A stretch of DNA of 64,000 bases, taken from the NCBI GenBank assembly GCA_943330915.2, contig CALQJO020000003.1:1-64000 (forward strand), in the 5' to 3' direction. Under the pieces are notes generated by a model, which saw nothing but the letters and a program-made list of their open reading frames with translations, did no database searches and was not told the origin of the DNA. Positions 1 through 64,000 of this stretch are shown here, in pieces. A program made the position numbers and the translations under genes. Every line of letters begins with the position of its first letter. Position 1 is the stretch's first letter. This DNA is from Rhodoferax sp. OV413 (GTDB lineage Bacteria; Pseudomonadota; Gammaproteobacteria; Pseudomonadales; Pseudohongiellaceae).

Positions 1-1333
1 GCCTTAACCAGCGGTCAGCATCGTTGGCCAACAAGGGACTGTAGCCGTCACTGTCTTGCATTTGGGTATGGTTAAGTTGTGCGGTGACCGCGCCACTGAG
101 CACAGGCAACTGCCAATCCAGATTAAACTGCCAGCCATAGCGGCTGTCGCCCGGACGCCCGTCTTTGATCGGATCGTTATTGAGTACGCTGAGTTCCGGG
201 ACCAGTTGCTGACTATTTTCTCCGAGCTGTAGCTGGCAGTTCAGTCCGATACTGAATTTCGATTCGATAGCGTTCAGACGACTCTGGTTGTGAAACAACT
301 GGTGTTGCGCAGCCAAGCTGCTGAAAGGTTTACAACTACCGTACGCGTGTATGCTGACAGTACCGGGGTAAACATAGCGCCCTCCGGCCTCGGTGGCGGT
401 GTATAGCGGGCTGCCTCCGAAGAACAGATGGCTCATACCAGTATTGAGCTGCCAACTCCTGTCCTGCTCCGGTTTGATATACGCGTAGCGGGTATCCAGC
501 TGCAACAGATCTGAATCCTGGTCTTTACTGACGCGGCCACGTAAATCAACAGACACATTGTGCTGATGCTCAGGGGCAAGCTGGCGGTAACGAGCGCTGA
601 GACGTAGATTTGCGTAAGCGCCTTCTATTGGCTGGTATTGTTCACGCAAGGGCAGCACCACGGAGTCGCCAGACAAGGTCAGCGTGATCTGATCCGGGGA
701 GGGCGCACCATTCAGGTTGATGTCGTAACCGGCCATCAGGTCGCCGGTCACACTCATCTGCCGGGTCATGCCCTGCCAGTCATTCTGGCGCTGCTGCAGC
801 ATGGGGTTGAGATACTCAGGGACATCATCGCGCCCCAGAATTTGCTGATTCAACTCTAGTGCTGAAAATAGCTGACCCTGACGGAACAGCGCTTCGGCAT
901 AGTCAATCTGTGCACCACCATTGCCAGGATCGAGCAGCAGTGCTCTTTCCAATGCTTCCAGCGCATCTGACAGACTGCCTATGTTAAGCAGCGCTGCGCC
1001 CAGCAACGCAAAATACTCAGAACTTTGCAGGCATCGTTGCATCAGCGCCGACAGTTGTTGGTGCATCACTTGCCAGTTGGTGGCAGTGCCGGGGTAGAAG
1101 GAGGCAAGATCGGGACATGTCAGATTGTCTGACTGAAAAGTGGATAGCTCTTCAAGCGTCGTTGCTTGCTGCGTTTCCGTTGTTTGCGCCAGCACCAGCG
1201 GTGCAGGAGCTATCATTAGCAATCCCGGCAACAGCAAGGCAAGCCCACTGAATTGCATGCGCGGCATCAAGGCAAAGCGTCGCACCCGATTTCGCGAGCC
1301 TGACTTATTATCTTGGGGAGTGCGATTTACCAT
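1..1333 (-). CDS. TPR-containing outer-membrane beta-barrel protein, Slam/DUF560-like (3' end truncated by window edge; not in supplied ORF track)
   Basis: Manual reverse-strand translation from ATG at 1333 is open to the window edge: MVNRTPQDNKSGSRNRVRRFALMPRMQFSGLALLLPGLLMIAPAPLVLAQ (signal peptide), then TPR-like YFALLGAALLNIGSLSDALEALERALLLDPGNGGAQIDYAEALFRQGQLFSALELNQQIL, then alternating beta-strand region starting VTGDLMAGYDINLNGAP. Confidence 0.7.
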   Translation of the reverse strand, partial: MVNRTPQDNKSGSRNRVRRFALMPRMQFSGLALLLPGLLMIAPAPLVLAQTTETQQATTLEELSTFQSDNLTCPDLASFYPGTATNWQVMHQQLSALMQRCLQSSEYFALLGAALLNIGSLSDALEALERALLLDPGNGGAQIDYAEALFRQGQLFSALELNQQILGRDDVPEYLNPMLQQRQNDWQGMTRQMSVTGDLMAGYDINLNGAPSPDQITLTLSGDSVVLPLREQYQPIEGAYANLRLSARYRQLAPEHQHNVSVDLRGRVSKDQDSDLLQLDTRYAYIKPEQDRSWQLNTGMSHLFFGGSPLYTATEAGGRYVYPGTVSIHAYGSCKPFSSLAAQHQLFHNQSRLNAIESKFSIGLNCQLQLGENSQQLVPELSVLNNDPIKDGRPGDSRYGWQFNLDWQLPVLSGAVTAQLNHTQMQDSDGYSPLLANDADRWLR

Positions 1334-1480
1334 GTCCTAATTATCTTGATTCGTCGGACGCTAAGCAATCTTCATATCCGTGATGGCTGTTTTTAGGACA
1401 CGCCTTTTGCTGATACCCGTTTTGCTGACACCGGTGTTTAGACCGGTAACACCGCATGGGCAACATCGGATTGCCGCATA

Positions 1481-3475
1481 TTAACTGCGGCCACCTGAAA
1501 TGACCTTGAGATTCAACTGCTCCTGACGTGCGCGGCGCTGGGTGGTCTCGTCATTAGCAGGGGCGAACAAGGTGTGGGGAATGCGCAGTCCGTTTAACAG
1601 GAAGCTGCCCTGTGACTCTGGCTTGAGGTCGATTAACTGACGCGCCACACACTCGCCCAACAGAATCGGCTGTGACAATTCAGCGGTCATCTCCTGTATG
1701 CGCAAAGCGATGGTTACAGTGTCGCCCAACAATGTATGGGTACGGCGCTGTGCAGGTCCAATAGAACCCATCAGTGCCGGACCCTGCTCAATACCGATAC
1801 CCAGTGCCAATGGCTCAAGACCTGACGGTGGTTGCCGGGGCATATCGCGATGAATGGCGTCGAGCATCTCCTGCGCTGCGGCAAGTGAGGCGCGGGCACT
1901 GATCTCGTTCTGACCATCCCACACCGCGAGCAGGCCATCACCTTTAAACTCCTGTATGCGTCCGCCGTGGCGTTCGACGATATCTGTTGCACGCACAAAA
2001 AAGAAATGCAGCAGAGCAGCGGATTCTTCTGGCGGGCGAGCCTCACCAAAGGCAGAGAAATTGCGCAGATCTGCGCTAAGCAACGTGACATCACAGCGCC
2101 TGGCATTAATGCTGGAACTCGGCAGTGAGTAAGCTATCTCGCGAGCCACGTCACTGGGGAGGTAACTGTTGAGATTGCCAAAAATGCGGCTGCGCTCGGC
2201 GCGGATGCGGCTTTGCTCAAGGAGCAACAAGAGACTGGCTGCAACCAATGTATATAAAGAAGGCATTACCCAGCCTAACCACAACTGCTGGCTGACCAGC
2301 AACTGCCAATGCAACACTAACGCCAGAAGTGGCAGCAGTAAGCCCGCAACTGGCAATGCAAATGCCGAGAGTCGCTCACGGGCACCCGCCAAACCGTACA
2401 ACGCCGCTGCAAACAGCGCCGTCAGCAGCAACAACAATGTTTCACTGCCACGCGGTTCATAGGGCATGGTGGTATCCAGCAGGCTGCCGAGCAAACGCGC
2501 CTGCAACTCCACACCCGGCGCAGAGCCGTTGTAGGGTGTTGGCACAATGTCACCCATACCAAATGCCGTTGCGCCAACCAAAACCCAGGCGTTTTCCAAC
2601 AGACCAGGCTCAATGCGCCCCATCATCACGTCAACGGCAGAGACTGCCATAAAATTTTCGGGCAGATCCTGATAGGAAATACGGATGTTGCCTTCGTTGT
2701 CCAGCGGAATATCAAGTCCGGGGTAAGCCTGCAGACGCAGCACCTGGTCTGCACCGAACCAGCTGTCACCCTCCGTGACAGACGCCTGCCAGCTTGTTGA
2801 CTGTGTCGCCTGCAACAAGGCGCTGATCACCAGCGTTGGGTAGGCTTGGCCATCCACGCAGACAAATGCCGGGATTTTGCGGATAGAACCGTCGGAATCA
2901 ACCAATGGCGCAATGTGGCCTTTGGCAATTGTGGCAAACCCGCTGTGAGGGGCGATAAAACTGGTAGCAGAACTGCTGGCATCACAACTGACGCCCGTCA
3001 GTGCATGAGTCATCAACCCAGTTTGAACCTGTTGCGCTGACTGCAAAACCGGCACTTGGGCAATCACCGCCCCCCGGCTGGCCTGCAGCGCTGCAATAAA
3101 GGCGTCATCGCCTTCGCGAGGCTCCGGATAAACGATGTCATGGATCTGCAGCTGCACACCGGCAGTGTTCAGTGAGGTTACCAGTCGCGCCATGTCGTTG
3201 CGCGACCACGGCCATGGGCCGATCTCGGCCAGACTCTGCTCATCAATTGCGACGATGGTAACGCGCTCTTCCGGCACGTCTTCCGGAAACAATACCCAAC
3301 CCTGCGCGCCAAGGCGCTCTTCAACAATGGTCAGGCTGCCACCAAAAACACCCGTCAGCAACAAGGTAGTGACGCCGGCAAGCGCCAGCATCAGCAAGCG
3401 ACCACGTCCGGGCAACAGTCGCAAGGCCAGCGACAGGGGGTTAAACTGTTGAATGAGTTTACGCACAAGAATCAT
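1481..3475 (-). CDS. CHASE2 sensor domain - transmembrane helices - class III adenylate/guanylate cyclase domain protein
   Basis: 664 aa; N-terminal TM, extracytoplasmic CHASE2-like region (ERVTIVAIDEQSLAEIGPWPWSR), three hydrophobic helices, then cyclase motifs VTLLSADLRNFSAF, GGRIQEFKGDGLLAVW, TLLGDTVTIALR. Confidence 0.9.
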   Translation of the reverse strand: MILVRKLIQQFNPLSLALRLLPGRGRLLMLALAGVTTLLLTGVFGGSLTIVEERLGAQGWVLFPEDVPEERVTIVAIDEQSLAEIGPWPWSRNDMARLVTSLNTAGVQLQIHDIVYPEPREGDDAFIAALQASRGAVIAQVPVLQSAQQVQTGLMTHALTGVSCDASSSATSFIAPHSGFATIAKGHIAPLVDSDGSIRKIPAFVCVDGQAYPTLVISALLQATQSTSWQASVTEGDSWFGADQVLRLQAYPGLDIPLDNEGNIRISYQDLPENFMAVSAVDVMMGRIEPGLLENAWVLVGATAFGMGDIVPTPYNGSAPGVELQARLLGSLLDTTMPYEPRGSETLLLLLTALFAAALYGLAGARERLSAFALPVAGLLLPLLALVLHWQLLVSQQLWLGWVMPSLYTLVAASLLLLLEQSRIRAERSRIFGNLNSYLPSDVAREIAYSLPSSSINARRCDVTLLSADLRNFSAFGEARPPEESAALLHFFFVRATDIVERHGGRIQEFKGDGLLAVWDGQNEISARASLAAAQEMLDAIHRDMPRQPPSGLEPLALGIGIEQGPALMGSIGPAQRRTHTLLGDTVTIALRIQEMTAELSQPILLGECVARQLIDLKPESQGSFLLNGLRIPHTLFAPANDETTQRRARQEQLNLKVISGGRS

Positions 3476-3477
3476 GA

Positions 3478-5052
3478 TCAGCGCTTATCCCACAGAGTCA
3501 GACCCTGAATGCCGCCGGCTTCGAGCTGTTTCTCGAAGTAATAGCCCGCTTCCGCACCAGTCAGACTGACTGCCCCTGCCATGCGCTCGGTTTCAGATCG
3601 TGTGTAGAAGTAACCACCTTCATAGATAAAGCCGTTGGCGATAAAACTGACATCGCCGGTCAGCCTATGATTCATATTCAATTCGGTCGCAAAACTGCTG
3701 GTATTAAAATTGATATCCAGCGTTCCACCCTTAACAGTCATTGCCACCACTCCGGTCGCCGAGTGGTAGAACGCCTGTGCGCTGTGTAACGCAAAACTCA
3801 CCGGGCCCAAGCCTTCCTGAACACGGGTTTTACCATCGCCGTCGCGGAACAACACGTAATCATTGTTACCTACCGTCACATCACGGCCTTGCCTGGCATC
3901 GACATAAGGCATCGTTAGTTTTTCCAAATCACCCTGGCCGGCGCCCCAACGCCCCCAAACCAGATTGCGGTCTGTCAGCACAGGCACAGGCACTGGTGCC
4001 ACCGGTGTAAAATCAGGCGGCGTTACTGGAAGTACTACCGGCGGCGTAACCACCGGCGGGGTTACAATTGGTGGCGTAACAACGGGTGGCGTAACAACGG
4101 GTGGCGTAACAACGGGTGGCGTGACCGGCGCAGCAACGGCAACTTCCTGCTGGACACGCTTAGAAGTAACTGTCTCAAGGAAGACTTCGGTCGCCGCGGT
4201 TTTTTCGTCGGCCTGTGGCGGCTGTTCTTGCACTGCGAGCGCGAGCGCAACCTCGTCGCGCATCATGTCCGGATCGCGCTCCAGCGTTGCCGGCAGCAAT
4301 TCAGGCACGCCCCCGGCGCTTTGCATCTCCAGTACCTGAAGGGAACTGTCGCTAAGCTCTATGGCATTTGTCAGACAAGGGCCAAAGGTGTCCGCGCTGC
4401 ACTCGCTGGAGAAAGGCGCCATCACAATCACACCTTCATTCACAGCTGCTCGCACAGACTGCTGGCTGGCGCTCACCACAAAATCAGTCCCGCGCACACC
4501 AATCGCAGCGATCGGCGTATTCAGACGGAAACGTTCTCGAGCCGAACTGGCGCCTCTACCGGAAATTGAGCGGGTAACGCCTTCTTTTAGATCAAGCTTG
4601 ATTGAGGTGTCGCCTGGCTGATCCGCCAGAAAATCATACTGGACAATATCCAGAATACTATCGGGACGCACGCTCACCAGAGCCTGGTCGATAAAACGTA
4701 TATGAACATGGCCGTTGGACTCAGTCTGAATCCGATCGGTGGCATGCACCAAAGTACCTGGAGCTATCATGGTCCTTTGCTGCCCAGCACTCTCAATCCA
4801 GGCTCTGCCCAGTACCAAGCTGACTTCACCAACTGGCGGAAGAAACTCAGCAGAGACAGAAACCGCGAGACTGCCGGCATCAGCGACCCCAGACTGGGCA
4901 ATTGCTGCAGTGGTGAGTGAACCCGACAAAATCAGGGCAACGCAGCATGTCAGCATCTGGCGCTTTTGCCCTGCTGTCAAAATAGTGTTGTCTGGATGTG
5001 GCGTCATGAGCACTAACCTCGATTTAGCACAGGCCCGTATCGTAACCGGCAT
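3478..5052 (-). CDS. FecR domain-containing secreted protein with VTPP-repeat linker and C-terminal beta-rich domain
   Basis: 524 aa; signal-peptide-like N-terminus (MLTCCVALILSGSLTTAAIAQ), FecR-like core (RFRLNTPIAAIGVRGTDFVV), VTPPV repeats, C-terminal WGRW...AEAGYYFEKQL region. Stop lies 2 bp from the cyclase start. True start may be an internal Met. Confidence 0.85.
   Translation of the reverse strand: MPVTIRACAKSRLVLMTPHPDNTILTAGQKRQMLTCCVALILSGSLTTAAIAQSGVADAGSLAVSVSAEFLPPVGEVSLVLGRAWIESAGQQRTMIAPGTLVHATDRIQTESNGHVHIRFIDQALVSVRPDSILDIVQYDFLADQPGDTSIKLDLKEGVTRSISGRGASSARERFRLNTPIAAIGVRGTDFVVSASQQSVRAAVNEGVIVMAPFSSECSADTFGPCLTNAIELSDSSLQVLEMQSAGGVPELLPATLERDPDMMRDEVALALAVQEQPPQADEKTAATEVFLETVTSKRVQQEVAVAAPVTPPVVTPPVVTPPVVTPPIVTPPVVTPPVVLPVTPPDFTPVAPVPVPVLTDRNLVWGRWGAGQGDLEKLTMPYVDARQGRDVTVGNNDYVLFRDGDGKTRVQEGLGPVSFALHSAQAFYHSATGVVAMTVKGGTLDINFNTSSFATELNMNHRLTGDVSFIANGFIYEGGYFYTRSETERMAGAVSLTGAEAGYYFEKQLEAGGIQGLTLWDKR
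4040..4129. repeat. 15-bp tandem repeat (6 units; three identical ggtggcgtaacaacg) inside the FecR-domain gene, encoding VTPPV
   Basis: Direct reading of six consecutive 15-mers from 4040 to 4129. Confidence 0.9.
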
Positions 5053-5065
5053 ACCCGTTTAGCTG

Positions 5066-5081
5066 AGTGACTACAATCACA
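5066..5081. promoter_or_regulatory. CRP/FNR-family operator, near-perfect (AGTGA-N6-TCACA)
   Basis: agtgactacaatcaca in the divergent intergenic region between FecR operon and crp-like gene; one mismatch to TGTGA-N6-TCACA. A TATAAT at 5139-5144 precedes the crp-like gene. Confidence 0.6.
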
Positions 5082-5207
5082 TAGTAGCGCTGTTTGCCAC
5101 AGCCCTTCGCGTGAATTTGCTATTCCGGGCGCGATTACTATAATGACCCGGCCCGGCATTTTACAAAATCAGCCGTTTTTGAGGTCAAACTCAGGAAAAA
5201 CACATTC

Positions 5208-5909
5208 ATGCAGGTAACTCCTGAGCTTCTCAGTGCATTTCCCAGCCTGAAGCCTCTGCCACCAGCGACCCTTGCACGCCTCGCCCAAGAGTCTGAGGTT
5301 CGCAAGTTCGCGCGCCGGGGCGTGGTCATGACAGCCGGTGTCCGAGAGGAATTTGTGTGTTTTCTGTTTGAGGGCCGCCTGCAGGGCGTCGATTTCACAA
5401 TCGATGGTCGCGAAGTTGGTCTTTATTTCGTGGAGCCCGGCGACTTTTGCGGAGAGCTGGGGATGTTTGACCACGGCCCGCAGCCGGAATTTGTCATCGC
5501 CCTGACCGCCGCCGTGACTGTGTTTGTGCCGATGGAGAGCCTGCGACTGGTCACTATGGAAAATCCCGTGCTTCTTAAACTGCTGGGACAGAGGCTGGCA
5601 GCTCGCGTCCGGCAGTTAACCCGCCAACGTTCTTTGCTCGGACTACCCAACATCAGCCAGCGCGTGTGCTGTCAGTTGTGGCTGCTTGTATCAGACGATG
5701 CCAGACAGCATCTGCAGTCCAGCGTGATTAACAATCCACCTACGCACATGGAAATTGCCATCATGCTGAACCTTAGCCGTGAGACTGTCAGCCGCGTTTT
5801 TCAGATCCTGCAGACCCGCAATATTGTCCGTCGCGACGGCACCAGCCTGCTGCACGTTAGCGATTCTGCAGCGCTGAAGCGATTGGCTGACGGCTCTGAA
5901 GAGCTGTGA
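5208..5909 (+). CDS. Crp/Fnr family transcriptional regulator
   Basis: 233 aa; cyclic-nucleotide-binding fold (GDFCGELGMFDHG) and HTH THMEIAIMLNLSRETVSRVFQIL (RETVxR recognition helix as in CRP). Confidence 0.9.
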   Translation: MQVTPELLSAFPSLKPLPPATLARLAQESEVRKFARRGVVMTAGVREEFVCFLFEGRLQGVDFTIDGREVGLYFVEPGDFCGELGMFDHGPQPEFVIALTAAVTVFVPMESLRLVTMENPVLLKLLGQRLAARVRQLTRQRSLLGLPNISQRVCCQLWLLVSDDARQHLQSSVINNPPTHMEIAIMLNLSRETVSRVFQILQTRNIVRRDGTSLLHVSDSAALKRLADGSEEL

Positions 5910-5920
5910 CTGCGGTCACA
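5905..5920. promoter_or_regulatory. Perfect CRP-type operator TGTGA-CTGCGG-TCACA upstream of the T1SS operon
   Basis: tgtgactgcggtcaca at 5905-5920 overlapping the stop codon of the crp-like gene; TATAAT at 5972-5977. Confidence 0.75.
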
Positions 5921-6076
5921 CACATTGCGGTAAGCAATTATGCTCATTAGTCTTTTTCCAATATGCAGGTATATAATCACGCCATTCTTGAAGCCAGACT
6001 TGAATACGCAAGTGTTGATCACAACAATAGGGTTTTGTTGAAAGTCTGAAAAAGTACCACTGACGAAGATTATCTG

Positions 6077-7786
6077 ATGAACAATACCAAGAAGACCGGG
6101 GGTTTCCCCGAACTCGCCGACGCACTTAAATCAATACGCAGTTATTTTATGTACGCCGGATTATTCAGTGCAGCGGTGAACCTGCTGATGCTGGTGCCGA
6201 TATTTTACATGCTGCAAGTTTACGACCGGGTGATGACAAGCGGCAGCTTGCCAACGCTGACCATGCTGACGCTGCTGATGTTGTTTCTGACCCTGGCGAT
6301 GGGCGGGTTTGAATGGGTGCGATCCATGATTTTGATCAGTGCCAGTAACCGCATTGAACACAAATTGCGCACACGGGTTTTTGACGCTGCGTTTAAAAAT
6401 GCGCTTTACACCGGCAATACCGGCAGCAGTAATCAGGCCATGTCTGATCTATCTAATTTGCGGCAGTTTTTGACCGGCAACGGCATATTTGCGTTTTTTG
6501 ATGCTCCATGGTTCCCAATTTATGTAGCCGTGATGTTCATGTTTCACCCCTGGTTCGGCATTGTGGCAATTGTTGCCGGCATAGTGATGGTAACGTTCGC
6601 GTTTGCCACAGAAATGGTCACGACCAAAAAGTTAAAGGATGCCAATACCAAGGCAAGCCGCGTTGGCGCACAGATAAATGGCAGTTTGCGTAACGCCGAA
6701 GTAATTGCCGCTATGGGCATGGGTAACAATATTCGCAACCAACAGGAGAGGCAGTCTGATGAAGTGTTGGTTCTGCAAACCGAGGCCAGCCAGTCAGCTG
6801 CCGGGCTGACCAGTCTTTCCAAAACCTTCCGTATGGCAGTGCAATCCCTCATTCTTGGCTTGGGTGCATTACTTGCCCTTCAGCAACAAATTTCCCCTGG
6901 CATGGTGATTGCCGGCTCTATGCTGCTGGGACGCGCACTGGCGCCAATCGATATTCTGGTTGGCACCTGGAAGGGCTTTTCTGTCGCCAGGGCCCAGTAT
7001 GAGCGCCTGGGTCAACTGCTGGAGAATATTCAGGCCGAGAAAGACACCATGACCCTGCCGGCGCCCAAGGGAAATCTAAGTCTGTCGCAAGTGGCGATTG
7101 TCCCGCCCGGGTCACGGACACCCGTTGTGCAAGGCGTCAACATTGAACTGTCAGCAGGTGAAGCTTTGGGTATTGTCGGCCCAAGCGCCTCAGGCAAATC
7201 GACGCTTGCGCGCGCTATCCTGGGTATCTGGCCGGCGGCCAATGGCAAGGTGAGGCTGGACGGCGCCGACATCAGCACTTGGAAGCGCACGGAGCTGGGG
7301 CCCTATGTGGGATACCTGCCACAAGATATTGAACTGTTTGACGGCAGCATCTCGGAAAATATCTGTCGCTTTGGGCCAATTGACTCTCAAGCAATTGTCG
7401 CGGCTGCTCAAATGGCCGGTGTGCATGAGATGATTTTACGTCTGCCACAGGGTTACGACACAGTAATCGGCAGCAACTCCGGCGCGCTGTCTGGCGGTCA
7501 ACGCCAGCGTATTGGTCTGGCACGGGCTATTTACGGCATGCCAACATTATTGGTCTTGGATGAACCAAATTCTAATCTAGATGACCAGGGCGAGCGTGAA
7601 CTGGTTCAGGCACTGCTGCGCATCAAGGCACAGGGTTGCACAGTCATTGTAATCTCGCACCGCACCATGGTCCTGCACAGCATGGACAAGTTGCTGGTGA
7701 TGAAAGATGGCTCGCCAGTTGCTTTTGGGCCGCGCGAACAGGTGCTTGCGAGTCTGATGGCCCAAGGCGAAGCTAAACGCGCGTAG
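6077..7786 (+). CDS. Type I secretion system permease/ATPase (PrtD family ABC transporter)
   Basis: 569 aa; N-terminal TM region, Walker A GPSASGKST, signature LSGGQRQR, Walker B LLVLDEP; no C39 peptidase domain. Confidence 0.92.
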   Translation: MNNTKKTGGFPELADALKSIRSYFMYAGLFSAAVNLLMLVPIFYMLQVYDRVMTSGSLPTLTMLTLLMLFLTLAMGGFEWVRSMILISASNRIEHKLRTRVFDAAFKNALYTGNTGSSNQAMSDLSNLRQFLTGNGIFAFFDAPWFPIYVAVMFMFHPWFGIVAIVAGIVMVTFAFATEMVTTKKLKDANTKASRVGAQINGSLRNAEVIAAMGMGNNIRNQQERQSDEVLVLQTEASQSAAGLTSLSKTFRMAVQSLILGLGALLALQQQISPGMVIAGSMLLGRALAPIDILVGTWKGFSVARAQYERLGQLLENIQAEKDTMTLPAPKGNLSLSQVAIVPPGSRTPVVQGVNIELSAGEALGIVGPSASGKSTLARAILGIWPAANGKVRLDGADISTWKRTELGPYVGYLPQDIELFDGSISENICRFGPIDSQAIVAAAQMAGVHEMILRLPQGYDTVIGSNSGALSGGQRQRIGLARAIYGMPTLLVLDEPNSNLDDQGERELVQALLRIKAQGCTVIVISHRTMVLHSMDKLLVMKDGSPVAFGPREQVLASLMAQGEAKRA

Positions 7787-7847
7787 ATCATTTTTCGACA
7801 GCTACTTTTAAAGTAAAGTTGCCAACGTAATTTTTGTAGGGTGGATA

Positions 7848-9215
7848 TTGACAGTGGCACGGATAATCGAACATTCAAATAAACTAGCCGGCGAACAGGC
7901 AAGCGTCGTTGCCAGCGACAAAGCATCCGGTAGTGCGGTGATCACCTCCATGAACAAGCCCAAAAATATCGGACTGATGATGTTTTTTCTGGTGTTTGGC
8001 GTGTTTGGTATCTGGGCATCCGTCGCGCCGATTGAGGGTGCTGCGCATGCACCTGGCTCAGTGACGGTACGCTCTAACCGCCAGCTTGTTCAGCATCTGG
8101 AAGGCGGTATTGTTAAAGAAATAGTTGCCCGCAATGGTGATCAGGTGCGGGCCGGCGATGCGTTGCTGATCCTTGATGACACTCAACCCCTTGCGCAACT
8201 GGAAATTACCAACCTGCAATACCTGGCGATGCGTGCCATGGAGGCAAGATTGATTGCTGAGCGCGACGGCCTTGAGCAAATTAACTTCCCTGCAGACTTG
8301 TCAACGCTTGCTCAGAACGCTGAGTCGGAAATTTCATCACAAACTCAAGTTTTTTTGACCCGCAAAGCGGCACTGGATGGCAGTGTTGAAGTGCTGGAGC
8401 AGCGCATAGGTCAGTTGCAATCCCGTTTGGGCGGTCTGCGCGCATTGCAGCAAAGCAAACAGGATCTTGCAGACTCATTTGCAGAGGAATTGCGCGATGT
8501 GCAGTCGTTGTTAGTTGAAGGTTTTGCCGATAAAAACCGAGTACGTGAACTGGAGCGCAATGCCGCGCAGTTGCGTGGCGAAGCAGCTGAATTGACCGCC
8601 AATATTTCATCCACCGAAATTGAAATTGGCGAGACGCGTTTGCAGATTCTGCAACAAGAGCATGAGTTTCAGAACGGGGTTGCCAATGAACTGGCTGAAG
8701 TGCAAACCGGACTTAAAGATGCGAATGAGCGGTTAACCGCCTTGCGATCCATTGTGCAGCGCACCACTATCACCGCTCCAGTGGACGGCATAGTCAACGG
8801 CATGCAGGTTCATACGGTGGGTGGTGTGGTGCCGCCAGGTCAGCCGCTGGCTGACATCGTGCCGCAAAACGAGGAGCTTATTGTCGAGGCGCGCATTTCG
8901 CCTATGGACATTGATCGCGTCGCGATCGGCCAGGTAGCAATGGTGCGTTTTTCAAGTTTCTCCAGTTCGGTACCCAACATATTCGGAAATGTCATTAACG
9001 TGTCGGCCGATGCACTGGCAGATCCAAACACTGGCATGGCCTATTACAGTGCGCGCGTGGAGGTCACCCCGGAAGGATTGAGAGACCTCGGCAGTCTGAC
9101 ACTGATACCTGGAATGCCGGCAGATGTATTTATTTCTACCGGTTCGCGCACATTGGTTCAGTACCTGATGAAACCCTTAACAAGTGCGATGGCGCGCAGC
9201 TTTATAGAAGATTGA
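7848..9215 (+). CDS. HlyD family type I secretion periplasmic adaptor subunit
   Basis: 455 aa; single N-terminal TM, GSVTVRSNRQLVQHLEGGIVKEI lipoyl-like motif, coiled coil, TTITAPVDGIVNGMQVHTVGGVV. Start probably GTG 7854 or TTG 7848. Confidence 0.92.
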   Translation: MTVARIIEHSNKLAGEQASVVASDKASGSAVITSMNKPKNIGLMMFFLVFGVFGIWASVAPIEGAAHAPGSVTVRSNRQLVQHLEGGIVKEIVARNGDQVRAGDALLILDDTQPLAQLEITNLQYLAMRAMEARLIAERDGLEQINFPADLSTLAQNAESEISSQTQVFLTRKAALDGSVEVLEQRIGQLQSRLGGLRALQQSKQDLADSFAEELRDVQSLLVEGFADKNRVRELERNAAQLRGEAAELTANISSTEIEIGETRLQILQQEHEFQNGVANELAEVQTGLKDANERLTALRSIVQRTTITAPVDGIVNGMQVHTVGGVVPPGQPLADIVPQNEELIVEARISPMDIDRVAIGQVAMVRFSSFSSSVPNIFGNVINVSADALADPNTGMAYYSARVEVTPEGLRDLGSLTLIPGMPADVFISTGSRTLVQYLMKPLTSAMARSFIED

Positions 9216-10645
9216 TGACTATGACACGCGTGTCCCCATTCGCTTTAAACACACCCTGTGCCGGTTGGTATCTCCGCACACTGGGCAGCGCCAGCCTGTT
9301 GTTAATTGCGGCACTTGGCGCTTATTCGCCAATGCCGGCGTTGTCACAGACAGTTGAATCGCAAAACGAAAGCAGCAGCGCACTGGAAACAGGCATCGGT
9401 CAGACATTGGAAGATTTTTTTACCGCAGCATTGGAATACAGCCCACGACTGCAGGTTGCCCAAGCCAAACGTGACATCGGTGCTGCGCGTCGGCGCGGAG
9501 CCAATGGCCAACTGCTGCCACAAATCAGCGCCAGCGCCAGCTTGTCTGAAAATCGGCAGGATGCCCTGAATCGTGTCAGCGAATACAGCGGTGAACGCCT
9601 TGCTCTGGTGCTGCGCCAGGTGCTGTTTGACTGGCGTATTTTTTCACAGCGTGGCCAGGCTTACGCGATGGAAAACCAGATGGAAGCGGAATACTTCGCT
9701 GAACTATCGGTAGTATTGACCAGCGTAGCCGAGCGCTACTTTGATGTCTTGCAGGCAGAAGACGCTTTGCGATCAATTCAGTCTGAGCGCGAGTCTGTCG
9801 CAAATCAGGTTAATCAGGTCGAACGCCTGTACGGCCTGCAGATGGCGCAGATCACTGATTTGTATGATGCGCAGGCGCGATTGTCTGCTGTTGAGGCTGA
9901 AGAATTATTGTTGTCCAGCGACGTCACGCTGACCCGCGACGCCTTGCGTTCGGTTAGCGGTATCGGTGTCGGCAACCTGTATGTGCTGGGGGAGAATACG
10001 GATCTGCCGGATGTTGATGGCACTGCAGAGGAATGGGTGCAGCGGGCCAGACAGGGTAATCATCAAATTCGTGCACGCGAGTACTCAGTCGAAATCGCAG
10101 ACCGTCGGGTATCTGAGCAACGTGGCGCTTATATGCCCCGCGTCAATCTTATTGTCCAGCAACAACGCTCCGACCTGGGTTTTGACAATATCCCTATCAA
10201 CCGCACGGATACCGGCTATATTGGTCTGGATATTTCGATGCCGCTATTTGCCGGTGGCTCGATCCGCGCCGGTGTTAGTGAAGCCATCAGCCAGCAATCA
10301 ATTGCCCGCAGTGAGCTGCGACAGCTGAATCTGGATGTCAGCGAGCAAACAAGGCTGTCGTTTCTGCGGCTTAAAGCAGCTGAACGCCAGATAGAAGCGT
10401 CCGAAAAACTACTGGAATCACGCACCCTGGCAACCACCGCAAGACGCCGGGGGTTTGAATTGGGCACGGTCACCAGTGTGAATGTGCTTGACGCGGTGCG
10501 TGAACAGTTTGTGGCCGAGCGCGATCTGCAGCGTATCCGTTACGACTATATCCGCCTTAGCCTGTACCTGCGGCGGGACGCCGGGGTGCTCAGCTCTGAT
10601 GATCTGGTGGATATCGGCAGCCGGCTTGATCAACCGCTGCGGTAA
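9212..10645 (+). CDS. TolC family outer membrane protein (T1SS outer membrane component)
   Basis: 477 aa; signal peptide, OEP repeats, downstream of and overlapping the hlyD-like gene. Start likely ATG 9215 or ATG 9221. Confidence 0.9.
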   Translation: MMTMTRVSPFALNTPCAGWYLRTLGSASLLLIAALGAYSPMPALSQTVESQNESSSALETGIGQTLEDFFTAALEYSPRLQVAQAKRDIGAARRRGANGQLLPQISASASLSENRQDALNRVSEYSGERLALVLRQVLFDWRIFSQRGQAYAMENQMEAEYFAELSVVLTSVAERYFDVLQAEDALRSIQSERESVANQVNQVERLYGLQMAQITDLYDAQARLSAVEAEELLLSSDVTLTRDALRSVSGIGVGNLYVLGENTDLPDVDGTAEEWVQRARQGNHQIRAREYSVEIADRRVSEQRGAYMPRVNLIVQQQRSDLGFDNIPINRTDTGYIGLDISMPLFAGGSIRAGVSEAISQQSIARSELRQLNLDVSEQTRLSFLRLKAAERQIEASEKLLESRTLATTARRRGFELGTVTSVNVLDAVREQFVAERDLQRIRYDYIRLSLYLRRDAGVLSSDDLVDIGSRLDQPLR

Positions 10646-10674
10646 ATCAAGGCATTAGACTGCAATAGCCGGGT

Positions 10675-12141
10675 TTACTCCACCAGCAAATTGATTGCCT
10701 GCTGGTGGAAATATAACTCGGACGGGTTGCTGTCCAGACCATATCCCATCAGAAAATCGACGCTGATGGTGGTGATGTTCAAATCCGCCGCTGCAAAATT
10801 TTTGAGTATTTCGAGTTTCTCTACCGCCTTAAGGACTCGACGTTCAGCGACTGGCACTGGCTCAACGGAGGGTCTGTAAGTGACAAAACTGCCGGCCGCA
10901 TTTTTCACCAGCGTTTCACCATCACTGGTAATCGCCGCCATCACCAGAAACCCCGGCTGCCCCTGATGTCGCGGATCAACGTGAATCTCACCCAACACAT
11001 CAAAGCGCTGAGCTGGTGTCACGCGGTTGCTGAAGGATTGTCCGCCATCGCGGGTAACTCCGCCAAAAAAGCGCGCCTCTGCCTGCCCGCCCTGGAAACT
11101 TTGACGCCCTGCCAGCGGCAACAATGCTGGCGAGGTGGAGGTAACCGACAAACGATATGGGCCTGTGTTGGTCAAGCCGCTACAGACATCCTGCAGACTG
11201 CTGTAAGTGTTGACCATCACAATATAGCGACCCGGTGTTAGATCCGCCTGAACTGATGGAGTACAGTTACCCTGGCGACTTTCACCGGTCTGCAGAATTT
11301 TCAGTTTTTCATCCGCCAGCAACAAAACACCATGCAGAGCGCCACCGGCTCTGCTCATACCAATATTGACGCGTTTGTTTTGCGTGACATCGAACGTGTA
11401 GATGTCCACAAAGCTGGTATCGCTACCACCGACAATCAGCTGTTGTACGCGGCAGTCCCCGTTTGACAGTTGCCCAGCCAACCAACCAAAGCGCAACGCT
11501 GTGTTTATGCAGTTTTTGAGGCCGCCATACAGGGTGTTGACACCCTCGATATCATCTTGCTGCAGCTCGTAGAGGCTGCTGATGCGGGCATTCATTATCG
11601 CGGGGCGCGTATTGTCATGCCCAAGACCGATGACATGTCCCAACTCATGCAATGCCACACGCCTGAAATCGTACTCCGTTCTGCCGTTGGCTCCGCCACG
11701 CGGAGGACCATCGTAAACATCAAAATTCAGATTGGCATTGAAGACAATGTCCGCCTCAACAATATCAGCAGACCCGAGGATATTTGGCTCCTGAAAGTAC
11801 AAAGTGACGGCCAGCGTGGTATCAGGGAGCGCGTTACCACATTGTGTTGTCCGAAAATCTGAGCCGTTAAGAAGGTCAGGCCGCTGCCCCGCTGTATAGC
11901 CAAAACACGGGTCCCGGTATTCGTTAATGATGTTAAAGGCAAAGTCGGTTTTGTCGTTCCATTGACGGGCTGCTTCCGCCATGGCATCTGCCCACTTGAT
12001 GCCGCTGCGCGACACACCAGGCACGTTGACATACACCGTGGTGACCGCGCCCGGCCATTTACTGCCATTGGTGCCAATGTCATACGCCTGCGATCCGCTG
12101 AAAACGCCGGTCAACATCAGCAAACATACCAGACGCTTCAT
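10675..12141 (-). CDS. Secreted matrixin-type zinc metalloprotease with C-terminal pre-peptidase-like region
   Basis: 488 aa; signal peptide MKRLVCLLMLTGVFSGSQA, zinc motif HELGHVIGLGH followed by AIMN Met-turn. Confidence 0.85.
   Translation of the reverse strand: MKRLVCLLMLTGVFSGSQAYDIGTNGSKWPGAVTTVYVNVPGVSRSGIKWADAMAEAARQWNDKTDFAFNIINEYRDPCFGYTAGQRPDLLNGSDFRTTQCGNALPDTTLAVTLYFQEPNILGSADIVEADIVFNANLNFDVYDGPPRGGANGRTEYDFRRVALHELGHVIGLGHDNTRPAIMNARISSLYELQQDDIEGVNTLYGGLKNCINTALRFGWLAGQLSNGDCRVQQLIVGGSDTSFVDIYTFDVTQNKRVNIGMSRAGGALHGVLLLADEKLKILQTGESRQGNCTPSVQADLTPGRYIVMVNTYSSLQDVCSGLTNTGPYRLSVTSTSPALLPLAGRQSFQGGQAEARFFGGVTRDGGQSFSNRVTPAQRFDVLGEIHVDPRHQGQPGFLVMAAITSDGETLVKNAAGSFVTYRPSVEPVPVAERRVLKAVEKLEILKNFAAADLNITTISVDFLMGYGLDSNPSELYFHQQAINLLVE
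10679..10709. repeat. Perfect 10-bp inverted repeat (TCCACCAGCA / TGCTGGTGGA, 11-nt loop) at the convergent tolC / metalloprotease junction
   Basis: tccaccagca-aattgattgcc-tgctggtgga read directly; overlaps the last codons of the minus-strand gene. Confidence 0.7.
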
Positions 12142-12929
12142 CAGGGCACCTGCCTTTGCATGTCCAGCACCGATTGCAGCTGTCCGCGGAATTCATCAGC
12201 ACTTATGGCCGACTCAGCCGGCAGGTCATAATCAACAATGACACCTAGGGCAGCACCGTTGTCATCCAGCACCGGCAAAGCATCACCCACACGTTCAGTG
12301 ACGTTGTCCGCCTGAGGTTCAACCGCCAACGCAATACCGGTGACCGGCGCGTGTTCAGCAGACAGCACCCGTGTTTCCCCAGTCGAATCTGTTTCCAGCA
12401 GAAAGTGCCCTTGTGACCAACCGACCAGCGGATGAATCAGGGTTTCCTGCAGTGACTCAACAAAAAAGATACCGGTGTCACCTTGTGCTGGCATTTGCAT
12501 GCCTTGCACCACTAAACGGCGGCCGTCCACTTCGCCACCTAAAAACTGCAGGGTAATGCCGGTATCGGCGTAGTTGCCTTTGATGACGCTGATTACCTCA
12601 AAGGTGACATTGGTATGGATACTTCGCGGCCCGGTTTGCACTACTTCAACATCGGTGACGCGGCCTTCAAAAATCAGCTCTGCGCTCTCCGCCACTTCTT
12701 CAAAGGACAGTTGCAGCACGGTGGTGGCAAACGCCGGCAGGCTCAGGCTTACCAGCAACACGCTGATCAATGACAGACAGCGCGATATCCCCAGCGTTTG
12801 CTCAGCAAACCTGTGCCTAAAAAACCTGTGTGTTAACCGCTTTTGCATCAAGAACATTTGCATTAACAAAACTTCTCCCCCGGGACCGTTGGGCTTAAAA
12901 CCACAGTTATCATGGTTATCACCTCGCAT
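12141..12929 (-). CDS. Hypothetical secreted protein coupled to the metalloprotease
   Basis: ORF with hydrophobic N-terminal segment (CLSLISVLLVSLSLPAFA); stop/start abut the metalloprotease start. Start site uncertain. Confidence 0.6.
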   Translation of the reverse strand: MRGDNHDNCGFKPNGPGGEVLLMQMFLMQKRLTHRFFRHRFAEQTLGISRCLSLISVLLVSLSLPAFATTVLQLSFEEVAESAELIFEGRVTDVEVVQTGPRSIHTNVTFEVISVIKGNYADTGITLQFLGGEVDGRRLVVQGMQMPAQGDTGIFFVESLQETLIHPLVGWSQGHFLLETDSTGETRVLSAEHAPVTGIALAVEPQADNVTERVGDALPVLDDNGAALGVIVDYDLPAESAISADEFRGQLQSVLDMQRQVP

Positions 12930-13798
12930 TAACTGTTGCGCATGGCATTAATAACCTTAACCAGTTCGTGGCGCCAATGTTCCGGAGCACAATGCAGCTG
13001 AGCGATGGTGTCTTGCTTGTCTAACACGCTGAACGATGGTCGTTTTGCGGGTGTCGGGTAGGCAGTTCCCGGGATCGCCCGGATGGGAACTGCTTTGTAT
13101 AACAGCCCAGCTCTGAGCGCTTCATCCTGAATAGCGACTGCAAAATCGTACCAGCTGGCGACGCCGGCATCACTCCAGTGCAGGATACCCGCCGGTTTGT
13201 GCTGCAGCGCGGCATCAATACAACGCGCCAGACCCCATGTGGACGTGGGTGTACCAATCTGATCGTCGACCACACTCAGACTGTCTTTTTCAGCCATCAG
13301 GCGCAACATGGTTTTCAGGAAATTGCGGCCAAACTGCGAGTACACCCACGACGTGCGCAGCACCAGACTGTTGGCAGGGGCCAGGTAGCGCACATGCAGC
13401 TCGCCTTCCAGCTTAGTGCGGCCATAGATGCTCAGCGGATCGGTTTGATCTGTCGGCGTGTAGGGCCGGTACATTCGTCCACTGAAGACAAAATCGGTTG
13501 AAATGTGCAGCAACCACGTTTGATTTTCTGCTGCCCAACTGGCCAGATATTTCGGGCCGGCTGCATTGGCGGCGCGCGCAGTCAGGTCGTCCTGCTCGGC
13601 CGCATCCACAGCGGTATACGCCGCAGCATTGATGATGGCATCGGGTTTGATTTCTGACAATCGGGCACGCAGTTGTGACTCGTTGCTGATGTCCAGCTCT
13701 GCACGAGTCAGCGCGATTACCTCATGACCGGCCGGTGGCAGTGTCTGCTGCAAGGTCAGACCCAGCTGCCCTTGCGCTCCCAGCAGTACAATTTTCAT
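12929..13798 (-). CDS. rfbD: dTDP-4-dehydrorhamnose reductase
   Basis: MKIVLLGAQGQLGLTLQQTLP, NAAAYTAVDAAE, STDFVFSG, LRTSWVYSQFGRNF motifs. Confidence 0.92.
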   Translation of the reverse strand: MKIVLLGAQGQLGLTLQQTLPPAGHEVIALTRAELDISNESQLRARLSEIKPDAIINAAAYTAVDAAEQDDLTARAANAAGPKYLASWAAENQTWLLHISTDFVFSGRMYRPYTPTDQTDPLSIYGRTKLEGELHVRYLAPANSLVLRTSWVYSQFGRNFLKTMLRLMAEKDSLSVVDDQIGTPTSTWGLARCIDAALQHKPAGILHWSDAGVASWYDFAVAIQDEALRAGLLYKAVPIRAIPGTAYPTPAKRPSFSVLDKQDTIAQLHCAPEHWRHELVKVINAMRNS

Positions 13799-13835
13799 TC
13801 GTTATCCTCGGTACGGCTGTGGCAACAGATCGGGT

Positions 13836-14396
13836 TCAGGTTGGTGATGTCAGATAGGCCGGCGCATCTGCGAAGACCAACCCGCGGCGGTCTTTATCTG
13901 ACAGCACCGGTTCAGTACCCGCCGCGATTGGCCAGTCGATGGCCAGCACCGGGTCATTCCACAACAGGCTGTGCTCGTCATCGGGGGCATAATAGTCGGA
14001 ACATTTGTACACCATCTCTGCAGTGGCGCTCATCACGTAAAAGCCATGTGCAAACCCGGGTGGCACCCATAACTGCAATTTGTTTTCTGCCGACAAGACC
14101 TTGCCAACACTGTGTCCGAAGGTCGGAGAGTCTGCGCGCATATCCACCGCCACATCATAAATTTCGCCCTGCACAACACGCACCAGTTTGCCTTGCGGCT
14201 TTTTCAGCTGATAGTGCAGACCACGCAGAATGCCTTGACCCGAACGGCTATGGTTGTCTTGCACAAAGCGAGTGCCGGGCAGTGTGGTATCAAAAAATGA
14301 CTGCCGGAACACTTCCATAAAAAATCCGCGATGATCGCCATATACCGTGGGCTCAAACAGCAACACATCGGGGATGGCGGTAGGGGTGATTTTCAT
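13836..14396 (-). CDS. rfbC: dTDP-4-dehydrorhamnose 3,5-epimerase
   Basis: 186 aa; GDHRGFFMEVFR, QDNHSRSGQGILRGLHYQ, VPPGFAHGF motifs. Confidence 0.95.
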   Translation of the reverse strand: MKITPTAIPDVLLFEPTVYGDHRGFFMEVFRQSFFDTTLPGTRFVQDNHSRSGQGILRGLHYQLKKPQGKLVRVVQGEIYDVAVDMRADSPTFGHSVGKVLSAENKLQLWVPPGFAHGFYVMSATAEMVYKCSDYYAPDDEHSLLWNDPVLAIDWPIAAGTEPVLSDKDRRGLVFADAPAYLTSPT

Positions 14397-14457
14397 AGTT
14401 GGGCGAGTACTCCGGGGTTGGGATCAATCCACAATGTTGCTCAAAAAGTTTTCTGTA

Positions 14458-15360
14458 TCACTTGCGGATCAGCTTCAACAGATATTGACCGTAGCCGCTT
14501 TTTGACAAGGGCGCAGCCAGTGCACGCAACTGGTGCTCATCAATAAAACCATTGTGGTAAGCAATCTCCTCCGGGCAGGCAATTTTTAAACCCTGGCGCT
14601 CTTCAAGCACACGTATGAAGTTAGCTGCATCCAGCAAAGACTGCACAGTCCCGGTATCCAGCCACGCCGTGCCGCGGTTGAACAGCTCAACCTTCAGGTC
14701 GCCGCGCGCCAGGTACACTTTGTTCACGTCGGTGATCTCAAGCTCCCCGCGGGCAGAGGGTTTGATAGTTTTGGCAACATTCACCACGTCGTTGTCATAA
14801 AGATAGAGCCCGGTCACCGCATAATTGGACTTGGGTTTCAGGGGCTTTTCCTCTAGGTCAACGGCAACGTTGTTCTCGTCAAGCGCGACTACACCATAAC
14901 GCTCGGGGTCATTGACGTAGTATGCAAACACCGTTGCGCCCTTTTCCTGCCGCACAGCATTTTGCAGTTTGTCTTCCAGCGCATTGCCATAAAAAATATT
15001 GTCGCCCAGAATCAGGCAGACACTGTCGTCACCAATAAACGATTCCCCAATCAAAAATGCTTGGGCGAGTCCGTCCGGGCTGGGCTGTTCGGCATAGTGC
15101 AGGCTGATTCCCCATTTGCTGCCGTCACCCAGCAAGTGCCGGTAAAGCGGTAAATCAGCCGGCGTGGTAATAATCAGAATTTCGCGAATGCCGGCCTGAA
15201 GCAGTGTGCAAAGCGGGTAATAAATCATGGGCTTGTCGTAAACCGGCATCAGCTGCTTACTGACAGAAATGGTCATGGGATGTAACCGTGTTCCCGTACC
15301 GCCCGCCAGAATGATGCCTTTTGTGGTCTGTTTGCGGGCTGCTGTCGGTATGGGCTGCAT
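14458..15360 (-). CDS. rfbA: Glucose-1-phosphate thymidylyltransferase
   Basis: [36 protein letters not shown]; start trimmed from ORF-track 15468 to ATG at 15360. Confidence 0.95.
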
Positions 15361-15379
15361 AGTCAAATCCTGCGTAACG

Positions 15380-16321
15380 CTACTTATCCATGGCTGCCAC
15401 AATCTGCGGCAGGGTGTTAAAAAATGTCGAGCGTGGAGTATAGCCAAGTTGGGCAAGGCTTGCCGCACTGTCCGCGCGGTAATTACGGGTCAGCGCACGA
15501 TATGAGCGCAATCCGGGAGAGTTCTTCAGTGGCAACAATCGACCCGCTATTTCCAGCATCAATGCTGCGGCAAAAAACAGTTGCCGCGGGGTCGCCCATG
15601 TCGGCTGGACTTTCCCAAAGGCCTCGCGCATGGCTTTTTCAACCTGCTTGATTTGATAGGACTCGCCATCACTGAGCACGTAAACCGGCGCAGCGGTCGA
15701 GGCCTTGGTCGTGTCTGTGTTCGGATGAGCCTGCTGAGCAACCCGTATCAACGCTGCACACAAATCCTCCACCCCGATCATGGAGAAGGCGTTGTCAACG
15801 TGCGGTAACGGCAGCAACACGCCTCTGCGAATGAAGCGCAGCAAGGTCATCAGATTGCCTTTCATGCCAGGGCCATACACATTGACAGGGCGAACAATGC
15901 TGACGGCTATTTTTCCTTGTGCATGAGCTTCATTCAACAACTGCTCTGCCTGCCACTTGGAGTCACCGTACGCGGTGCGCGGCTGGTCATACGCCGGATC
16001 TGCGAGGATGCTGCTGACATACACAAAGTGTCGGACACCTGCGTCGACTGCCGCGTTCAACAAATGTTGTGTTCCGGCGACATTAACCGCATACAGATGC
16101 CGTGTCTGTGCATGATTGACATGAGCGTACGCCGCCAGATGAAAAACTGTATCAATGCCGTCGCATGCGTATCCAAGACTGACGGGTAACAGCAAGTCAT
16201 GCACTGGCCTGCTTAACACGTGGACAGGTAATGCAGATTGATGCAGATGACTGAGCAGCGTTTGCCCGACAAAACCCGTTGCTCCACTGACCAGCACTGG
16301 CAACGCCGCTGCGGTGCTCAT
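15380..16321 (-). CDS. NAD-dependent epimerase/dehydratase (SDR family, UDP-hexose 4-epimerase-like)
   Basis: [13 protein letters not shown] nucleotide-binding motif, YGDSK catalytic Yxxx[11 protein letters not shown]. Confidence 0.85.
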
Positions 16322-17175
16322 ACCCAGCGCCAGCCGTGAGCGTTGAAAAATCGCACCAGTGATCGGCCAAACATCAGAATGTGCCGCAAACCCTTGCGCG
16401 CACTGTGGCCACCCAGATGCGTGATGTTCATGGTGGGGACATAACTCAGGGCACCCAGTTGATGGGCGCGGATCGACAAGTCAAAGTCCTCAAAATACAG
16501 AAAATATCCGGGATCAAAACCATTCAGGGATTGCAGCGGCGCATGCCGGAATAGCATAAAACAACCGCTGATCAGCGGAATGTCGTCCGTGGGCTTGTCC
16601 CGAGGAAGGTCTGACATTTCATAATGGTCGAGGCGGCGCCGGAACATCGCCTTGACCCGGACAGGCGCAAAACCTCTGAGTAAAAAGTCCAACACACTGG
16701 GAAAGCGTTTACACGCAGAGACGATATCGCCATCACCGTTTTGCACTGCAGGCGCTACCGCCACAGCGTGTGGGTGCGCTGTCAGCCACGCCAATCCTTG
16801 TACCAGGGCATCCCTTGCCAGGAATACGTCCGGATTTAAAATCAGATAAAAATCCTGAGTGCGTGCCGCGAGTCGTTCAATCACCAGATTGTGACCACGA
16901 CCATAGCCGATATTGCCATGCCCGCTGATCAATTTCCGGGTACAGGGTATGGTTGGCGCAGGCAATGAATCCAACAGCGATAGCAGGTTCTGCTGATTCT
17001 GCGGCGCATCGGCATTGTCCACGAGGGTAATCCTCAGCTCAGTGATCAGCCCTGCCAAAAAGGCCTCATCCGCGGCAATTTGCAGAGATTCCAAGGCGTT
17101 GGTAATGACCGGCACATCGAGGTGGTAAACCACCACAGAGACTGTCAGGCAGGGTTGATGGGCCGGCGCGGTCAT
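16318..17175 (-). CDS. Glycosyltransferase family 2 (rhamnosyltransferase-like)
   Basis: LTVSVVVYHLDVPV, GHGNIGYGRGHNLVIERL, LILNPDVFLARDAL, YFLYFEDFDLSIRAHQLG. Confidence 0.85.
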   Translation of the reverse strand: MTAPAHQPCLTVSVVVYHLDVPVITNALESLQIAADEAFLAGLITELRITLVDNADAPQNQQNLLSLLDSLPAPTIPCTRKLISGHGNIGYGRGHNLVIERLAARTQDFYLILNPDVFLARDALVQGLAWLTAHPHAVAVAPAVQNGDGDIVSACKRFPSVLDFLLRGFAPVRVKAMFRRRLDHYEMSDLPRDKPTDDIPLISGCFMLFRHAPLQSLNGFDPGYFLYFEDFDLSIRAHQLGALSYVPTMNITHLGGHSARKGLRHILMFGRSLVRFFNAHGWRWV

Positions 17176-17904
17176 TTATTCGGTAATGATCCTGTCGCCA
17201 AACGGTGTACGGATCAAACGACCGCCTGGCGGCACATCGGAGGGATCAATCCGGCGAGGGCGGAAGCGTTCCCCTTCCATCACTTCCATCACTTCCAGAG
17301 GCATGCCTTCACTTTCTGCCCGTTCACGTGCTGCACGCAGCGCTGCGGCAAAGGGATTGTCCGCGGGAACTTCACTGGCCATGGGCTCGGCGCCCGAAGC
17401 AACAGGAGTGTCAGCGGTGGCTACCGGTTGCTGCACCGGTGGCAGTGGTGACGCCGTGGCAATGCTCAGGCGCGCTTCTGTGCCACTGGTGCAACGGACG
17501 CCTTTGTCAGCCCTCTCCACGCAAGGTGATGACGCTGGGTGCAAGACCACCAGTTCACGGGCATTGGTTGCCGACACCATGTAACCGGGATATCCGGGAA
17601 TGACGACCGGCACATTGGGATCAAGATTGACCGACACAACAACGCCGGATGGGCTGCGCACCATTGCCCGCCAGCGACTGCCCACACGGCTGGTGCCAAT
17701 CAAGGTAAAGGGCTCAGTATTACTTGGGGAAACTGTTGACGAGGGAACTGACAGAATTTGTTCATACGCAGGCTGAGCCTGTCGCTCAACCGGCTCAAAC
17801 AGGTTCAGCGTCTGTGCATTTTGTGCGGCAGCGCTACTGACCAGCAGGGTGAACATCAGCGCCAGCGCAGACTTTACCCACTTATCGCTGTTTCTGTCTG
17901 ACAT
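17176..17904 (-). CDS. Hypothetical secreted/periplasmic protein, possible GspC/PilP HR-domain-like
   Basis: 242 aa; N-terminal hydrophobic segment; core FTLIGTSRVGSRWRAMVRSPSGVVVSVNLDPNVPVVIPGYPGYMVSATNARELVVLHP; stop abuts the GT2 start codon. Confidence 0.55.
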   Translation of the reverse strand: MSDRNSDKWVKSALALMFTLLVSSAAAQNAQTLNLFEPVERQAQPAYEQILSVPSSTVSPSNTEPFTLIGTSRVGSRWRAMVRSPSGVVVSVNLDPNVPVVIPGYPGYMVSATNARELVVLHPASSPCVERADKGVRCTSGTEARLSIATASPLPPVQQPVATADTPVASGAEPMASEVPADNPFAAALRAARERAESEGMPLEVMEVMEGERFRPRRIDPSDVPPGGRLIRTPFGDRIITE

Positions 17905-17972
17905 GTTAGACCCCGGTCACGTGTGTTGGTAATAACTATGACGCAGGATGTTAACGTCTAGTTTGCTCAGTT

Positions 17973-18743
17973 TCAAAATTGTGTGCTGACAAAATATGGG
18001 TTTAGGGCTTTTTGTGCAGCCTGCGCCAGATCAAGACTTAAATCGTCTGGCTGATAGGCATAAAAAGCTTCCGCATGACTACAAGTCGGGGGCATCGAGA
18101 ATGTACGTGCTTTATTCAGCGCCATAATCATGTCGGGATAATTGTTCTGACTGTTCTGGCTGACGTAGACCTGCATGGCCTGCTCTTTGATCCCCCGCAC
18201 CGCAGTGATATCCATCAGCCGATTTACCGGGCTTTGCACACTGATTTCATAAGACCAGGCGCTGGGTCGCTGGCCTCGCCAGGGCCGTTGATACAGGCGC
18301 TGCAAGGCCTGCCAAACCAGTTGAGCAGTCCCACGATGGTCGGGATGCAACTCCAGCACGCCCGGAAAAAACACGGTGGCGGCGGACTTTTCGGTGATGG
18401 CCGCCAACACTCTTTCAATCAGATCATGCTGTGGCAGCAACCCGCGATCCGGTTGATCCCAGGTTTGTAATGAACTGACACCCAGAATCTGACAGGCCTG
18501 CTCAACCTCCTGCTGTCGTCGCAATACCAGTGCTGCAGCGTCTGGTGTACCGGCAGCGTAGGGCCCGCCCAGCGCACCATCCGTCAGCACCACCACATGG
18601 GTCTGGATGCCGGCATTTGCAGCCAGGCGCAGCGCCCCTCCCATTCCGAAGGTTTCATCATCGGCATGCGGCGCAAACACCAGCCACGGCCCATCGGGCA
18701 ACAGGCAGGATTGATAAGGTACTAACAGGTGTTCTGGAGTCAT
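17973..18743 (-). CDS. PIG-L family deacetylase (LmbE-like)
   Basis: PWLVFAPHADDETFGMGGALRLAANAG and ELHPDHRGTAQLVWQAL motifs. Confidence 0.9.
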   Translation of the reverse strand: MTPEHLLVPYQSCLLPDGPWLVFAPHADDETFGMGGALRLAANAGIQTHVVVLTDGALGGPYAAGTPDAAALVLRRQQEVEQACQILGVSSLQTWDQPDRGLLPQHDLIERVLAAITEKSAATVFFPGVLELHPDHRGTAQLVWQALQRLYQRPWRGQRPSAWSYEISVQSPVNRLMDITAVRGIKEQAMQVYVSQNSQNNYPDMIMALNKARTFSMPPTCSHAEAFYAYQPDDLSLDLAQAAQKALNPYFVSTQF

Positions 18744-18857
18744 GGAGCCGATTGTAGGTCCTTTTGTCGGTTTTTTTTAGCGCTTTCTGGCGACACTGCG
18801 ACCTTTCATGCTTAAATCTGGAGCCTGTCAGGCAACGATATCAAACCACACATTCAG

Positions 18858-19664
18858 ATGAAGTCGCTAATCCTCCTCCGTGATTGGATACAGTCTCCGT
18901 TTCGCCATTTTCGGCTATTTCATCAATTTGTTCGTCAGGAATTCAGCGGCCAGTTTGCCGGATCGCTGGGCGGTTTTTTGTGGTTGTTTGTGACACCCAT
19001 CTTCAACATCGCTATTTACTCCTTCATTTTTAGTGTGGTGTTCCGTGCACCCGTGCCGGAAAATTTCGGTGATGTGCCGTTTGTGGTTTTTCTGATGATC
19101 GGCTATCTGCCCTGGTTTGCATTTGCGGATGCCATGGGTCGCGCCAGCAGTCTGCTGCTGGACAAGGCGCCGCTGATCACCAAGGTGATGTTTCCTGTCC
19201 AGCTGATTCCACTGGTGGGAACCGTCATTCCATTTATGGTGCACGGCATTGCCTTTACTGTGTTTCTGGTTTATCTGAGCACTCAGGGCTTCTTCAACAG
19301 TGCGTGGTTATGGCTGCCGCTGGCATTTTTGCTGCAGTGCCTGTTTACACTGGGTCTGGTATCGGTGTTGTCAGCATTGTGTGTGTTCTTGCGCGATGTA
19401 CAGCAAATGGTGGCGCTGATGTTAACTGCGTGGTTCTTCCTGACACCCGTGATTTATCCGCTCTCCATGCTGCCAGAGCAGTTGCAGCCACTCATGATGT
19501 TTAATCCCATGCACAGTTTTGTGCAGTTTTATCGTGAAATTATTGTGCTGGGTGATTTTTCTCTGCCTCATTTTTATGTCATGGTGCTGTCAGCGGCCAT
19601 CAGTTATCTCTTCGGTGGCTGGCTATTTATGCGCATCAAACATGCCTTCGGGGACGTTTTGTAA
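18858..19664 (+). CDS. ABC transporter permease for polysaccharide/O-antigen export (Wzm-like)
   Basis: 268 aa ABC-2 type permease: GSLGGFLWLFVTPIFNIAIYSFIFSVVF; adjacent ATPase. Confidence 0.9.
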   Translation: MKSLILLRDWIQSPFRHFRLFHQFVRQEFSGQFAGSLGGFLWLFVTPIFNIAIYSFIFSVVFRAPVPENFGDVPFVVFLMIGYLPWFAFADAMGRASSLLLDKAPLITKVMFPVQLIPLVGTVIPFMVHGIAFTVFLVYLSTQGFFNSAWLWLPLAFLLQCLFTLGLVSVLSALCVFLRDVQQMVALMLTAWFFLTPVIYPLSMLPEQLQPLMMFNPMHSFVQFYREIIVLGDFSLPHFYVMVLSAAISYLFGGWLFMRIKHAFGDVL

Positions 19665-19665
19665 C

Positions 19666-20874
19666 ATGTTCAGTATCTCCGTTGAAAACCTGCATAAGAA
19701 CTTCCGCCTCTACGCCCGGCCGCAGGATCGTTTGCTTGAACTGCTGCTTCGCAAACCGCGACACCGTGTGTTTGAAGCCTTGCATGACGTGTCCTTTAAC
19801 GTGCTGGAAGGCAAAAGTCTTGGCATCATTGGCGACAATGGTGCGGGAAAATCCACCTTGATGAAGCTGCTGGTCGGTACGCTTGAGCCCAGCGCAGGCA
19901 GTATCAGCATCAAAGGCCAGGTGGCAGCGCTGCTGGAACTGGGAGCGGGTTTTCACCCGGAGTTCAGCGGACGGCGCAATATCTATCTGAACGCGTCGTT
20001 GCTTGGCGTGCCCGATGACGACATCGTCAGCCTGGAAAACGACATCATCGAGTTCTCCGAGCTGCGCGATTTTATTGATCAGCCGGTGAAAACCTACTCC
20101 TCGGGTATGTACGTGCGACTGGCATTTTCGATTGCCACCATGGTGCGCCCCGATGTGCTGGTGATAGACGAAGCCTTGTCGGTCGGCGACATTGCATTTC
20201 AGAAAAAATGTGTGCAGCGCATGAATGAATTCCGCCAGCAACAGAAGACCATGGTGTTCTGCAGCCACTCCATGTACCACGTACAGGAGTTGTGTGACAC
20301 CGCCATCTGGCTGGAGCGCGGCCGTATCCGCGAGATGGGCAAAAGCGAAGACGTTGTTGCGCATTACGAGGATTATTGCAACAGCCAGCGCGTGTATACC
20401 AAAGGTCAGGAGCAGGTGCAGGTGCATGACTCGGAAGCATCGGCCGCTGCTAAGGACTGCCGTATCCTCTATACGCGGGTGCTGGATGAAGAGGGCAGGG
20501 TGATTGACTCGGTAACACCGCTGCAGAACATTGTTCTGGAAATGCAGGTCGAAATGCTCAACGACAATGTGCGTTGTTATTTCGGGTTTGCGATGATGAA
20601 AGACCTTGATGCGGTGATGTCTTCATACCTTGCCACCGAGCGTCCGGAAGTCGAAAACGGCCCGTTCCGGCAAGGGGAAATCGTCACCGTGCAGGTCAGG
20701 TTGCAGGCTATGGCGATGCGCATGGGCGCGTTTCATTTGCTGGGTGGTGTTGCCGATGAAAGCGGCCTGTTGTGGTACGAAACCAAGCTCAGTAAGGAAG
20801 TTAAAGTCACAGCCAATAAGGGTCTGGGATCTTTTGTGATGGCATCGAGCTGGTCAGTCAAGCGGCGGCAATAG
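19666..20874 (+). CDS. ABC transporter ATP-binding protein for polysaccharide export with C-terminal Wzt-type domain
   Basis: IIGDNGAGKSTLMKLL Walker A, YSSGMYVRLAFSIA signature, VLVIDEAL; ~170 aa C-terminal extension. Start trimmed to ATG 19666. Confidence 0.9.
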   Translation: MFSISVENLHKNFRLYARPQDRLLELLLRKPRHRVFEALHDVSFNVLEGKSLGIIGDNGAGKSTLMKLLVGTLEPSAGSISIKGQVAALLELGAGFHPEFSGRRNIYLNASLLGVPDDDIVSLENDIIEFSELRDFIDQPVKTYSSGMYVRLAFSIATMVRPDVLVIDEALSVGDIAFQKKCVQRMNEFRQQQKTMVFCSHSMYHVQELCDTAIWLERGRIREMGKSEDVVAHYEDYCNSQRVYTKGQEQVQVHDSEASAAAKDCRILYTRVLDEEGRVIDSVTPLQNIVLEMQVEMLNDNVRCYFGFAMMKDLDAVMSSYLATERPEVENGPFRQGEIVTVQVRLQAMAMRMGAFHLLGGVADESGLLWYETKLSKEVKVTANKGLGSFVMASSWSVKRRQ

Positions 20875-21885
20875 GCCAATATCCACGCCGGGCGGAGAAT
20901 AATCCGGCAGCTGTGCGTACGGATGTACCATGTAAACCCGGGGCAAGGTACTGAACGATCGCACCTCAATCACCTGCAAAAAAGCTTGTGCTGTCGTATC
21001 CTCGTCATCATCGGCGGAGTAGGCGTAAATCGAAAAAAAGCTGGAGGTATTGAGTCCCAGCCAAGGTGAAATTTCCACCATGACTTCAATCGGAATCCAT
21101 TCTCCCAATTCATTGATGGTTTGGATGTCCCGTTGTTCGCGCAGCGCAAAGATCGCCTCTACTGCCTCTAGGGTCATGCCCGGCAACAACATCAGAGCTT
21201 CACGTGTGGCAAGATTTGGATTAACCGCAGACGAATTTCCATAGATGGTAAAGGCGGCCTCCAGATTAAGATCACCAAACAGTTCATCAAAACCACGTAT
21301 CAATCGCAATTCCTCAACCGAATCGAGTTCCGCGTTATTGCGCGTGGTGTACGGCGGCTCCAGCTCCAGATACGTTTCGTCCTCCGCACCTAAAGAATCA
21401 GGCACATCGTTCAGATCAGTCCAGTCGGACCACGCTGCCAACAATTCCTGTACCTGTCTGGGGTCAGCATCCTCCCCTCCCAGTTGTTTTTCGATGACCT
21501 GTTGCAGGCGCGACCGATCGATACGATTCAGATTTATTTTGCCCGCGTGGTCATATATACGGATACGCACGTTTTCATCTGCCGCGTAATGCAGGCTCAG
21601 TGCCTGTCCATTAAAACGGTAGGCTGGAATGCGCTGCAGCTCGTCATCATCGATGTTGTCCAGCACACCCAATGGCAGCGGCATTAGTTCCATCATCAGT
21701 TCCATTTCGGCTTTGCGAACCGCACCCATCAGTTGCGCGTGCGCCTGCGTCCCGGTGCGATGATGCAACGCGGTGTTGGCAGATAAACGGATATTGGCTG
21801 CCAGTACTGTCACCAGCACAGTAAGCACAATGGCCGTCCACAGCACCATAATCAACACCACGCCGCGCTGGGAATGCTGCTTCAT
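20854..21885 (-). CDS. gspK: Type II secretion minor pseudopilin GspK
   Basis: RGVVLIMVLWTAIVLTVLV pseudopilin N-terminus and GspK-type KINLNRIDRSRLQQV / NPNLATREALMLLPGM. Confidence 0.88.
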   Translation of the reverse strand: MKQHSQRGVVLIMVLWTAIVLTVLVTVLAANIRLSANTALHHRTGTQAHAQLMGAVRKAEMELMMELMPLPLGVLDNIDDDELQRIPAYRFNGQALSLHYAADENVRIRIYDHAGKINLNRIDRSRLQQVIEKQLGGEDADPRQVQELLAAWSDWTDLNDVPDSLGAEDETYLELEPPYTTRNNAELDSVEELRLIRGFDELFGDLNLEAAFTIYGNSSAVNPNLATREALMLLPGMTLEAVEAIFALREQRDIQTINELGEWIPIEVMVEISPWLGLNTSSFFSIYAYSADDDEDTTAQAFLQVIEVRSFSTLPRVYMVHPYAQLPDYSPPGVDIGLLPPLD

Positions 21886-22544
21886 TGCAAAGTCCCCTGC
21901 GTGGGCTGAATGGTGCGGTGCTGTGTGCTGAGTATCGGGGCAATGACATCAATTACGTCACCACTGTCATCCGCGCGGCTATCGATCCGGGTCAGGCGGA
22001 TGTGCACGGCCATGGGCAATGACTGCAGCAGGGCGCCATCCCACTCGTCCCGCCAGCGGCGTTCAAACTCAAGATCCTCAAACAGATAGGAAAACTCTGC
22101 CTGGTAGCCGCTGATAAGCAACACCGACTCGGCATCCAGCAGCCTTTGCCCCGGGTGGTCACTGAGCGCAGGAGCCAATTGCAGATAAACACCTTCGTCA
22201 TCGACGGTAACCAGGCGCCAGGCCGTCAGCCCGGGATTACGCTGCGGCGAAACGGTTGATACCCAGGCCAATTCGTCACGTCGCCCGTCGAAATAAACCT
22301 CCCGCCCCAGAGTGTCGAGATTGCGGAAACTGTGCGGGAAAGCGCCTTGCAGTGCTCGCTCCAGCTGCAACAGCGTCGTGCTTTGGTCCAATGTTCGCTC
22401 AAGGCCCTCTGCATTGCTGTCCCAGTCGCGCACCACACCATACACGCCCGCCGTCAACATACTGAGCAACATGGCTGTCAGCGACAAGGCAATCAGGATT
22501 TCGAGCAGGGTAAATCCACGGTGGCAGTGCTTTGACCTGTTCAT
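21882..22544 (-). CDS. gspJ: Type II secretion minor pseudopilin GspJ
   Basis: RGFTLLEILIALSLTAMLLSML prepilin motif; position in operon. Confidence 0.87.
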   Translation of the reverse strand: MNRSKHCHRGFTLLEILIALSLTAMLLSMLTAGVYGVVRDWDSNAEGLERTLDQSTTLLQLERALQGAFPHSFRNLDTLGREVYFDGRRDELAWVSTVSPQRNPGLTAWRLVTVDDEGVYLQLAPALSDHPGQRLLDAESVLLISGYQAEFSYLFEDLEFERRWRDEWDGALLQSLPMAVHIRLTRIDSRADDSGDVIDVIAPILSTQHRTIQPTQGTLQ

Positions 22545-22990
22545 CGCGGCAGATCGGCGCGTATCCAGCGAACCGCCTCGATGGTTTCACCCGTTTGGGA
22601 GTCGCGGATTTCATATAATTGAAGCAGGTCGCTCATCGGCGCCGTTCGACGTTCGGCGTCTGGGAGCACATCCATGCCTTCGATTGTGTAGCGATCGCTT
22701 TGCATCGCGGGCTCAAGATCACGGAACTCATTGTCGAGCAAGGCTTCGTTAACCATAGCACGCGCGGCAGTGCTTTCCTGCAAACTCTGCTGGGCCCTGA
22801 ATGCCAATTGTTTGCTGCCAGCCGACAATGTAAACAATCCGCCCATCACCATGGCGGTGATCGTCAGTGCAATCATCACCTCCAGCAAGGTGAAGCCGCG
22901 ACAAGCCTGTGGATAGCGCGGCTTATGGCTCATCTTGAATGCTGACCCTGCCTGAGAAGGGATCGATTTCAACAACACGCTCCCGGTCAT
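22541..22990 (-). CDS. gspI: Type II secretion minor pseudopilin GspI
   Basis: RGFTLLEVMIALTITAMVMGGLF; size and order. Confidence 0.85.
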   Translation of the reverse strand: MTGSVLLKSIPSQAGSAFKMSHKPRYPQACRGFTLLEVMIALTITAMVMGGLFTLSAGSKQLAFRAQQSLQESTAARAMVNEALLDNEFRDLEPAMQSDRYTIEGMDVLPDAERRTAPMSDLLQLYEIRDSQTGETIEAVRWIRADLPR

Positions 22991-23441
22991 TTTGTCTGAA
23001 AATCAATTCCCCGCCAGTGCTGCCACCTTCCGGGAAAAAACTGATCACTAGTTGCTCATCAACGCGCTGGCTCGATTGTGTGCTGTTGGCATACCACAGC
23101 TCCAGGTTTTCAGTGCGCCAGCGACTAGCCTGAGTTGAGGGCAAACCGTCATCGTCGCCCACCCGCAAACTGGCGCCGGCCATCTCGAATTCAACCCGGG
23201 TTGTCTGCCCCTGAACAATGGCCATCCGTCTGGCATTGTTAAGCATCCCGGTGGCCTGCCTGACCTGAGCATTGAACCCCGGAGCGTCCAGCGAGCGCAG
23301 CGCCGGCACCGCCAGTGTGGCCAACATGCCCAGTATTCCAAGCACCAGCAGCAATTCCAGCAAAGTGAAACCCCGCTGCAGCGTTGGCTCAGCCGCCAAT
23401 ATCCGCGTCATTGCCCTCTCCGCCTTCGCGGCCATCTGCAC
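22923..23441 (-). CDS. gspH: Type II secretion minor pseudopilin GspH
   Basis: RGFTLLELLLVLGILGMLATLAVPAL; size and order. Confidence 0.85.
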   Translation of the reverse strand: MQMAAKAERAMTRILAAEPTLQRGFTLLELLLVLGILGMLATLAVPALRSLDAPGFNAQVRQATGMLNNARRMAIVQGQTTRVEFEMAGASLRVGDDDGLPSTQASRWRTENLELWYANSTQSSQRVDEQLVISFFPEGGSTGGELIFRQNDRERVVEIDPFSGRVSIQDEP

Positions 23442-23796
23442 CGTAAGACATCAGAGTAAAGCTGCGGCCGTCGCTGTCATACACATAGGCATTACCCCAG
23501 GGATCCATTGGCACATCGCCGCGCAGATACGGGCCGTTCCACGATGCCCGGCCGCTGCTGCTGGTTACCAACTGTTCGAGGTCATCCGGATATTGCCCCA
23601 TGTCCAGACGGTAGGCGTCCAGCGCGCTGCCCAAGGAGGAAATCTGCGATAACACGGCATCCCGGCGCGCGCTGTCTGCCTGATTAAACAAATTGGGCGC
23701 CACCATCACTGCCAACATGGCAAGAATCGCCATCACAATCAGCAGTTCAATAATGGTGAAGCCTCGGGCCGTGTGTGGTCGGGTGAACCTGTTCAT
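23389..23796 (-). CDS. gspG: Type II secretion major pseudopilin GspG
   Basis: RGFTIIELLIVMAILAMLAVMVAPNLFNQADSARRDAVLSQISSLGSALDAYRLDMGQYP; start trimmed to ATG 23796. Confidence 0.93.
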   Translation of the reverse strand: MNRFTRPHTARGFTIIELLIVMAILAMLAVMVAPNLFNQADSARRDAVLSQISSLGSALDAYRLDMGQYPDDLEQLVTSSSGRASWNGPYLRGDVPMDPWGNAYVYDSDGRSFTLMSYGADGREGGEGNDADIGG

Positions 23797-23839
23797 GTGT
23801 TTATCCTCTGTGTACAGCATCGCTGTCGCTCGTAGTTTG

Positions 23840-25936
23840 TTATTGACCGTCGATCAGATCTGCCGCCATTTCAAATCGACTGAGTATTGCCCGGAAATTG
23901 TCATTGGTCTGGGAATCCAGGTTGACGATCTCCGGGCGCAGAACAATAAACAGCTCGCGGCGCTCATCGTTATCCCGTTGATAACTGAACAGTCGACCCA
24001 GGCCCGGCACCCTGTTCAAATAGGGAACTCCGGTGTTGAAGGCATTATTCGAACTTTGAATGAGCCCCCCCAGAACCACATTTTCGCCATCGCGCACAAC
24101 AACCGTTGTTTCAATTTCCTGATTCTCAAATATCGGGTTGTTGCCCACCCCTGACGACTCGGAGACAGAGGATAACTCCTGGCGTATGGTGAGGTTTACA
24201 ACACCATCATCGTTGATGCGCGGGGTAATGTTAAGTTCAATACCGGTCGGGCGGTACTGGATATTGGTGGTTGAAGAGCCGCCCACACCAATCGTTTCAC
24301 CAAGCTGTACCGGCACTTCAGCTCCAATCCGGATCAACCCTTCCATGTTGTTAATGACGGTCAACGACGGTCGCGCCAGCAATCGGACATCATTGTTGAC
24401 TGCGATGGCCTCCAGGGTTGCATCAACTCTTGCGGCCCCGTCAATAAACGCGCGGTTGAACAAGAGTCCTCCAAGGCTGGATGTTGGCAGGAATCCGGTG
24501 CTGACATTGGTTGCGGTGCCCGCCCCGGCATTCTCAAGCACCCGCGACCAATCGACGCCAAACGAAGAATCCTCGCTGAGCACAATCTGCGCAATCACTG
24601 CGTTGATCATCACCTGCAAGGGCGCCACATCCAATTGACTAATCGTTGCCAGCAATTGACGGTAATCACGCGGATTAGCGCGGATCAGCAGGCTGTTGGT
24701 GGATTCGTCAGCGACGATGGTCACCTGTATGTTGGCTGAGATCGAAAAACTGAAACCGCCAGTATCTGCGCTCACCATCGTGGCCGGGGGCTCGCTGGTT
24801 GCAACCAGCGGATTAGCCGGATCGACCAACTGTGCAAAGTCGCGGGGCTCTGCGCTGTCTTCACGCTGAAATACCTCGCCCAGGGTGGTGGCAAGATCGA
24901 CAGCATTGAGATTTTTTACCCGGTATTGAAACAGCTGTTCCGCCTGCTCTTGCCGATCTGCATCAAGAATGCGGATCCAGCGTGTGATTTCATCAAACCC
25001 GCGTGAAGCGGGGGCAGTCACCAACAACGCATTAATGCGATCCAGGCCTTGAACCTGGTAGGCAGGCGATGGGCCTTCAATCAGGATAAGCAGATCCTTG
25101 AGCTCTTGGGCAACGTCGGTGGCGCTGGCATGGGTCAGTGGATACAGCTGAATGCCCTGACTCTGGAAGGGATCATCATCGATCAGATCCAGCAGCTCGT
25201 TAATTCTGTTCAATTGCGATGGTGTTGCCGTGACCGCAACCGTGTTGCTGTTTGCAATGCGTGTCACTGTGCCATCCGGTTGTAACAGCGGCGCGAGCAA
25301 TTCAATCGCGGATGCTGATGAAACATGTGTCAGCGGGGTAATCTGCATCACTCGCGACGCAACACCGGTGACATCGGGTGTTGTAATTTCCAAGGGCACA
25401 TTGGTGACCGCTTTACGGGCATACCAGACATTGCCGACCTGCTCCAGCAGAATGCCATTTTCACGCGCCAGTAAACGCAGCAGGGGCCAGATGTCGTCAT
25501 AACTTAAAGGTCGGTTTTGCGCCGTCCTTAAACTGACCCGGTCTGCGATGGTGGGATCAATCACCATGGAAATATCCAGAGTGTCCGCCATCTCTGTCAG
25601 GATGTCGCGCAGGTCTGCCTGCTCGTAGTTTAACGCAACGATATCTTCCGATGGCGCCTGCACAGGTCTTGGAGCGGGTTCGCGGTAAGGCTGAATACCC
25701 GAGGGACGACCATCTCTGTTGATCTCTTCGATCAGTGCAAACCGCTCATTATCCGACGGGTTGTTGTCTAGCCCTTGCGGATCAATCCCGGACTCAATGC
25801 CGCGGGAATCTGACGCCGCTGACTGCCGGGGCTCTAACTCCGGCACACTGGCGCCCTGGCCGGCAGTGAATGCTGCGCAGGACGTCAGACTGATTGCCAG
25901 CCCCAGAAGGCTTATGTTCTTGAGCGTTCCTTTCAC
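23840..25936 (-). CDS. gspD: Type II secretion system secretin GspD
   Basis: 698 aa; N0-N3 domains and secretin core (VPYLNRVPGLGRLFSY); lipobox-like LTSC at N-terminus. Confidence 0.95.
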   Translation of the reverse strand: MKGTLKNISLLGLAISLTSCAAFTAGQGASVPELEPRQSAASDSRGIESGIDPQGLDNNPSDNERFALIEEINRDGRPSGIQPYREPAPRPVQAPSEDIVALNYEQADLRDILTEMADTLDISMVIDPTIADRVSLRTAQNRPLSYDDIWPLLRLLARENGILLEQVGNVWYARKAVTNVPLEITTPDVTGVASRVMQITPLTHVSSASAIELLAPLLQPDGTVTRIANSNTVAVTATPSQLNRINELLDLIDDDPFQSQGIQLYPLTHASATDVAQELKDLLILIEGPSPAYQVQGLDRINALLVTAPASRGFDEITRWIRILDADRQEQAEQLFQYRVKNLNAVDLATTLGEVFQREDSAEPRDFAQLVDPANPLVATSEPPATMVSADTGGFSFSISANIQVTIVADESTNSLLIRANPRDYRQLLATISQLDVAPLQVMINAVIAQIVLSEDSSFGVDWSRVLENAGAGTATNVSTGFLPTSSLGGLLFNRAFIDGAARVDATLEAIAVNNDVRLLARPSLTVINNMEGLIRIGAEVPVQLGETIGVGGSSTTNIQYRPTGIELNITPRINDDGVVNLTIRQELSSVSESSGVGNNPIFENQEIETTVVVRDGENVVLGGLIQSSNNAFNTGVPYLNRVPGLGRLFSYQRDNDERRELFIVLRPEIVNLDSQTNDNFRAILSRFEMAADLIDGQ

Positions 25937-26020
25937 CTTGTTTACTCCTCTGTGTGCATAACCTGTTGTTGGTTTTGCACATGTACTTTTTTATCGTTGC
26001 CCTTCGGATAACAACGCTGA

Positions 26021-27232
26021 TCAGAACTGCACGGCATTCATGCTGAATACCGCTGACAACATGGTCACTGTGATGCCACCCACCGCGATACCCAGCAACA
26101 AAATCAAAGCCGGTTGCAGCGCGGCAACAAAACGGTTCATCTGATTTTTGACAGACTGGTCAAAGGTCGCTGCGGTTTTCAGCAGAATACTTGCTGTGCG
26201 CCCCGACTCCTCACCTACACTCACCAGTTGATGCAGCAGTGTCGGAAAGGCGTCGGTCTTTTCCAGTGCTGCGCCCAGGCCAGCACCACCGCGCACATCT
26301 TCTTCAACCTGCGTCAGCAACCTCGCCAACTCTGTGTTTACCAGCACTTCCCGGGACACACGTAAGGCGCGAATCAAGGGTATGCCTGCCGCCATCAACG
26401 CGCCCAGCGTCCGTGCGAATACCGCACAGTCGCGGAACAACAGAAACTGCCCCAGCAGCGGTGTTTTGAGCAAGGCAGCATGTTTGGCCAGCCGGCGCTG
26501 CGGATCCTTGTCCAACCACTGCCACCAGCCGATCATGACCACAACGGTCAGCACCATCAACCAGCCCCAGTTGCTGACAAATGCGCTAAGTGACAATAAA
26601 AAAGCCGCGGAACCCGGCACGTCCGTCCCGGCATCCTCAAACATCACTGCAAACTGAGGGATCACAAACACCAGCAGCAGCGCAACTGACACAATGCCGG
26701 TTACCAACAGCACAATCGGGTAAACCATGGCAGCAACAATGGCTTGTCTGTTGCGCGAACTGGTTTCCAGAAAATCTGCCAGATCCGGTAATAGCTGATG
26801 AAGAATGCCGCCTTCTTCTCCGGCGCGCACAATGTTGACATACATTCTGGAGAACACGTCAGGGCGTGACTCCATGGCATCTGCCAGACTTTTGCCTTCC
26901 TTAACGTCGCGCCGTAAGCCGGCAACCAGCGTCTGCATGGCCGCTGATTCAGTAATCCCTTCCAACATACGCAGGGCTTTATCCAGCGGAACACGGGCAT
27001 CCACCAGTGTTCTCAGGCCCGTCGTAAAGTCCATCAGATCAGAGGTTTTTACTTTGCCATATCGGGTTCTGGCCTGACGGGTTTCATGCCGGGTGAGTGT
27101 CAATTTGACGGGTGTCAGTTTACGGGCCTGTAACAAGCGGACCGCATCGCGTTCTGACTCGGCGGAGATTTCACCGTGCTGAGTCTGCCCCTGGCTGTCA
27201 AAAGCCTGATACAAAAAGTGCGTCAAACTCAT
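26021..27232 (-). CDS. gspF: Type II secretion inner membrane protein GspF
   Basis: 403 aa; two T2SF repeats (TTGLRTLVDARVPLDKALRML, ARTLGALMAAGIPLIRAL), TM helices. Confidence 0.95.
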   Translation of the reverse strand: MSLTHFLYQAFDSQGQTQHGEISAESERDAVRLLQARKLTPVKLTLTRHETRQARTRYGKVKTSDLMDFTTGLRTLVDARVPLDKALRMLEGITESAAMQTLVAGLRRDVKEGKSLADAMESRPDVFSRMYVNIVRAGEEGGILHQLLPDLADFLETSSRNRQAIVAAMVYPIVLLVTGIVSVALLLVFVIPQFAVMFEDAGTDVPGSAAFLLSLSAFVSNWGWLMVLTVVVMIGWWQWLDKDPQRRLAKHAALLKTPLLGQFLLFRDCAVFARTLGALMAAGIPLIRALRVSREVLVNTELARLLTQVEEDVRGGAGLGAALEKTDAFPTLLHQLVSVGEESGRTASILLKTAATFDQSVKNQMNRFVAALQPALILLLGIAVGGITVTMLSAVFSMNAVQF

Positions 27233-28701
27233 AACGCCGCACCTGCGCGTGTGACGCGCACCACTTCTTCTGGTGTGGTCATCCCCGCAGCCAGTTTCTC
27301 CAACGCATCTTCGCGCAGCGTTTTCATCCCCTCTCGGATAGCCTGTGCCCGAATCACATTGGCATCGGCTCCCACGGCAATTTCGTGGCGGATGGTATCG
27401 CTCATGACTAACAGCTCATAAAGTCCGATCCGACCCCGGTAACCCGTTTCACCACACCGCTCGCAGCCTGTGCCTTTGCGGGCCAACGGGTAATCCGATG
27501 CACTAACCTGCAGTACCTGTGCCTCATCCGGCGTCAAGGAGTGTAGCGTGGCACAATGATTACAAATTCTCCGAACCAGACGCTGCGCCTGAATACACAA
27601 TAGACTGGAGCTGATGAGATAGGACTCGACCCCCATGTCCTGCAGGCGCGTGATGGCCGCTGCAGCATCATTTGTGTGCAGGGTTGAAAACACCAGATGC
27701 CCGGTCAAAGCCGATTCAATCGCAATATCCGCAGTCTCGTGGTCGCGGATTTCACCCACCATGATCACGTCAGGATCCTGACGGACAATGGAGCGCAATC
27801 CAGCCGCAAAATTCAGTCCGATCGCCGCGTTCGCCTGTATCTGCGTCACACCTTCCAGTTGATACTCGACAGGATCTTCAACCGTAATGATTTTGCTGCG
27901 CTGGTTATTGATCTTCTCAAGGGTGGCGTAAAGCGTTGTTGTTTTTCCGCTGCCGGTAGGTCCGGTGATCAGAATCATGCCGTGAGGCTGGTTGATCAGG
28001 TTTTGATAGGTCGAGAGAATATTCTGCGGCATGCCCAGTTGCTGGAGGCTGACAGCAGTGTCGCTGCGATCGAGAATACGCAACACAATCGACTCTCCGT
28101 GGACACCCGGCAGTGTAGAGACTCGCATATCCAGATTTCTGGAGCCCAATCGATAGTCGATACGTCCATCCTGTGGCAGGCGCTTTTCACCGATATCCAG
28201 TCTTGCCATTAACTTCAGGCGCGATGCCACCGCCATACTAATTCTTGCCGGCAAGCGGTCAAGCCGCTGCATGATGCCATCCACCCGGCAACGTACATCC
28301 AGAAACTCTTCTCCCGGTTCAAAGTGAATATCGCTGGCATTCAGATCAAGCGCACGCGCAAACATATGGTTTACGAGGCGGATGATCGGAGCTTCTGATG
28401 CCAGATCCTTGAGCGCTTCATCGTCTTCGAAACCAGACACCATCAGATCATCAGCGCCAGCGTCGATGGTAGGCGAGAGCTCTGCACGCCAGTAGCGCAA
28501 TAACCGTTTAACTTCATCTGCCTGCGACGGCCGGAAGCGAACGTTTGCATCGATTACAAAGCGGATGCGACTGCGTAACTGACTATCCGGCAGGCTCTCG
28601 AAAACCAGTTCTCTTGACTGGGCAAAGTCTTGTGCAGGTGCGATGCCTGCTGGCTCCAGCAGCTGGGTGAAAACAGAGAGTGAAACCGGCGTATCTGTCA
28701 C
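27229..28701 (-). CDS. gspE: Type II secretion ATPase GspE
   Basis: Walker A TGPTGSGKTTTLYATL, Asp box ITVEDPVEYQLEGVTQIQ, Walker B DPDVIMVGEIRDHETA, CxxC zinc motif. Confidence 0.95.
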   Translation of the reverse strand: MTDTPVSLSVFTQLLEPAGIAPAQDFAQSRELVFESLPDSQLRSRIRFVIDANVRFRPSQADEVKRLLRYWRAELSPTIDAGADDLMVSGFEDDEALKDLASEAPIIRLVNHMFARALDLNASDIHFEPGEEFLDVRCRVDGIMQRLDRLPARISMAVASRLKLMARLDIGEKRLPQDGRIDYRLGSRNLDMRVSTLPGVHGESIVLRILDRSDTAVSLQQLGMPQNILSTYQNLINQPHGMILITGPTGSGKTTTLYATLEKINNQRSKIITVEDPVEYQLEGVTQIQANAAIGLNFAAGLRSIVRQDPDVIMVGEIRDHETADIAIESALTGHLVFSTLHTNDAAAAITRLQDMGVESYLISSSLLCIQAQRLVRRICNHCATLHSLTPDEAQVLQVSASDYPLARKGTGCERCGETGYRGRIGLYELLVMSDTIRHEIAVGADANVIRAQAIREGMKTLREDALEKLAAGMTTPEEVVRVTRAGAAL

Positions 28702-29327
28702 GACTCGTCCTCCGATGACACACTTGGCGGGATACGACTGAAACCGACGACGGTAATCTCACCGATGTATTGACTGCGGTTCCCGCGCAAATCAAAGCGG
28801 CTCACCCCCAAAAAGGGCTGCGACTGTTTTAACGCATTAAGGAAGCGCAATGTGCTGTTCTGATCTTCCAGCGCAAAGGACATGGTTTGCTCTACCATCA
28901 ACCATTCAGCCGAAATGCTGGTTTCTGCAAGGCTGACGGAGGTGATCATTACGCCGTTTTCAGCACCAATTTCGCGGGCCTGCCTTTGTATGGCTGCCGC
29001 CAGCAGCGCTGAAGAATCTGCGAGAAACAGGCTCGACTCTAGCGGTGGCAGACGCTGCTCTACATCAGCGCTGCGCTGCGCCCAGTCGGGAGCACTGCTG
29101 ATCAGCCGCTGCTCTCTCTCAATATCTGCGCGCAGACCGTCCAACTGCTGACCGCGTGAATCATAGAAATTCAACAACGCGGGCAGGCCATTGGTGAGCA
29201 AAAATATGACCGCAACAAACAACGCCAAAACCAGAATGCGTTTTTCTCTGGTTTCCAACGGACGACGCAGCCCAATATCTGGCATTTTTTTCATCAGTGA
29301 CATCAGCGTGGCTCCGGGAAATGCCAT
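28698..29327 (-). CDS. gspM: Type II secretion protein GspM-like
   Basis: N-terminal RPLETREKRILVLALFVAVIFLL TM anchor plus ferredoxin-like C-terminus; position between L and E. Start may be ATG 29303. Confidence 0.75.
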   Translation of the reverse strand: MAFPGATLMSLMKKMPDIGLRRPLETREKRILVLALFVAVIFLLTNGLPALLNFYDSRGQQLDGLRADIEREQRLISSAPDWAQRSADVEQRLPPLESSLFLADSSALLAAAIQRQAREIGAENGVMITSVSLAETSISAEWLMVEQTMSFALEDQNSTLRFLNALKQSQPFLGVSRFDLRGNRSQYIGEITVVGFSRIPPSVSSEDES

Positions 29328-30700
29328 TCGCGATACGCAGAAAAGTTCACTGTGCTTAATCTCAGGTCGATGAAGTAGCGATTGTTATTGGTGGCGCGCG
29401 CAAAATCCACTTCGGTAAACATCGGATTCTGTTCCAGCTGCTCCAGAATATTCTGGGGATCAGGGCTTTCTCCTTCGATACTTAACAATCCCTCATCCAG
29501 CGCGAATGCACTCAGTAATCCCGGATTGATCACTGGCTGCAGCGTCTGCAATACCAGGCCAACATCCTGCTCGGGAAACTCATTAAAGGTCCCCCAATCA
29601 TTTTCAAAGTCCCGCACCACCGCCTGATCTGCACGCGCAGCTAATGACTGCTCTTGCACGCGATCAAGTTCGGCATTAAGGCGAAACAACTGAAACGACT
29701 GCCAGACAAACGGCAAACTGACGGCCAGTACTGCGGCGGCGGCCACTTTAAGCAGCTCTTTTCGCAACTTGCCTTGCTCTAGCTGATGGCGTGCAGACAA
29801 CGCGGCTTCGGGGAAAACGCCGGCAGCAGCCAGGCTTGCCAATTTGCCAGACTGACCGGGGAGATGGCCGGACTTAAACGGGTTGTATCGGAGATAATCG
29901 GCGGCAGCACGCAGTAGCAGGATGTTCTGCGCCGGGAAATCTGCGCCGCGCTCCTGAAGAAACGTCTGGTACACCTCAGGCTGCACACGATCACTTGCCG
30001 AACATTGGATACACGTCATCAATCCGTGCCGGTTGTGTTGGAACACCGTGGTGAGCTGTTGATCTTCATCCTCTATCGCGGACAAGGACTGAACTGACGC
30101 GCCGTTATCCGCAACTGAACTCATTAACTGTTCGGCAAACAGTGCCAGCCTCGGCACCACAGAGGCAAGGAATATCCTTTTTGATGAAAATGCCTTAAAT
30201 AGGCTTTCGGTTCGCTCTGTCGGCAGCCAGGCAGCCAGGCCGGCTGACACTAAAGATATCGCCTGTTGTTGACCAGGTATAAACCCGACATTCAGTGTTT
30301 TCTCAAATTCCGGCAATACTGTCATTGCCTGCAACTGTAATGCAGAACGTTGCAGATCCAGGCCGGCTGGGGGCAGGGTTGTTTCGCTGATATAAAATTC
30401 TGAGGGTGGTAACAGTAAGATGCACACTTTTTCTGTTTGTGCGCTGTCCATCAGCAGCGAGGCAGCAGCTTCTGCCAACTCAGTCGCAGAAAAAGCACCA
30501 TGCGTGATTGAACTGATTTCCGAGTCTGATTCAGAGCGGGATACCTGGGTGGAGCGTCCACTGTGCAGATCTACCATCTGATCTTCAAACAACAGGAGTG
30601 CGACATTGACCTTGTTCGCCATCGAAACACACACGTTTGCATGTCGGGCAAAACTGCCACGCAGCTCCTGCAGCTTCTCGCTTACTGTGCTCAAATGCAT
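29303..30700 (-). CDS. gspL: Type II secretion protein GspL-like
   Basis: 465 aa; actin-like cytoplasmic region, single TM (LKVAAAAVLAVSLPFVWQSFQ), periplasmic domain; first gene of operon. Confidence 0.78.
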   Translation of the reverse strand: MHLSTVSEKLQELRGSFARHANVCVSMANKVNVALLLFEDQMVDLHSGRSTQVSRSESDSEISSITHGAFSATELAEAAASLLMDSAQTEKVCILLLPPSEFYISETTLPPAGLDLQRSALQLQAMTVLPEFEKTLNVGFIPGQQQAISLVSAGLAAWLPTERTESLFKAFSSKRIFLASVVPRLALFAEQLMSSVADNGASVQSLSAIEDEDQQLTTVFQHNRHGLMTCIQCSASDRVQPEVYQTFLQERGADFPAQNILLLRAAADYLRYNPFKSGHLPGQSGKLASLAAAGVFPEAALSARHQLEQGKLRKELLKVAAAAVLAVSLPFVWQSFQLFRLNAELDRVQEQSLAARADQAVVRDFENDWGTFNEFPEQDVGLVLQTLQPVINPGLLSAFALDEGLLSIEGESPDPQNILEQLEQNPMFTEVDFARATNNNRYFIDLRLSTVNFSAYREWHFPEPR

Positions 30701-31006
30701 TGAGTGATCCCTGTTATTTTTGCTGCACGATGCCGGATTATACGCAGAACAAGACCCGGATTGTTTTGCTGATCACGAGTCAGGCGTCGCGCTACAGGGC
30801 AGTAAGACGCCTTCTTGTGGAGAAAAGTTTGACCTGCCGTTAACGATCATTGTGCACAGGATTGCGCCCATTTCCCTTGCCTCTGTTAAAGAGCCTTGTC
30901 CGCTCTGTCAAAAATGGGATTGCGGACTGTCCTTTCGCATGGCTTCCTCTTTCAGAGCGCTGAATTGTGGTCTTGATACCCTGAATCTGCGTGTGGATCG
31001 TGCCAT

Positions 31007-31586
31007 CTAATTCTGCCTCTGCAGCAGAATTTGCTCAAGGATGGCGACAACGTCATACCAGTTTAATCCTTTAATCACGCTGCGCCTGATCGACTCCCTT
31101 TCGATGAGTTCTGGCCCAACCTGCCGAGATGAAAATTTGCTGTTGTCTTCGGGCTGGAGGGGCAACTCCTGTCGCAGTCCATTGTTCAGGCCAACAGACA
31201 TGGACGCATTTACCACATTATCGTGGCTGCTTTTGTTTCTCTCGACAGACGCATTGATTATATCAGCGGGGTGCACGGACTTTTCAGGCGGCTACGGCAG
31301 TTCAGAGAGTTCAGTGTTTGTGTTCTCGAATGCGTGACTGTTCGATTTGTTCGAGCAGTCTTTCAAGACCAGCCTCCCGATCATCGCCACGAAGGCTCGC
31401 GCGAAGAACTGCCAACTGCTTATCGAGTCGCAGGTCGTGGCCGGCCAGACTCTCGCCGAAAACACCATGCCTGAGAAGTTTAATGCGGGCGGTTAAGGAT
31501 TTGTCACTAATTTCATGCTCTTCAAGAGCATCAAGAAATTTGAGCTTCCAGCGCTGCGCCTATTCATCCGGCATTCGCTGAACCAT
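31007..31586 (-). pseudogene. Decayed/truncated diguanylate cyclase (DgcH-like) N-terminal remnant; no GGDEF domain
   Basis: Reverse-strand reading: MVQRMPDE*AQRWKLKFLDALEEHEISDKSLTARIKLLRHGVFGESLAGHDLRLDKQLAVLRASLRGDDREAGLERLLEQIEQSRIREHKH* then shifted frame ...RSVIKGLNWYDVVAILEQILLQRQN*. In-frame TAG at 31560-31562, TGA at 31311-31313, continuation in another frame. Confidence 0.7.
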
Positions 31587-31650
31587 GAGCCTCCAACCCT
31601 GATTGAATACTACGCCGGCCGATCAAAGTGATCTGCCGGCGCATCTAAAA

Positions 31651-32295
31651 TCAGCGCGCAGCTCGCTCCCTTGCGACCAGAAAATCGACGATGGTAAGCA
31701 TGTCCTGCTGCGTTGTTACCGCATCATTGGTTGTTACTAGATACTTGCCGTTGACAATCACATTCGGCGTGCTGCGTATCTGGTAGTCACTCATGCGTTG
31801 CTCCGCCTGGTTGACCTTGGTCTGAACGGGGAAGGAATTAAATGCTCGTAAAAAATCTTCTTCACCTACACCGTGGAGCGCAAACATATCAGCAAGCTGT
31901 CGCTCATTCTGCAAGCGATTGTTCTCAAGGTTAATCGCTTCAAATATCGGTGTATGAACTTTATCGACCACGTTCAGGCTTTCTGCTGTGTAATACGCTT
32001 GAGCATGTATCTTCATCATCTCATTCCAGATAGCTGGAAAACGCAGGTAATCAACGTCGTCATCGGCATTGTGCGCCCAGTCGTCTACCAATGGCTGAAA
32101 GCGGAAACAGTGCCCACATCCATACCAGAATACTTCCAGCACTTCGATCTTCTCAGGATTATTGGTCCTGACTGCTGCGGGCAGTTCCTCAAAGTGGGTT
32201 CCGGCAACATACAGCGCCGGTTGTGCCTGAAGGTTCGATGCCATGAACGACAGCATTACTGCAGCGCCAGCATACTTGATTATTGATTTGATCAT
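31651..32295 (-). CDS. dsbA: Thiol:disulfide interchange protein DsbA
   Basis: Thioredoxin-fold EVFWYGCGHCFRFQP, cis-Pro STPNVIVNGKY, signal peptide. Confidence 0.93.
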   Translation of the reverse strand: MIKSIIKYAGAAVMLSFMASNLQAQPALYVAGTHFEELPAAVRTNNPEKIEVLEVFWYGCGHCFRFQPLVDDWAHNADDDVDYLRFPAIWNEMMKIHAQAYYTAESLNVVDKVHTPIFEAINLENNRLQNERQLADMFALHGVGEEDFLRAFNSFPVQTKVNQAEQRMSDYQIRSTPNVIVNGKYLVTTNDAVTTQQDMLTIVDFLVARERAAR

Positions 32296-32371
32296 TGTCG
32301 TCTCTCCGATTCGGTTCCTGTAGCGCCAGTAGACCGCGTCCAGACTGAATATTTGCTGAACGCGGAGGTAA

Positions 32372-32983
32372 TTAATTCAGACCGGAAATATAACTCGCCA
32401 GCGCTTCTATTTCAGCGTCTGTGAGGCGTTCGGCCACAATACGCATTGGCGCAGAGTCGCCATCGTTGTTACGGGTGCCAGAGCGAAATGCTTTCATCTG
32501 GGTCAAAATGTACTCCGCATGCTGGCCACCGAGTGCAGGAAAACCGGCTTGGGCAACGCCACTGCCATCAGGTGAGTGACACGCTGAACAAGCAGCAACT
32601 CCCAGCTCTTCAACTCCTCCTCTGTAAATACGCTGGCCTAACTCGATCAAATCAGGATTTGCACCGTTGACGGTAACTTCCTTCGACGCATAGAACGCAG
32701 CGATATCTGCAAGATCCTGATCATTAAAATTATCAAGCAGTCCCGTCATCATCGCAATCGAGCGGGCGCCGGACTTAACGTCCAGCAATTGTTTTAATGT
32801 GTATCGCTCATTCTGTCCTGCCAACTTTGGATTGCTGCCAATGGCACTATTGCCATCTGCCCCATGGCACGCTGCGCATACCGCGACTTTACTTTCGCCT
32901 GCTGTTGGGTCGCCATCAGCGTAGACATTTAAGCTGGTGACAGCCATAAGAATTGACGCCAGAGAAAACACTAGTCTTTTCAT
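32372..32983 (-). CDS. Cytochrome c4 (diheme)
   Basis: Two CxxCH motifs (CAACHG, CSACHS); signal peptide MKRLVFSLASILMAVTSLNVYA; start trimmed to ATG 32983. Confidence 0.93.
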   Translation of the reverse strand: MKRLVFSLASILMAVTSLNVYADGDPTAGESKVAVCAACHGADGNSAIGSNPKLAGQNERYTLKQLLDVKSGARSIAMMTGLLDNFNDQDLADIAAFYASKEVTVNGANPDLIELGQRIYRGGVEELGVAACSACHSPDGSGVAQAGFPALGGQHAEYILTQMKAFRSGTRNNDGDSAPMRIVAERLTDAEIEALASYISGLN

Positions 32984-33175
32984 GGAGAATCGTAGTTCCT
33001 GAACAGTGTATAAAACAGTATTTGAGTTACTTGGCAATCCCGATTGCTTTGCTGAGAGAGCGGAGAAACGGGACGCAGCGGCGGCAGAGTATATCACAGC
33101 TACTTAAGTTGTGTAGGCGCACTCTCAGAGGAATCACTGGCTTAGGCTATAGACGCTCCGGTAGAATGCCGCGCT

Positions 33176-33775
33176 ATGAATTATCAGAATGCAAAATTTG
33201 TCATCAGTGCCGCAAAACTGAGCGGCTGCCCGCTGGACAGCCTGAAAGAAGTCGCTTTTGCCGGACGCTCCAATGCAGGTAAATCCAGTGCGATCAACAC
33301 ACTTACACGTCAGGGCCAGCTCGCACGCGCCAGTAAAACGCCAGGTCGTACACAGCTGATCAATTTTTTTATGGTGGCAGAGGGCAGGTACCTGGTTGAT
33401 CTGCCAGGTTACGGCTATGCAAAAGTACCTTTGGCCGTCAAGGATAACTGGCAAGTCCACCTCGAACACTACCTGAACAAGCGTGAAGCATTGGCCGGCT
33501 TGGTTCTGGTTACGGATATCCGCCATGTGTTCAAGGATTTCGATTTGATGATGATCGACTGGGCACGGAATAATCAGGTTCCGCTTCACATCATTCTGAC
33601 CAAGTCAGACAAGCTCAAACGCGGCGCGATTCAGGACTCTCTGCGGGCTGCCCGGGATGTTATCAAAGACATCCCGATGGCGACCGTGCAGGAGTTTTCC
33701 TCTCTGAAAAATATTGGAGTTGATGCGCTGTCCGGAAAATTAGACACTTGGCTGAATACCGCAGAATCTCAGTGA
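33176..33775 (+). CDS. engB: Ribosome biogenesis GTP-binding protein YihA/YsxC/EngB
   Basis: VAFAGRSNAGKSSAINTL, TPGRTQLINFF, DLPGYGYAKV, LTKSDKLKRG. Confidence 0.96.
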   Translation: MNYQNAKFVISAAKLSGCPLDSLKEVAFAGRSNAGKSSAINTLTRQGQLARASKTPGRTQLINFFMVAEGRYLVDLPGYGYAKVPLAVKDNWQVHLEHYLNKREALAGLVLVTDIRHVFKDFDLMMIDWARNNQVPLHIILTKSDKLKRGAIQDSLRAARDVIKDIPMATVQEFSSLKNIGVDALSGKLDTWLNTAESQ

Positions 33776-36501
33776 GCCTTATCCCAATTTGAGCCAACGC
33801 CAATATCAACAACAAGCGGCACACCAAGAGCTGCAGCACTGACCATTCGAAAACGCACACCCTCTGCCAACAAACCAACATCCTGCTCACTGACCTCAAA
33901 CACCAACTCATCATGAACCTGTAATACCAGTCGTGCGTCGAGTGACGCAGACTGCAGCCAATGATCAATATCAACCATTGCCTGTTTGATAATGTCAGCT
34001 GCCGTACCCTGCATCGGAGCGTTGATTGCGGTTCGTTGCGCTGCTTTTCTCAGCATCCCGTTGCCGGCCCTGATATCAGGCAAATACAGTCTGCGTCCAA
34101 ACAGGGTTTCTACATATCCCTGCTCTTCTGCTTGTTCACGTGTCTTTTCCATATAATCGTACACACCAGGGTACCGCTCGAAATAGCGGTCTACATACTC
34201 TTGAGCATCATGTCTGTCGATGCCGAGCTGTTTTGCAAGACCAAAGGCTGACATTCCATAGATCAGTCCGAAGTTAATGGCCTTTGCACGCCGTCGCTGC
34301 TCCGAGGTTACCTCCGCAACAGGAACCCCAAACACCTCGGCTGCCGTGGCTCTATGCACATCCTGAGCATTTGCAAACGCAGCCAATAAGCCGGCATCCT
34401 GTGACAGGTGCGCCATGATCCGCAACTCGACCTGTGAGTAATCAGCCGCGAGCAGCTTATAGCCGGGCGCCGCAACAAATGCCTGACGTATCTTTCGTCC
34501 TTCGCCGCTACGAATTGGAATATTCTGCAGATTAGGCTCTGTTGAGGATAGACGACCGGTAGCGGCTACCGCCTGCTGAAAGCAAGAGTGAATACGGCCC
34601 GTAGTGCGATTGATCTCCAATGGTAGTTTATCGGTGTAAGTAGACTTTAGTTTGCTTAAACCACGATGTTCCATGATCAAATTGGGTAATTCAAAGTCCA
34701 GAGCCAATTCCTGCAGAATCGGTTCTGCGGTTGAAGGCTGGCCCGTTGGCGTTTTTTTCAGAATAGGCAGTTTCAGCTTATCGTACAAAATAGCCTGCAG
34801 TTGCTTAGGCGAACCCAAGTTAAAACTTTCACCTGCCAGCAAATAGACCTCCTGCTCAAGTTCTCCCAGGCGCGCAGCCAGTGCAATCGATTGTTGATGC
34901 AACATCTCAGGATCGATGGCAATTCCGTGTCGCTCCATTTTTTGCAATACCGGACTTAGTGCCTGCTCGTAGTACCTGAACAAACCTGCCAATTCACCAG
35001 TCTTACTTAGCTCGTCGGCCAACTTCAGATGTAGTCTGCCGACGATATCGGCCTGAGGGGCAAGATACGCCATCGCCGCTTCCGGTGAAGACTGTGTCAG
35101 CGCCAGTTTCTGCCTGCCCGCACCAATCAAACTCTGTATTTGTGGGATCTGAATCGAAAGATAGTGCTCACTCACACTTGTAATGCTGTGGTCGCCTACA
35201 ATGGAGTTGATCACGTAGGAAGCCAGATGTGTGTCAAAGCGCCAGCCACTGACAAGAATCCCGTGGTTCTGCAAAACATGGCTGACATGTTTGTTGTTGT
35301 GCGCAACTTTTCGGACGTCAGGGTCTTCAAGTATCGGTTTCAACAGGGCGAGACAGACCCGACGATCAAGTGTTGAGGGCGAATCGAGACTGTCATGATC
35401 AAGCGCCAGATAAACAGCCTCACCTGGCGACCAGCTCATCGCCAGCCCGATTACCTTGGAAAGCATAAAGTGCTCGCCGGTATCGAGCACAGCAATAGAT
35501 AGCTGATGTCGATTTTTGATGTGCTTGATGCAGTCCCGCAAATCCTGTTCCGAGGTTACGACCCGATAGTTTTGAGTTGTTGTATTCCACTGATTATCCG
35601 GAGTTACTTCTACTGACGCTGGCTCTTCAGCCGAGTGTTCGACACCCTGGCTTTCAAGCTCTTTGATCCAACCACGAAATTCCAGCTCGGAAAAAAGCGC
35701 GAGCATTTGAGATTTGTCTTCCACGCCGGGAATCAATTCCTGCAATGAAACATCAAGGGCTACATCAAGTTTGATTGTCGCCAGTTCGTAAGACAGCCTC
35801 AATGAATCCAGATTTTCACGCAGCTTTTCGCCTATTTTCCCGGCAACAGAATCGGCGTTGGCAATAACACCCCCCATGGAACCAAATTCCTGCAACCATT
35901 TGACTGCTGTTTTGGGGCCGACACCCGGCACGCCTGGAATATTGTCAACTTTGTCCCCGGTAAGAGCCAGAAAGTCCACAATACGAGAGGGCGGCAAACC
36001 AAACTTTACTTCCACTCCTGCAGGATCAAGTCGCTCACTTGTCATCGTGTTGATCAGCGTCACGTGCTGATTGACCAGTTGCGCCAAATCCTTATCACCC
36101 GTGGAAATCAGGGTATCTCGCTGTTGCTCAAGCGCCTGCGCGGCAAGAGTGCCAATAACATCATCCGCCTCAACTCCCGGCACCACCAAAAGCGGCAGCC
36201 CCATAGCCCGAATAATTTTGTGGATGGGCTCTATCTGACTGCGCAGATCATCCGGCATTGGCGGCCGATGAGCCTTATATTCCCTATAGATTTCGTTGCG
36301 GAATGTGTCCCCTTTGGCATCGAAGACTACCGCCACAGGGCTCTGCGGATACTCCTTCTTGAGGCTGCGGATCATGCTGATCACGCCCTTTATCGCTCCA
36401 GTAGCTTGCCCTTTGCTATTCAGCAAGGGTGGTAACGCATGATAGGCTCGAAACAGATAAGAGGATCCATCAATCAGGATCAGGGGGCTTGTCGATGCCA
36501 T
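33769..36501 (-). CDS. polA: DNA polymerase I
   Basis: 910 aa; 5'-nuclease domain, degenerate 3'-exonuclease region, polymerase motifs DYSQVELRIMAHLS, RRAKAINFGLIYGMS, QVHDELVFEV. Confidence 0.97.
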   Translation of the reverse strand: MASTSPLILIDGSSYLFRAYHALPPLLNSKGQATGAIKGVISMIRSLKKEYPQSPVAVVFDAKGDTFRNEIYREYKAHRPPMPDDLRSQIEPIHKIIRAMGLPLLVVPGVEADDVIGTLAAQALEQQRDTLISTGDKDLAQLVNQHVTLINTMTSERLDPAGVEVKFGLPPSRIVDFLALTGDKVDNIPGVPGVGPKTAVKWLQEFGSMGGVIANADSVAGKIGEKLRENLDSLRLSYELATIKLDVALDVSLQELIPGVEDKSQMLALFSELEFRGWIKELESQGVEHSAEEPASVEVTPDNQWNTTTQNYRVVTSEQDLRDCIKHIKNRHQLSIAVLDTGEHFMLSKVIGLAMSWSPGEAVYLALDHDSLDSPSTLDRRVCLALLKPILEDPDVRKVAHNNKHVSHVLQNHGILVSGWRFDTHLASYVINSIVGDHSITSVSEHYLSIQIPQIQSLIGAGRQKLALTQSSPEAAMAYLAPQADIVGRLHLKLADELSKTGELAGLFRYYEQALSPVLQKMERHGIAIDPEMLHQQSIALAARLGELEQEVYLLAGESFNLGSPKQLQAILYDKLKLPILKKTPTGQPSTAEPILQELALDFELPNLIMEHRGLSKLKSTYTDKLPLEINRTTGRIHSCFQQAVAATGRLSSTEPNLQNIPIRSGEGRKIRQAFVAAPGYKLLAADYSQVELRIMAHLSQDAGLLAAFANAQDVHRATAAEVFGVPVAEVTSEQRRRAKAINFGLIYGMSAFGLAKQLGIDRHDAQEYVDRYFERYPGVYDYMEKTREQAEEQGYVETLFGRRLYLPDIRAGNGMLRKAAQRTAINAPMQGTAADIIKQAMVDIDHWLQSASLDARLVLQVHDELVFEVSEQDVGLLAEGVRFRMVSAAALGVPLVVDIGVGSNWDKAH

Positions 36502-36542
36502 AAGGGACGTCCGTGCTGAACTTTAATTGGCCAAGGATCAGA

Positions 36543-37508
36543 TTACTGATCAAAACACTGCCGGAAGGCGTTTGCGAGGTTTCCAATTAACTGTATATAA
36601 GCGGTGGGCCCTGAGGTCAAGCCTTGCCCTGTTGTATCTGCCTTTATCCTGTCGATTTCTTTTGTTCCAACAATAGTATCTATAGTTGCGGACTGAGAGG
36701 TCACATCCTCCATGAGGCAGCCGATTGACCTTTCATTGACAGCTTCACGAAGTGCCAGCATGTGCCGGACGCCTGGCTGAATATCTTCGCTTCCGACAAA
36801 TACTACATCATGACGAAGTCCAAACTGCCTTTCAAAATAGCGGAATGCGTCATGATAAACAGCGTATTTGGCCACGTTTGGTTTTGAAAACACGCTGACC
36901 AGTTCGAGTTCCAGCCTATCCAATTGTGCTTCGAAATCAGTAAGATTTCGCAAATACCTTTCACCGGAATCAGGATCAATTGTGATCAACTGTTGGAATA
37001 TTGCCTTTGCAATCACACGACCATTTCTGGTATCAAGCCACACATGAGGATCTATGTCCTTCCCATCAATATGTTGATGCCCGGCATGAGAGCCCTCCAT
37101 CGGCACTATCATTTCGACATTGTCTTCCAGATCATAGCCAGAGTGATGCACTATCAACCCCGGAATAGAGAGCACCTGCAGCACTTGTTTGCCGGGGGTT
37201 TGCTGTTCGATCGCATCAACAAGATACGTTTCCAGTTCAGGGCCTACCCAGATCAGTAATTCTGACTGATCTATGGTTCTTACACTCGACGGGCGAATCA
37301 CAAAGTGATGATAAGATTGTGCTGATGGAATAAGTACTTCTGGCTGGGTATTGCCCTCAGTGATTGCACTGGCAATCATTTGCAAGGGTTTTATAGACGC
37401 AACAACGCGCACCTCCGCGGACAGAGGCGTACTTGAAAATAAAGATACAACGCTGATAACCACAGCAAAGGTAGTGAGACGAATCATTGTAAATTTTGTC
37501 TTTTGCAT
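36543..37508 (-). CDS. znuA: Zinc ABC transporter substrate-binding protein ZnuA
   Basis: Signal peptide, VVASIKPLQMIASAITEG, YHHFVIRPSS, DPHVWLDTRNG metal site; divergent from znuC. Confidence 0.92.
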   Translation of the reverse strand: MQKTKFTMIRLTTFAVVISVVSLFSSTPLSAEVRVVASIKPLQMIASAITEGNTQPEVLIPSAQSYHHFVIRPSSVRTIDQSELLIWVGPELETYLVDAIEQQTPGKQVLQVLSIPGLIVHHSGYDLEDNVEMIVPMEGSHAGHQHIDGKDIDPHVWLDTRNGRVIAKAIFQQLITIDPDSGERYLRNLTDFEAQLDRLELELVSVFSKPNVAKYAVYHDAFRYFERQFGLRHDVVFVGSEDIQPGVRHMLALREAVNERSIGCLMEDVTSQSATIDTIVGTKEIDRIKADTTGQGLTSGPTAYIQLIGNLANAFRQCFDQ

Positions 37509-37531
37509 GAAATGTTATGATATACCATTTT
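37509..37531. promoter_or_regulatory. Zur box in znuA-znuC intergenic region
   Basis: gaaatgttatgatataccatttt closely matches the gammaproteobacterial Zur palindrome GAAATGTTATAATATAACATTTC; adjoins the znuA start codon. Confidence 0.8.
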
Positions 37532-37600
37532 TTTGATGATCACTATCCTGAAAATTCGAGAGCAGCCGGAAAGCCATGACATACGCGGAAATAATCAACA

Positions 37601-38386
37601 ATGACCACTGACTTTTTAGTACAGGCACGCGGCATCGGGGTACGTTTCGAAGGGCGTCAGATACTCAGTCATGTTGACCTTGATCTGTTGCAAGGTCAGC
37701 TTGTTACCTTGATCGGCCCCAATGGAGCCGGAAAAACAACGCTAGTACGAATCGTATTAGGATTACTGACGCCTCACGAGGGGCATTTGCATCGCGCACC
37801 AGATTTAAGAATTGGTTATATGCCTCAAAAGCTTTTTGTTGAGCCGACAATGCCGCTAACTGTCGAACGATTTTTGCAACTACCTGGCCCAACCGACCTC
37901 AAAACTGAAAGCCTCCTGGAAGAAGTAAAAATTGGGCACTTGCTCAAGCAACAGGTCAGCAGACTTTCCGGTGGCGAAATGCAAAGAGTCCTGCTTGCCC
38001 GTGCGTTAAGCCGCAAACCTCAGCTGCTTGTCCTTGACGAGCCTGCACAAGGAGTCGATGTGAATGGCCAGGTTGAATTTTATGAACTCATAAACACTAT
38101 CCGCGCGGAACACAACTGTGGCGTTCTGATGGTTTCACACGATCTCCATCTGGTAATGGCCGGTACTGACGAAGTGATTTGCCTTAATCAACACATTTGT
38201 TGTCATGGCAAGCCAGAACACGTGAGCACAGACCCCGCTTACCTTGCTTTGTTCGGCCGGCGCGAAGCGGAAACGCTGGCTGTTTATACTCACCACCATA
38301 ACCATAGCCATGATATGAAAGGCGCGATAATCGGAGATAGCTGTTGTGATCTTCATGCGGATAAAGGACCACACAAACATGGCTGA
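37601..38386 (+). CDS. znuC: Zinc ABC transporter ATP-binding protein ZnuC
   Basis: [39 protein letters not shown]; His-rich C-terminus. Confidence 0.94.
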
Positions 38387-39170
38387 TTTTGTAGTGTACG
38401 CCCTGATAGCAGGGATCAGTATTGCCCTTGTCGCGGGCCCGTTAGGCTGCTTCGTTGTATGGCGAAGAATGTCATATTTTGGCGACACTCTGGCGCACTC
38501 TTCGTTACTGGGCGTAGCGCTGGCCATCCTCTTAAATACTCAGCTACAAATTGCGATTATTGGCAGTTGTCTGTCCTTTGCCGCCTTGCTGTTACTTCTC
38601 GAAAGAAAACAAGCGCTGGCGACCGACACGCTGCTAGGAATCATAGCGCACAGCACGCTGGCATTTGGGATCCTGGTTTTGTCTGTTTCAGATCGTGTCC
38701 AGGTAAATCTAAACGCGTTTCTGTTTGGTGATTTGCTCACCATTACACTAACTGACCTTATCTGGATAGTCAGTTGCTGCTTGGGTAGCGGAGTTGTCCT
38801 GATATTTTTCTGGAAAAAATTTCTGGCGATCACAGTCCATCGGGAACTGGCGATGATAGAGGGTTTAGCTGCCGACCGACTTTATGCGCTGCTGGTTTTC
38901 CTGATTGCAATCTTGATAGCAGTGGCAATGAAAATTGTTGGCGTGTTGTTGATTACGTCGCTGTTGATTATTCCTGCTGCGGCTGCCCGAAGATTATCGA
39001 GCACGCCTGAACAAATGGCCATTGGAGCAGCGGTGGCTGGTTCGCTCGCTGTTATTGGCGGATTGGCGTTGTCTTACGTGTGGGATACTCCGGCTGGTCC
39101 TTCTATCGTTGCCACTGCGTTTGTTTTGTTCATTGTGGTCTACCTGAAACCGGAGGCAGGAAAACGTTAA
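38379..39170 (+). CDS. znuB: Zinc ABC transporter permease ZnuB
   Basis: ABC-3 permease: [29 protein letters not shown]; start trimmed to ATG 38379, overlapping znuC stop. Confidence 0.94.
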
Positions 39171-39171
39171 T

Positions 39172-39834
39172 TCAAAGAGCTGCTCTGATTAGCTCATAAG
39201 CCTGCTTCATGTTATCGCGCTTGATATTCGGCTCCATAAAACCCCGATATTGACCGCTTGGATCAACGATGAGTATGTTGCCACTGTGATCAATCAGAAA
39301 GTTGCGTGGTACTCCACCATCTGGAGCGGGCACCGGCATTATTCCTGGCGTCACAAAGAGATCACTGGCAAGCCGCGACACTGTGGAAAACTCTCCGGTA
39401 ACACCCAGAAAATCCTCATCGAATGCCGTCATATACTTGGCTACCGTAGGGGTGTCGTCTCGGAACGGATCGACGCTGATCATCACAACCTGTGTGTCCT
39501 GCTGTAGCAGCGACCCGTTAAGAGACTGATAAAAGGATGTGAGTTCCTGCATTGTTAGTGGGCAAATATCCGGGCAGTGTGTAAATCCAAAAAAGATCAG
39601 GCTCCACTTTCCTTGCAAACTGGCATCCGTAAACGCGCGTCCGTGATGGTCAATCAGCTCAAAAGGCTGAAGTGCGACTGGTTGCTCATAGATTAACGCC
39701 CCAATTTCGCGAAGCTCTTCCGGATTCAGAACCGCTGCCTGGTTAACGGAGGCATAGCGGTTGTAAGTCATAAACATTACAAATAGCACCCAGACAAGAC
39801 ACGCAATTAGCGTAATCTTTACGTTTCGCTTCAT
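39172..39834 (-). CDS. SCO1/SenC family copper chaperone
   Basis: WSLIFFGFTHCPDICPLTMQEL CxxxC motif and distal His. Confidence 0.92.
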   Translation of the reverse strand: MKRNVKITLIACLVWVLFVMFMTYNRYASVNQAAVLNPEELREIGALIYEQPVALQPFELIDHHGRAFTDASLQGKWSLIFFGFTHCPDICPLTMQELTSFYQSLNGSLLQQDTQVVMISVDPFRDDTPTVAKYMTAFDEDFLGVTGEFSTVSRLASDLFVTPGIMPVPAPDGGVPRNFLIDHSGNILIVDPSGQYRGFMEPNIKRDNMKQAYELIRAAL

Positions 39835-39858
39835 ATCAAAAAGTCCGTAGCAGTGTTT

Positions 39859-40776
39859 TCAGGGGAACAAATAGTGGTCTGCCAGCAACACTGGAAAGAG
39901 CACCATCAGATATACGATCGAATAACGGAATGTGTCCATCGCCGTTGACTGTTTAGGTTTAAACATCAACAACAAGGTCCAGTAGAGGAATCCGAACCCG
40001 AGCACCAGTGCCGCGAGCAAGTACAGCGGGCCGCTCATTCCGATCAGGTATGGAAGCACACTGACCAGAATCATTATTATTGTATAAAGAATAATATGTA
40101 TTTTGGTGAGGTGCTCGCCATGAGTGACGGGAAGCATCGGTATACCTGTCTTCGCGTACTCGTCCTTTCTGTAGATTGCCAAAGCCCAAAAATGCGGCGG
40201 GGTCCATGCAAAGATAATCAAAACCAGGATCAGAGCACCTGGCTCGATCGAGCCTGACACGGCAGCCCAGCCGAGCAGTGGCGGCATCGCACCCGACAAA
40301 CCACCAATGACTATGTTCTGAGGCGTAGCGCGTTTCAGGTAGCCCGTGTAAATAAATGCGTATCCGATGAACGAAGCAAGTGTAAGCCATGCGCTCAGAG
40401 CATTGACCCAGATAAGCATAATCAACATGCCCGCAACACCAATGCTGGCGGCGAACCAGGCAGCTTGTGCAGGATCGACGCGGCCCTGCGGCATTGGGCG
40501 GTTAACTGTCCGGCGCATCACTGCATCAACCTTGCGGTCAATCAGATGATTCACAACTGCCCCGGAAGCCGCAACCAAAGCAATACCAACATTACCAAGG
40601 ATAAGGATATCCAATGGAACCATGCCGGGCACTGCCAGAAACATTCCCACCATTGAGGTCAGGATCATGAGCATAACAACACGAGGCTTGCACATCTCGT
40701 AGTAATCGCGCCAGTTTACTGCCTGCTTATGTGTTATCTCTGTCACCGGATGCTCTCTTTCACACCAAATATGCAC
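39859..40776 (-). CDS. cyoE: Protoheme IX farnesyltransferase (heme O synthase)
   Basis: UbiA-family: YEMCKPRVVMLMILTSMVGMFLA, NHLIDRKVDAVMRRTVNRPMPQG, WTPPHFWALAIYRKDEYAKTGIPMLPV. Confidence 0.95.
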   Translation of the reverse strand: MHIWCEREHPVTEITHKQAVNWRDYYEMCKPRVVMLMILTSMVGMFLAVPGMVPLDILILGNVGIALVAASGAVVNHLIDRKVDAVMRRTVNRPMPQGRVDPAQAAWFAASIGVAGMLIMLIWVNALSAWLTLASFIGYAFIYTGYLKRATPQNIVIGGLSGAMPPLLGWAAVSGSIEPGALILVLIIFAWTPPHFWALAIYRKDEYAKTGIPMLPVTHGEHLTKIHIILYTIIMILVSVLPYLIGMSGPLYLLAALVLGFGFLYWTLLLMFKPKQSTAMDTFRYSIVYLMVLFPVLLADHYLFP

Positions 40777-40964
40777 CTGAATTTGTGCAAATTGACTGTG
40801 TGCGCTATTGATTTTTTCAGGCCTGGATTGTACCGCAATTCATGTTTGATTAAAAAAAATGAGGACAATTATTTTTTTGAGGAGTAGATTCAAATCGCAA
40901 CATCAAAAAGATAGACGTTCGACAGCGATTCCCGCTAAAGCTACATCAGTTGAGGAGCCACGCT

Positions 40965-41507
40965 ATGAAATGTATCTATTATTTGTCACCTACCCTTAAA
41001 AGTACTCAGAATATTTCTGATGACCTGCACAGTATTGGCATAGACGACTGGTTTTTGCACATCCATAACAAAGACGAAAGTGGTCTGGTCAAACAACATC
41101 TGCACTCAAGCAACTATCTCGAGACACTCGACCTGATCCGCGAAGGACTAATCGGCGCCGGTCTTGGGTTGATGGCTGGCCTGTGTGCAGCGGCAATCAC
41201 GTCCGTCACAGATCCCTTTGGTGCACCTGTCCCGCTGATTGGGTATGTAGGGATTATTTTTCTTATTACCTGCTTTGGAGCATGGCTTGGGGGTTTGGCA
41301 GGTGTAGCGAGCGAGAATAAAAAAATTGCAAACTTTCACCAAGAGATTGTCAGTGGCCAATACCTCATTCTTGTTTATGCTAAAAACAGCCAGATCAACA
41401 ATATCCAGATAATGATGAGTAACAAATATCCGGAGGTAGTGTTGGCCGGAGTCGATGCAAACTTCTTCAATCCATTTGCAGATTTGAAGTTGATCTCGTC
41501 ATTATAG
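40965..41507 (+). CDS. Hypothetical membrane protein with glycine-rich central hairpin
   Basis: MKCIYYLSPTLKSTQNISDDL ... GLIGAGLGLMAGLCAAAI ... FGAWLGGLAGVASENKKI; start trimmed to ATG 40965. Confidence 0.65.
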   Translation: MKCIYYLSPTLKSTQNISDDLHSIGIDDWFLHIHNKDESGLVKQHLHSSNYLETLDLIREGLIGAGLGLMAGLCAAAITSVTDPFGAPVPLIGYVGIIFLITCFGAWLGGLAGVASENKKIANFHQEIVSGQYLILVYAKNSQINNIQIMMSNKYPEVVLAGVDANFFNPFADLKLISSL

Positions 41508-41570
41508 ACTGAGACATAGCTTCGAACTTTTTACTCCACACAACCCTCTAGAAGCGCGCTTTTAGAGGTT

Positions 41571-42221
41571 TCAGCCGAGACTTGATAGACCCAACAATTT
41601 TTCCAAGTCTATCTTTATATCCTGAATTGGATGATGTGGCTCGTAATACATCATCACGTTTCCAACAGGATCTACAAAAAACACATAGTTGTTAGTATCG
41701 AGATCCAACAGGACATTTTTCGCTGCGAGGTTATCTGAAATAGATTGTTTGTCTCCTTGAGCGATACCCATTTCTGGATACTCTTCTCTAAAGAAGTCAG
41801 CGGTTGACTGCGAGAGGTTCGCACCAGTTGCATTCAGGTAATAACGCCTGACGCGCGGCATATCCTCATTCAAGGTAATGTGCATCTGGCGCAACAAATG
41901 AATACGCTCTTCGCAAGTTGAGTCGCAGGCATTGGCTGTCACAAACACCATTAACCAAGGCTGCGGAATGTAGTCATCGTCATTTTCTATCTCGGCGATG
42001 ATTTCCTCAAAACTATTGAACATTTGCGCGCCGCTAGCATCAGTCATCGTCAGATCGGTGATATCTGCTGGAGGCATAATCAGATTGCCTTTGTTGACTG
42101 TCGCGCCAAAACCACCGTTCTCAACTGCATTGCGATACGCGACTGTTGCGAGCGTGATTGGCACAAATGCGATAAACAGCAAAAAAGCCAACTTAAGTCT
42201 GTTTAATGTGGTGTTCTGCAT
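41571..42221 (-). CDS. Hypothetical cytochrome oxidase cluster protein, SCO/thioredoxin-like membrane-anchored
   Basis: N-terminal TM, PWLMVFVTANACDSTCEERIHLLRQMHITL, located between surf1 and cyoE in the oxidase cluster. Confidence 0.7.
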   Translation of the reverse strand: MQNTTLNRLKLAFLLFIAFVPITLATVAYRNAVENGGFGATVNKGNLIMPPADITDLTMTDASGAQMFNSFEEIIAEIENDDDYIPQPWLMVFVTANACDSTCEERIHLLRQMHITLNEDMPRVRRYYLNATGANLSQSTADFFREEYPEMGIAQGDKQSISDNLAAKNVLLDLDTNNYVFFVDPVGNVMMYYEPHHPIQDIKIDLEKLLGLSSLG

Positions 42222-42222
42222 T

Positions 42223-42957
42223 TCACCTCTCCAGTTTTCTGATGCTGAAAAACAAATATAAAAACATTAACACTGACGCCATTACAAACCACTGAACCGC
42301 GTAAGCTCTATGGACCTCTGGGCGCATGTTTATCGCAGTCCAGTTAGTTTGTAACACCGCTGTTGAATTTTCATCCAGTCGTACTACGTGAGTTTCAAAC
42401 GCTTCGTCCATCACGGAACTTAGTGTCTGAATATCGACACTCTGAATCACTTTTGGCCAACTTTCTGTCACGGCCTCTTCAGCGCCGAGGATCATCAGCT
42501 CTCCATCCGGGACGTAAATGTGACCGGTTATGGTAACCCGATCTTCCGTAAGTACGAGTTCCGGAAGAGACTGGCGCGACTGCCCCTGTGCAATCCATCC
42601 TCTATTGACCAGTAATACGCGACCATCTGTATAAAACGGAGCGAGCACCTCGTATCCCACAACAGAGTTCAAGATGCGATTATCGAGCAATAGTTGACGA
42701 GTATTGTCAAAGAATCCTGTCGCCGTGACAGCAATCCAATTTAAATCGCTGCTAGCCCAATCGATGCTGGATACGTCAATTGGTTCGCTTGCGTTGCGTG
42801 TCTCATACACTTTTTCGGTTACTATTTTCTGCTGTTCTCGTTCAAGTTGCCACAGGCCCAGGGCAATGAGAAAAGGAAAGAAGGCCGCCGTGAACAAGAA
42901 CATCCTCCAGTTAAAATGGAACTTGTACTGGCTGTATTTATTCACTGATGCTCGCAA
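42223..42957 (-). CDS. SURF1 family cytochrome oxidase assembly protein
   Basis: FPFLIALGLWQLEREQQK, GYEVLAPFYTDGRVLLVNRGWIAQG. Confidence 0.92.
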   Translation of the reverse strand: MRASVNKYSQYKFHFNWRMFLFTAAFFPFLIALGLWQLEREQQKIVTEKVYETRNASEPIDVSSIDWASSDLNWIAVTATGFFDNTRQLLLDNRILNSVVGYEVLAPFYTDGRVLLVNRGWIAQGQSRQSLPELVLTEDRVTITGHIYVPDGELMILGAEEAVTESWPKVIQSVDIQTLSSVMDEAFETHVVRLDENSTAVLQTNWTAINMRPEVHRAYAVQWFVMASVLMFLYLFFSIRKLER

Positions 42958-43018
42958 AGTGCAGTGTCCTGAAGTGTTCTGATATGATTACAGCTTTAAG
43001 CAAAAAGCAGATCTAATC

Positions 43019-43225
43019 ATGTTAAGAGTGCTGATCGTAGTATTACTTGTGGGTATCGTCATTTCACTTGTCACTGGATTCGTGTTTTTCTACAAAGACA
43101 AGGGTCGCTCGAAGCGCGTGATGTACGCATTGGGCGTCAGAGTTAGTCTGGCTATTATTTTAATGATTAGTGTTTTCTACGGTTTTTCAAGTGGAGAGCT
43201 AACAATGCAGGCTCCTTGGAATTAA
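43019..43225 (+). CDS. DUF2909-like twin transmembrane protein
   Basis: 68 aa with two TM helices, conserved position between surf1 and cox3 genes. Confidence 0.75.
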   Translation: MLRVLIVVLLVGIVISLVTGFVFFYKDKGRSKRVMYALGVRVSLAIILMISVFYGFSSGELTMQAPWN

Positions 43226-43274
43226 CATCAACATCAGCACGTTCGCCTTTAAATTGGCGCGTTAATTTGCTGAA

Positions 43275-43310
43275 TAAAAAACGGCCCGCGAAAATGCGAG
43301 CCGTTTTTAT
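43275..43310. terminator. Bidirectional rho-independent terminator between convergent DUF2909 gene and coxC
   Basis: aaaaaacggcccgcgaaaatgcgagccgttttta: GC-rich stem flanked by A and T runs. Confidence 0.85.
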
Positions 43311-43325
43311 TTTTAGGACCCTGGC

Positions 43326-44252
43326 TTACAGGCAGTAAACAAATATAAATAAACCAATCCAGACCACGTCCACGAAGTGCCAGTACCAAGCTGCCGCCTC
43401 GAAACCGAAATGGTCATCTGGTTTAAAATGGCCTTTCATGCTGCGTAGCAACATCACGATCAACATGAATGTTCCCAGTGTAACGTGAAATCCGTGAAAT
43501 CCAGTCAGCATGAAGAAAGTAGAGCCGTATATTCCAGAATTTAACGTGATTCCGTAATGACCATACGCTTCCCGATATTCAAGCACCTGAAGCACAAGAA
43601 AGATCAAACCCAGAGATACTGTCACAAGCATCCACTGAATTAATCGAGCGCGATTTTCCGCCTTCAATGCAACGTGTGCAAAATGGAGTGTCACTGACGA
43701 GGTAATCAGCACAACAGTATTCCAGAATGGCAGATAGCCAGCGAAGAAGCTCGCGCTCCACTCTTTAACGTGGAGACCATCATGGGGATTTACGAAAACA
43801 TTTGAATCAGGGTTAACCAGCAATGGCCATGTTGCCTGGAATTCTGGCCATAGAACATCGCCAGCGATACCTTTTGCGCCTTCGCCACCGAGCCAGGGCA
43901 CTGATAACTGCCGGACGTAAAACAGTGCGCCGAAGAATGCAGCAAAGAACATCACTTCTGAAAAAATGAACCACATCATTCCCCAAACATAGGAGCGCTT
44001 GAGCTGATCGCTGTTCATCCCGGCATGGTTTTCACGAATTACTGTGGCGAACCAATTAAAAAGAATAGTGGCAAGTATCAGAAATCCAGTGATCGCCATC
44101 CAGGTGGAAGTGGTAACGCTACTCCCGGCTGCAATGTCGTTCAGAATATTTCCCATTCCAAATACTGTCAGTGCCAGACCAATTGAGGCAAAAAACGGAT
44201 ATTTTGACTGTTCAGGTACGTAGTAAGCACTTTGCGAGCTTCCGCTGGCCAT
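43326..44252 (-). CDS. coxC: Cytochrome c oxidase subunit III
   Basis: WFIFSEVMFFAAFFGALFYVR, FHGFHVTLGTFMLIVML, WYWHFVDVVWIGLFIFVY. Confidence 0.96.
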   Translation of the reverse strand: MASGSSQSAYYVPEQSKYPFFASIGLALTVFGMGNILNDIAAGSSVTTSTWMAITGFLILATILFNWFATVIRENHAGMNSDQLKRSYVWGMMWFIFSEVMFFAAFFGALFYVRQLSVPWLGGEGAKGIAGDVLWPEFQATWPLLVNPDSNVFVNPHDGLHVKEWSASFFAGYLPFWNTVVLITSSVTLHFAHVALKAENRARLIQWMLVTVSLGLIFLVLQVLEYREAYGHYGITLNSGIYGSTFFMLTGFHGFHVTLGTFMLIVMLLRSMKGHFKPDDHFGFEAAAWYWHFVDVVWIGLFIFVYCL

Positions 44253-44286
44253 TTTATCTCTCCAAAAATTTCAATATTATTCTGAA

Positions 44287-44856
44287 TTATCGAACCGCTA
44301 TTGCCTGAACGTTGTCGCTTTTCTCTGTTATGTCGTAGAGCGTGTACGACAGCGTAAGTTTTGTGATGCTGGCGGGAAGCTCAGGGTCAATAAAAAAGCG
44401 GATCGGCATATCAGCGGATTCACCGGGTTGCAATAATTGCTCCTCAAAGCAAAAACATTCAATTTTGTTCAGATGAGCAGCGGCGGCATTAGGCGCAACA
44501 CTGGGAATAGCCTGACCCACCATTACATCAGTACCTGGGTTTGTCACCCGGTAACTGACGATATTAACTTCACCTGGTCTTACTGAAAGCTGGGCAATTG
44601 ATGGCTCAAAATTCCAGCCCATCTCAGCATTGTGATGCGCCATAAATTGTACAGTTACTACCCGCTGCTCATCGACCAAGATGCCAGCCTCCGCCTCCGA
44701 GACGCGACCACCCGTTTTGCCATTCAATCCCGTAAGGTCACAAATGACATCGTAAAGTGGCACCAGAGCAAAGCCAAAAGCAAACATTCCCACAACGGCC
44801 AATAACAACTTGCGAACTACGATCTTGTTATTCTGTGGTGATAAATCGTTACTCAT
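44287..44856 (-). CDS. ctaG: Cytochrome c oxidase assembly protein CtaG/Cox11
   Basis: ALVPLYDVICDLTGLNGKTGG, KIECFCFEEQLLQPGESADMPIRFFIDPELP. Confidence 0.95.
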   Translation of the reverse strand: MSNDLSPQNNKIVVRKLLLAVVGMFAFGFALVPLYDVICDLTGLNGKTGGRVSEAEAGILVDEQRVVTVQFMAHHNAEMGWNFEPSIAQLSVRPGEVNIVSYRVTNPGTDVMVGQAIPSVAPNAAAAHLNKIECFCFEEQLLQPGESADMPIRFFIDPELPASITKLTLSYTLYDITEKSDNVQAIAVR

Positions 44857-44918
44857 GGTCTTTACTCCAGTACTGCTGTGACGATTGAGCCAATCCCTGC
44901 TTTAAAATCCTTACAATC

Positions 44919-46520
44919 TTACTGCGCGTGTATCAATTTTGGATCTGGCGGTGTTTCGAAGGTGTGGTATGGCGCTGGCGATGGAACAGTCCATTCCAAA
45001 CCTTGAGCACCCTCCCAAACCTGATCGGTTGCTTTCTTACCACCGCGTATGCACTTGATTACCACAAACAACAGAATCAATTGCGAGAACCCGAACAGGA
45101 ATCCACCAACGCTGGAGATCCAGTTAAAGTTGGCGAACTGCAGGGCATAGTCAGGAATACGTCGTGGCATACCCGCAAGCCCAAGGAAATGCTGGGGGAA
45201 GAACAACAGGTTCACACCAATAAATGAAAGCCAGAAATGCAGCTTTCCAAGCGTCTCGTCATACATATATCCGGTCCATTTCGGCAGCCAGTAATAGGCA
45301 GCGGCCATAATGGAGAACACAGCACCCGGAACAAGTACGTAGTGGAAGTGTGCAACCACAAAGTAGGTATCGTGATACTGGAAGTCAGCCGGTGTAATTG
45401 CCAGCATGACGCCGGTAAATCCACCCATTGTGAACAGCACAACAAACGCAATCGCAAACAACATGGGTGTTTCAAAGGTCATGGCGCCGCGGAACATCGT
45501 TGCAACCCAGTTAAACACCTTAACGCCAGTTGGTACTGCGATCAGCATGGTGGCGTACATAAAAAATAGCTGACCTGCCAGGGGCATACCGACTGTAAAC
45601 ATATGGTGTGCCCATACGATGAAGGACAGGAAAGCAATGGATGCCGTCGCGTATACCATTGAGTCATAACCAAACAGTCGCTTGCGAGCGAAGGTTGGGA
45701 TAATGGCTGATACAATTCCAAATGCCGGCAAAATCATGATGTAAACTTCGGGGTGCCCAAAGAACCAGAACAGGTGCTGGAACAGAACTGGATCACCGCC
45801 ACCCGCTGCGTTGAAGAAGCTGGTACCGAAGTGAATGTCGAACAACATCATTGTAACGACGCCAGCCAGTACCGGCATTACCGCAATCAGTAGATAAGCA
45901 GTTATCAACCACGTCCATACGAACAATGGCATCTTCATGAAGGTCATGCCAGGGGCGCGCATGTTGAGAATGGTAGCGATAACATTAATCGAGCCCATGA
46001 TCGACGATGCGCCCATCACATGCACAGCAAATATAAAAAATGTTGTCGACGGCGGCGCGTAAGTTGTTGAAAGCGGGGCGTAGAAAGTCCAACCAAAGTT
46101 CGGACCACCCCCTTCCATAAACATGGTAGACACCATAATCGTAAATGCGAATGGCAGGAGCCAAAAACTCCAGTTATTCATTCTCGGCAATGCCATATCT
46201 GGCGCACCAATCATCAGCGGAATCAGCCAGTTAGCCAAACCCACAAACGCTGGCATAACCGCACCAAACACCATGATCAAACCATGCATTGTTGTCATCT
46301 GGTTGAAAAATGCAGGCTCTATAAATTGCAGGCCAGGTTGAAACAGCTCTGCGCGAATGACAAGTGCAAATGCACCGCCCAGTAGGAACATCGTGAAGCT
46401 AAACCACAGATACAAAGAGCCTATATCCTTGTGGTTGGTTGTGTACAACCATCGAGTCAGACCTTTTGCCGGACCGTGGTGGTGATCATGTGCATCGCTT
46501 ATGGTGTGTGTGGCGCTCAT
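44919..46520 (-). CDS. coxA: Cytochrome c oxidase subunit I
   Basis: 533 aa; FWFFGHPEVYIMILPAFGIVS, HHMFTVGMP, HDTYFVVAHFHYVL. Confidence 0.97.
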   Translation of the reverse strand: MSATHTISDAHDHHHGPAKGLTRWLYTTNHKDIGSLYLWFSFTMFLLGGAFALVIRAELFQPGLQFIEPAFFNQMTTMHGLIMVFGAVMPAFVGLANWLIPLMIGAPDMALPRMNNWSFWLLPFAFTIMVSTMFMEGGGPNFGWTFYAPLSTTYAPPSTTFFIFAVHVMGASSIMGSINVIATILNMRAPGMTFMKMPLFVWTWLITAYLLIAVMPVLAGVVTMMLFDIHFGTSFFNAAGGGDPVLFQHLFWFFGHPEVYIMILPAFGIVSAIIPTFARKRLFGYDSMVYATASIAFLSFIVWAHHMFTVGMPLAGQLFFMYATMLIAVPTGVKVFNWVATMFRGAMTFETPMLFAIAFVVLFTMGGFTGVMLAITPADFQYHDTYFVVAHFHYVLVPGAVFSIMAAAYYWLPKWTGYMYDETLGKLHFWLSFIGVNLLFFPQHFLGLAGMPRRIPDYALQFANFNWISSVGGFLFGFSQLILLFVVIKCIRGGKKATDQVWEGAQGLEWTVPSPAPYHTFETPPDPKLIHAQ

Positions 46521-46525
46521 GGCTA

Positions 46526-47674
46526 TTACTGACCTCCTTCAATATAGGCGTTGACATCAGCCGGTTGAACCACATCACCTGTGTTGTTGCCGAAGCTATT
46601 TCTCACGTAGGTAATGATGGATGCCAGCTCAATCGGGTTCAGTTGGCGGCCGTAAGCGGCCATTGCAGTACCAGGAACGCCGTTGACCAGCGTATCCATG
46701 GTAACTGCGACATCACCCGTCGCTTTGACACTGCCAGCCAGAGCGGGGAATACCGGTGGCATACCGACACCGCCTGGCTGGTGGCAAGCTACGCAGTTGC
46801 GATTGTAAATTGTCTCGCCCTGAGCCATTGCATCTTCCATGCTCATTTCGGCAGCAGCCAACTCACGAACCTGTCTGATACCCGCCTGCTGCTCAGCGTA
46901 CCAAGCCTGATAATCAGCCGGAGCTAGCGCGTGCACTTCGATCGGCATAAAGCCATGCTCCATGCCGCACAATTCTGCACATTGGCCGCGATAGATACCA
47001 GGCTCTTCAACGATTACCCAAGTTTCGTTAATAAACCCGGGAATGGTATCTTTCTTGATCGCAAAGTCAGGGACCCACCACGCATGGATGACATCAGCTG
47101 AGGTCATCAGGAAGCGCACTTTGGTTTCAGTCGGGATCACAAGAGGGCGGTCAACTTCAAGCAGGTAGTTTTCGCCTTTCTCTATTCCGTTGTTGATCTC
47201 CTCGCGCGAGGTCGACAATACGCTGAAGAATGATACCTCTTCTTCATCCATGTTTTCGCGCATGTAGCGGTATTCCCAACGCCACTGATAACCGATGATC
47301 TGCACATCAAGTTCAGACTCGGAAGCGTCGTAAGCGGCTGTCAGCACGCGTGTTGCAGGAATAGCCATCGCGATCAGTATCAGGAAAGGAATAATCGTCC
47401 AGATAATCTCGACCTTGGTGCTTTCATGGAAAGTAGCTGGCTGCACGCCCTTTGACTTTCTATGATTGATAATTGACCAAAACATGGCTCCGAATACAAC
47501 CACTCCGATGGCGACACACCACCAGAAGATAGTCATATGAAGGTCATAAGTATCTCGACTCATTTGGGTTACGCCCCTGGGCATGTTTAAGTCCCAGGCT
47601 GCATGCAGACCCGCACTCCAGAAAAGCAGAGTACTGAGCGCAAGGCTTAACCACAGCTTTGCTTTCGACAACAT
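46526..47674 (-). CDS. coxB: Cytochrome c oxidase subunit II with fused C-terminal cytochrome c domain (caa3-type)
   Basis: CuA site GQCAELCGMEHGFMPIEVHAL followed by CxxCH (NCVACHQPGGVGMPPVFPALAGS). Confidence 0.96.
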   Translation of the reverse strand: MLSKAKLWLSLALSTLLFWSAGLHAAWDLNMPRGVTQMSRDTYDLHMTIFWWCVAIGVVVFGAMFWSIINHRKSKGVQPATFHESTKVEIIWTIIPFLILIAMAIPATRVLTAAYDASESELDVQIIGYQWRWEYRYMRENMDEEEVSFFSVLSTSREEINNGIEKGENYLLEVDRPLVIPTETKVRFLMTSADVIHAWWVPDFAIKKDTIPGFINETWVIVEEPGIYRGQCAELCGMEHGFMPIEVHALAPADYQAWYAEQQAGIRQVRELAAAEMSMEDAMAQGETIYNRNCVACHQPGGVGMPPVFPALAGSVKATGDVAVTMDTLVNGVPGTAMAAYGRQLNPIELASIITYVRNSFGNNTGDVVQPADVNAYIEGGQ

Positions 47675-48081
47675 TCGCCGTGTCTCCGTAGTAGTAAGAT
47701 AAAGGCTGTTTTACTAATTTTTCAGGTTTGTTGTTCACTGAACCCAAGTACCTAGACCCGAATTCAGCTGCTTTCTTTACCGTGCCCATCAAAATAGCCT
47801 GCTGATCTGTCTTTACATCCAGACAAACTTAGCCTGTTGATGACTGATCAGCAGTCACTGAGGCAGAACTTTCAGATCTGATCTTAGTGGTTAGCCGGGC
47901 ATTGGGGTGCGGTTGAAGGCGACGAGAGTATAACAAAACTTGTTTCTACATTACCATCGTATCTGAGCACATTGATTCAGCTACAAAAAAAGAAACGGAA
48001 GCACGCTGTCAAAATGAACCGCGCCAGTCTAGACCAGCGCGGCTGGAAATTTTATCAGGCAGATCAAATTTCTCATATTTC

Positions 48082-50163
48082 TCAATGAGCTCTAAGCCCT
48101 TCCTGCTTTAGCAAAGCAGCAATATCCGGCTCCCTACCCATAAAATCCGTAAACAGCGACAGCGCTTCCGCGCCGCCGCCTCTTGACAATATTTTGTCAA
48201 GAAACTGCTTGCCTATCACCGCGCTCAGAACACCCTCTTTTTCGAATCGGGAAAACACGTCTGCCGAGAGCACCTCAGCCCACTTATAACTGTAGTACCC
48301 TGCTGCATAACCGCCCGCAAAAATATGTGAAAAGCTGTTCTGAAAACGGTTGTAGTCTGGTACTCGGAAGACCGCCGTCCTGCTTCTTGTCTGTTTCAAG
48401 ACTTCCGCAACAAAGTCCGCTTTCTCCTCATATGGAGTCTGGTGCAAAAAGAAATCAAAGTGCGCAAACTCAAGTTGGCGCACACTTCTCATGCCTGACT
48501 GGAAATTCCTTGCCGCCAACATTTTTTCCAGCACTTGCGCAGGCAGCTTCCCGCCAGATTGATAGTGCTCTGAAATCATGCCAATGGATTCGGGATCCCA
48601 GCACCAGTTCTCCATAAGCTGACTAGGCAACTCAACCGCATCCCATGCCACACCCGCAATACCGGAGCTTTGCAGGTATTTTTCTTTGGTCAGCATGTGA
48701 TGCAATCCATGGCCAAACTCGTGAAACAATGTTGTCACTTCGTTATGGGTCAATAGAGCGCAAGTGCCGCCTGATGGAGGAGCAAAATTGCAAATCAGGT
48801 ATGCAACCGGAATTTGAAGCCCTTGTTTGTCTGAATCATTGCCCGATACCAGTCGACGGGTCCGGCATCCCGCCATCCACGCACCTCCCTGTTTCCCTTC
48901 CCGGGTAAACAGATCAAAATAGAATCTTGCGATAACCCGGCCTTCATGGGCTATGTTGTAAAATTCGACTTCTGGATGCCACAGACCTGCTTCATGGTTG
49001 CGCTCCACCCGAATACCATACAAAGATTCGACGATAGCAAACAGACCGTTGAGCACCTTCTTGAGCGGAAACCAGACTCGCAATTCATCTTGTGAGATGT
49101 CGTAGTCTTGCTTTCTTAACTTCTCACTGAAGTATGAAACATCCCAGGCCTCAAGTTTCTGGACTGCGTAAAACCTGTCTGCGAACGATTGCAACTTATC
49201 AAACTCTTGTTTGGCCGCAGGAAGGCTGTAATTGATCATATCTGAAAGAAAGCTGTTCACCTGGTCTACGGATTTAGCCATCTTGCGCTCTATAGACAGT
49301 TCGGCGTAATTGCTGAAGCCCAGCAATTGAGCCATGCGCTCGCGCAGTTTGAGAATCTCTCTGATTACCTCTTGATTGTCCCAGCCTTCCGGACCATTGG
49401 AAGAGGCGCGAGTGGTGTATGCCTTATAGACCTTTTCACGAAGACTGCGGTCATCTGCATACGTCATGACTGCGTGGTAAGAAGGAAAGTCCAGGGTTAA
49501 CAGGTACCCCTCCATACCCTTTGCGGCGGCAGCATCAGCAGCTGACTGCAAGCTCAGGGCCGGAATGCCGGATAATTCCTGAGCATCACTAACCTTCAGG
49601 GTCCATGCCCGTGTAGCATCCAACACGTTATTACCGAACCTGTTGGATAGCTCACTCAGACGTGTTTGCAGGTACGTGTAGTCTTGCTTTTGTTCTGTCG
49701 GCAGACTGACACCGGCCAGCTTGAAGTCCAACAGGCTGTCCTTTAGTATTTTGCGTTGCGAGCCATCCAGATCAAGCTCGTCTGCCCGACCGGACAAAGC
49801 CAGAACCTGATTGTACAGTTGCTCATTCTGGCCGATCTCTGCATAGTAATGTGTTATCAACGGCTGGCAGCGATTGTATGCTTCTCGGATTTCCGGGGTA
49901 TTACACACCGCGTTCAGATGACTGACAGTTGACCAAACTTTGTTTAAACGGTCGTCCATTTCATCGAGCCTGTCGATCAGACTATGCCAATCCGGGATGC
50001 CCTGTGCACTGAATTTGCCCAGCAATTCTGTCAGCTGGGACCGGTTGCTCGCCAGCACCTCGCTTACTGCTGGAACAATATCTTCAGAGCGTATGCGAGA
50101 AAAATCCGGCAAGCAGTCAAATTGCAGCAAAGGATTAACGACTATTTTGTCCGCCAACATCAA
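48082..50163 (-). CDS. prlC: Oligopeptidase A (M3 family)
   Basis: 693 aa; zinc motif LFHEFGHGLHHML. Confidence 0.96.
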   Translation of the reverse strand: MMLADKIVVNPLLQFDCLPDFSRIRSEDIVPAVSEVLASNRSQLTELLGKFSAQGIPDWHSLIDRLDEMDDRLNKVWSTVSHLNAVCNTPEIREAYNRCQPLITHYYAEIGQNEQLYNQVLALSGRADELDLDGSQRKILKDSLLDFKLAGVSLPTEQKQDYTYLQTRLSELSNRFGNNVLDATRAWTLKVSDAQELSGIPALSLQSAADAAAAKGMEGYLLTLDFPSYHAVMTYADDRSLREKVYKAYTTRASSNGPEGWDNQEVIREILKLRERMAQLLGFSNYAELSIERKMAKSVDQVNSFLSDMINYSLPAAKQEFDKLQSFADRFYAVQKLEAWDVSYFSEKLRKQDYDISQDELRVWFPLKKVLNGLFAIVESLYGIRVERNHEAGLWHPEVEFYNIAHEGRVIARFYFDLFTREGKQGGAWMAGCRTRRLVSGNDSDKQGLQIPVAYLICNFAPPSGGTCALLTHNEVTTLFHEFGHGLHHMLTKEKYLQSSGIAGVAWDAVELPSQLMENWCWDPESIGMISEHYQSGGKLPAQVLEKMLAARNFQSGMRSVRQLEFAHFDFFLHQTPYEEKADFVAEVLKQTRSRTAVFRVPDYNRFQNSFSHIFAGGYAAGYYSYKWAEVLSADVFSRFEKEGVLSAVIGKQFLDKILSRGGGAEALSLFTDFMGREPDIAALLKQEGLRAH

Positions 50164-50254
50164 TAAAGATCTCCTGTCTGTCTGGAAGCATTCACAGCTT
50201 TCATCATAACATCAGCATCCTACAAAATGAGCTTTGCGAATCGGGGTTAAACGT

Positions 50255-50797
50255 ATGGCTATTGAATCATTTGAAGGCCATGTGCCATCTCTCGGGGCTG
50301 GTGTTTTTGTTCACAAAAGTGCCGTTGTCATCGGAGATGTCCATATAGGGGCCGACTCTTCTGTCTGGCCCTTGGCGACCATCCGCGGCGATATTCATCA
50401 GATCAGGATTGGGGAACGAAGCAGTATTCAGGATGGCTCCGTTTTACATGTCACCCACGATGGGCCGTTTAATCCTGGCGGCTTCCCTTGCACTGTCGGA
50501 GATGACGTCACGGTAGGACATAGAGTAATGCTGCATGGTTGCAGCATTAACAGCCGGGTGCTGATCGGTATGGGCGCTACGGTCATGGATGGTGCGGTTG
50601 TGGAATCTGAAGTGATTATTGGAGCGGGCAGCCTTGTTCCACCCGGCAAGCGACTTGAAAGCGGGTTTTTGTATGTTGGCTCACCCGTTAAACAAGTCAG
50701 AGCTCTTTCCGATCAGGAAAAATCCTTCTTCCTTTATACGGCAGCAAAGTATTGTGAGTTGAAGGATCGTTACCTGAACACAGCGGCGCCTGATTAA
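50255..50797 (+). CDS. Gamma carbonic anhydrase family protein
   Basis: Left-handed beta-helix hexapeptides: KSAVVIGDVHIGADSSVWPLATIRGDIHQIRIGERSSIQDGSVLHVTH; start trimmed to ATG 50255. Confidence 0.93.
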   Translation: MAIESFEGHVPSLGAGVFVHKSAVVIGDVHIGADSSVWPLATIRGDIHQIRIGERSSIQDGSVLHVTHDGPFNPGGFPCTVGDDVTVGHRVMLHGCSINSRVLIGMGATVMDGAVVESEVIIGAGSLVPPGKRLESGFLYVGSPVKQVRALSDQEKSFFLYTAAKYCELKDRYLNTAAPD

Positions 50798-50804
50798 AAT
50801 ACTG

Positions 50805-51644
50805 TCAGCCTGCCAGCTTTCTTCTAAGTGCTTTTAAAACAGGCGCGGTATCTGGACGAATGCCGCGCCACAAGAAAAATGACTCTGCCGCCTGCTCCAC
50901 AAGCATGCCGGTTCCATCGAGCGCCAAGGCAGCGTTTAACGACTTGCTCCATTTCTGGAAAACGGTGTCGCCGGTTGTATAAACCATGTCGTAACAACAG
51001 GTATTTGGCCTTATCAATGAATCGGCCAGCATCGGCATTTCACCGCTTAGGCCTGCCGAACTGCCATTGATAATCCAGTCAGCCTGAATATCAACAAGTT
51101 GATCATTTCCACGAACCTCCAGCTTAAATTCATCAGCAAACAATTTTTGTAGATCTTCTGCTCGAGTAAGTGTTCGGTTAGCGATAATAATGCGCGATGG
51201 GAGTGCTTTGATCAGGCGTGGCAACAAGCCGCGCACGGCGCCTCCTGCGCCCAGAATCAAGATGACTGAATCTGCCAGGCTTCTACCATGGTTCTGCTCA
51301 ATATCTGTGACCAGGCCAATGCCATCCGTGTTGTCTCCCAGCAGACGGCCGTCTGGCATCTTTGAAATGGTATTCACAGCACCGGCCTTTTTGGCATTAG
51401 GCCCATGACAGTCAACGAGGCGCCATGCACTTTCCTTGTGGGGAACTGTTACATTTAATCCGCAGCCCCCCTCGTCAAAGAATCTTTTTACAGCAAGATC
51501 AAAATCCATTGGATCAACTTCCATCCGATCGTAAACCAACCGTTGCCCGGTTTGCTCGGCAAACAAGGCATGAATAAATGGCGATCGGCTGTGCTTAACC
51601 GGAAAACCTGCTACTGCATAATGATCCATCGAATGTCCTGTCAA
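50805..51644 (-). CDS. aroE: Shikimate dehydrogenase
   Basis: YAVAGFPVKHSRSPFIHALFAEQ, NVTVPHKESAW, NTDGIGLVTDIEQ. Confidence 0.96.
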   Translation of the reverse strand: MTGHSMDHYAVAGFPVKHSRSPFIHALFAEQTGQRLVYDRMEVDPMDFDLAVKRFFDEGGCGLNVTVPHKESAWRLVDCHGPNAKKAGAVNTISKMPDGRLLGDNTDGIGLVTDIEQNHGRSLADSVILILGAGGAVRGLLPRLIKALPSRIIIANRTLTRAEDLQKLFADEFKLEVRGNDQLVDIQADWIINGSSAGLSGEMPMLADSLIRPNTCCYDMVYTTGDTVFQKWSKSLNAALALDGTGMLVEQAAESFFLWRGIRPDTAPVLKALRRKLAG

Positions 51645-51646
51645 TT

Positions 51647-52612
<966 letters not shown>

Positions 52613-53188
52613 TTACGACGCACGAATGGTTTTCCCGGTGTAGAAATCAATAATCTTTGAGGGATTCGTAGCGCCACCTAAAGCCCCCGGCACTGTAAAT
52701 TCCAATTGACCGCCAAAATACTTCTCTACTAAGACTCTCGATCTCGCCGGTGGTTTTCCGGATCTGTTCGCAGAAGTGGATACCAGCGGTCCTCCAAAGG
52801 CACGACACAACGACGTTACCAAGGGATGCTGACTGACCCTGAGCGCAACAGAATTGTGGCTGCCTTTTATCCAGTACGGTACCTGGTCCAGAATATCCGG
52901 CACTAAAAAGGTAATCGCACCCGTGCTGCCTTGGTTTTGCCATGCAACGTCCAGTTTATGTACCTGATCGACCGGTAATGCTGACAAGATGTCAGCAAAT
53001 TCATCGATACCTCCAGCGATGAGTATCATACCTTTTTGGATCGGTCTCCGTTTGATCTGCAGCAAATCGAGACAGGCTTGTTTATTCAGTGGATCACAGC
53101 CAAGTCCCCAGACAGCTTCCGTGGGATAGGCAATGACGTTACCTTCCATCAGCCTCTGTGCCGCCACCTTGACAGATAACTTTTGCAT
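52613..53188 (-). CDS. tsaC: L-threonylcarbamoyladenylate synthase (Sua5/YciO/YrdC family)
   Basis: VIAYPTEAVWGLGCDPLN, LQIKRRPIQKGMILIAG, LVSTSANRSGKPPA. Confidence 0.94.
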   Translation of the reverse strand: MQKLSVKVAAQRLMEGNVIAYPTEAVWGLGCDPLNKQACLDLLQIKRRPIQKGMILIAGGIDEFADILSALPVDQVHKLDVAWQNQGSTGAITFLVPDILDQVPYWIKGSHNSVALRVSQHPLVTSLCRAFGGPLVSTSANRSGKPPARSRVLVEKYFGGQLEFTVPGALGGATNPSKIIDFYTGKTIRAS

Positions 53189-53202
53189 AAAACGTCTCTT
53201 TT

Positions 53203-54384
53203 TTACTCATTCTGTTCCAAACGCCGCCAGCGACTGCCATTGTGACTTGCCAGTCCACAGACCTCCAGCCGCAACAACTTCTCACTCAACTCAGCAAATT
53301 GTAGCTCCGTTCTCAGCAAGAGGGTTTCAATACTGACACCATCCTGACATAGCTCTCGGTAGAGCAGTTCACAATCCGCTGGCAACTCAAAACCTGTCGG
53401 CAATGTGCCCGGGCGTTTGTGAGCAATCTGGTTTTTATTGCGGCTGTACTCTGGGTAACACATGGCCAGTTGCGCCTGGCAGATAAACTCAATGTGCTCA
53501 AGTATGTCCTGAGCATTTTCCGTCAAAACAGCGCCTTGACGAAGCAGTTTATGACAACCCCTGCTGCCAGGACTGTTTATTGATCCCGGCACTGAAAAGA
53601 TCTCACGATTCTGCTCCAGTGCCAGACGAGCAGTGATCAAAGACCCGCTACGCATGGTGGCCTCTACAACACAAACCCCAAGACTCAGACCCGAAATAAT
53701 CCTGTTCCTTTGAGGAAAGTGCTCTGCAAGGGGGCCGGCATCAAGTGGCAGCTCCGATACAATTGCACCTGACTCCGGAATACCGCAATTTACAATCCTG
53801 TCTGCCAGAGATTTATTCGAAACCGGATAAACACTGCTCAATCCGTTTCCCAGCACGGCAATCGTTGCTCCATTACTATCCAGCGCAGCCAGATGGGCCT
53901 GTGTATCAATACCAGATGCCAGTCCACTGCAGATAATCAGACCTTTGTCTGTCAGTTCTGCTGCCAGTCTGTAAGCCACCGAACGGCCATAAGCAGAGCT
54001 GCTGCGACTGCCAACAATCGCCACCATGGGGCGTCGCAGGATTTCTGGATTGCCTTTAACAAACAACAATGGCGGATAGTCAGGGATTTCTCTTAACAAC
54101 GCTGGGTACGATGATTCACGTGCGAAAATCACGTGATTACATGACTCCTGAGTCCATTGTATGGTCTGCTCCAGCAAAAGATTCAGTTCTTTGTCTGGCT
54201 GCAGCGCTCGGCTTGCTGCTTGCAGCTCAGACTCTGTTGAGCTTAACGCTGCGATATCACGGGAATCGGGAAGGTAATCCGCTTGCTCCTGTTGCCACTT
54301 GTCCAGCAAGCGCCTTAGAAAAGCTGCACTGACGCCTTTTGTAAAAAATAAACTCAAGATTAATCGGGTCTGATCGTCAGTCAT
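53203..54384 (-). CDS. dprA: DNA-processing protein DprA
   Basis: VAIVGSRSSSAYGRSVAYRLAAELTDKGLIICSGLASGIDTQAHLAAL, FPQRNRIISGLS. Confidence 0.95.
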   Translation of the reverse strand: MTDDQTRLILSLFFTKGVSAAFLRRLLDKWQQEQADYLPDSRDIAALSSTESELQAASRALQPDKELNLLLEQTIQWTQESCNHVIFARESSYPALLREIPDYPPLLFVKGNPEILRRPMVAIVGSRSSSAYGRSVAYRLAAELTDKGLIICSGLASGIDTQAHLAALDSNGATIAVLGNGLSSVYPVSNKSLADRIVNCGIPESGAIVSELPLDAGPLAEHFPQRNRIISGLSLGVCVVEATMRSGSLITARLALEQNREIFSVPGSINSPGSRGCHKLLRQGAVLTENAQDILEHIEFICQAQLAMCYPEYSRNKNQIAHKRPGTLPTGFELPADCELLYRELCQDGVSIETLLLRTELQFAELSEKLLRLEVCGLASHNGSRWRRLEQNE

Positions 54385-54558
54385 TGTCAGGACATCCTTG
54401 TCAAGTAGCCATCAAAACGCCGGGGCAAAGTTGCTGTGATATACTCCGCCCCAAAAAAAGCGGGCGGAACATGTTGTTAGAAAAACCCCCGATCTCTTGT
54501 GGTTATGGCACAGCAATGAGTCTGATGCTTGACGAAATTGCTTCTATCGGAGGACATA

Positions 54559-55071
54559 ATGGCGAAACTCGAGATACTTGAATTCCCCGACGTGAGATTG
54601 AGAACCATTGCTAAACCTGTCGAGCACGTCGATGATCAGATTCGCACGCTGATCGACGATATGTTCGAAACCATGTATGAAGCGCCGGGAATAGGTTTGG
54701 CTGCCACCCAGGTGAATGTCCACAAACAGCTTATCGTGATTGATATCTCTGAAGACCGAAGTGAGCCTCTGGTTTTCATCAACCCTCACCTCACCGTCAT
54801 CGATGAGGAACTGTCGGAATATGACGAAGGCTGCCTGTCTGTGCCCGGATTTTACGAGCCGGTCAGTCGCCCGGCCAAAGTAAAAGTCACCGCAGTCAAT
54901 CGGTTGAGCGAGACGTTTGAGATAATCACCGACGGTTTACTCGCAACCTGTATCCAGCATGAAATGGACCATTTAAATGGCAAGCTGTTTGTTGACTACC
55001 TGAGCACGCTCAAGCGCCAGCGCATTCGCGGCAAACTGGAAAAGGCTCATAAACTGGCTGAATCTGAATAA
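54559..55071 (+). CDS. def: Peptide deformylase
   Basis: [36 protein letters not shown]; start trimmed to ATG 54559. Confidence 0.97.
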
Positions 55072-55097
55072 GTGCCAGAACTTTTTGGAAGGACCCT

Positions 55098-56066
55098 ATG
55101 TCATCGCTCGGAATCGTTTTTGCCGGAACTCCAGCCTTTGCCGCAAAGCACCTGAAGGCATTGATAGACTCAGGTCATAACATTCTGGCGGTTTACACCC
55201 AGCCAGACCGTGCAGCAGGTCGTGGTAAACACCTGCAGGCAAGCCCGGTCAAACTGTTAGCATTGGAAGCCAATATCCCTGTCTATCAGCCTGTCAGGCT
55301 GAAAGCTGCAGATGCTCAGAATGAGCTTGCCCGGCTTAACCCGGATCTGATGATTGTTGTGGCGTATGGACTTTTGTTACCGCAGGCGATTCTGGATATT
55401 CCCAAACGAGGGTGCATAAATGTGCACGCCTCAGTTCTCCCGAGATGGCGGGGCGCAGCGCCTATTGAACGGGCGCTGCTGGCAGGAGATGCTGAAACGG
55501 GTGTCACCATTATGCAAATGGATGCTGGCCTCGACACCGGCAACATGCTTCATGTGCTAAAGACGGACATACGTGCTACCGACACTCGGGAAATGCTGGA
55601 AACCAGGCTCGCAGAGATTGGCTGCGCAGGCCTGCTGCACACCCTAGCCAATTTGGATAAGCTTCAGCTTTCCGCACAAGTCCAGGATGACTCTCTCAGC
55701 ACCTACGCTAAAAAGCTTGATAAAACAGAGGCTTTGATTGATTGGAATAACACATCCTCTCAAATTGACCTTGTGGTGAGAGCGGGTATTGGAAGAAATC
55801 CCGCGTACTCCTTTCTGAATGGTGAGCGCGTCAGAATCATGCAGGCCAGACCGGTCGATGATGCCATCGCTGCAACCCCTGGACGTATTATCAAAGTTAT
55901 CAGAGCTCAGAGCACTTGCATTGCAGTCGCATGCGGAGAAGGCGCGCTTGAGCTTGAGGCAATACAGTTGCCGGGCAAAAACCCGGTCAATGTCAGAGAC
56001 CTGCTCAATGGTCACAGTCCCTTGCTGACGGATGGCGCTACCTTCAGTCAGCTGGAAAACCCATGA
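55098..56066 (+). CDS. fmt: Methionyl-tRNA formyltransferase
   Basis: IVFAGTPAFAAKHLKALIDSGH, NVHASVLPRWRGAAPIERALLAGD. Confidence 0.97.
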   Translation: MSSLGIVFAGTPAFAAKHLKALIDSGHNILAVYTQPDRAAGRGKHLQASPVKLLALEANIPVYQPVRLKAADAQNELARLNPDLMIVVAYGLLLPQAILDIPKRGCINVHASVLPRWRGAAPIERALLAGDAETGVTIMQMDAGLDTGNMLHVLKTDIRATDTREMLETRLAEIGCAGLLHTLANLDKLQLSAQVQDDSLSTYAKKLDKTEALIDWNNTSSQIDLVVRAGIGRNPAYSFLNGERVRIMQARPVDDAIAATPGRIIKVIRAQSTCIAVACGEGALELEAIQLPGKNPVNVRDLLNGHSPLLTDGATFSQLENP

Positions 56067-57436
56067 AACCGATCTCTATGGAAGGTCCAGCAGGCGTCCG
56101 TGCCGTCGCTGCCACAGTCCTTGCTTCCTTATTGCTTCAAAGAGGTTCTCTTGCTACCCAACTTCCCCGTAGGCCGGCATCCCCGGGGGAGGTGCCCTCA
56201 ATGGCTTTGCTGAAGGAACTATGTTACGGCACCTGCCGCTGGTATTTTCAACTCAACAGCACGTTGGTAAACCTTGTCGACAAACCGCTGAAGTCCAAAG
56301 ATCTTGACATACACTGCTTGCTGATTCTGGGTATGTACCAACTGTCGCACATGCGCATCCCTGAGTACGTCAGCATCAATGAGACCGTCAACGCCTGCGT
56401 GGTTCTCAAAAAACCATGGGCCAAAGGACTCATTAATGCGGTCTTGCGCAAATTCCAGCGCATAGTATCTGCCGATCAAATCTCTTATGCCGATGATTCA
56501 GCCCGCTTCAGTTACCCGGAATGGTTGGTCACTTTGTTAAAAGCCGAGTGGCCGGATAGTTGGGAAGAGATCCTTAAGGCGGGCAATGCCCATCCGCCCA
56601 TGAGCTTACGGGTCAATCTTCAACAGTGCTCGCGGGAAGGTTACCTTGAGCTGCTGGCTGAGCAGGGGATTACAGCTAGAGTAGGGGCTATATCCGCTAC
56701 CGGCGTCTATCTGGAAAACCCCTGCCCTGTGGATTTGCTTCCTGGCTTCAGAGAGGGATATGCAAGTGTGCAGGATGAAGCGTCGCAACTGCTTCCCTCT
56801 CTGTTAGCTCCGGAAAGCGGCCATCGTATCCTCGATGCATGTGCCGCGCCCGGCGGAAAAACCTGCCATTTGTTGGAAGCTGAGCCAAACATTGCTCAGA
56901 TTATCGCCCTGGACATTGAGGCTCGCCGCCTTGATCGGTTGCAGGAAAACCTTGAGCGATTAAACCTGTCCGGTGCGCGGGTCAAAATTGTTGCGGCGGA
57001 TGCAACACTGACAGAGGAATGGTGGGACGGCGAGTACTTCGATCGCATTTTATTGGACGCACCGTGTTCTGCGACGGGTATTATCCGTCGACAACCTGAT
57101 ATCAAGCTGTTGAGAACGCCTGCGGATATTGACCGTCTCTGCCTATTGCAAGGCCGTCAGTTAGATCGCTTATGGCGCTGTCTTAAACCCGGTGGGTTTA
57201 TGGTTTATTCCACCTGCTCAATTCTTCCCGCTGAAAACAGCGAGCAAATAGCTGCCTTTCTCAATAGAACTTCAGATGCTGAATCAAAAGCCATGCCTGA
57301 GGATTGGGGTGTTTTATGTCGTTATGGGAGACAACTTCTACCTCATGACAACGGTACTGATGGGTTTTATTTTGCATTGCTGCAAAAAATGCTTCCCCCA
57401 GATAAACCAGGCCATGGCCTTGTAAGCCCGTTATGA
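56063..57436 (+). CDS. rsmB: 16S rRNA (cytosine967-C5)-methyltransferase
   Basis: ILDACAAPGGKTCHLLE, LLDAPCSATGIIRRQPDIK, VYSTCSILPAEN. Confidence 0.96.
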   Translation: MKPISMEGPAGVRAVAATVLASLLLQRGSLATQLPRRPASPGEVPSMALLKELCYGTCRWYFQLNSTLVNLVDKPLKSKDLDIHCLLILGMYQLSHMRIPEYVSINETVNACVVLKKPWAKGLINAVLRKFQRIVSADQISYADDSARFSYPEWLVTLLKAEWPDSWEEILKAGNAHPPMSLRVNLQQCSREGYLELLAEQGITARVGAISATGVYLENPCPVDLLPGFREGYASVQDEASQLLPSLLAPESGHRILDACAAPGGKTCHLLEAEPNIAQIIALDIEARRLDRLQENLERLNLSGARVKIVAADATLTEEWWDGEYFDRILLDAPCSATGIIRRQPDIKLLRTPADIDRLCLLQGRQLDRLWRCLKPGGFMVYSTCSILPAENSEQIAAFLNRTSDAESKAMPEDWGVLCRYGRQLLPHDNGTDGFYFALLQKMLPPDKPGHGLVSPL

Positions 57437-57511
57437 TGGGCGGATAATTCTTAAAACGAGCTTTCAAGATCGACGCCAGCCCGGCGTCCGTGCAGGAGCC
57501 AGAACCACTAG

Positions 57512-58885
57512 ATGAAAATAATAATTCTGGGTTGTAACCCGGTCGGTGTATCACTGGCTGAGAACCTGTCCAGTGAAGCAAATGACATCACCTTGGTAGA
57601 TCCAGACGCAGACAAGCTGCGGGAACTTAAAGACCGGCTGGACGTAGGTATCGCTCAGGGCTGGCCATCACACCCGGACGTGCTGCGCGCCGCTGGTGCT
57701 GATGATGCTGACATGATCATCGCGGTGACTGAAAATGACGAAGTCAACATGGTCGCTTGTCAGATCGCCTATTCTATTTTCAAAACGCCAAAAAAAATCT
57801 GCCGCCTGCGTTCAGCATCCTATATCGCGCAAGAGGATCTATTCTGTAATGAAGCGATTCCTCTGGATGTCGTTATCAGCCCGGAGCTATTGGTCTCTAA
57901 CTACATTAAACGTCTGATTGAGCTGCCCGGCTCATTGCAAGTGTTGGATTTTGCTGACGGAAACGCCCAGTTGGTTGCTGTTCGGGCCTATTATGGTGGT
58001 CCACTGGTAGGCCAGGAAATTCGCTTTTTACGCGAGCATATGCCTAATGTTGACGCTCGTGTTGCGGCCATTTTTCGGCGCAATCGCGCCATCACACCTG
58101 AAGGCTCAACCGTCATTGAGGCCGATGACGAAGTGTTCTTTATTGCTGCTGCAAAAAACATTCGTGCTGTCATCGGGGAGCTGCGTCGACTAGATAAACC
58201 ATACAAACGCCTGATCATTGCGGGTGGCGGCAATATCGGTATGCGACTGGCCGAAGCGCTTGAACAGCGGTATCAGGTAAAAGTGATTGAATTTAATGCC
58301 GAGCGCTGTGCATTCCTTTCGGAATACCTCAGCCGGGCAATCGTGTTAAACGGTATGTCTTCTGACAAACAACTGCTGTTGGAAGAGGGCATTGAAGATA
58401 CCGATGTGTTCCTGGCGCTGACTAATGATGATGAAGCCAACATCATGTCTTCAATGCTAGCCAAGCGGCTTGGCGCGCGCAAAGTAATGTGTCTGATCAA
58501 CAATCCAGCTTACGTGGATCTTGTCCAGGGCGGGGAAATCGATATAGCAATCTCGCCGCAACAAGCATCTATCGGAAGCCTGTTAACACATGTGCGCCGG
58601 GGCGATATTGTGAATGTGCACTCCTTGCGCCGGGGTGCTGCAGAAGCACTGGAAGCAATCGCCCATGGCGACAGCCATTCCTCCAAGGTTGTCGGTCGCG
58701 CAATTGAAGACATTGATCTGCCGCCAGGAACAACCATCGGCGCAATTGTCCGAAATCATGAAGTGCTCATTGCACACGATGATATCGTCATCGAGCCTGA
58801 GGATCATGTGATTCTGTTTTTGACTGACAAGAAGCGCATTCCTGAAGTTGAACGCTTGTTTGCCGTAGGATTTTCTTTCTTTTAA
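57512..58885 (+). CDS. trkA: Trk system potassium transporter TrkA
   Basis: Two RCK-type NAD-binding domains: [47 protein letters not shown]. Confidence 0.96.
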
Positions 58886-58928
58886 CGCCGCAGGCCTGCC
58901 TGCGTCCATGCCGGAATAAACCAACAAC

Positions 58929-60380
58929 ATGCACATTTCTGTTGTGTCACGAATACTTGGCGTGTTGCTGATGCTGTTCAGCCTGCTGGCGTATTTGCCC
59001 TCAATGCTGGTGTCGTTGATTTATGGTGACGGGGAGTTAACGTCATTTGGATTCGCCTTGATGCTGACCTTCGGGACAGGCCTGATTTTCTGGATACTCA
59101 CCTGGCGATCCAAGCAGCAGATGCGAACACGCGACGGGTTCCTGGTTGTTACCATGTTCTGGACGGTTCTCAGCACATTCGGATCGCTTCCCTTTCTGTT
59201 TTCGCCTGATATGGGCATGACTATTACTGATGCAGTATTCGAGTCGTTTTCAGGTCTGACCACGACAGGGGCAACGGTTCTCACTGGATTGGACTATATG
59301 CCCAAGTCGATTCTTTTTTACCGCCAGCAACTGCAATGGCTGGGAGGCATGGGTATCGTCGCGCTCGCTGTTGCCGTGCTACCTATGCTTGGAATCGGAG
59401 GTATGCAGTTGTATCGGGCTGAGAGTCCGGGACCCGTTAAAAATGACAATCTGGTACCGCGACTTGCGGAAACAGCAAAATCGCTTTGGTATATCTATCT
59501 TGGACTTACCGCATTGTGTGCGCTGGCCTACTGGGCTGCCGGTATGAGTTTGTTTGACGCGATCTGTCACAGTTTTGCAACCGTGGCGATTGGCGGGTTC
59601 TCTACTTATGACGCCAGTATTGGCCATTTTGACAGTGCTACCATCAACATGATCGCGGTGCTATTTATGTTTCTTGCCGGGATTAACTTTGCTCTTCATT
59701 TCACCGCGTGGAGGCATCGAAGTGTTTCGCAATATCTGAAAGACCCTGAAACCCGCTTTTACACCGCCATCTTGTTTGCACTTGCTGTGTTTACGATTTC
59801 AGTTTTGTTTCTGACTGACACATACAACTTCAAAGATGCTTTTATCCATGGCCTTTTTCAGACGGTTTCGATCACGACAACGACGGGCTTTGCAACGGCA
59901 GACTTCAGCTCCTGGCCCTTGGCGCTACCCTATGTGTTGATCTACGCATCTATCGTTGGTGCGTGCGCAGGATCTACTGGCGGAGGCATGAAGGTCATCC
60001 GCATCCTGTTGATTTTCAAGCAAGGTTCGCGTGAGATAAAGCGACTTATCCACCCGAATGCTGTGATCACTGTAAAGCTTGGCAGGAACATGGTTCCTGA
60101 CCGGGTCATTGAATCTGTGTGGGGATTTTTTGCGGTCTATGTACTTGTATACCTTATCTTGCTGATCGTGTTACTGGTGATGGGGATGGATGTAGTGACC
60201 GCATTCAGTGCTGTCGGCGCATGCCTTAACAATCTCGGACCCGGACTGGAAGGCGTTGCTGCAAATTATGCGGATATCTCTGATCCGGCAAAGTGGGTTT
60301 TGTGTCTGGCAATGCTGCTTGGCCGCTTGGAGATATTTACGTTGCTGGTCCTGTTTATGCCAATGTTCTGGCGTCGCTGA
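58929..60380 (+). CDS. trkH: Trk potassium uptake protein TrkH
   Basis: 483 aa polytopic; SGLTTTGATVLTGLDYMPKSILFYRQQLQWLGGMGIV, SITTTTGFATADFSSWP, GGMKVIRILLI. Confidence 0.96.
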   Translation: MHISVVSRILGVLLMLFSLLAYLPSMLVSLIYGDGELTSFGFALMLTFGTGLIFWILTWRSKQQMRTRDGFLVVTMFWTVLSTFGSLPFLFSPDMGMTITDAVFESFSGLTTTGATVLTGLDYMPKSILFYRQQLQWLGGMGIVALAVAVLPMLGIGGMQLYRAESPGPVKNDNLVPRLAETAKSLWYIYLGLTALCALAYWAAGMSLFDAICHSFATVAIGGFSTYDASIGHFDSATINMIAVLFMFLAGINFALHFTAWRHRSVSQYLKDPETRFYTAILFALAVFTISVLFLTDTYNFKDAFIHGLFQTVSITTTTGFATADFSSWPLALPYVLIYASIVGACAGSTGGGMKVIRILLIFKQGSREIKRLIHPNAVITVKLGRNMVPDRVIESVWGFFAVYVLVYLILLIVLLVMGMDVVTAFSAVGACLNNLGPGLEGVAANYADISDPAKWVLCLAMLLGRLEIFTLLVLFMPMFWRR

Positions 60381-60406
60381 GCAGATGCGCTGATCTTTGA
60401 ATGAGA

Positions 60407-61264
60407 TCAGTACAAGGGAGCAGGGTCATCATCCGGGCGACTCCTGAAGCGCTTGTACTCCCATTGATACTGTGACGGGGCCGCCAGCACACATCTCTCA
60501 ACAGATTTGTTCATGGCTGTTGCCGATATTACCGGATCAGAATGGTAGATATCTGGATCTGCCGGTGTGAACACAATATCAAATCCATCTCCATCGGACC
60601 GCCGCTGAGCATACGCAAAAATCACAGTAGCGCCTGTTTTTACTGCGAGTTTTGGCAGCAACGTCATGGTGAAGGCTTGTATCCCGAAGAAAGGGGCAAA
60701 CACACCACCATCTGTGCGTGGCTGCTGATCCGGAAGAATCCCGGTCACCCCACCTTGTTGCAGGGTTTTACTAAGTCTGATCACGCCATGACGATTGGTT
60801 GGGACCAACTCCGCTCCTGCTTTAGAGCGTGATCTTACCATCAGCTGCTCTAGCCCCTTGAGTTTGGGTGGCTTATACAGGGTTGTCATTGGCCCGAGGC
60901 GGCAAATGTACAAACCCAATATCTCCCAATTTCCAAGATGCGGTGCGGCAATGATTATTCCCCGGCCGGAGTCTTGAGCGTGTTTAACCAGATCCAGGCC
61001 ACTTACATCTTTTACCAAGCGAAGAGTATGGTCTGTGTTTGCGTACCAGATATGCCCCAGTTCAAGGACTCCCTTTAACGTTTGTTGTATGCTTTTTAAC
61101 GCCAGTTGACGGACTTCTGACTCTGTCATTGTGGGGAAAACCAGGTGCAGGTTGATCAGCGTAATGCGCCGTGTGTCCGTTGGCATAAGGGATGCCAGAT
61201 AACCAAATCCATCAGCAAATTTGTACAAGACCTTTATTGGAATCCAGGACAGCAGCCTCAACAA
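60407..61264 (-). CDS. Lysophospholipid acyltransferase family protein (LpxL/LpxM-like)
   Basis: RGIIIAAPHLGNWEILGLYI (HX4-5 E/D-type motif), ILPDQQPRTDGGVFAPFFGIQAFT. Confidence 0.88.
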   Translation of the reverse strand: MLRLLSWIPIKVLYKFADGFGYLASLMPTDTRRITLINLHLVFPTMTESEVRQLALKSIQQTLKGVLELGHIWYANTDHTLRLVKDVSGLDLVKHAQDSGRGIIIAAPHLGNWEILGLYICRLGPMTTLYKPPKLKGLEQLMVRSRSKAGAELVPTNRHGVIRLSKTLQQGGVTGILPDQQPRTDGGVFAPFFGIQAFTMTLLPKLAVKTGATVIFAYAQRRSDGDGFDIVFTPADPDIYHSDPVISATAMNKSVERCVLAAPSQYQWEYKRFRSRPDDDPAPLY

Positions 61265-61415
61265 AGCAGTTACAACGATTGTTTTTACGGTGTCTATGAT
61301 AGGGTCTCTCTTAGGTTTTGAGCTGTGTTAGCGCATTCTAGCGCAGTGGATATAAACAGCCTAATCCAGCATAATTGCGTCTTTTCGACTGTTTATGCGC
61401 ATTTCGCGCATGATA

Positions 61416-62369
61416 ATGAGGTGTGTCTTGGCGTTACCAACACCGGCGGCGGCTGATGTAAAAACTTTTCAGGGTCTCATTCTCGCTCTCCAGAGTTTCT
61501 GGGCAAAGCAGGGCTGCGTTGTTCTTCAGCCTCTTGATCTGGAAGTAGGGGCTGGGACATTTCATCCGGCGACTTTCCTGCGCGCTATTGGCCCTGAGAG
61601 CTGGCGAACAGCGTACGTGCAGCCCAGCCGAAGGCCGACCGACGGACGTTACGGCGAAAACCCGAATCGACTTCAGCACTATTACCAGTTCCAAGTAATC
61701 CTTAAGCCGTCTCCTCCAAATATCCAGGATCTCTATATTGAATCCTTGCGCCAACTGGGTATTGACCCTCAGATCCATGATATTCGATTTGTTGAGGATA
61801 ACTGGGAGTCACCTACACTCGGTGCCTGGGGTCTTGGTTGGGAGGTGTGGCTGAATGGTATGGAAGTGACTCAGTTCACTTATTTTCAACAAGTTGGCGG
61901 GCTTGAATGTTTCCCGGTCAGTGGTGAAATCACTTATGGCCTTGAACGTATCGCCATGTATCTGCAAGGTGTGGACAGCCTTTATGACCTGGTCTGGGCT
62001 GAAGGACCTGACGGCGTAGTCACCTACGGCGATGTGTTTCATCAGAATGAAGTGGAAATGTCGGCATTCAATTTTGAGTATGCCAACGTCGAAGCCCTGT
62101 TCCGCTACTTTGATGATTGCGAATCACAATGTACACAGCTGATAAATTTAGGCCTCGCGTTACCTGCATACGAGCAGGTATTAAAAGCCTCGCATTTCTT
62201 TAATCTGCTTGATGCTCGACAGGCAATATCAGTAACTGAGCGACAGAGATTCATTCTCCGGGTTCGTGCGCTGTCACGACAAGTCGCTGAGGCTTACTAC
62301 GAAAGCCGGCGCAAACTTGGCTTCCCGCTAGCACCTGAGCATATGCGTCAGGCTGCATTAAATCCCTAA
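61416..62369 (+). CDS. glyQ: Glycyl-tRNA synthetase alpha subunit
   Basis: [44 protein letters not shown]; start uncertain (ATG 61395/61416 or TTG 61428). Confidence 0.95.
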
Positions 62370-62402
62370 TTTTCGAAACAGGCGGCAAGTACCGTTAACA
62401 CC

Positions 62403-64000
62403 ATGAGCGAAAAAGATTTTTTAGTTGAAATTGGCTGTGCAGAGCTTCCCCCAAAGGCATTGAAGGGCCTTTCCGACGCATTTGTTTCAGGTTTAGCGGC
62501 AGGTCTCAGCGCCGCGGGGCTTTCCTTTAAAGAGATCAGGGCATTTACCAGCCCAAGGCGGTTAGCTGCGCGCGTGGAGGGTCTGGTCACCGCACAGGCA
62601 GATAGCACTATTGAGCGAGTGGGGCCAGCAGTATCAGCAGCTTATGATAAAGCAGGTCTTCCGACACCGGCGGCACTTGGTTTTGCTCGCTCGTGTGGGG
62701 TTGAGCTTTCGTCACTGGGACACGCTCAAAAGGATGGCGTAGACAAACTGGTGTTCCGTGCTCTACGAAAGGGAGAGGATACCATTAGCCTGTTGCCCGG
62801 CATCGTCATGGGCTCACTTCAAAAATTACCAATTCCCCGAAAAATGCGTTGGGGAAGTACTCGTGACGAGTTTGTGAGACCCGTTTATTGGTTGGTGATG
62901 CTGTTTGGTGACACCGTCATCGACACGGAGTTGTTTGGAATTCGCAGTAGCCGTGTAACACGCGGTCATCGGTTTCAATGTGAAAGCCCTATCACCATTA
63001 CTAGTCCCTCAGAGTATGAAGCTCTTTTGCTGAATCCAGGATTTGTAATTGCCGATTATGAATCAAGAAAGGCTCGTGTACGGGAGTTGATACTGGAGCA
63101 GGGTGCTTTACTTGGCGCTGTTGTCCATGTTGACGAGGACTTGCTGGAAGAAGTAACCAGCATGGTTGAGTGGCCCGTAGCACTGACGGGGCGATTTGAT
63201 GAGCACTTCCTTGCGGTACCCGCTGAAGCCTTGATTTCATCGATGAAAAATCACCAAAAGACTTTTTATCTTACTGATAAATCAGGAAAAATGCTCGCAA
63301 ACTTTATTGCTGTAGCTAACCTTGCAAGTAAAGACCCTGCACAGGTTATTGCTGGGAACGAGCGGGTTATAAGACCACGATTAGCGGATGCAGCATTCTT
63401 TTATGATTCCGACCGGAAAACTACTCTTGCTTCGCGTTTACCCTTATTGGGCAAAATAGTTTTCCAGCAACAACTCGGAACCGTAGAGCAAAAGTCTCTG
63501 CGCGTTGCTGAGCTGAGTGCGTTTATTGCACAGAGCACATCCGTGGATGAGCAGACCTGCAAAAGGGCCGCGCTGCTTGCCAAGTGTGATCTGCTGACCA
63601 ATATGGTGTCAGAATTCCCTGAGCTGCAAGGGATCATGGGCAGTTATTATGCACGGCATGATGGCGAAGACGAGGCTGTTGCCTTGGCGATTACTGAACA
63701 GTACTTGCCAAAATTCGCTGGTGATGTTGTTCCGTCCAGCGATGCCGGCGCCATTCTGGCAATTGCAGAAAAGATCGATACCATTTGCGGATTGTTCGCT
63801 ATCGGGCAGCCTCCGACAGGTTCCAAAGATCCTTTTGCGCTACGCAGAGCTGCGCTGGGCGTGTTGCGTATCCTGATCGAAAAGAAAATTGATCTTGATT
63901 TGCTGACTGCCATAGAAAAATCTCTGGCGTTATACATGAGTCAGGGCGTAGCGGTCCCGGTGAGTGCTCAGTCAGATGTTTTTGGTTTTGTGCTGGAGCG
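62403..64000 (+). CDS. glyS: Glycyl-tRNA synthetase beta subunit (3' end truncated by window edge; not in supplied ORF track)
   Basis: Manual translation from ATG 62403: MSEKDFLVEIGCAELPPKALKGLSDAFVSGLAAGL; stays open to window end, directly downstream of glyQ. Confidence 0.94.
   Translation, partial: MSEKDFLVEIGCAELPPKALKGLSDAFVSGLAAGLSAAGLSFKEIRAFTSPRRLAARVEGLVTAQADSTIERVGPAVSAAYDKAGLPTPAALGFARSCGVELSSLGHAQKDGVDKLVFRALRKGEDTISLLPGIVMGSLQKLPIPRKMRWGSTRDEFVRPVYWLVMLFGDTVIDTELFGIRSSRVTRGHRFQCESPITITSPSEYEALLLNPGFVIADYESRKARVRELILEQGALLGAVVHVDEDLLEEVTSMVEWPVALTGRFDEHFLAVPAEALISSMKNHQKTFYLTDKSGKMLANFIAVANLASKDPAQVIAGNERVIRPRLADAAFFYDSDRKTTLASRLPLLGKIVFQQQLGTVEQKSLRVAELSAFIAQSTSVDEQTCKRAALLAKCDLLTNMVSEFPELQGIMGSYYARHDGEDEAVALAITEQYLPKFAGDVVPSSDAGAILAIAEKIDTICGLFAIGQPPTGSKDPFALRRAALGVLRILIEKKIDLDLLTAIEKSLALYMSQGVAVPVSAQSDVFGFVLE

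Follow-up and report, generated by a model that had tools for sequence, protein, structure and literature searches.

The window, the whole 64-kb stretch of DNA analysed here, begins with a gene cluster arranged TPR-cyclase-fecR on one strand and crpL-prtD-hlyD-tolC on the other, a gene order that is found in about 65 Pseudohongiellaceae loci. Its features are as follows.

1 to 1333, minus strand: third gene of the fecR operon, encoding a TPR protein and truncated at the contig end (in relatives, the RTX gene lies beyond it)
1481 to 3475, minus strand: protein with CHASE2 and class III nucleotide cyclase domains
3478 to 5007, minus strand: fecR-domain gene, which probably starts at an internal ATG (5007) and not at 5052
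5039 to 5044, minus strand: TACGAT, the fecR operon's predicted -10 box, which follows the 16-bp site after 21 bases
5066 to 5081, minus strand: conserved putative operator for fecR-cyclase-TPR, AGTGACTACAATCACA (minus strand TGTGATTGTAGTCACT), seen at 66 of 67 loci
5208 to 5909, plus strand: crpL, CRP/FNR-family regulator (cNMP_binding and HTH_Crp_2), with R180/E181/R185 kept and R82 lost
5905 to 5920, no strand assigned: CRP-type palindrome TGTGAC-TGCG-GTCACA, putative operator of the type I secretion (T1SS) operon, at the crpL stop codon
5972 to 5977, plus strand: TATAAT, predicted -10 box of the T1SS operon; relatives that lack the operator have it too
6077 to 7786, plus strand: prtD-type T1SS ABC transporter (TIGR01842, 733 bits)
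7848 to 9215, plus strand: hlyD-type T1SS adaptor (TIGR01843)
9212 to 10645, plus strand: tolC-type outer membrane protein, by profile matches

CrpL belongs to the CRP/FNR family, matching both PF00027 (42.5 bits) and PF13545 (45.2 bits) above cut-off. The PrtD-, HlyD- and TolC-type proteins encoded together constitute a T1SS exporter; TIGR01842 and TIGR01843 are above cut-off, and the TolC-type protein falls below the cut-off of its own profile (193.9 vs 225) with a strong OEP match. The genes for the regulator and the cyclase are co-inherited: of 137 genomes in the family, 80 carry the pair, 8 and 2 carry one gene without the other (mostly fragmented assemblies), and the remaining 47 carry neither.

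The initial annotation had drawn attention to a perfect TGTGA-N6-TCACA palindrome over the stop codon of the crp-like gene, and the match is indeed exact. The palindrome, TGTGACTGCGGTCACA (= tgtgaCTGCGGtcaca), overlaps the end of the crpL reading frame (5208-5909), whose last codons are CTG TGA; the Leu-CTG and the TGA stop thus supply part of its left half. It is the only exact TGTGAN6TCACA match in the window, where base composition predicts 0.056 (~0.06) per 64 kb, and the 2.89-Mb genome contains three perfect matches against 2.76 expected. Because such matches are about as frequent as chance predicts, the palindrome considered without its context is not significant. The same genome-wide count (3 vs 2.8 expected) rules out reading a large regulon from perfect sites. 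For the extended motif TGTGAYN4RTCACA in the roughly 184 bp before prtD, the expectation is about 4e-5, for a location that was picked post hoc. The other two perfect sites in the genome (L032 1501-1516 and L033 1501-1516) both contain TTCACACTTTT within T-rich flanks, and one of them precedes a gene resembling rpoS; they possibly represent a different motif.

The TATAAT reported at 5972-5977, upstream of the prtD start at 6077, is likewise present. Measured start to start, it lies 67 bases from the palindrome, a distance that is identical in all six genomes in which the palindrome is perfect. If transcription starts at 5984, assuming seven bases after the TATAAT, the palindrome is centred at -71.5. 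In a promoter scan of the window, the 5972 box was not among the two-hexamer sigma-70 promoters, as it has no good -35 hexamer. We consider -71.5 a sensible prediction for this promoter, since the motif recurs at the two other promoters of the cluster and the spacing to the TATAAT is constant. In E. coli, activation was about 100-fold with a CRP site at -71.5 and almost nil with one at -76.5 (PMC6301791). Class I activation of the T1SS promoter from this site is plausible; the motif and the fixed spacing fit the class I reading first given to it, which is weakened by a neighbouring CRP-like protein with no R82 equivalent and without the AR1 of CRP.

A better-conserved copy of the motif, not noted in the initial annotation, lies on the other side of crpL. 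Between fecR and crpL, 66 of 67 Pseudohongiellaceae loci carry a TGTGAN6TCACA site that departs from this pattern at one position at most, represented in the window by 5066-5081, with one mismatch. Its consensus is VGTGAYN4RTCACA, and in an alignment of 55 sequences that remained after removal of near-duplicates, nine core bases do not vary at all, position 6 admits only C or T, and position 11 only A or G (GTGAY-N4-RTCACA). A TAnnnT lies on the fecR strand at one fixed distance from this site, with the T, A and T each conserved in 96% of the 55 loci, and the exact arrangement of operator and TAnnnT has a single match in the window's genome. Relative to the predicted fecR transcription start, the site is centred at -41.5, which is class II geometry. 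That predicted start (~5032) would fall inside the longer reading frame from 5052, making ATG 5007 the likelier fecR start; a GAGG stands a few bases ahead of this ATG. On the crpL side, the distance varies among loci (the site lies at about -45.5 in L013/L078), indicating that the site is tied to fecR rather than to crpL. In the window, 5066-5081 was rejected as an auto-activation site for crpL, since the distance to the crpL TATAAT (5139-5144) places it at about -77.5, a poor position given that -76.5 is nearly inactive in E. coli (PMC6301791).

A third promoter with the motif is found beyond the TPR gene. There, relatives encode a large protein of 836-1555 aa in the loci read, and RTX calcium-binding repeats scored above cut-off in two of the three proteins tested. 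This is probably a large, secreted RTX-type calcium-binding protein, and we infer that it is the likely cargo of the T1SS. A perfect TGTGAYN4RTCACA precedes the RTX-type gene at 40 sites found in relatives, with 21 bases to a TAnnnT in 31 and 22 bases in another six (37 of 40 together). With the transcription start inferred from this -10 box, the site is centred at about -41.5, again as in class II promoters. No such site was present in the sequence examined at, for example, L055, L093, L095 and L099, and at L056 it lies just outside the flank examined. The window's own genome contains an RTX-like protein only as a fragment, on another contig, with the RTX promoter unassembled, and the RTX operator in this organism is consequently deduced from its close relatives.

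Two further observations concern the RTX region. The outer base of the polymerase-proximal half-site is A in 40 of 40 RTX promoters (e.g., L053, L069) and in only 2 of 55 fecR promoters, both types having the site at -41.5, a contrast that looks like tuned operator strength. Downstream of the RTX gene are genes for a MethyTransf_Reg methyltransferase and a SapC-family protein (L188 10610-12145, L189 4841-5656), whose presence suggests a surface-layer locus.

The cyclase itself departs from the usual pattern. Among its metal-binding Asp, transition-state and purine-selecting positions, as assigned by motif, D469, D513 and R592 are kept. By the same motif assignment, Glu509 occupies the position of the purine-selecting Lys in 52 of 52 orthologues, and the position of the transition-state Asn is Thr, Ser, Ala or Gly, with no Asn in any of the 52. 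Adenylyl cyclases usually carry the purine-selecting Lys. The product of the CHASE2 cyclase may not be cAMP.

Which regulator would bind these sites can be judged from the residues of the two candidates. CrpL retains the DNA-recognition residues R180, E181 and R185 in 66 of 66 aligned orthologues. Its cAMP contacts are absent in nearly all of 67 orthologues: Gln or a gap stands at the R82 position, mostly Pro at S83, and Met or Leu at T127. CrpL is therefore unlikely to bind cAMP in the manner of E. coli CRP, and does not have the Arg82/Ser83 and Thr127/Ser128 of cAMP-responsive CRPs. Nor are any CRP AR1 or AR2 residues recognisable in the aligned CrpL orthologues, which weakens the case for class I action by CrpL at -71.5. 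E. coli CRP uses AR1 in class I activation, and the AR1 loop (156-164, T158), not conserved in CrpL, is intact in the housekeeping Crp. Within CrpL, the stretch that aligns with CRP residues 52-58 hardly varies (F, T, I/V, D and E in 67 orthologues) and would fit an AR3-type class II contact.

With lower probability than CrpL, housekeeping cAMP-Crp may instead occupy all of these operators, 5905-5920 included; the cluster would then comprise ordinary Crp targets, with Crp activating the cyclase operon. A full Crp is encoded in the genome (L115 495-1184) and has the cAMP residues R82, S83 and T127, AR1 residues T158/H159/P160/G162 and recognition residues R180/E181/G184/R185, all as in E. coli CRP, and the standard Crp residues are present in 8 of 8 genomes checked. 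Further, the sites follow the consensus of E. coli CRP, for which centres at -41.5 and -71.5 are classic. Set against this is the distribution of the strict motif, which is in excess in crpL-bearing genomes of the genus (225 vs 110 for the control) and shows no excess in family members with Crp and without crpL (43 vs 63). The cluster itself accounts for much of the excess in genomes with crpL, and rough removal of it and of one recurring coding match weakens the contrast (p ~0.003, with genomes that are not independent). Near-invariant perfect sites limited to one gene cluster are also more typical of a dedicated regulator, and the cluster and crpL are gained and lost together. We treat the motif excess as moderate support for CrpL, which we consider a somewhat more likely binder than Crp. 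Recurring strict matches elsewhere in the genus were considered as operators and rejected, since those inspected lie in coding sequence, lie in inverted repeats resembling transcription ends, or are single cases. One such perfect TGTGAYN4RTCACA-like palindrome recurs inside the coding sequence for VTDVTK in L192-L195 and L200, as a by-product of coding.

The palindrome at 5905-5920 has a far narrower distribution than the other two sites. It is perfect in six genomes, those of the window and of L048, L049, L050, L051 and L052, which are the window's closest relatives only. It is missing from L053, whose CrpL is 85% identical, and from every more distant locus compared; in L090, an imperfect core, GTGATCAGGATCAC, stands at another place before prtD. 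The T1SS -10 box is kept in L053 although the palindrome is absent there, from which it follows that the palindrome is not needed for T1SS expression in general. As a putative CRP site for the T1SS operon, the palindrome is partly supported, by its extended motif and fixed spacing, yet it is a clade-specific extra to the family's main sites, 5066-5081 and the RTX promoter, which have class II (-41.5) geometry.

Such a distribution also allows for a by-product of coding, in which CTG-TGA supplies the TGTGA, the TCACA arose by chance, and the whole has been kept by common descent. Four loci (L054, L056, L070 and L072) have the TGTGA gene ending, and thus the left half, with the right half absent. 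Conservation points the same way: the five non-coding core bases are conserved in the six-genome clade, against 54% of neighbouring columns, but with a probability of about 0.03-0.05 in a weak test, this appears only weakly above neutral for such close genomes. Moreover, we estimate from motif length and the number of loci that about 0.02 such sites would be expected somewhere before prtD in the family. Nevertheless, the three versions of the palindrome, with spacers CTGCGG, CTGTGG and TTGAGG, differ only within the spacer and all obey Y6 and R11, the distance to the -10 box is constant, and the site shares its cluster with two strongly conserved copies of the motif. An accidental origin with no function is unlikely on this evidence. 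What argues most for function is that the palindrome matches the other operators of the cluster and lies where it does; conservation counts for less. An RNA hairpin at the crpL transcript end (an attenuator or 3′ end) is highly improbable: a 6-bp stem with a 4-base loop could form and its Y-R pairs stay pairable, but the hairpin is absent from the minimum-energy fold of all three versions, whose best folds differ, no T-run directly follows, no terminator was called there, and the same motif stands at or upstream of the -35 region at two other promoters, in DNA not expected in those RNAs.

The reading we prefer, with a probability of about 0.5, is that 5905-5920 is a working CRP-type operator, gained within the window's clade, that joins the T1SS operon to an older local regulon; CrpL would be its most likely binder, and Crp the second. 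The older regulon would consist of two family-wide class II operators at about -41.5, one of which (5066-5081) is predicted to drive fecR-cyclase-TPR and the other the gene for the large RTX-repeat protein, the likely T1SS cargo. From these positions, a regulator dimer would activate both transcription units across the family. In the window's clade, the third operator would add prtD-hlyD-tolC, with a dimer at about -71.5 helping RNA polymerase at a promoter that has a good -10 box and no -35. The dimer would most likely be CrpL, which is encoded beside the sites, with housekeeping cAMP-Crp as the second choice. Whichever protein binds it, 5905-5920 appears to be a real, probably functional, clade-specific CRP-type operator, and probably a recently gained one.

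The putative operators resemble those of E. coli class I and class II CRP promoters in their TGTGA-N6-TCACA core with Y6/R11 and in their centres at -41.5 (fecR, RTX) and about -71.5 (T1SS). CrpL shares the recognition residues R180, E181 and R185 with E. coli CRP, yet lacks an R82 equivalent and any recognisable AR1/AR2. The sites here, moreover, are confined to one cluster with predicted transcription starts, and do not form a global regulon. The nearest described arrangement is that of Sinorhizobium meliloti, in which the cAMP-dependent CRP-family regulator Clr lies beside the CHASE2 cyclase CyaD1 and the FecR gene SMc02177, which carries a Clr box (PMC5498481). Both systems thus place a CRP-family regulator gene beside a CHASE2 cyclase gene and a FecR-domain gene bearing the regulator's box. 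They differ in that Clr depends on cAMP and recognises the box HGTYHCNNNNGRWACW, in that no T1SS or RTX gene is described there, and in that the window's cyclase has Glu where canonical adenylyl cyclases have Lys.

Loci for S-layer and RTX proteins exported by T1SS offer a second comparison. In Methylomicrobium album (Metal_0877-0880), as in SapC-type loci, PrtD/HlyD/TolC genes lie near the gene for a large secreted protein (PMC13274458), and here a SapC-family gene lies near the RTX gene. In contrast, the RTX gene described here is near the exporter genes and not adjacent to them. That paper makes no mention of FecR, CHASE2 or Crp. Searches of the literature for CHASE2 with FecR and type I secretion, and for Pseudohongiella with S-layer, found no description.

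We speculate, tentatively, that CrpL is a CRP-family activator freed of cAMP control, whose dedicated, near-invariant, one-cluster regulon might link an inner-membrane CHASE2 cyclase with altered purine-site residues, FecR and a TPR protein to production and export of a large surface protein of the RTX type, the promoters differing in tuned operator strength. An ordinary-looking CRP-type operator points to a regulon that would tie a CHASE2 cyclase to type I secretion, a combination not described in the literature searched and conserved across a family of mostly uncultured bacteria. The system may also illustrate how the end of a coding sequence can give rise to an operator. With its few, near-perfect operators, it would offer a clear view of what controls a CRP relative that has no cAMP pocket.
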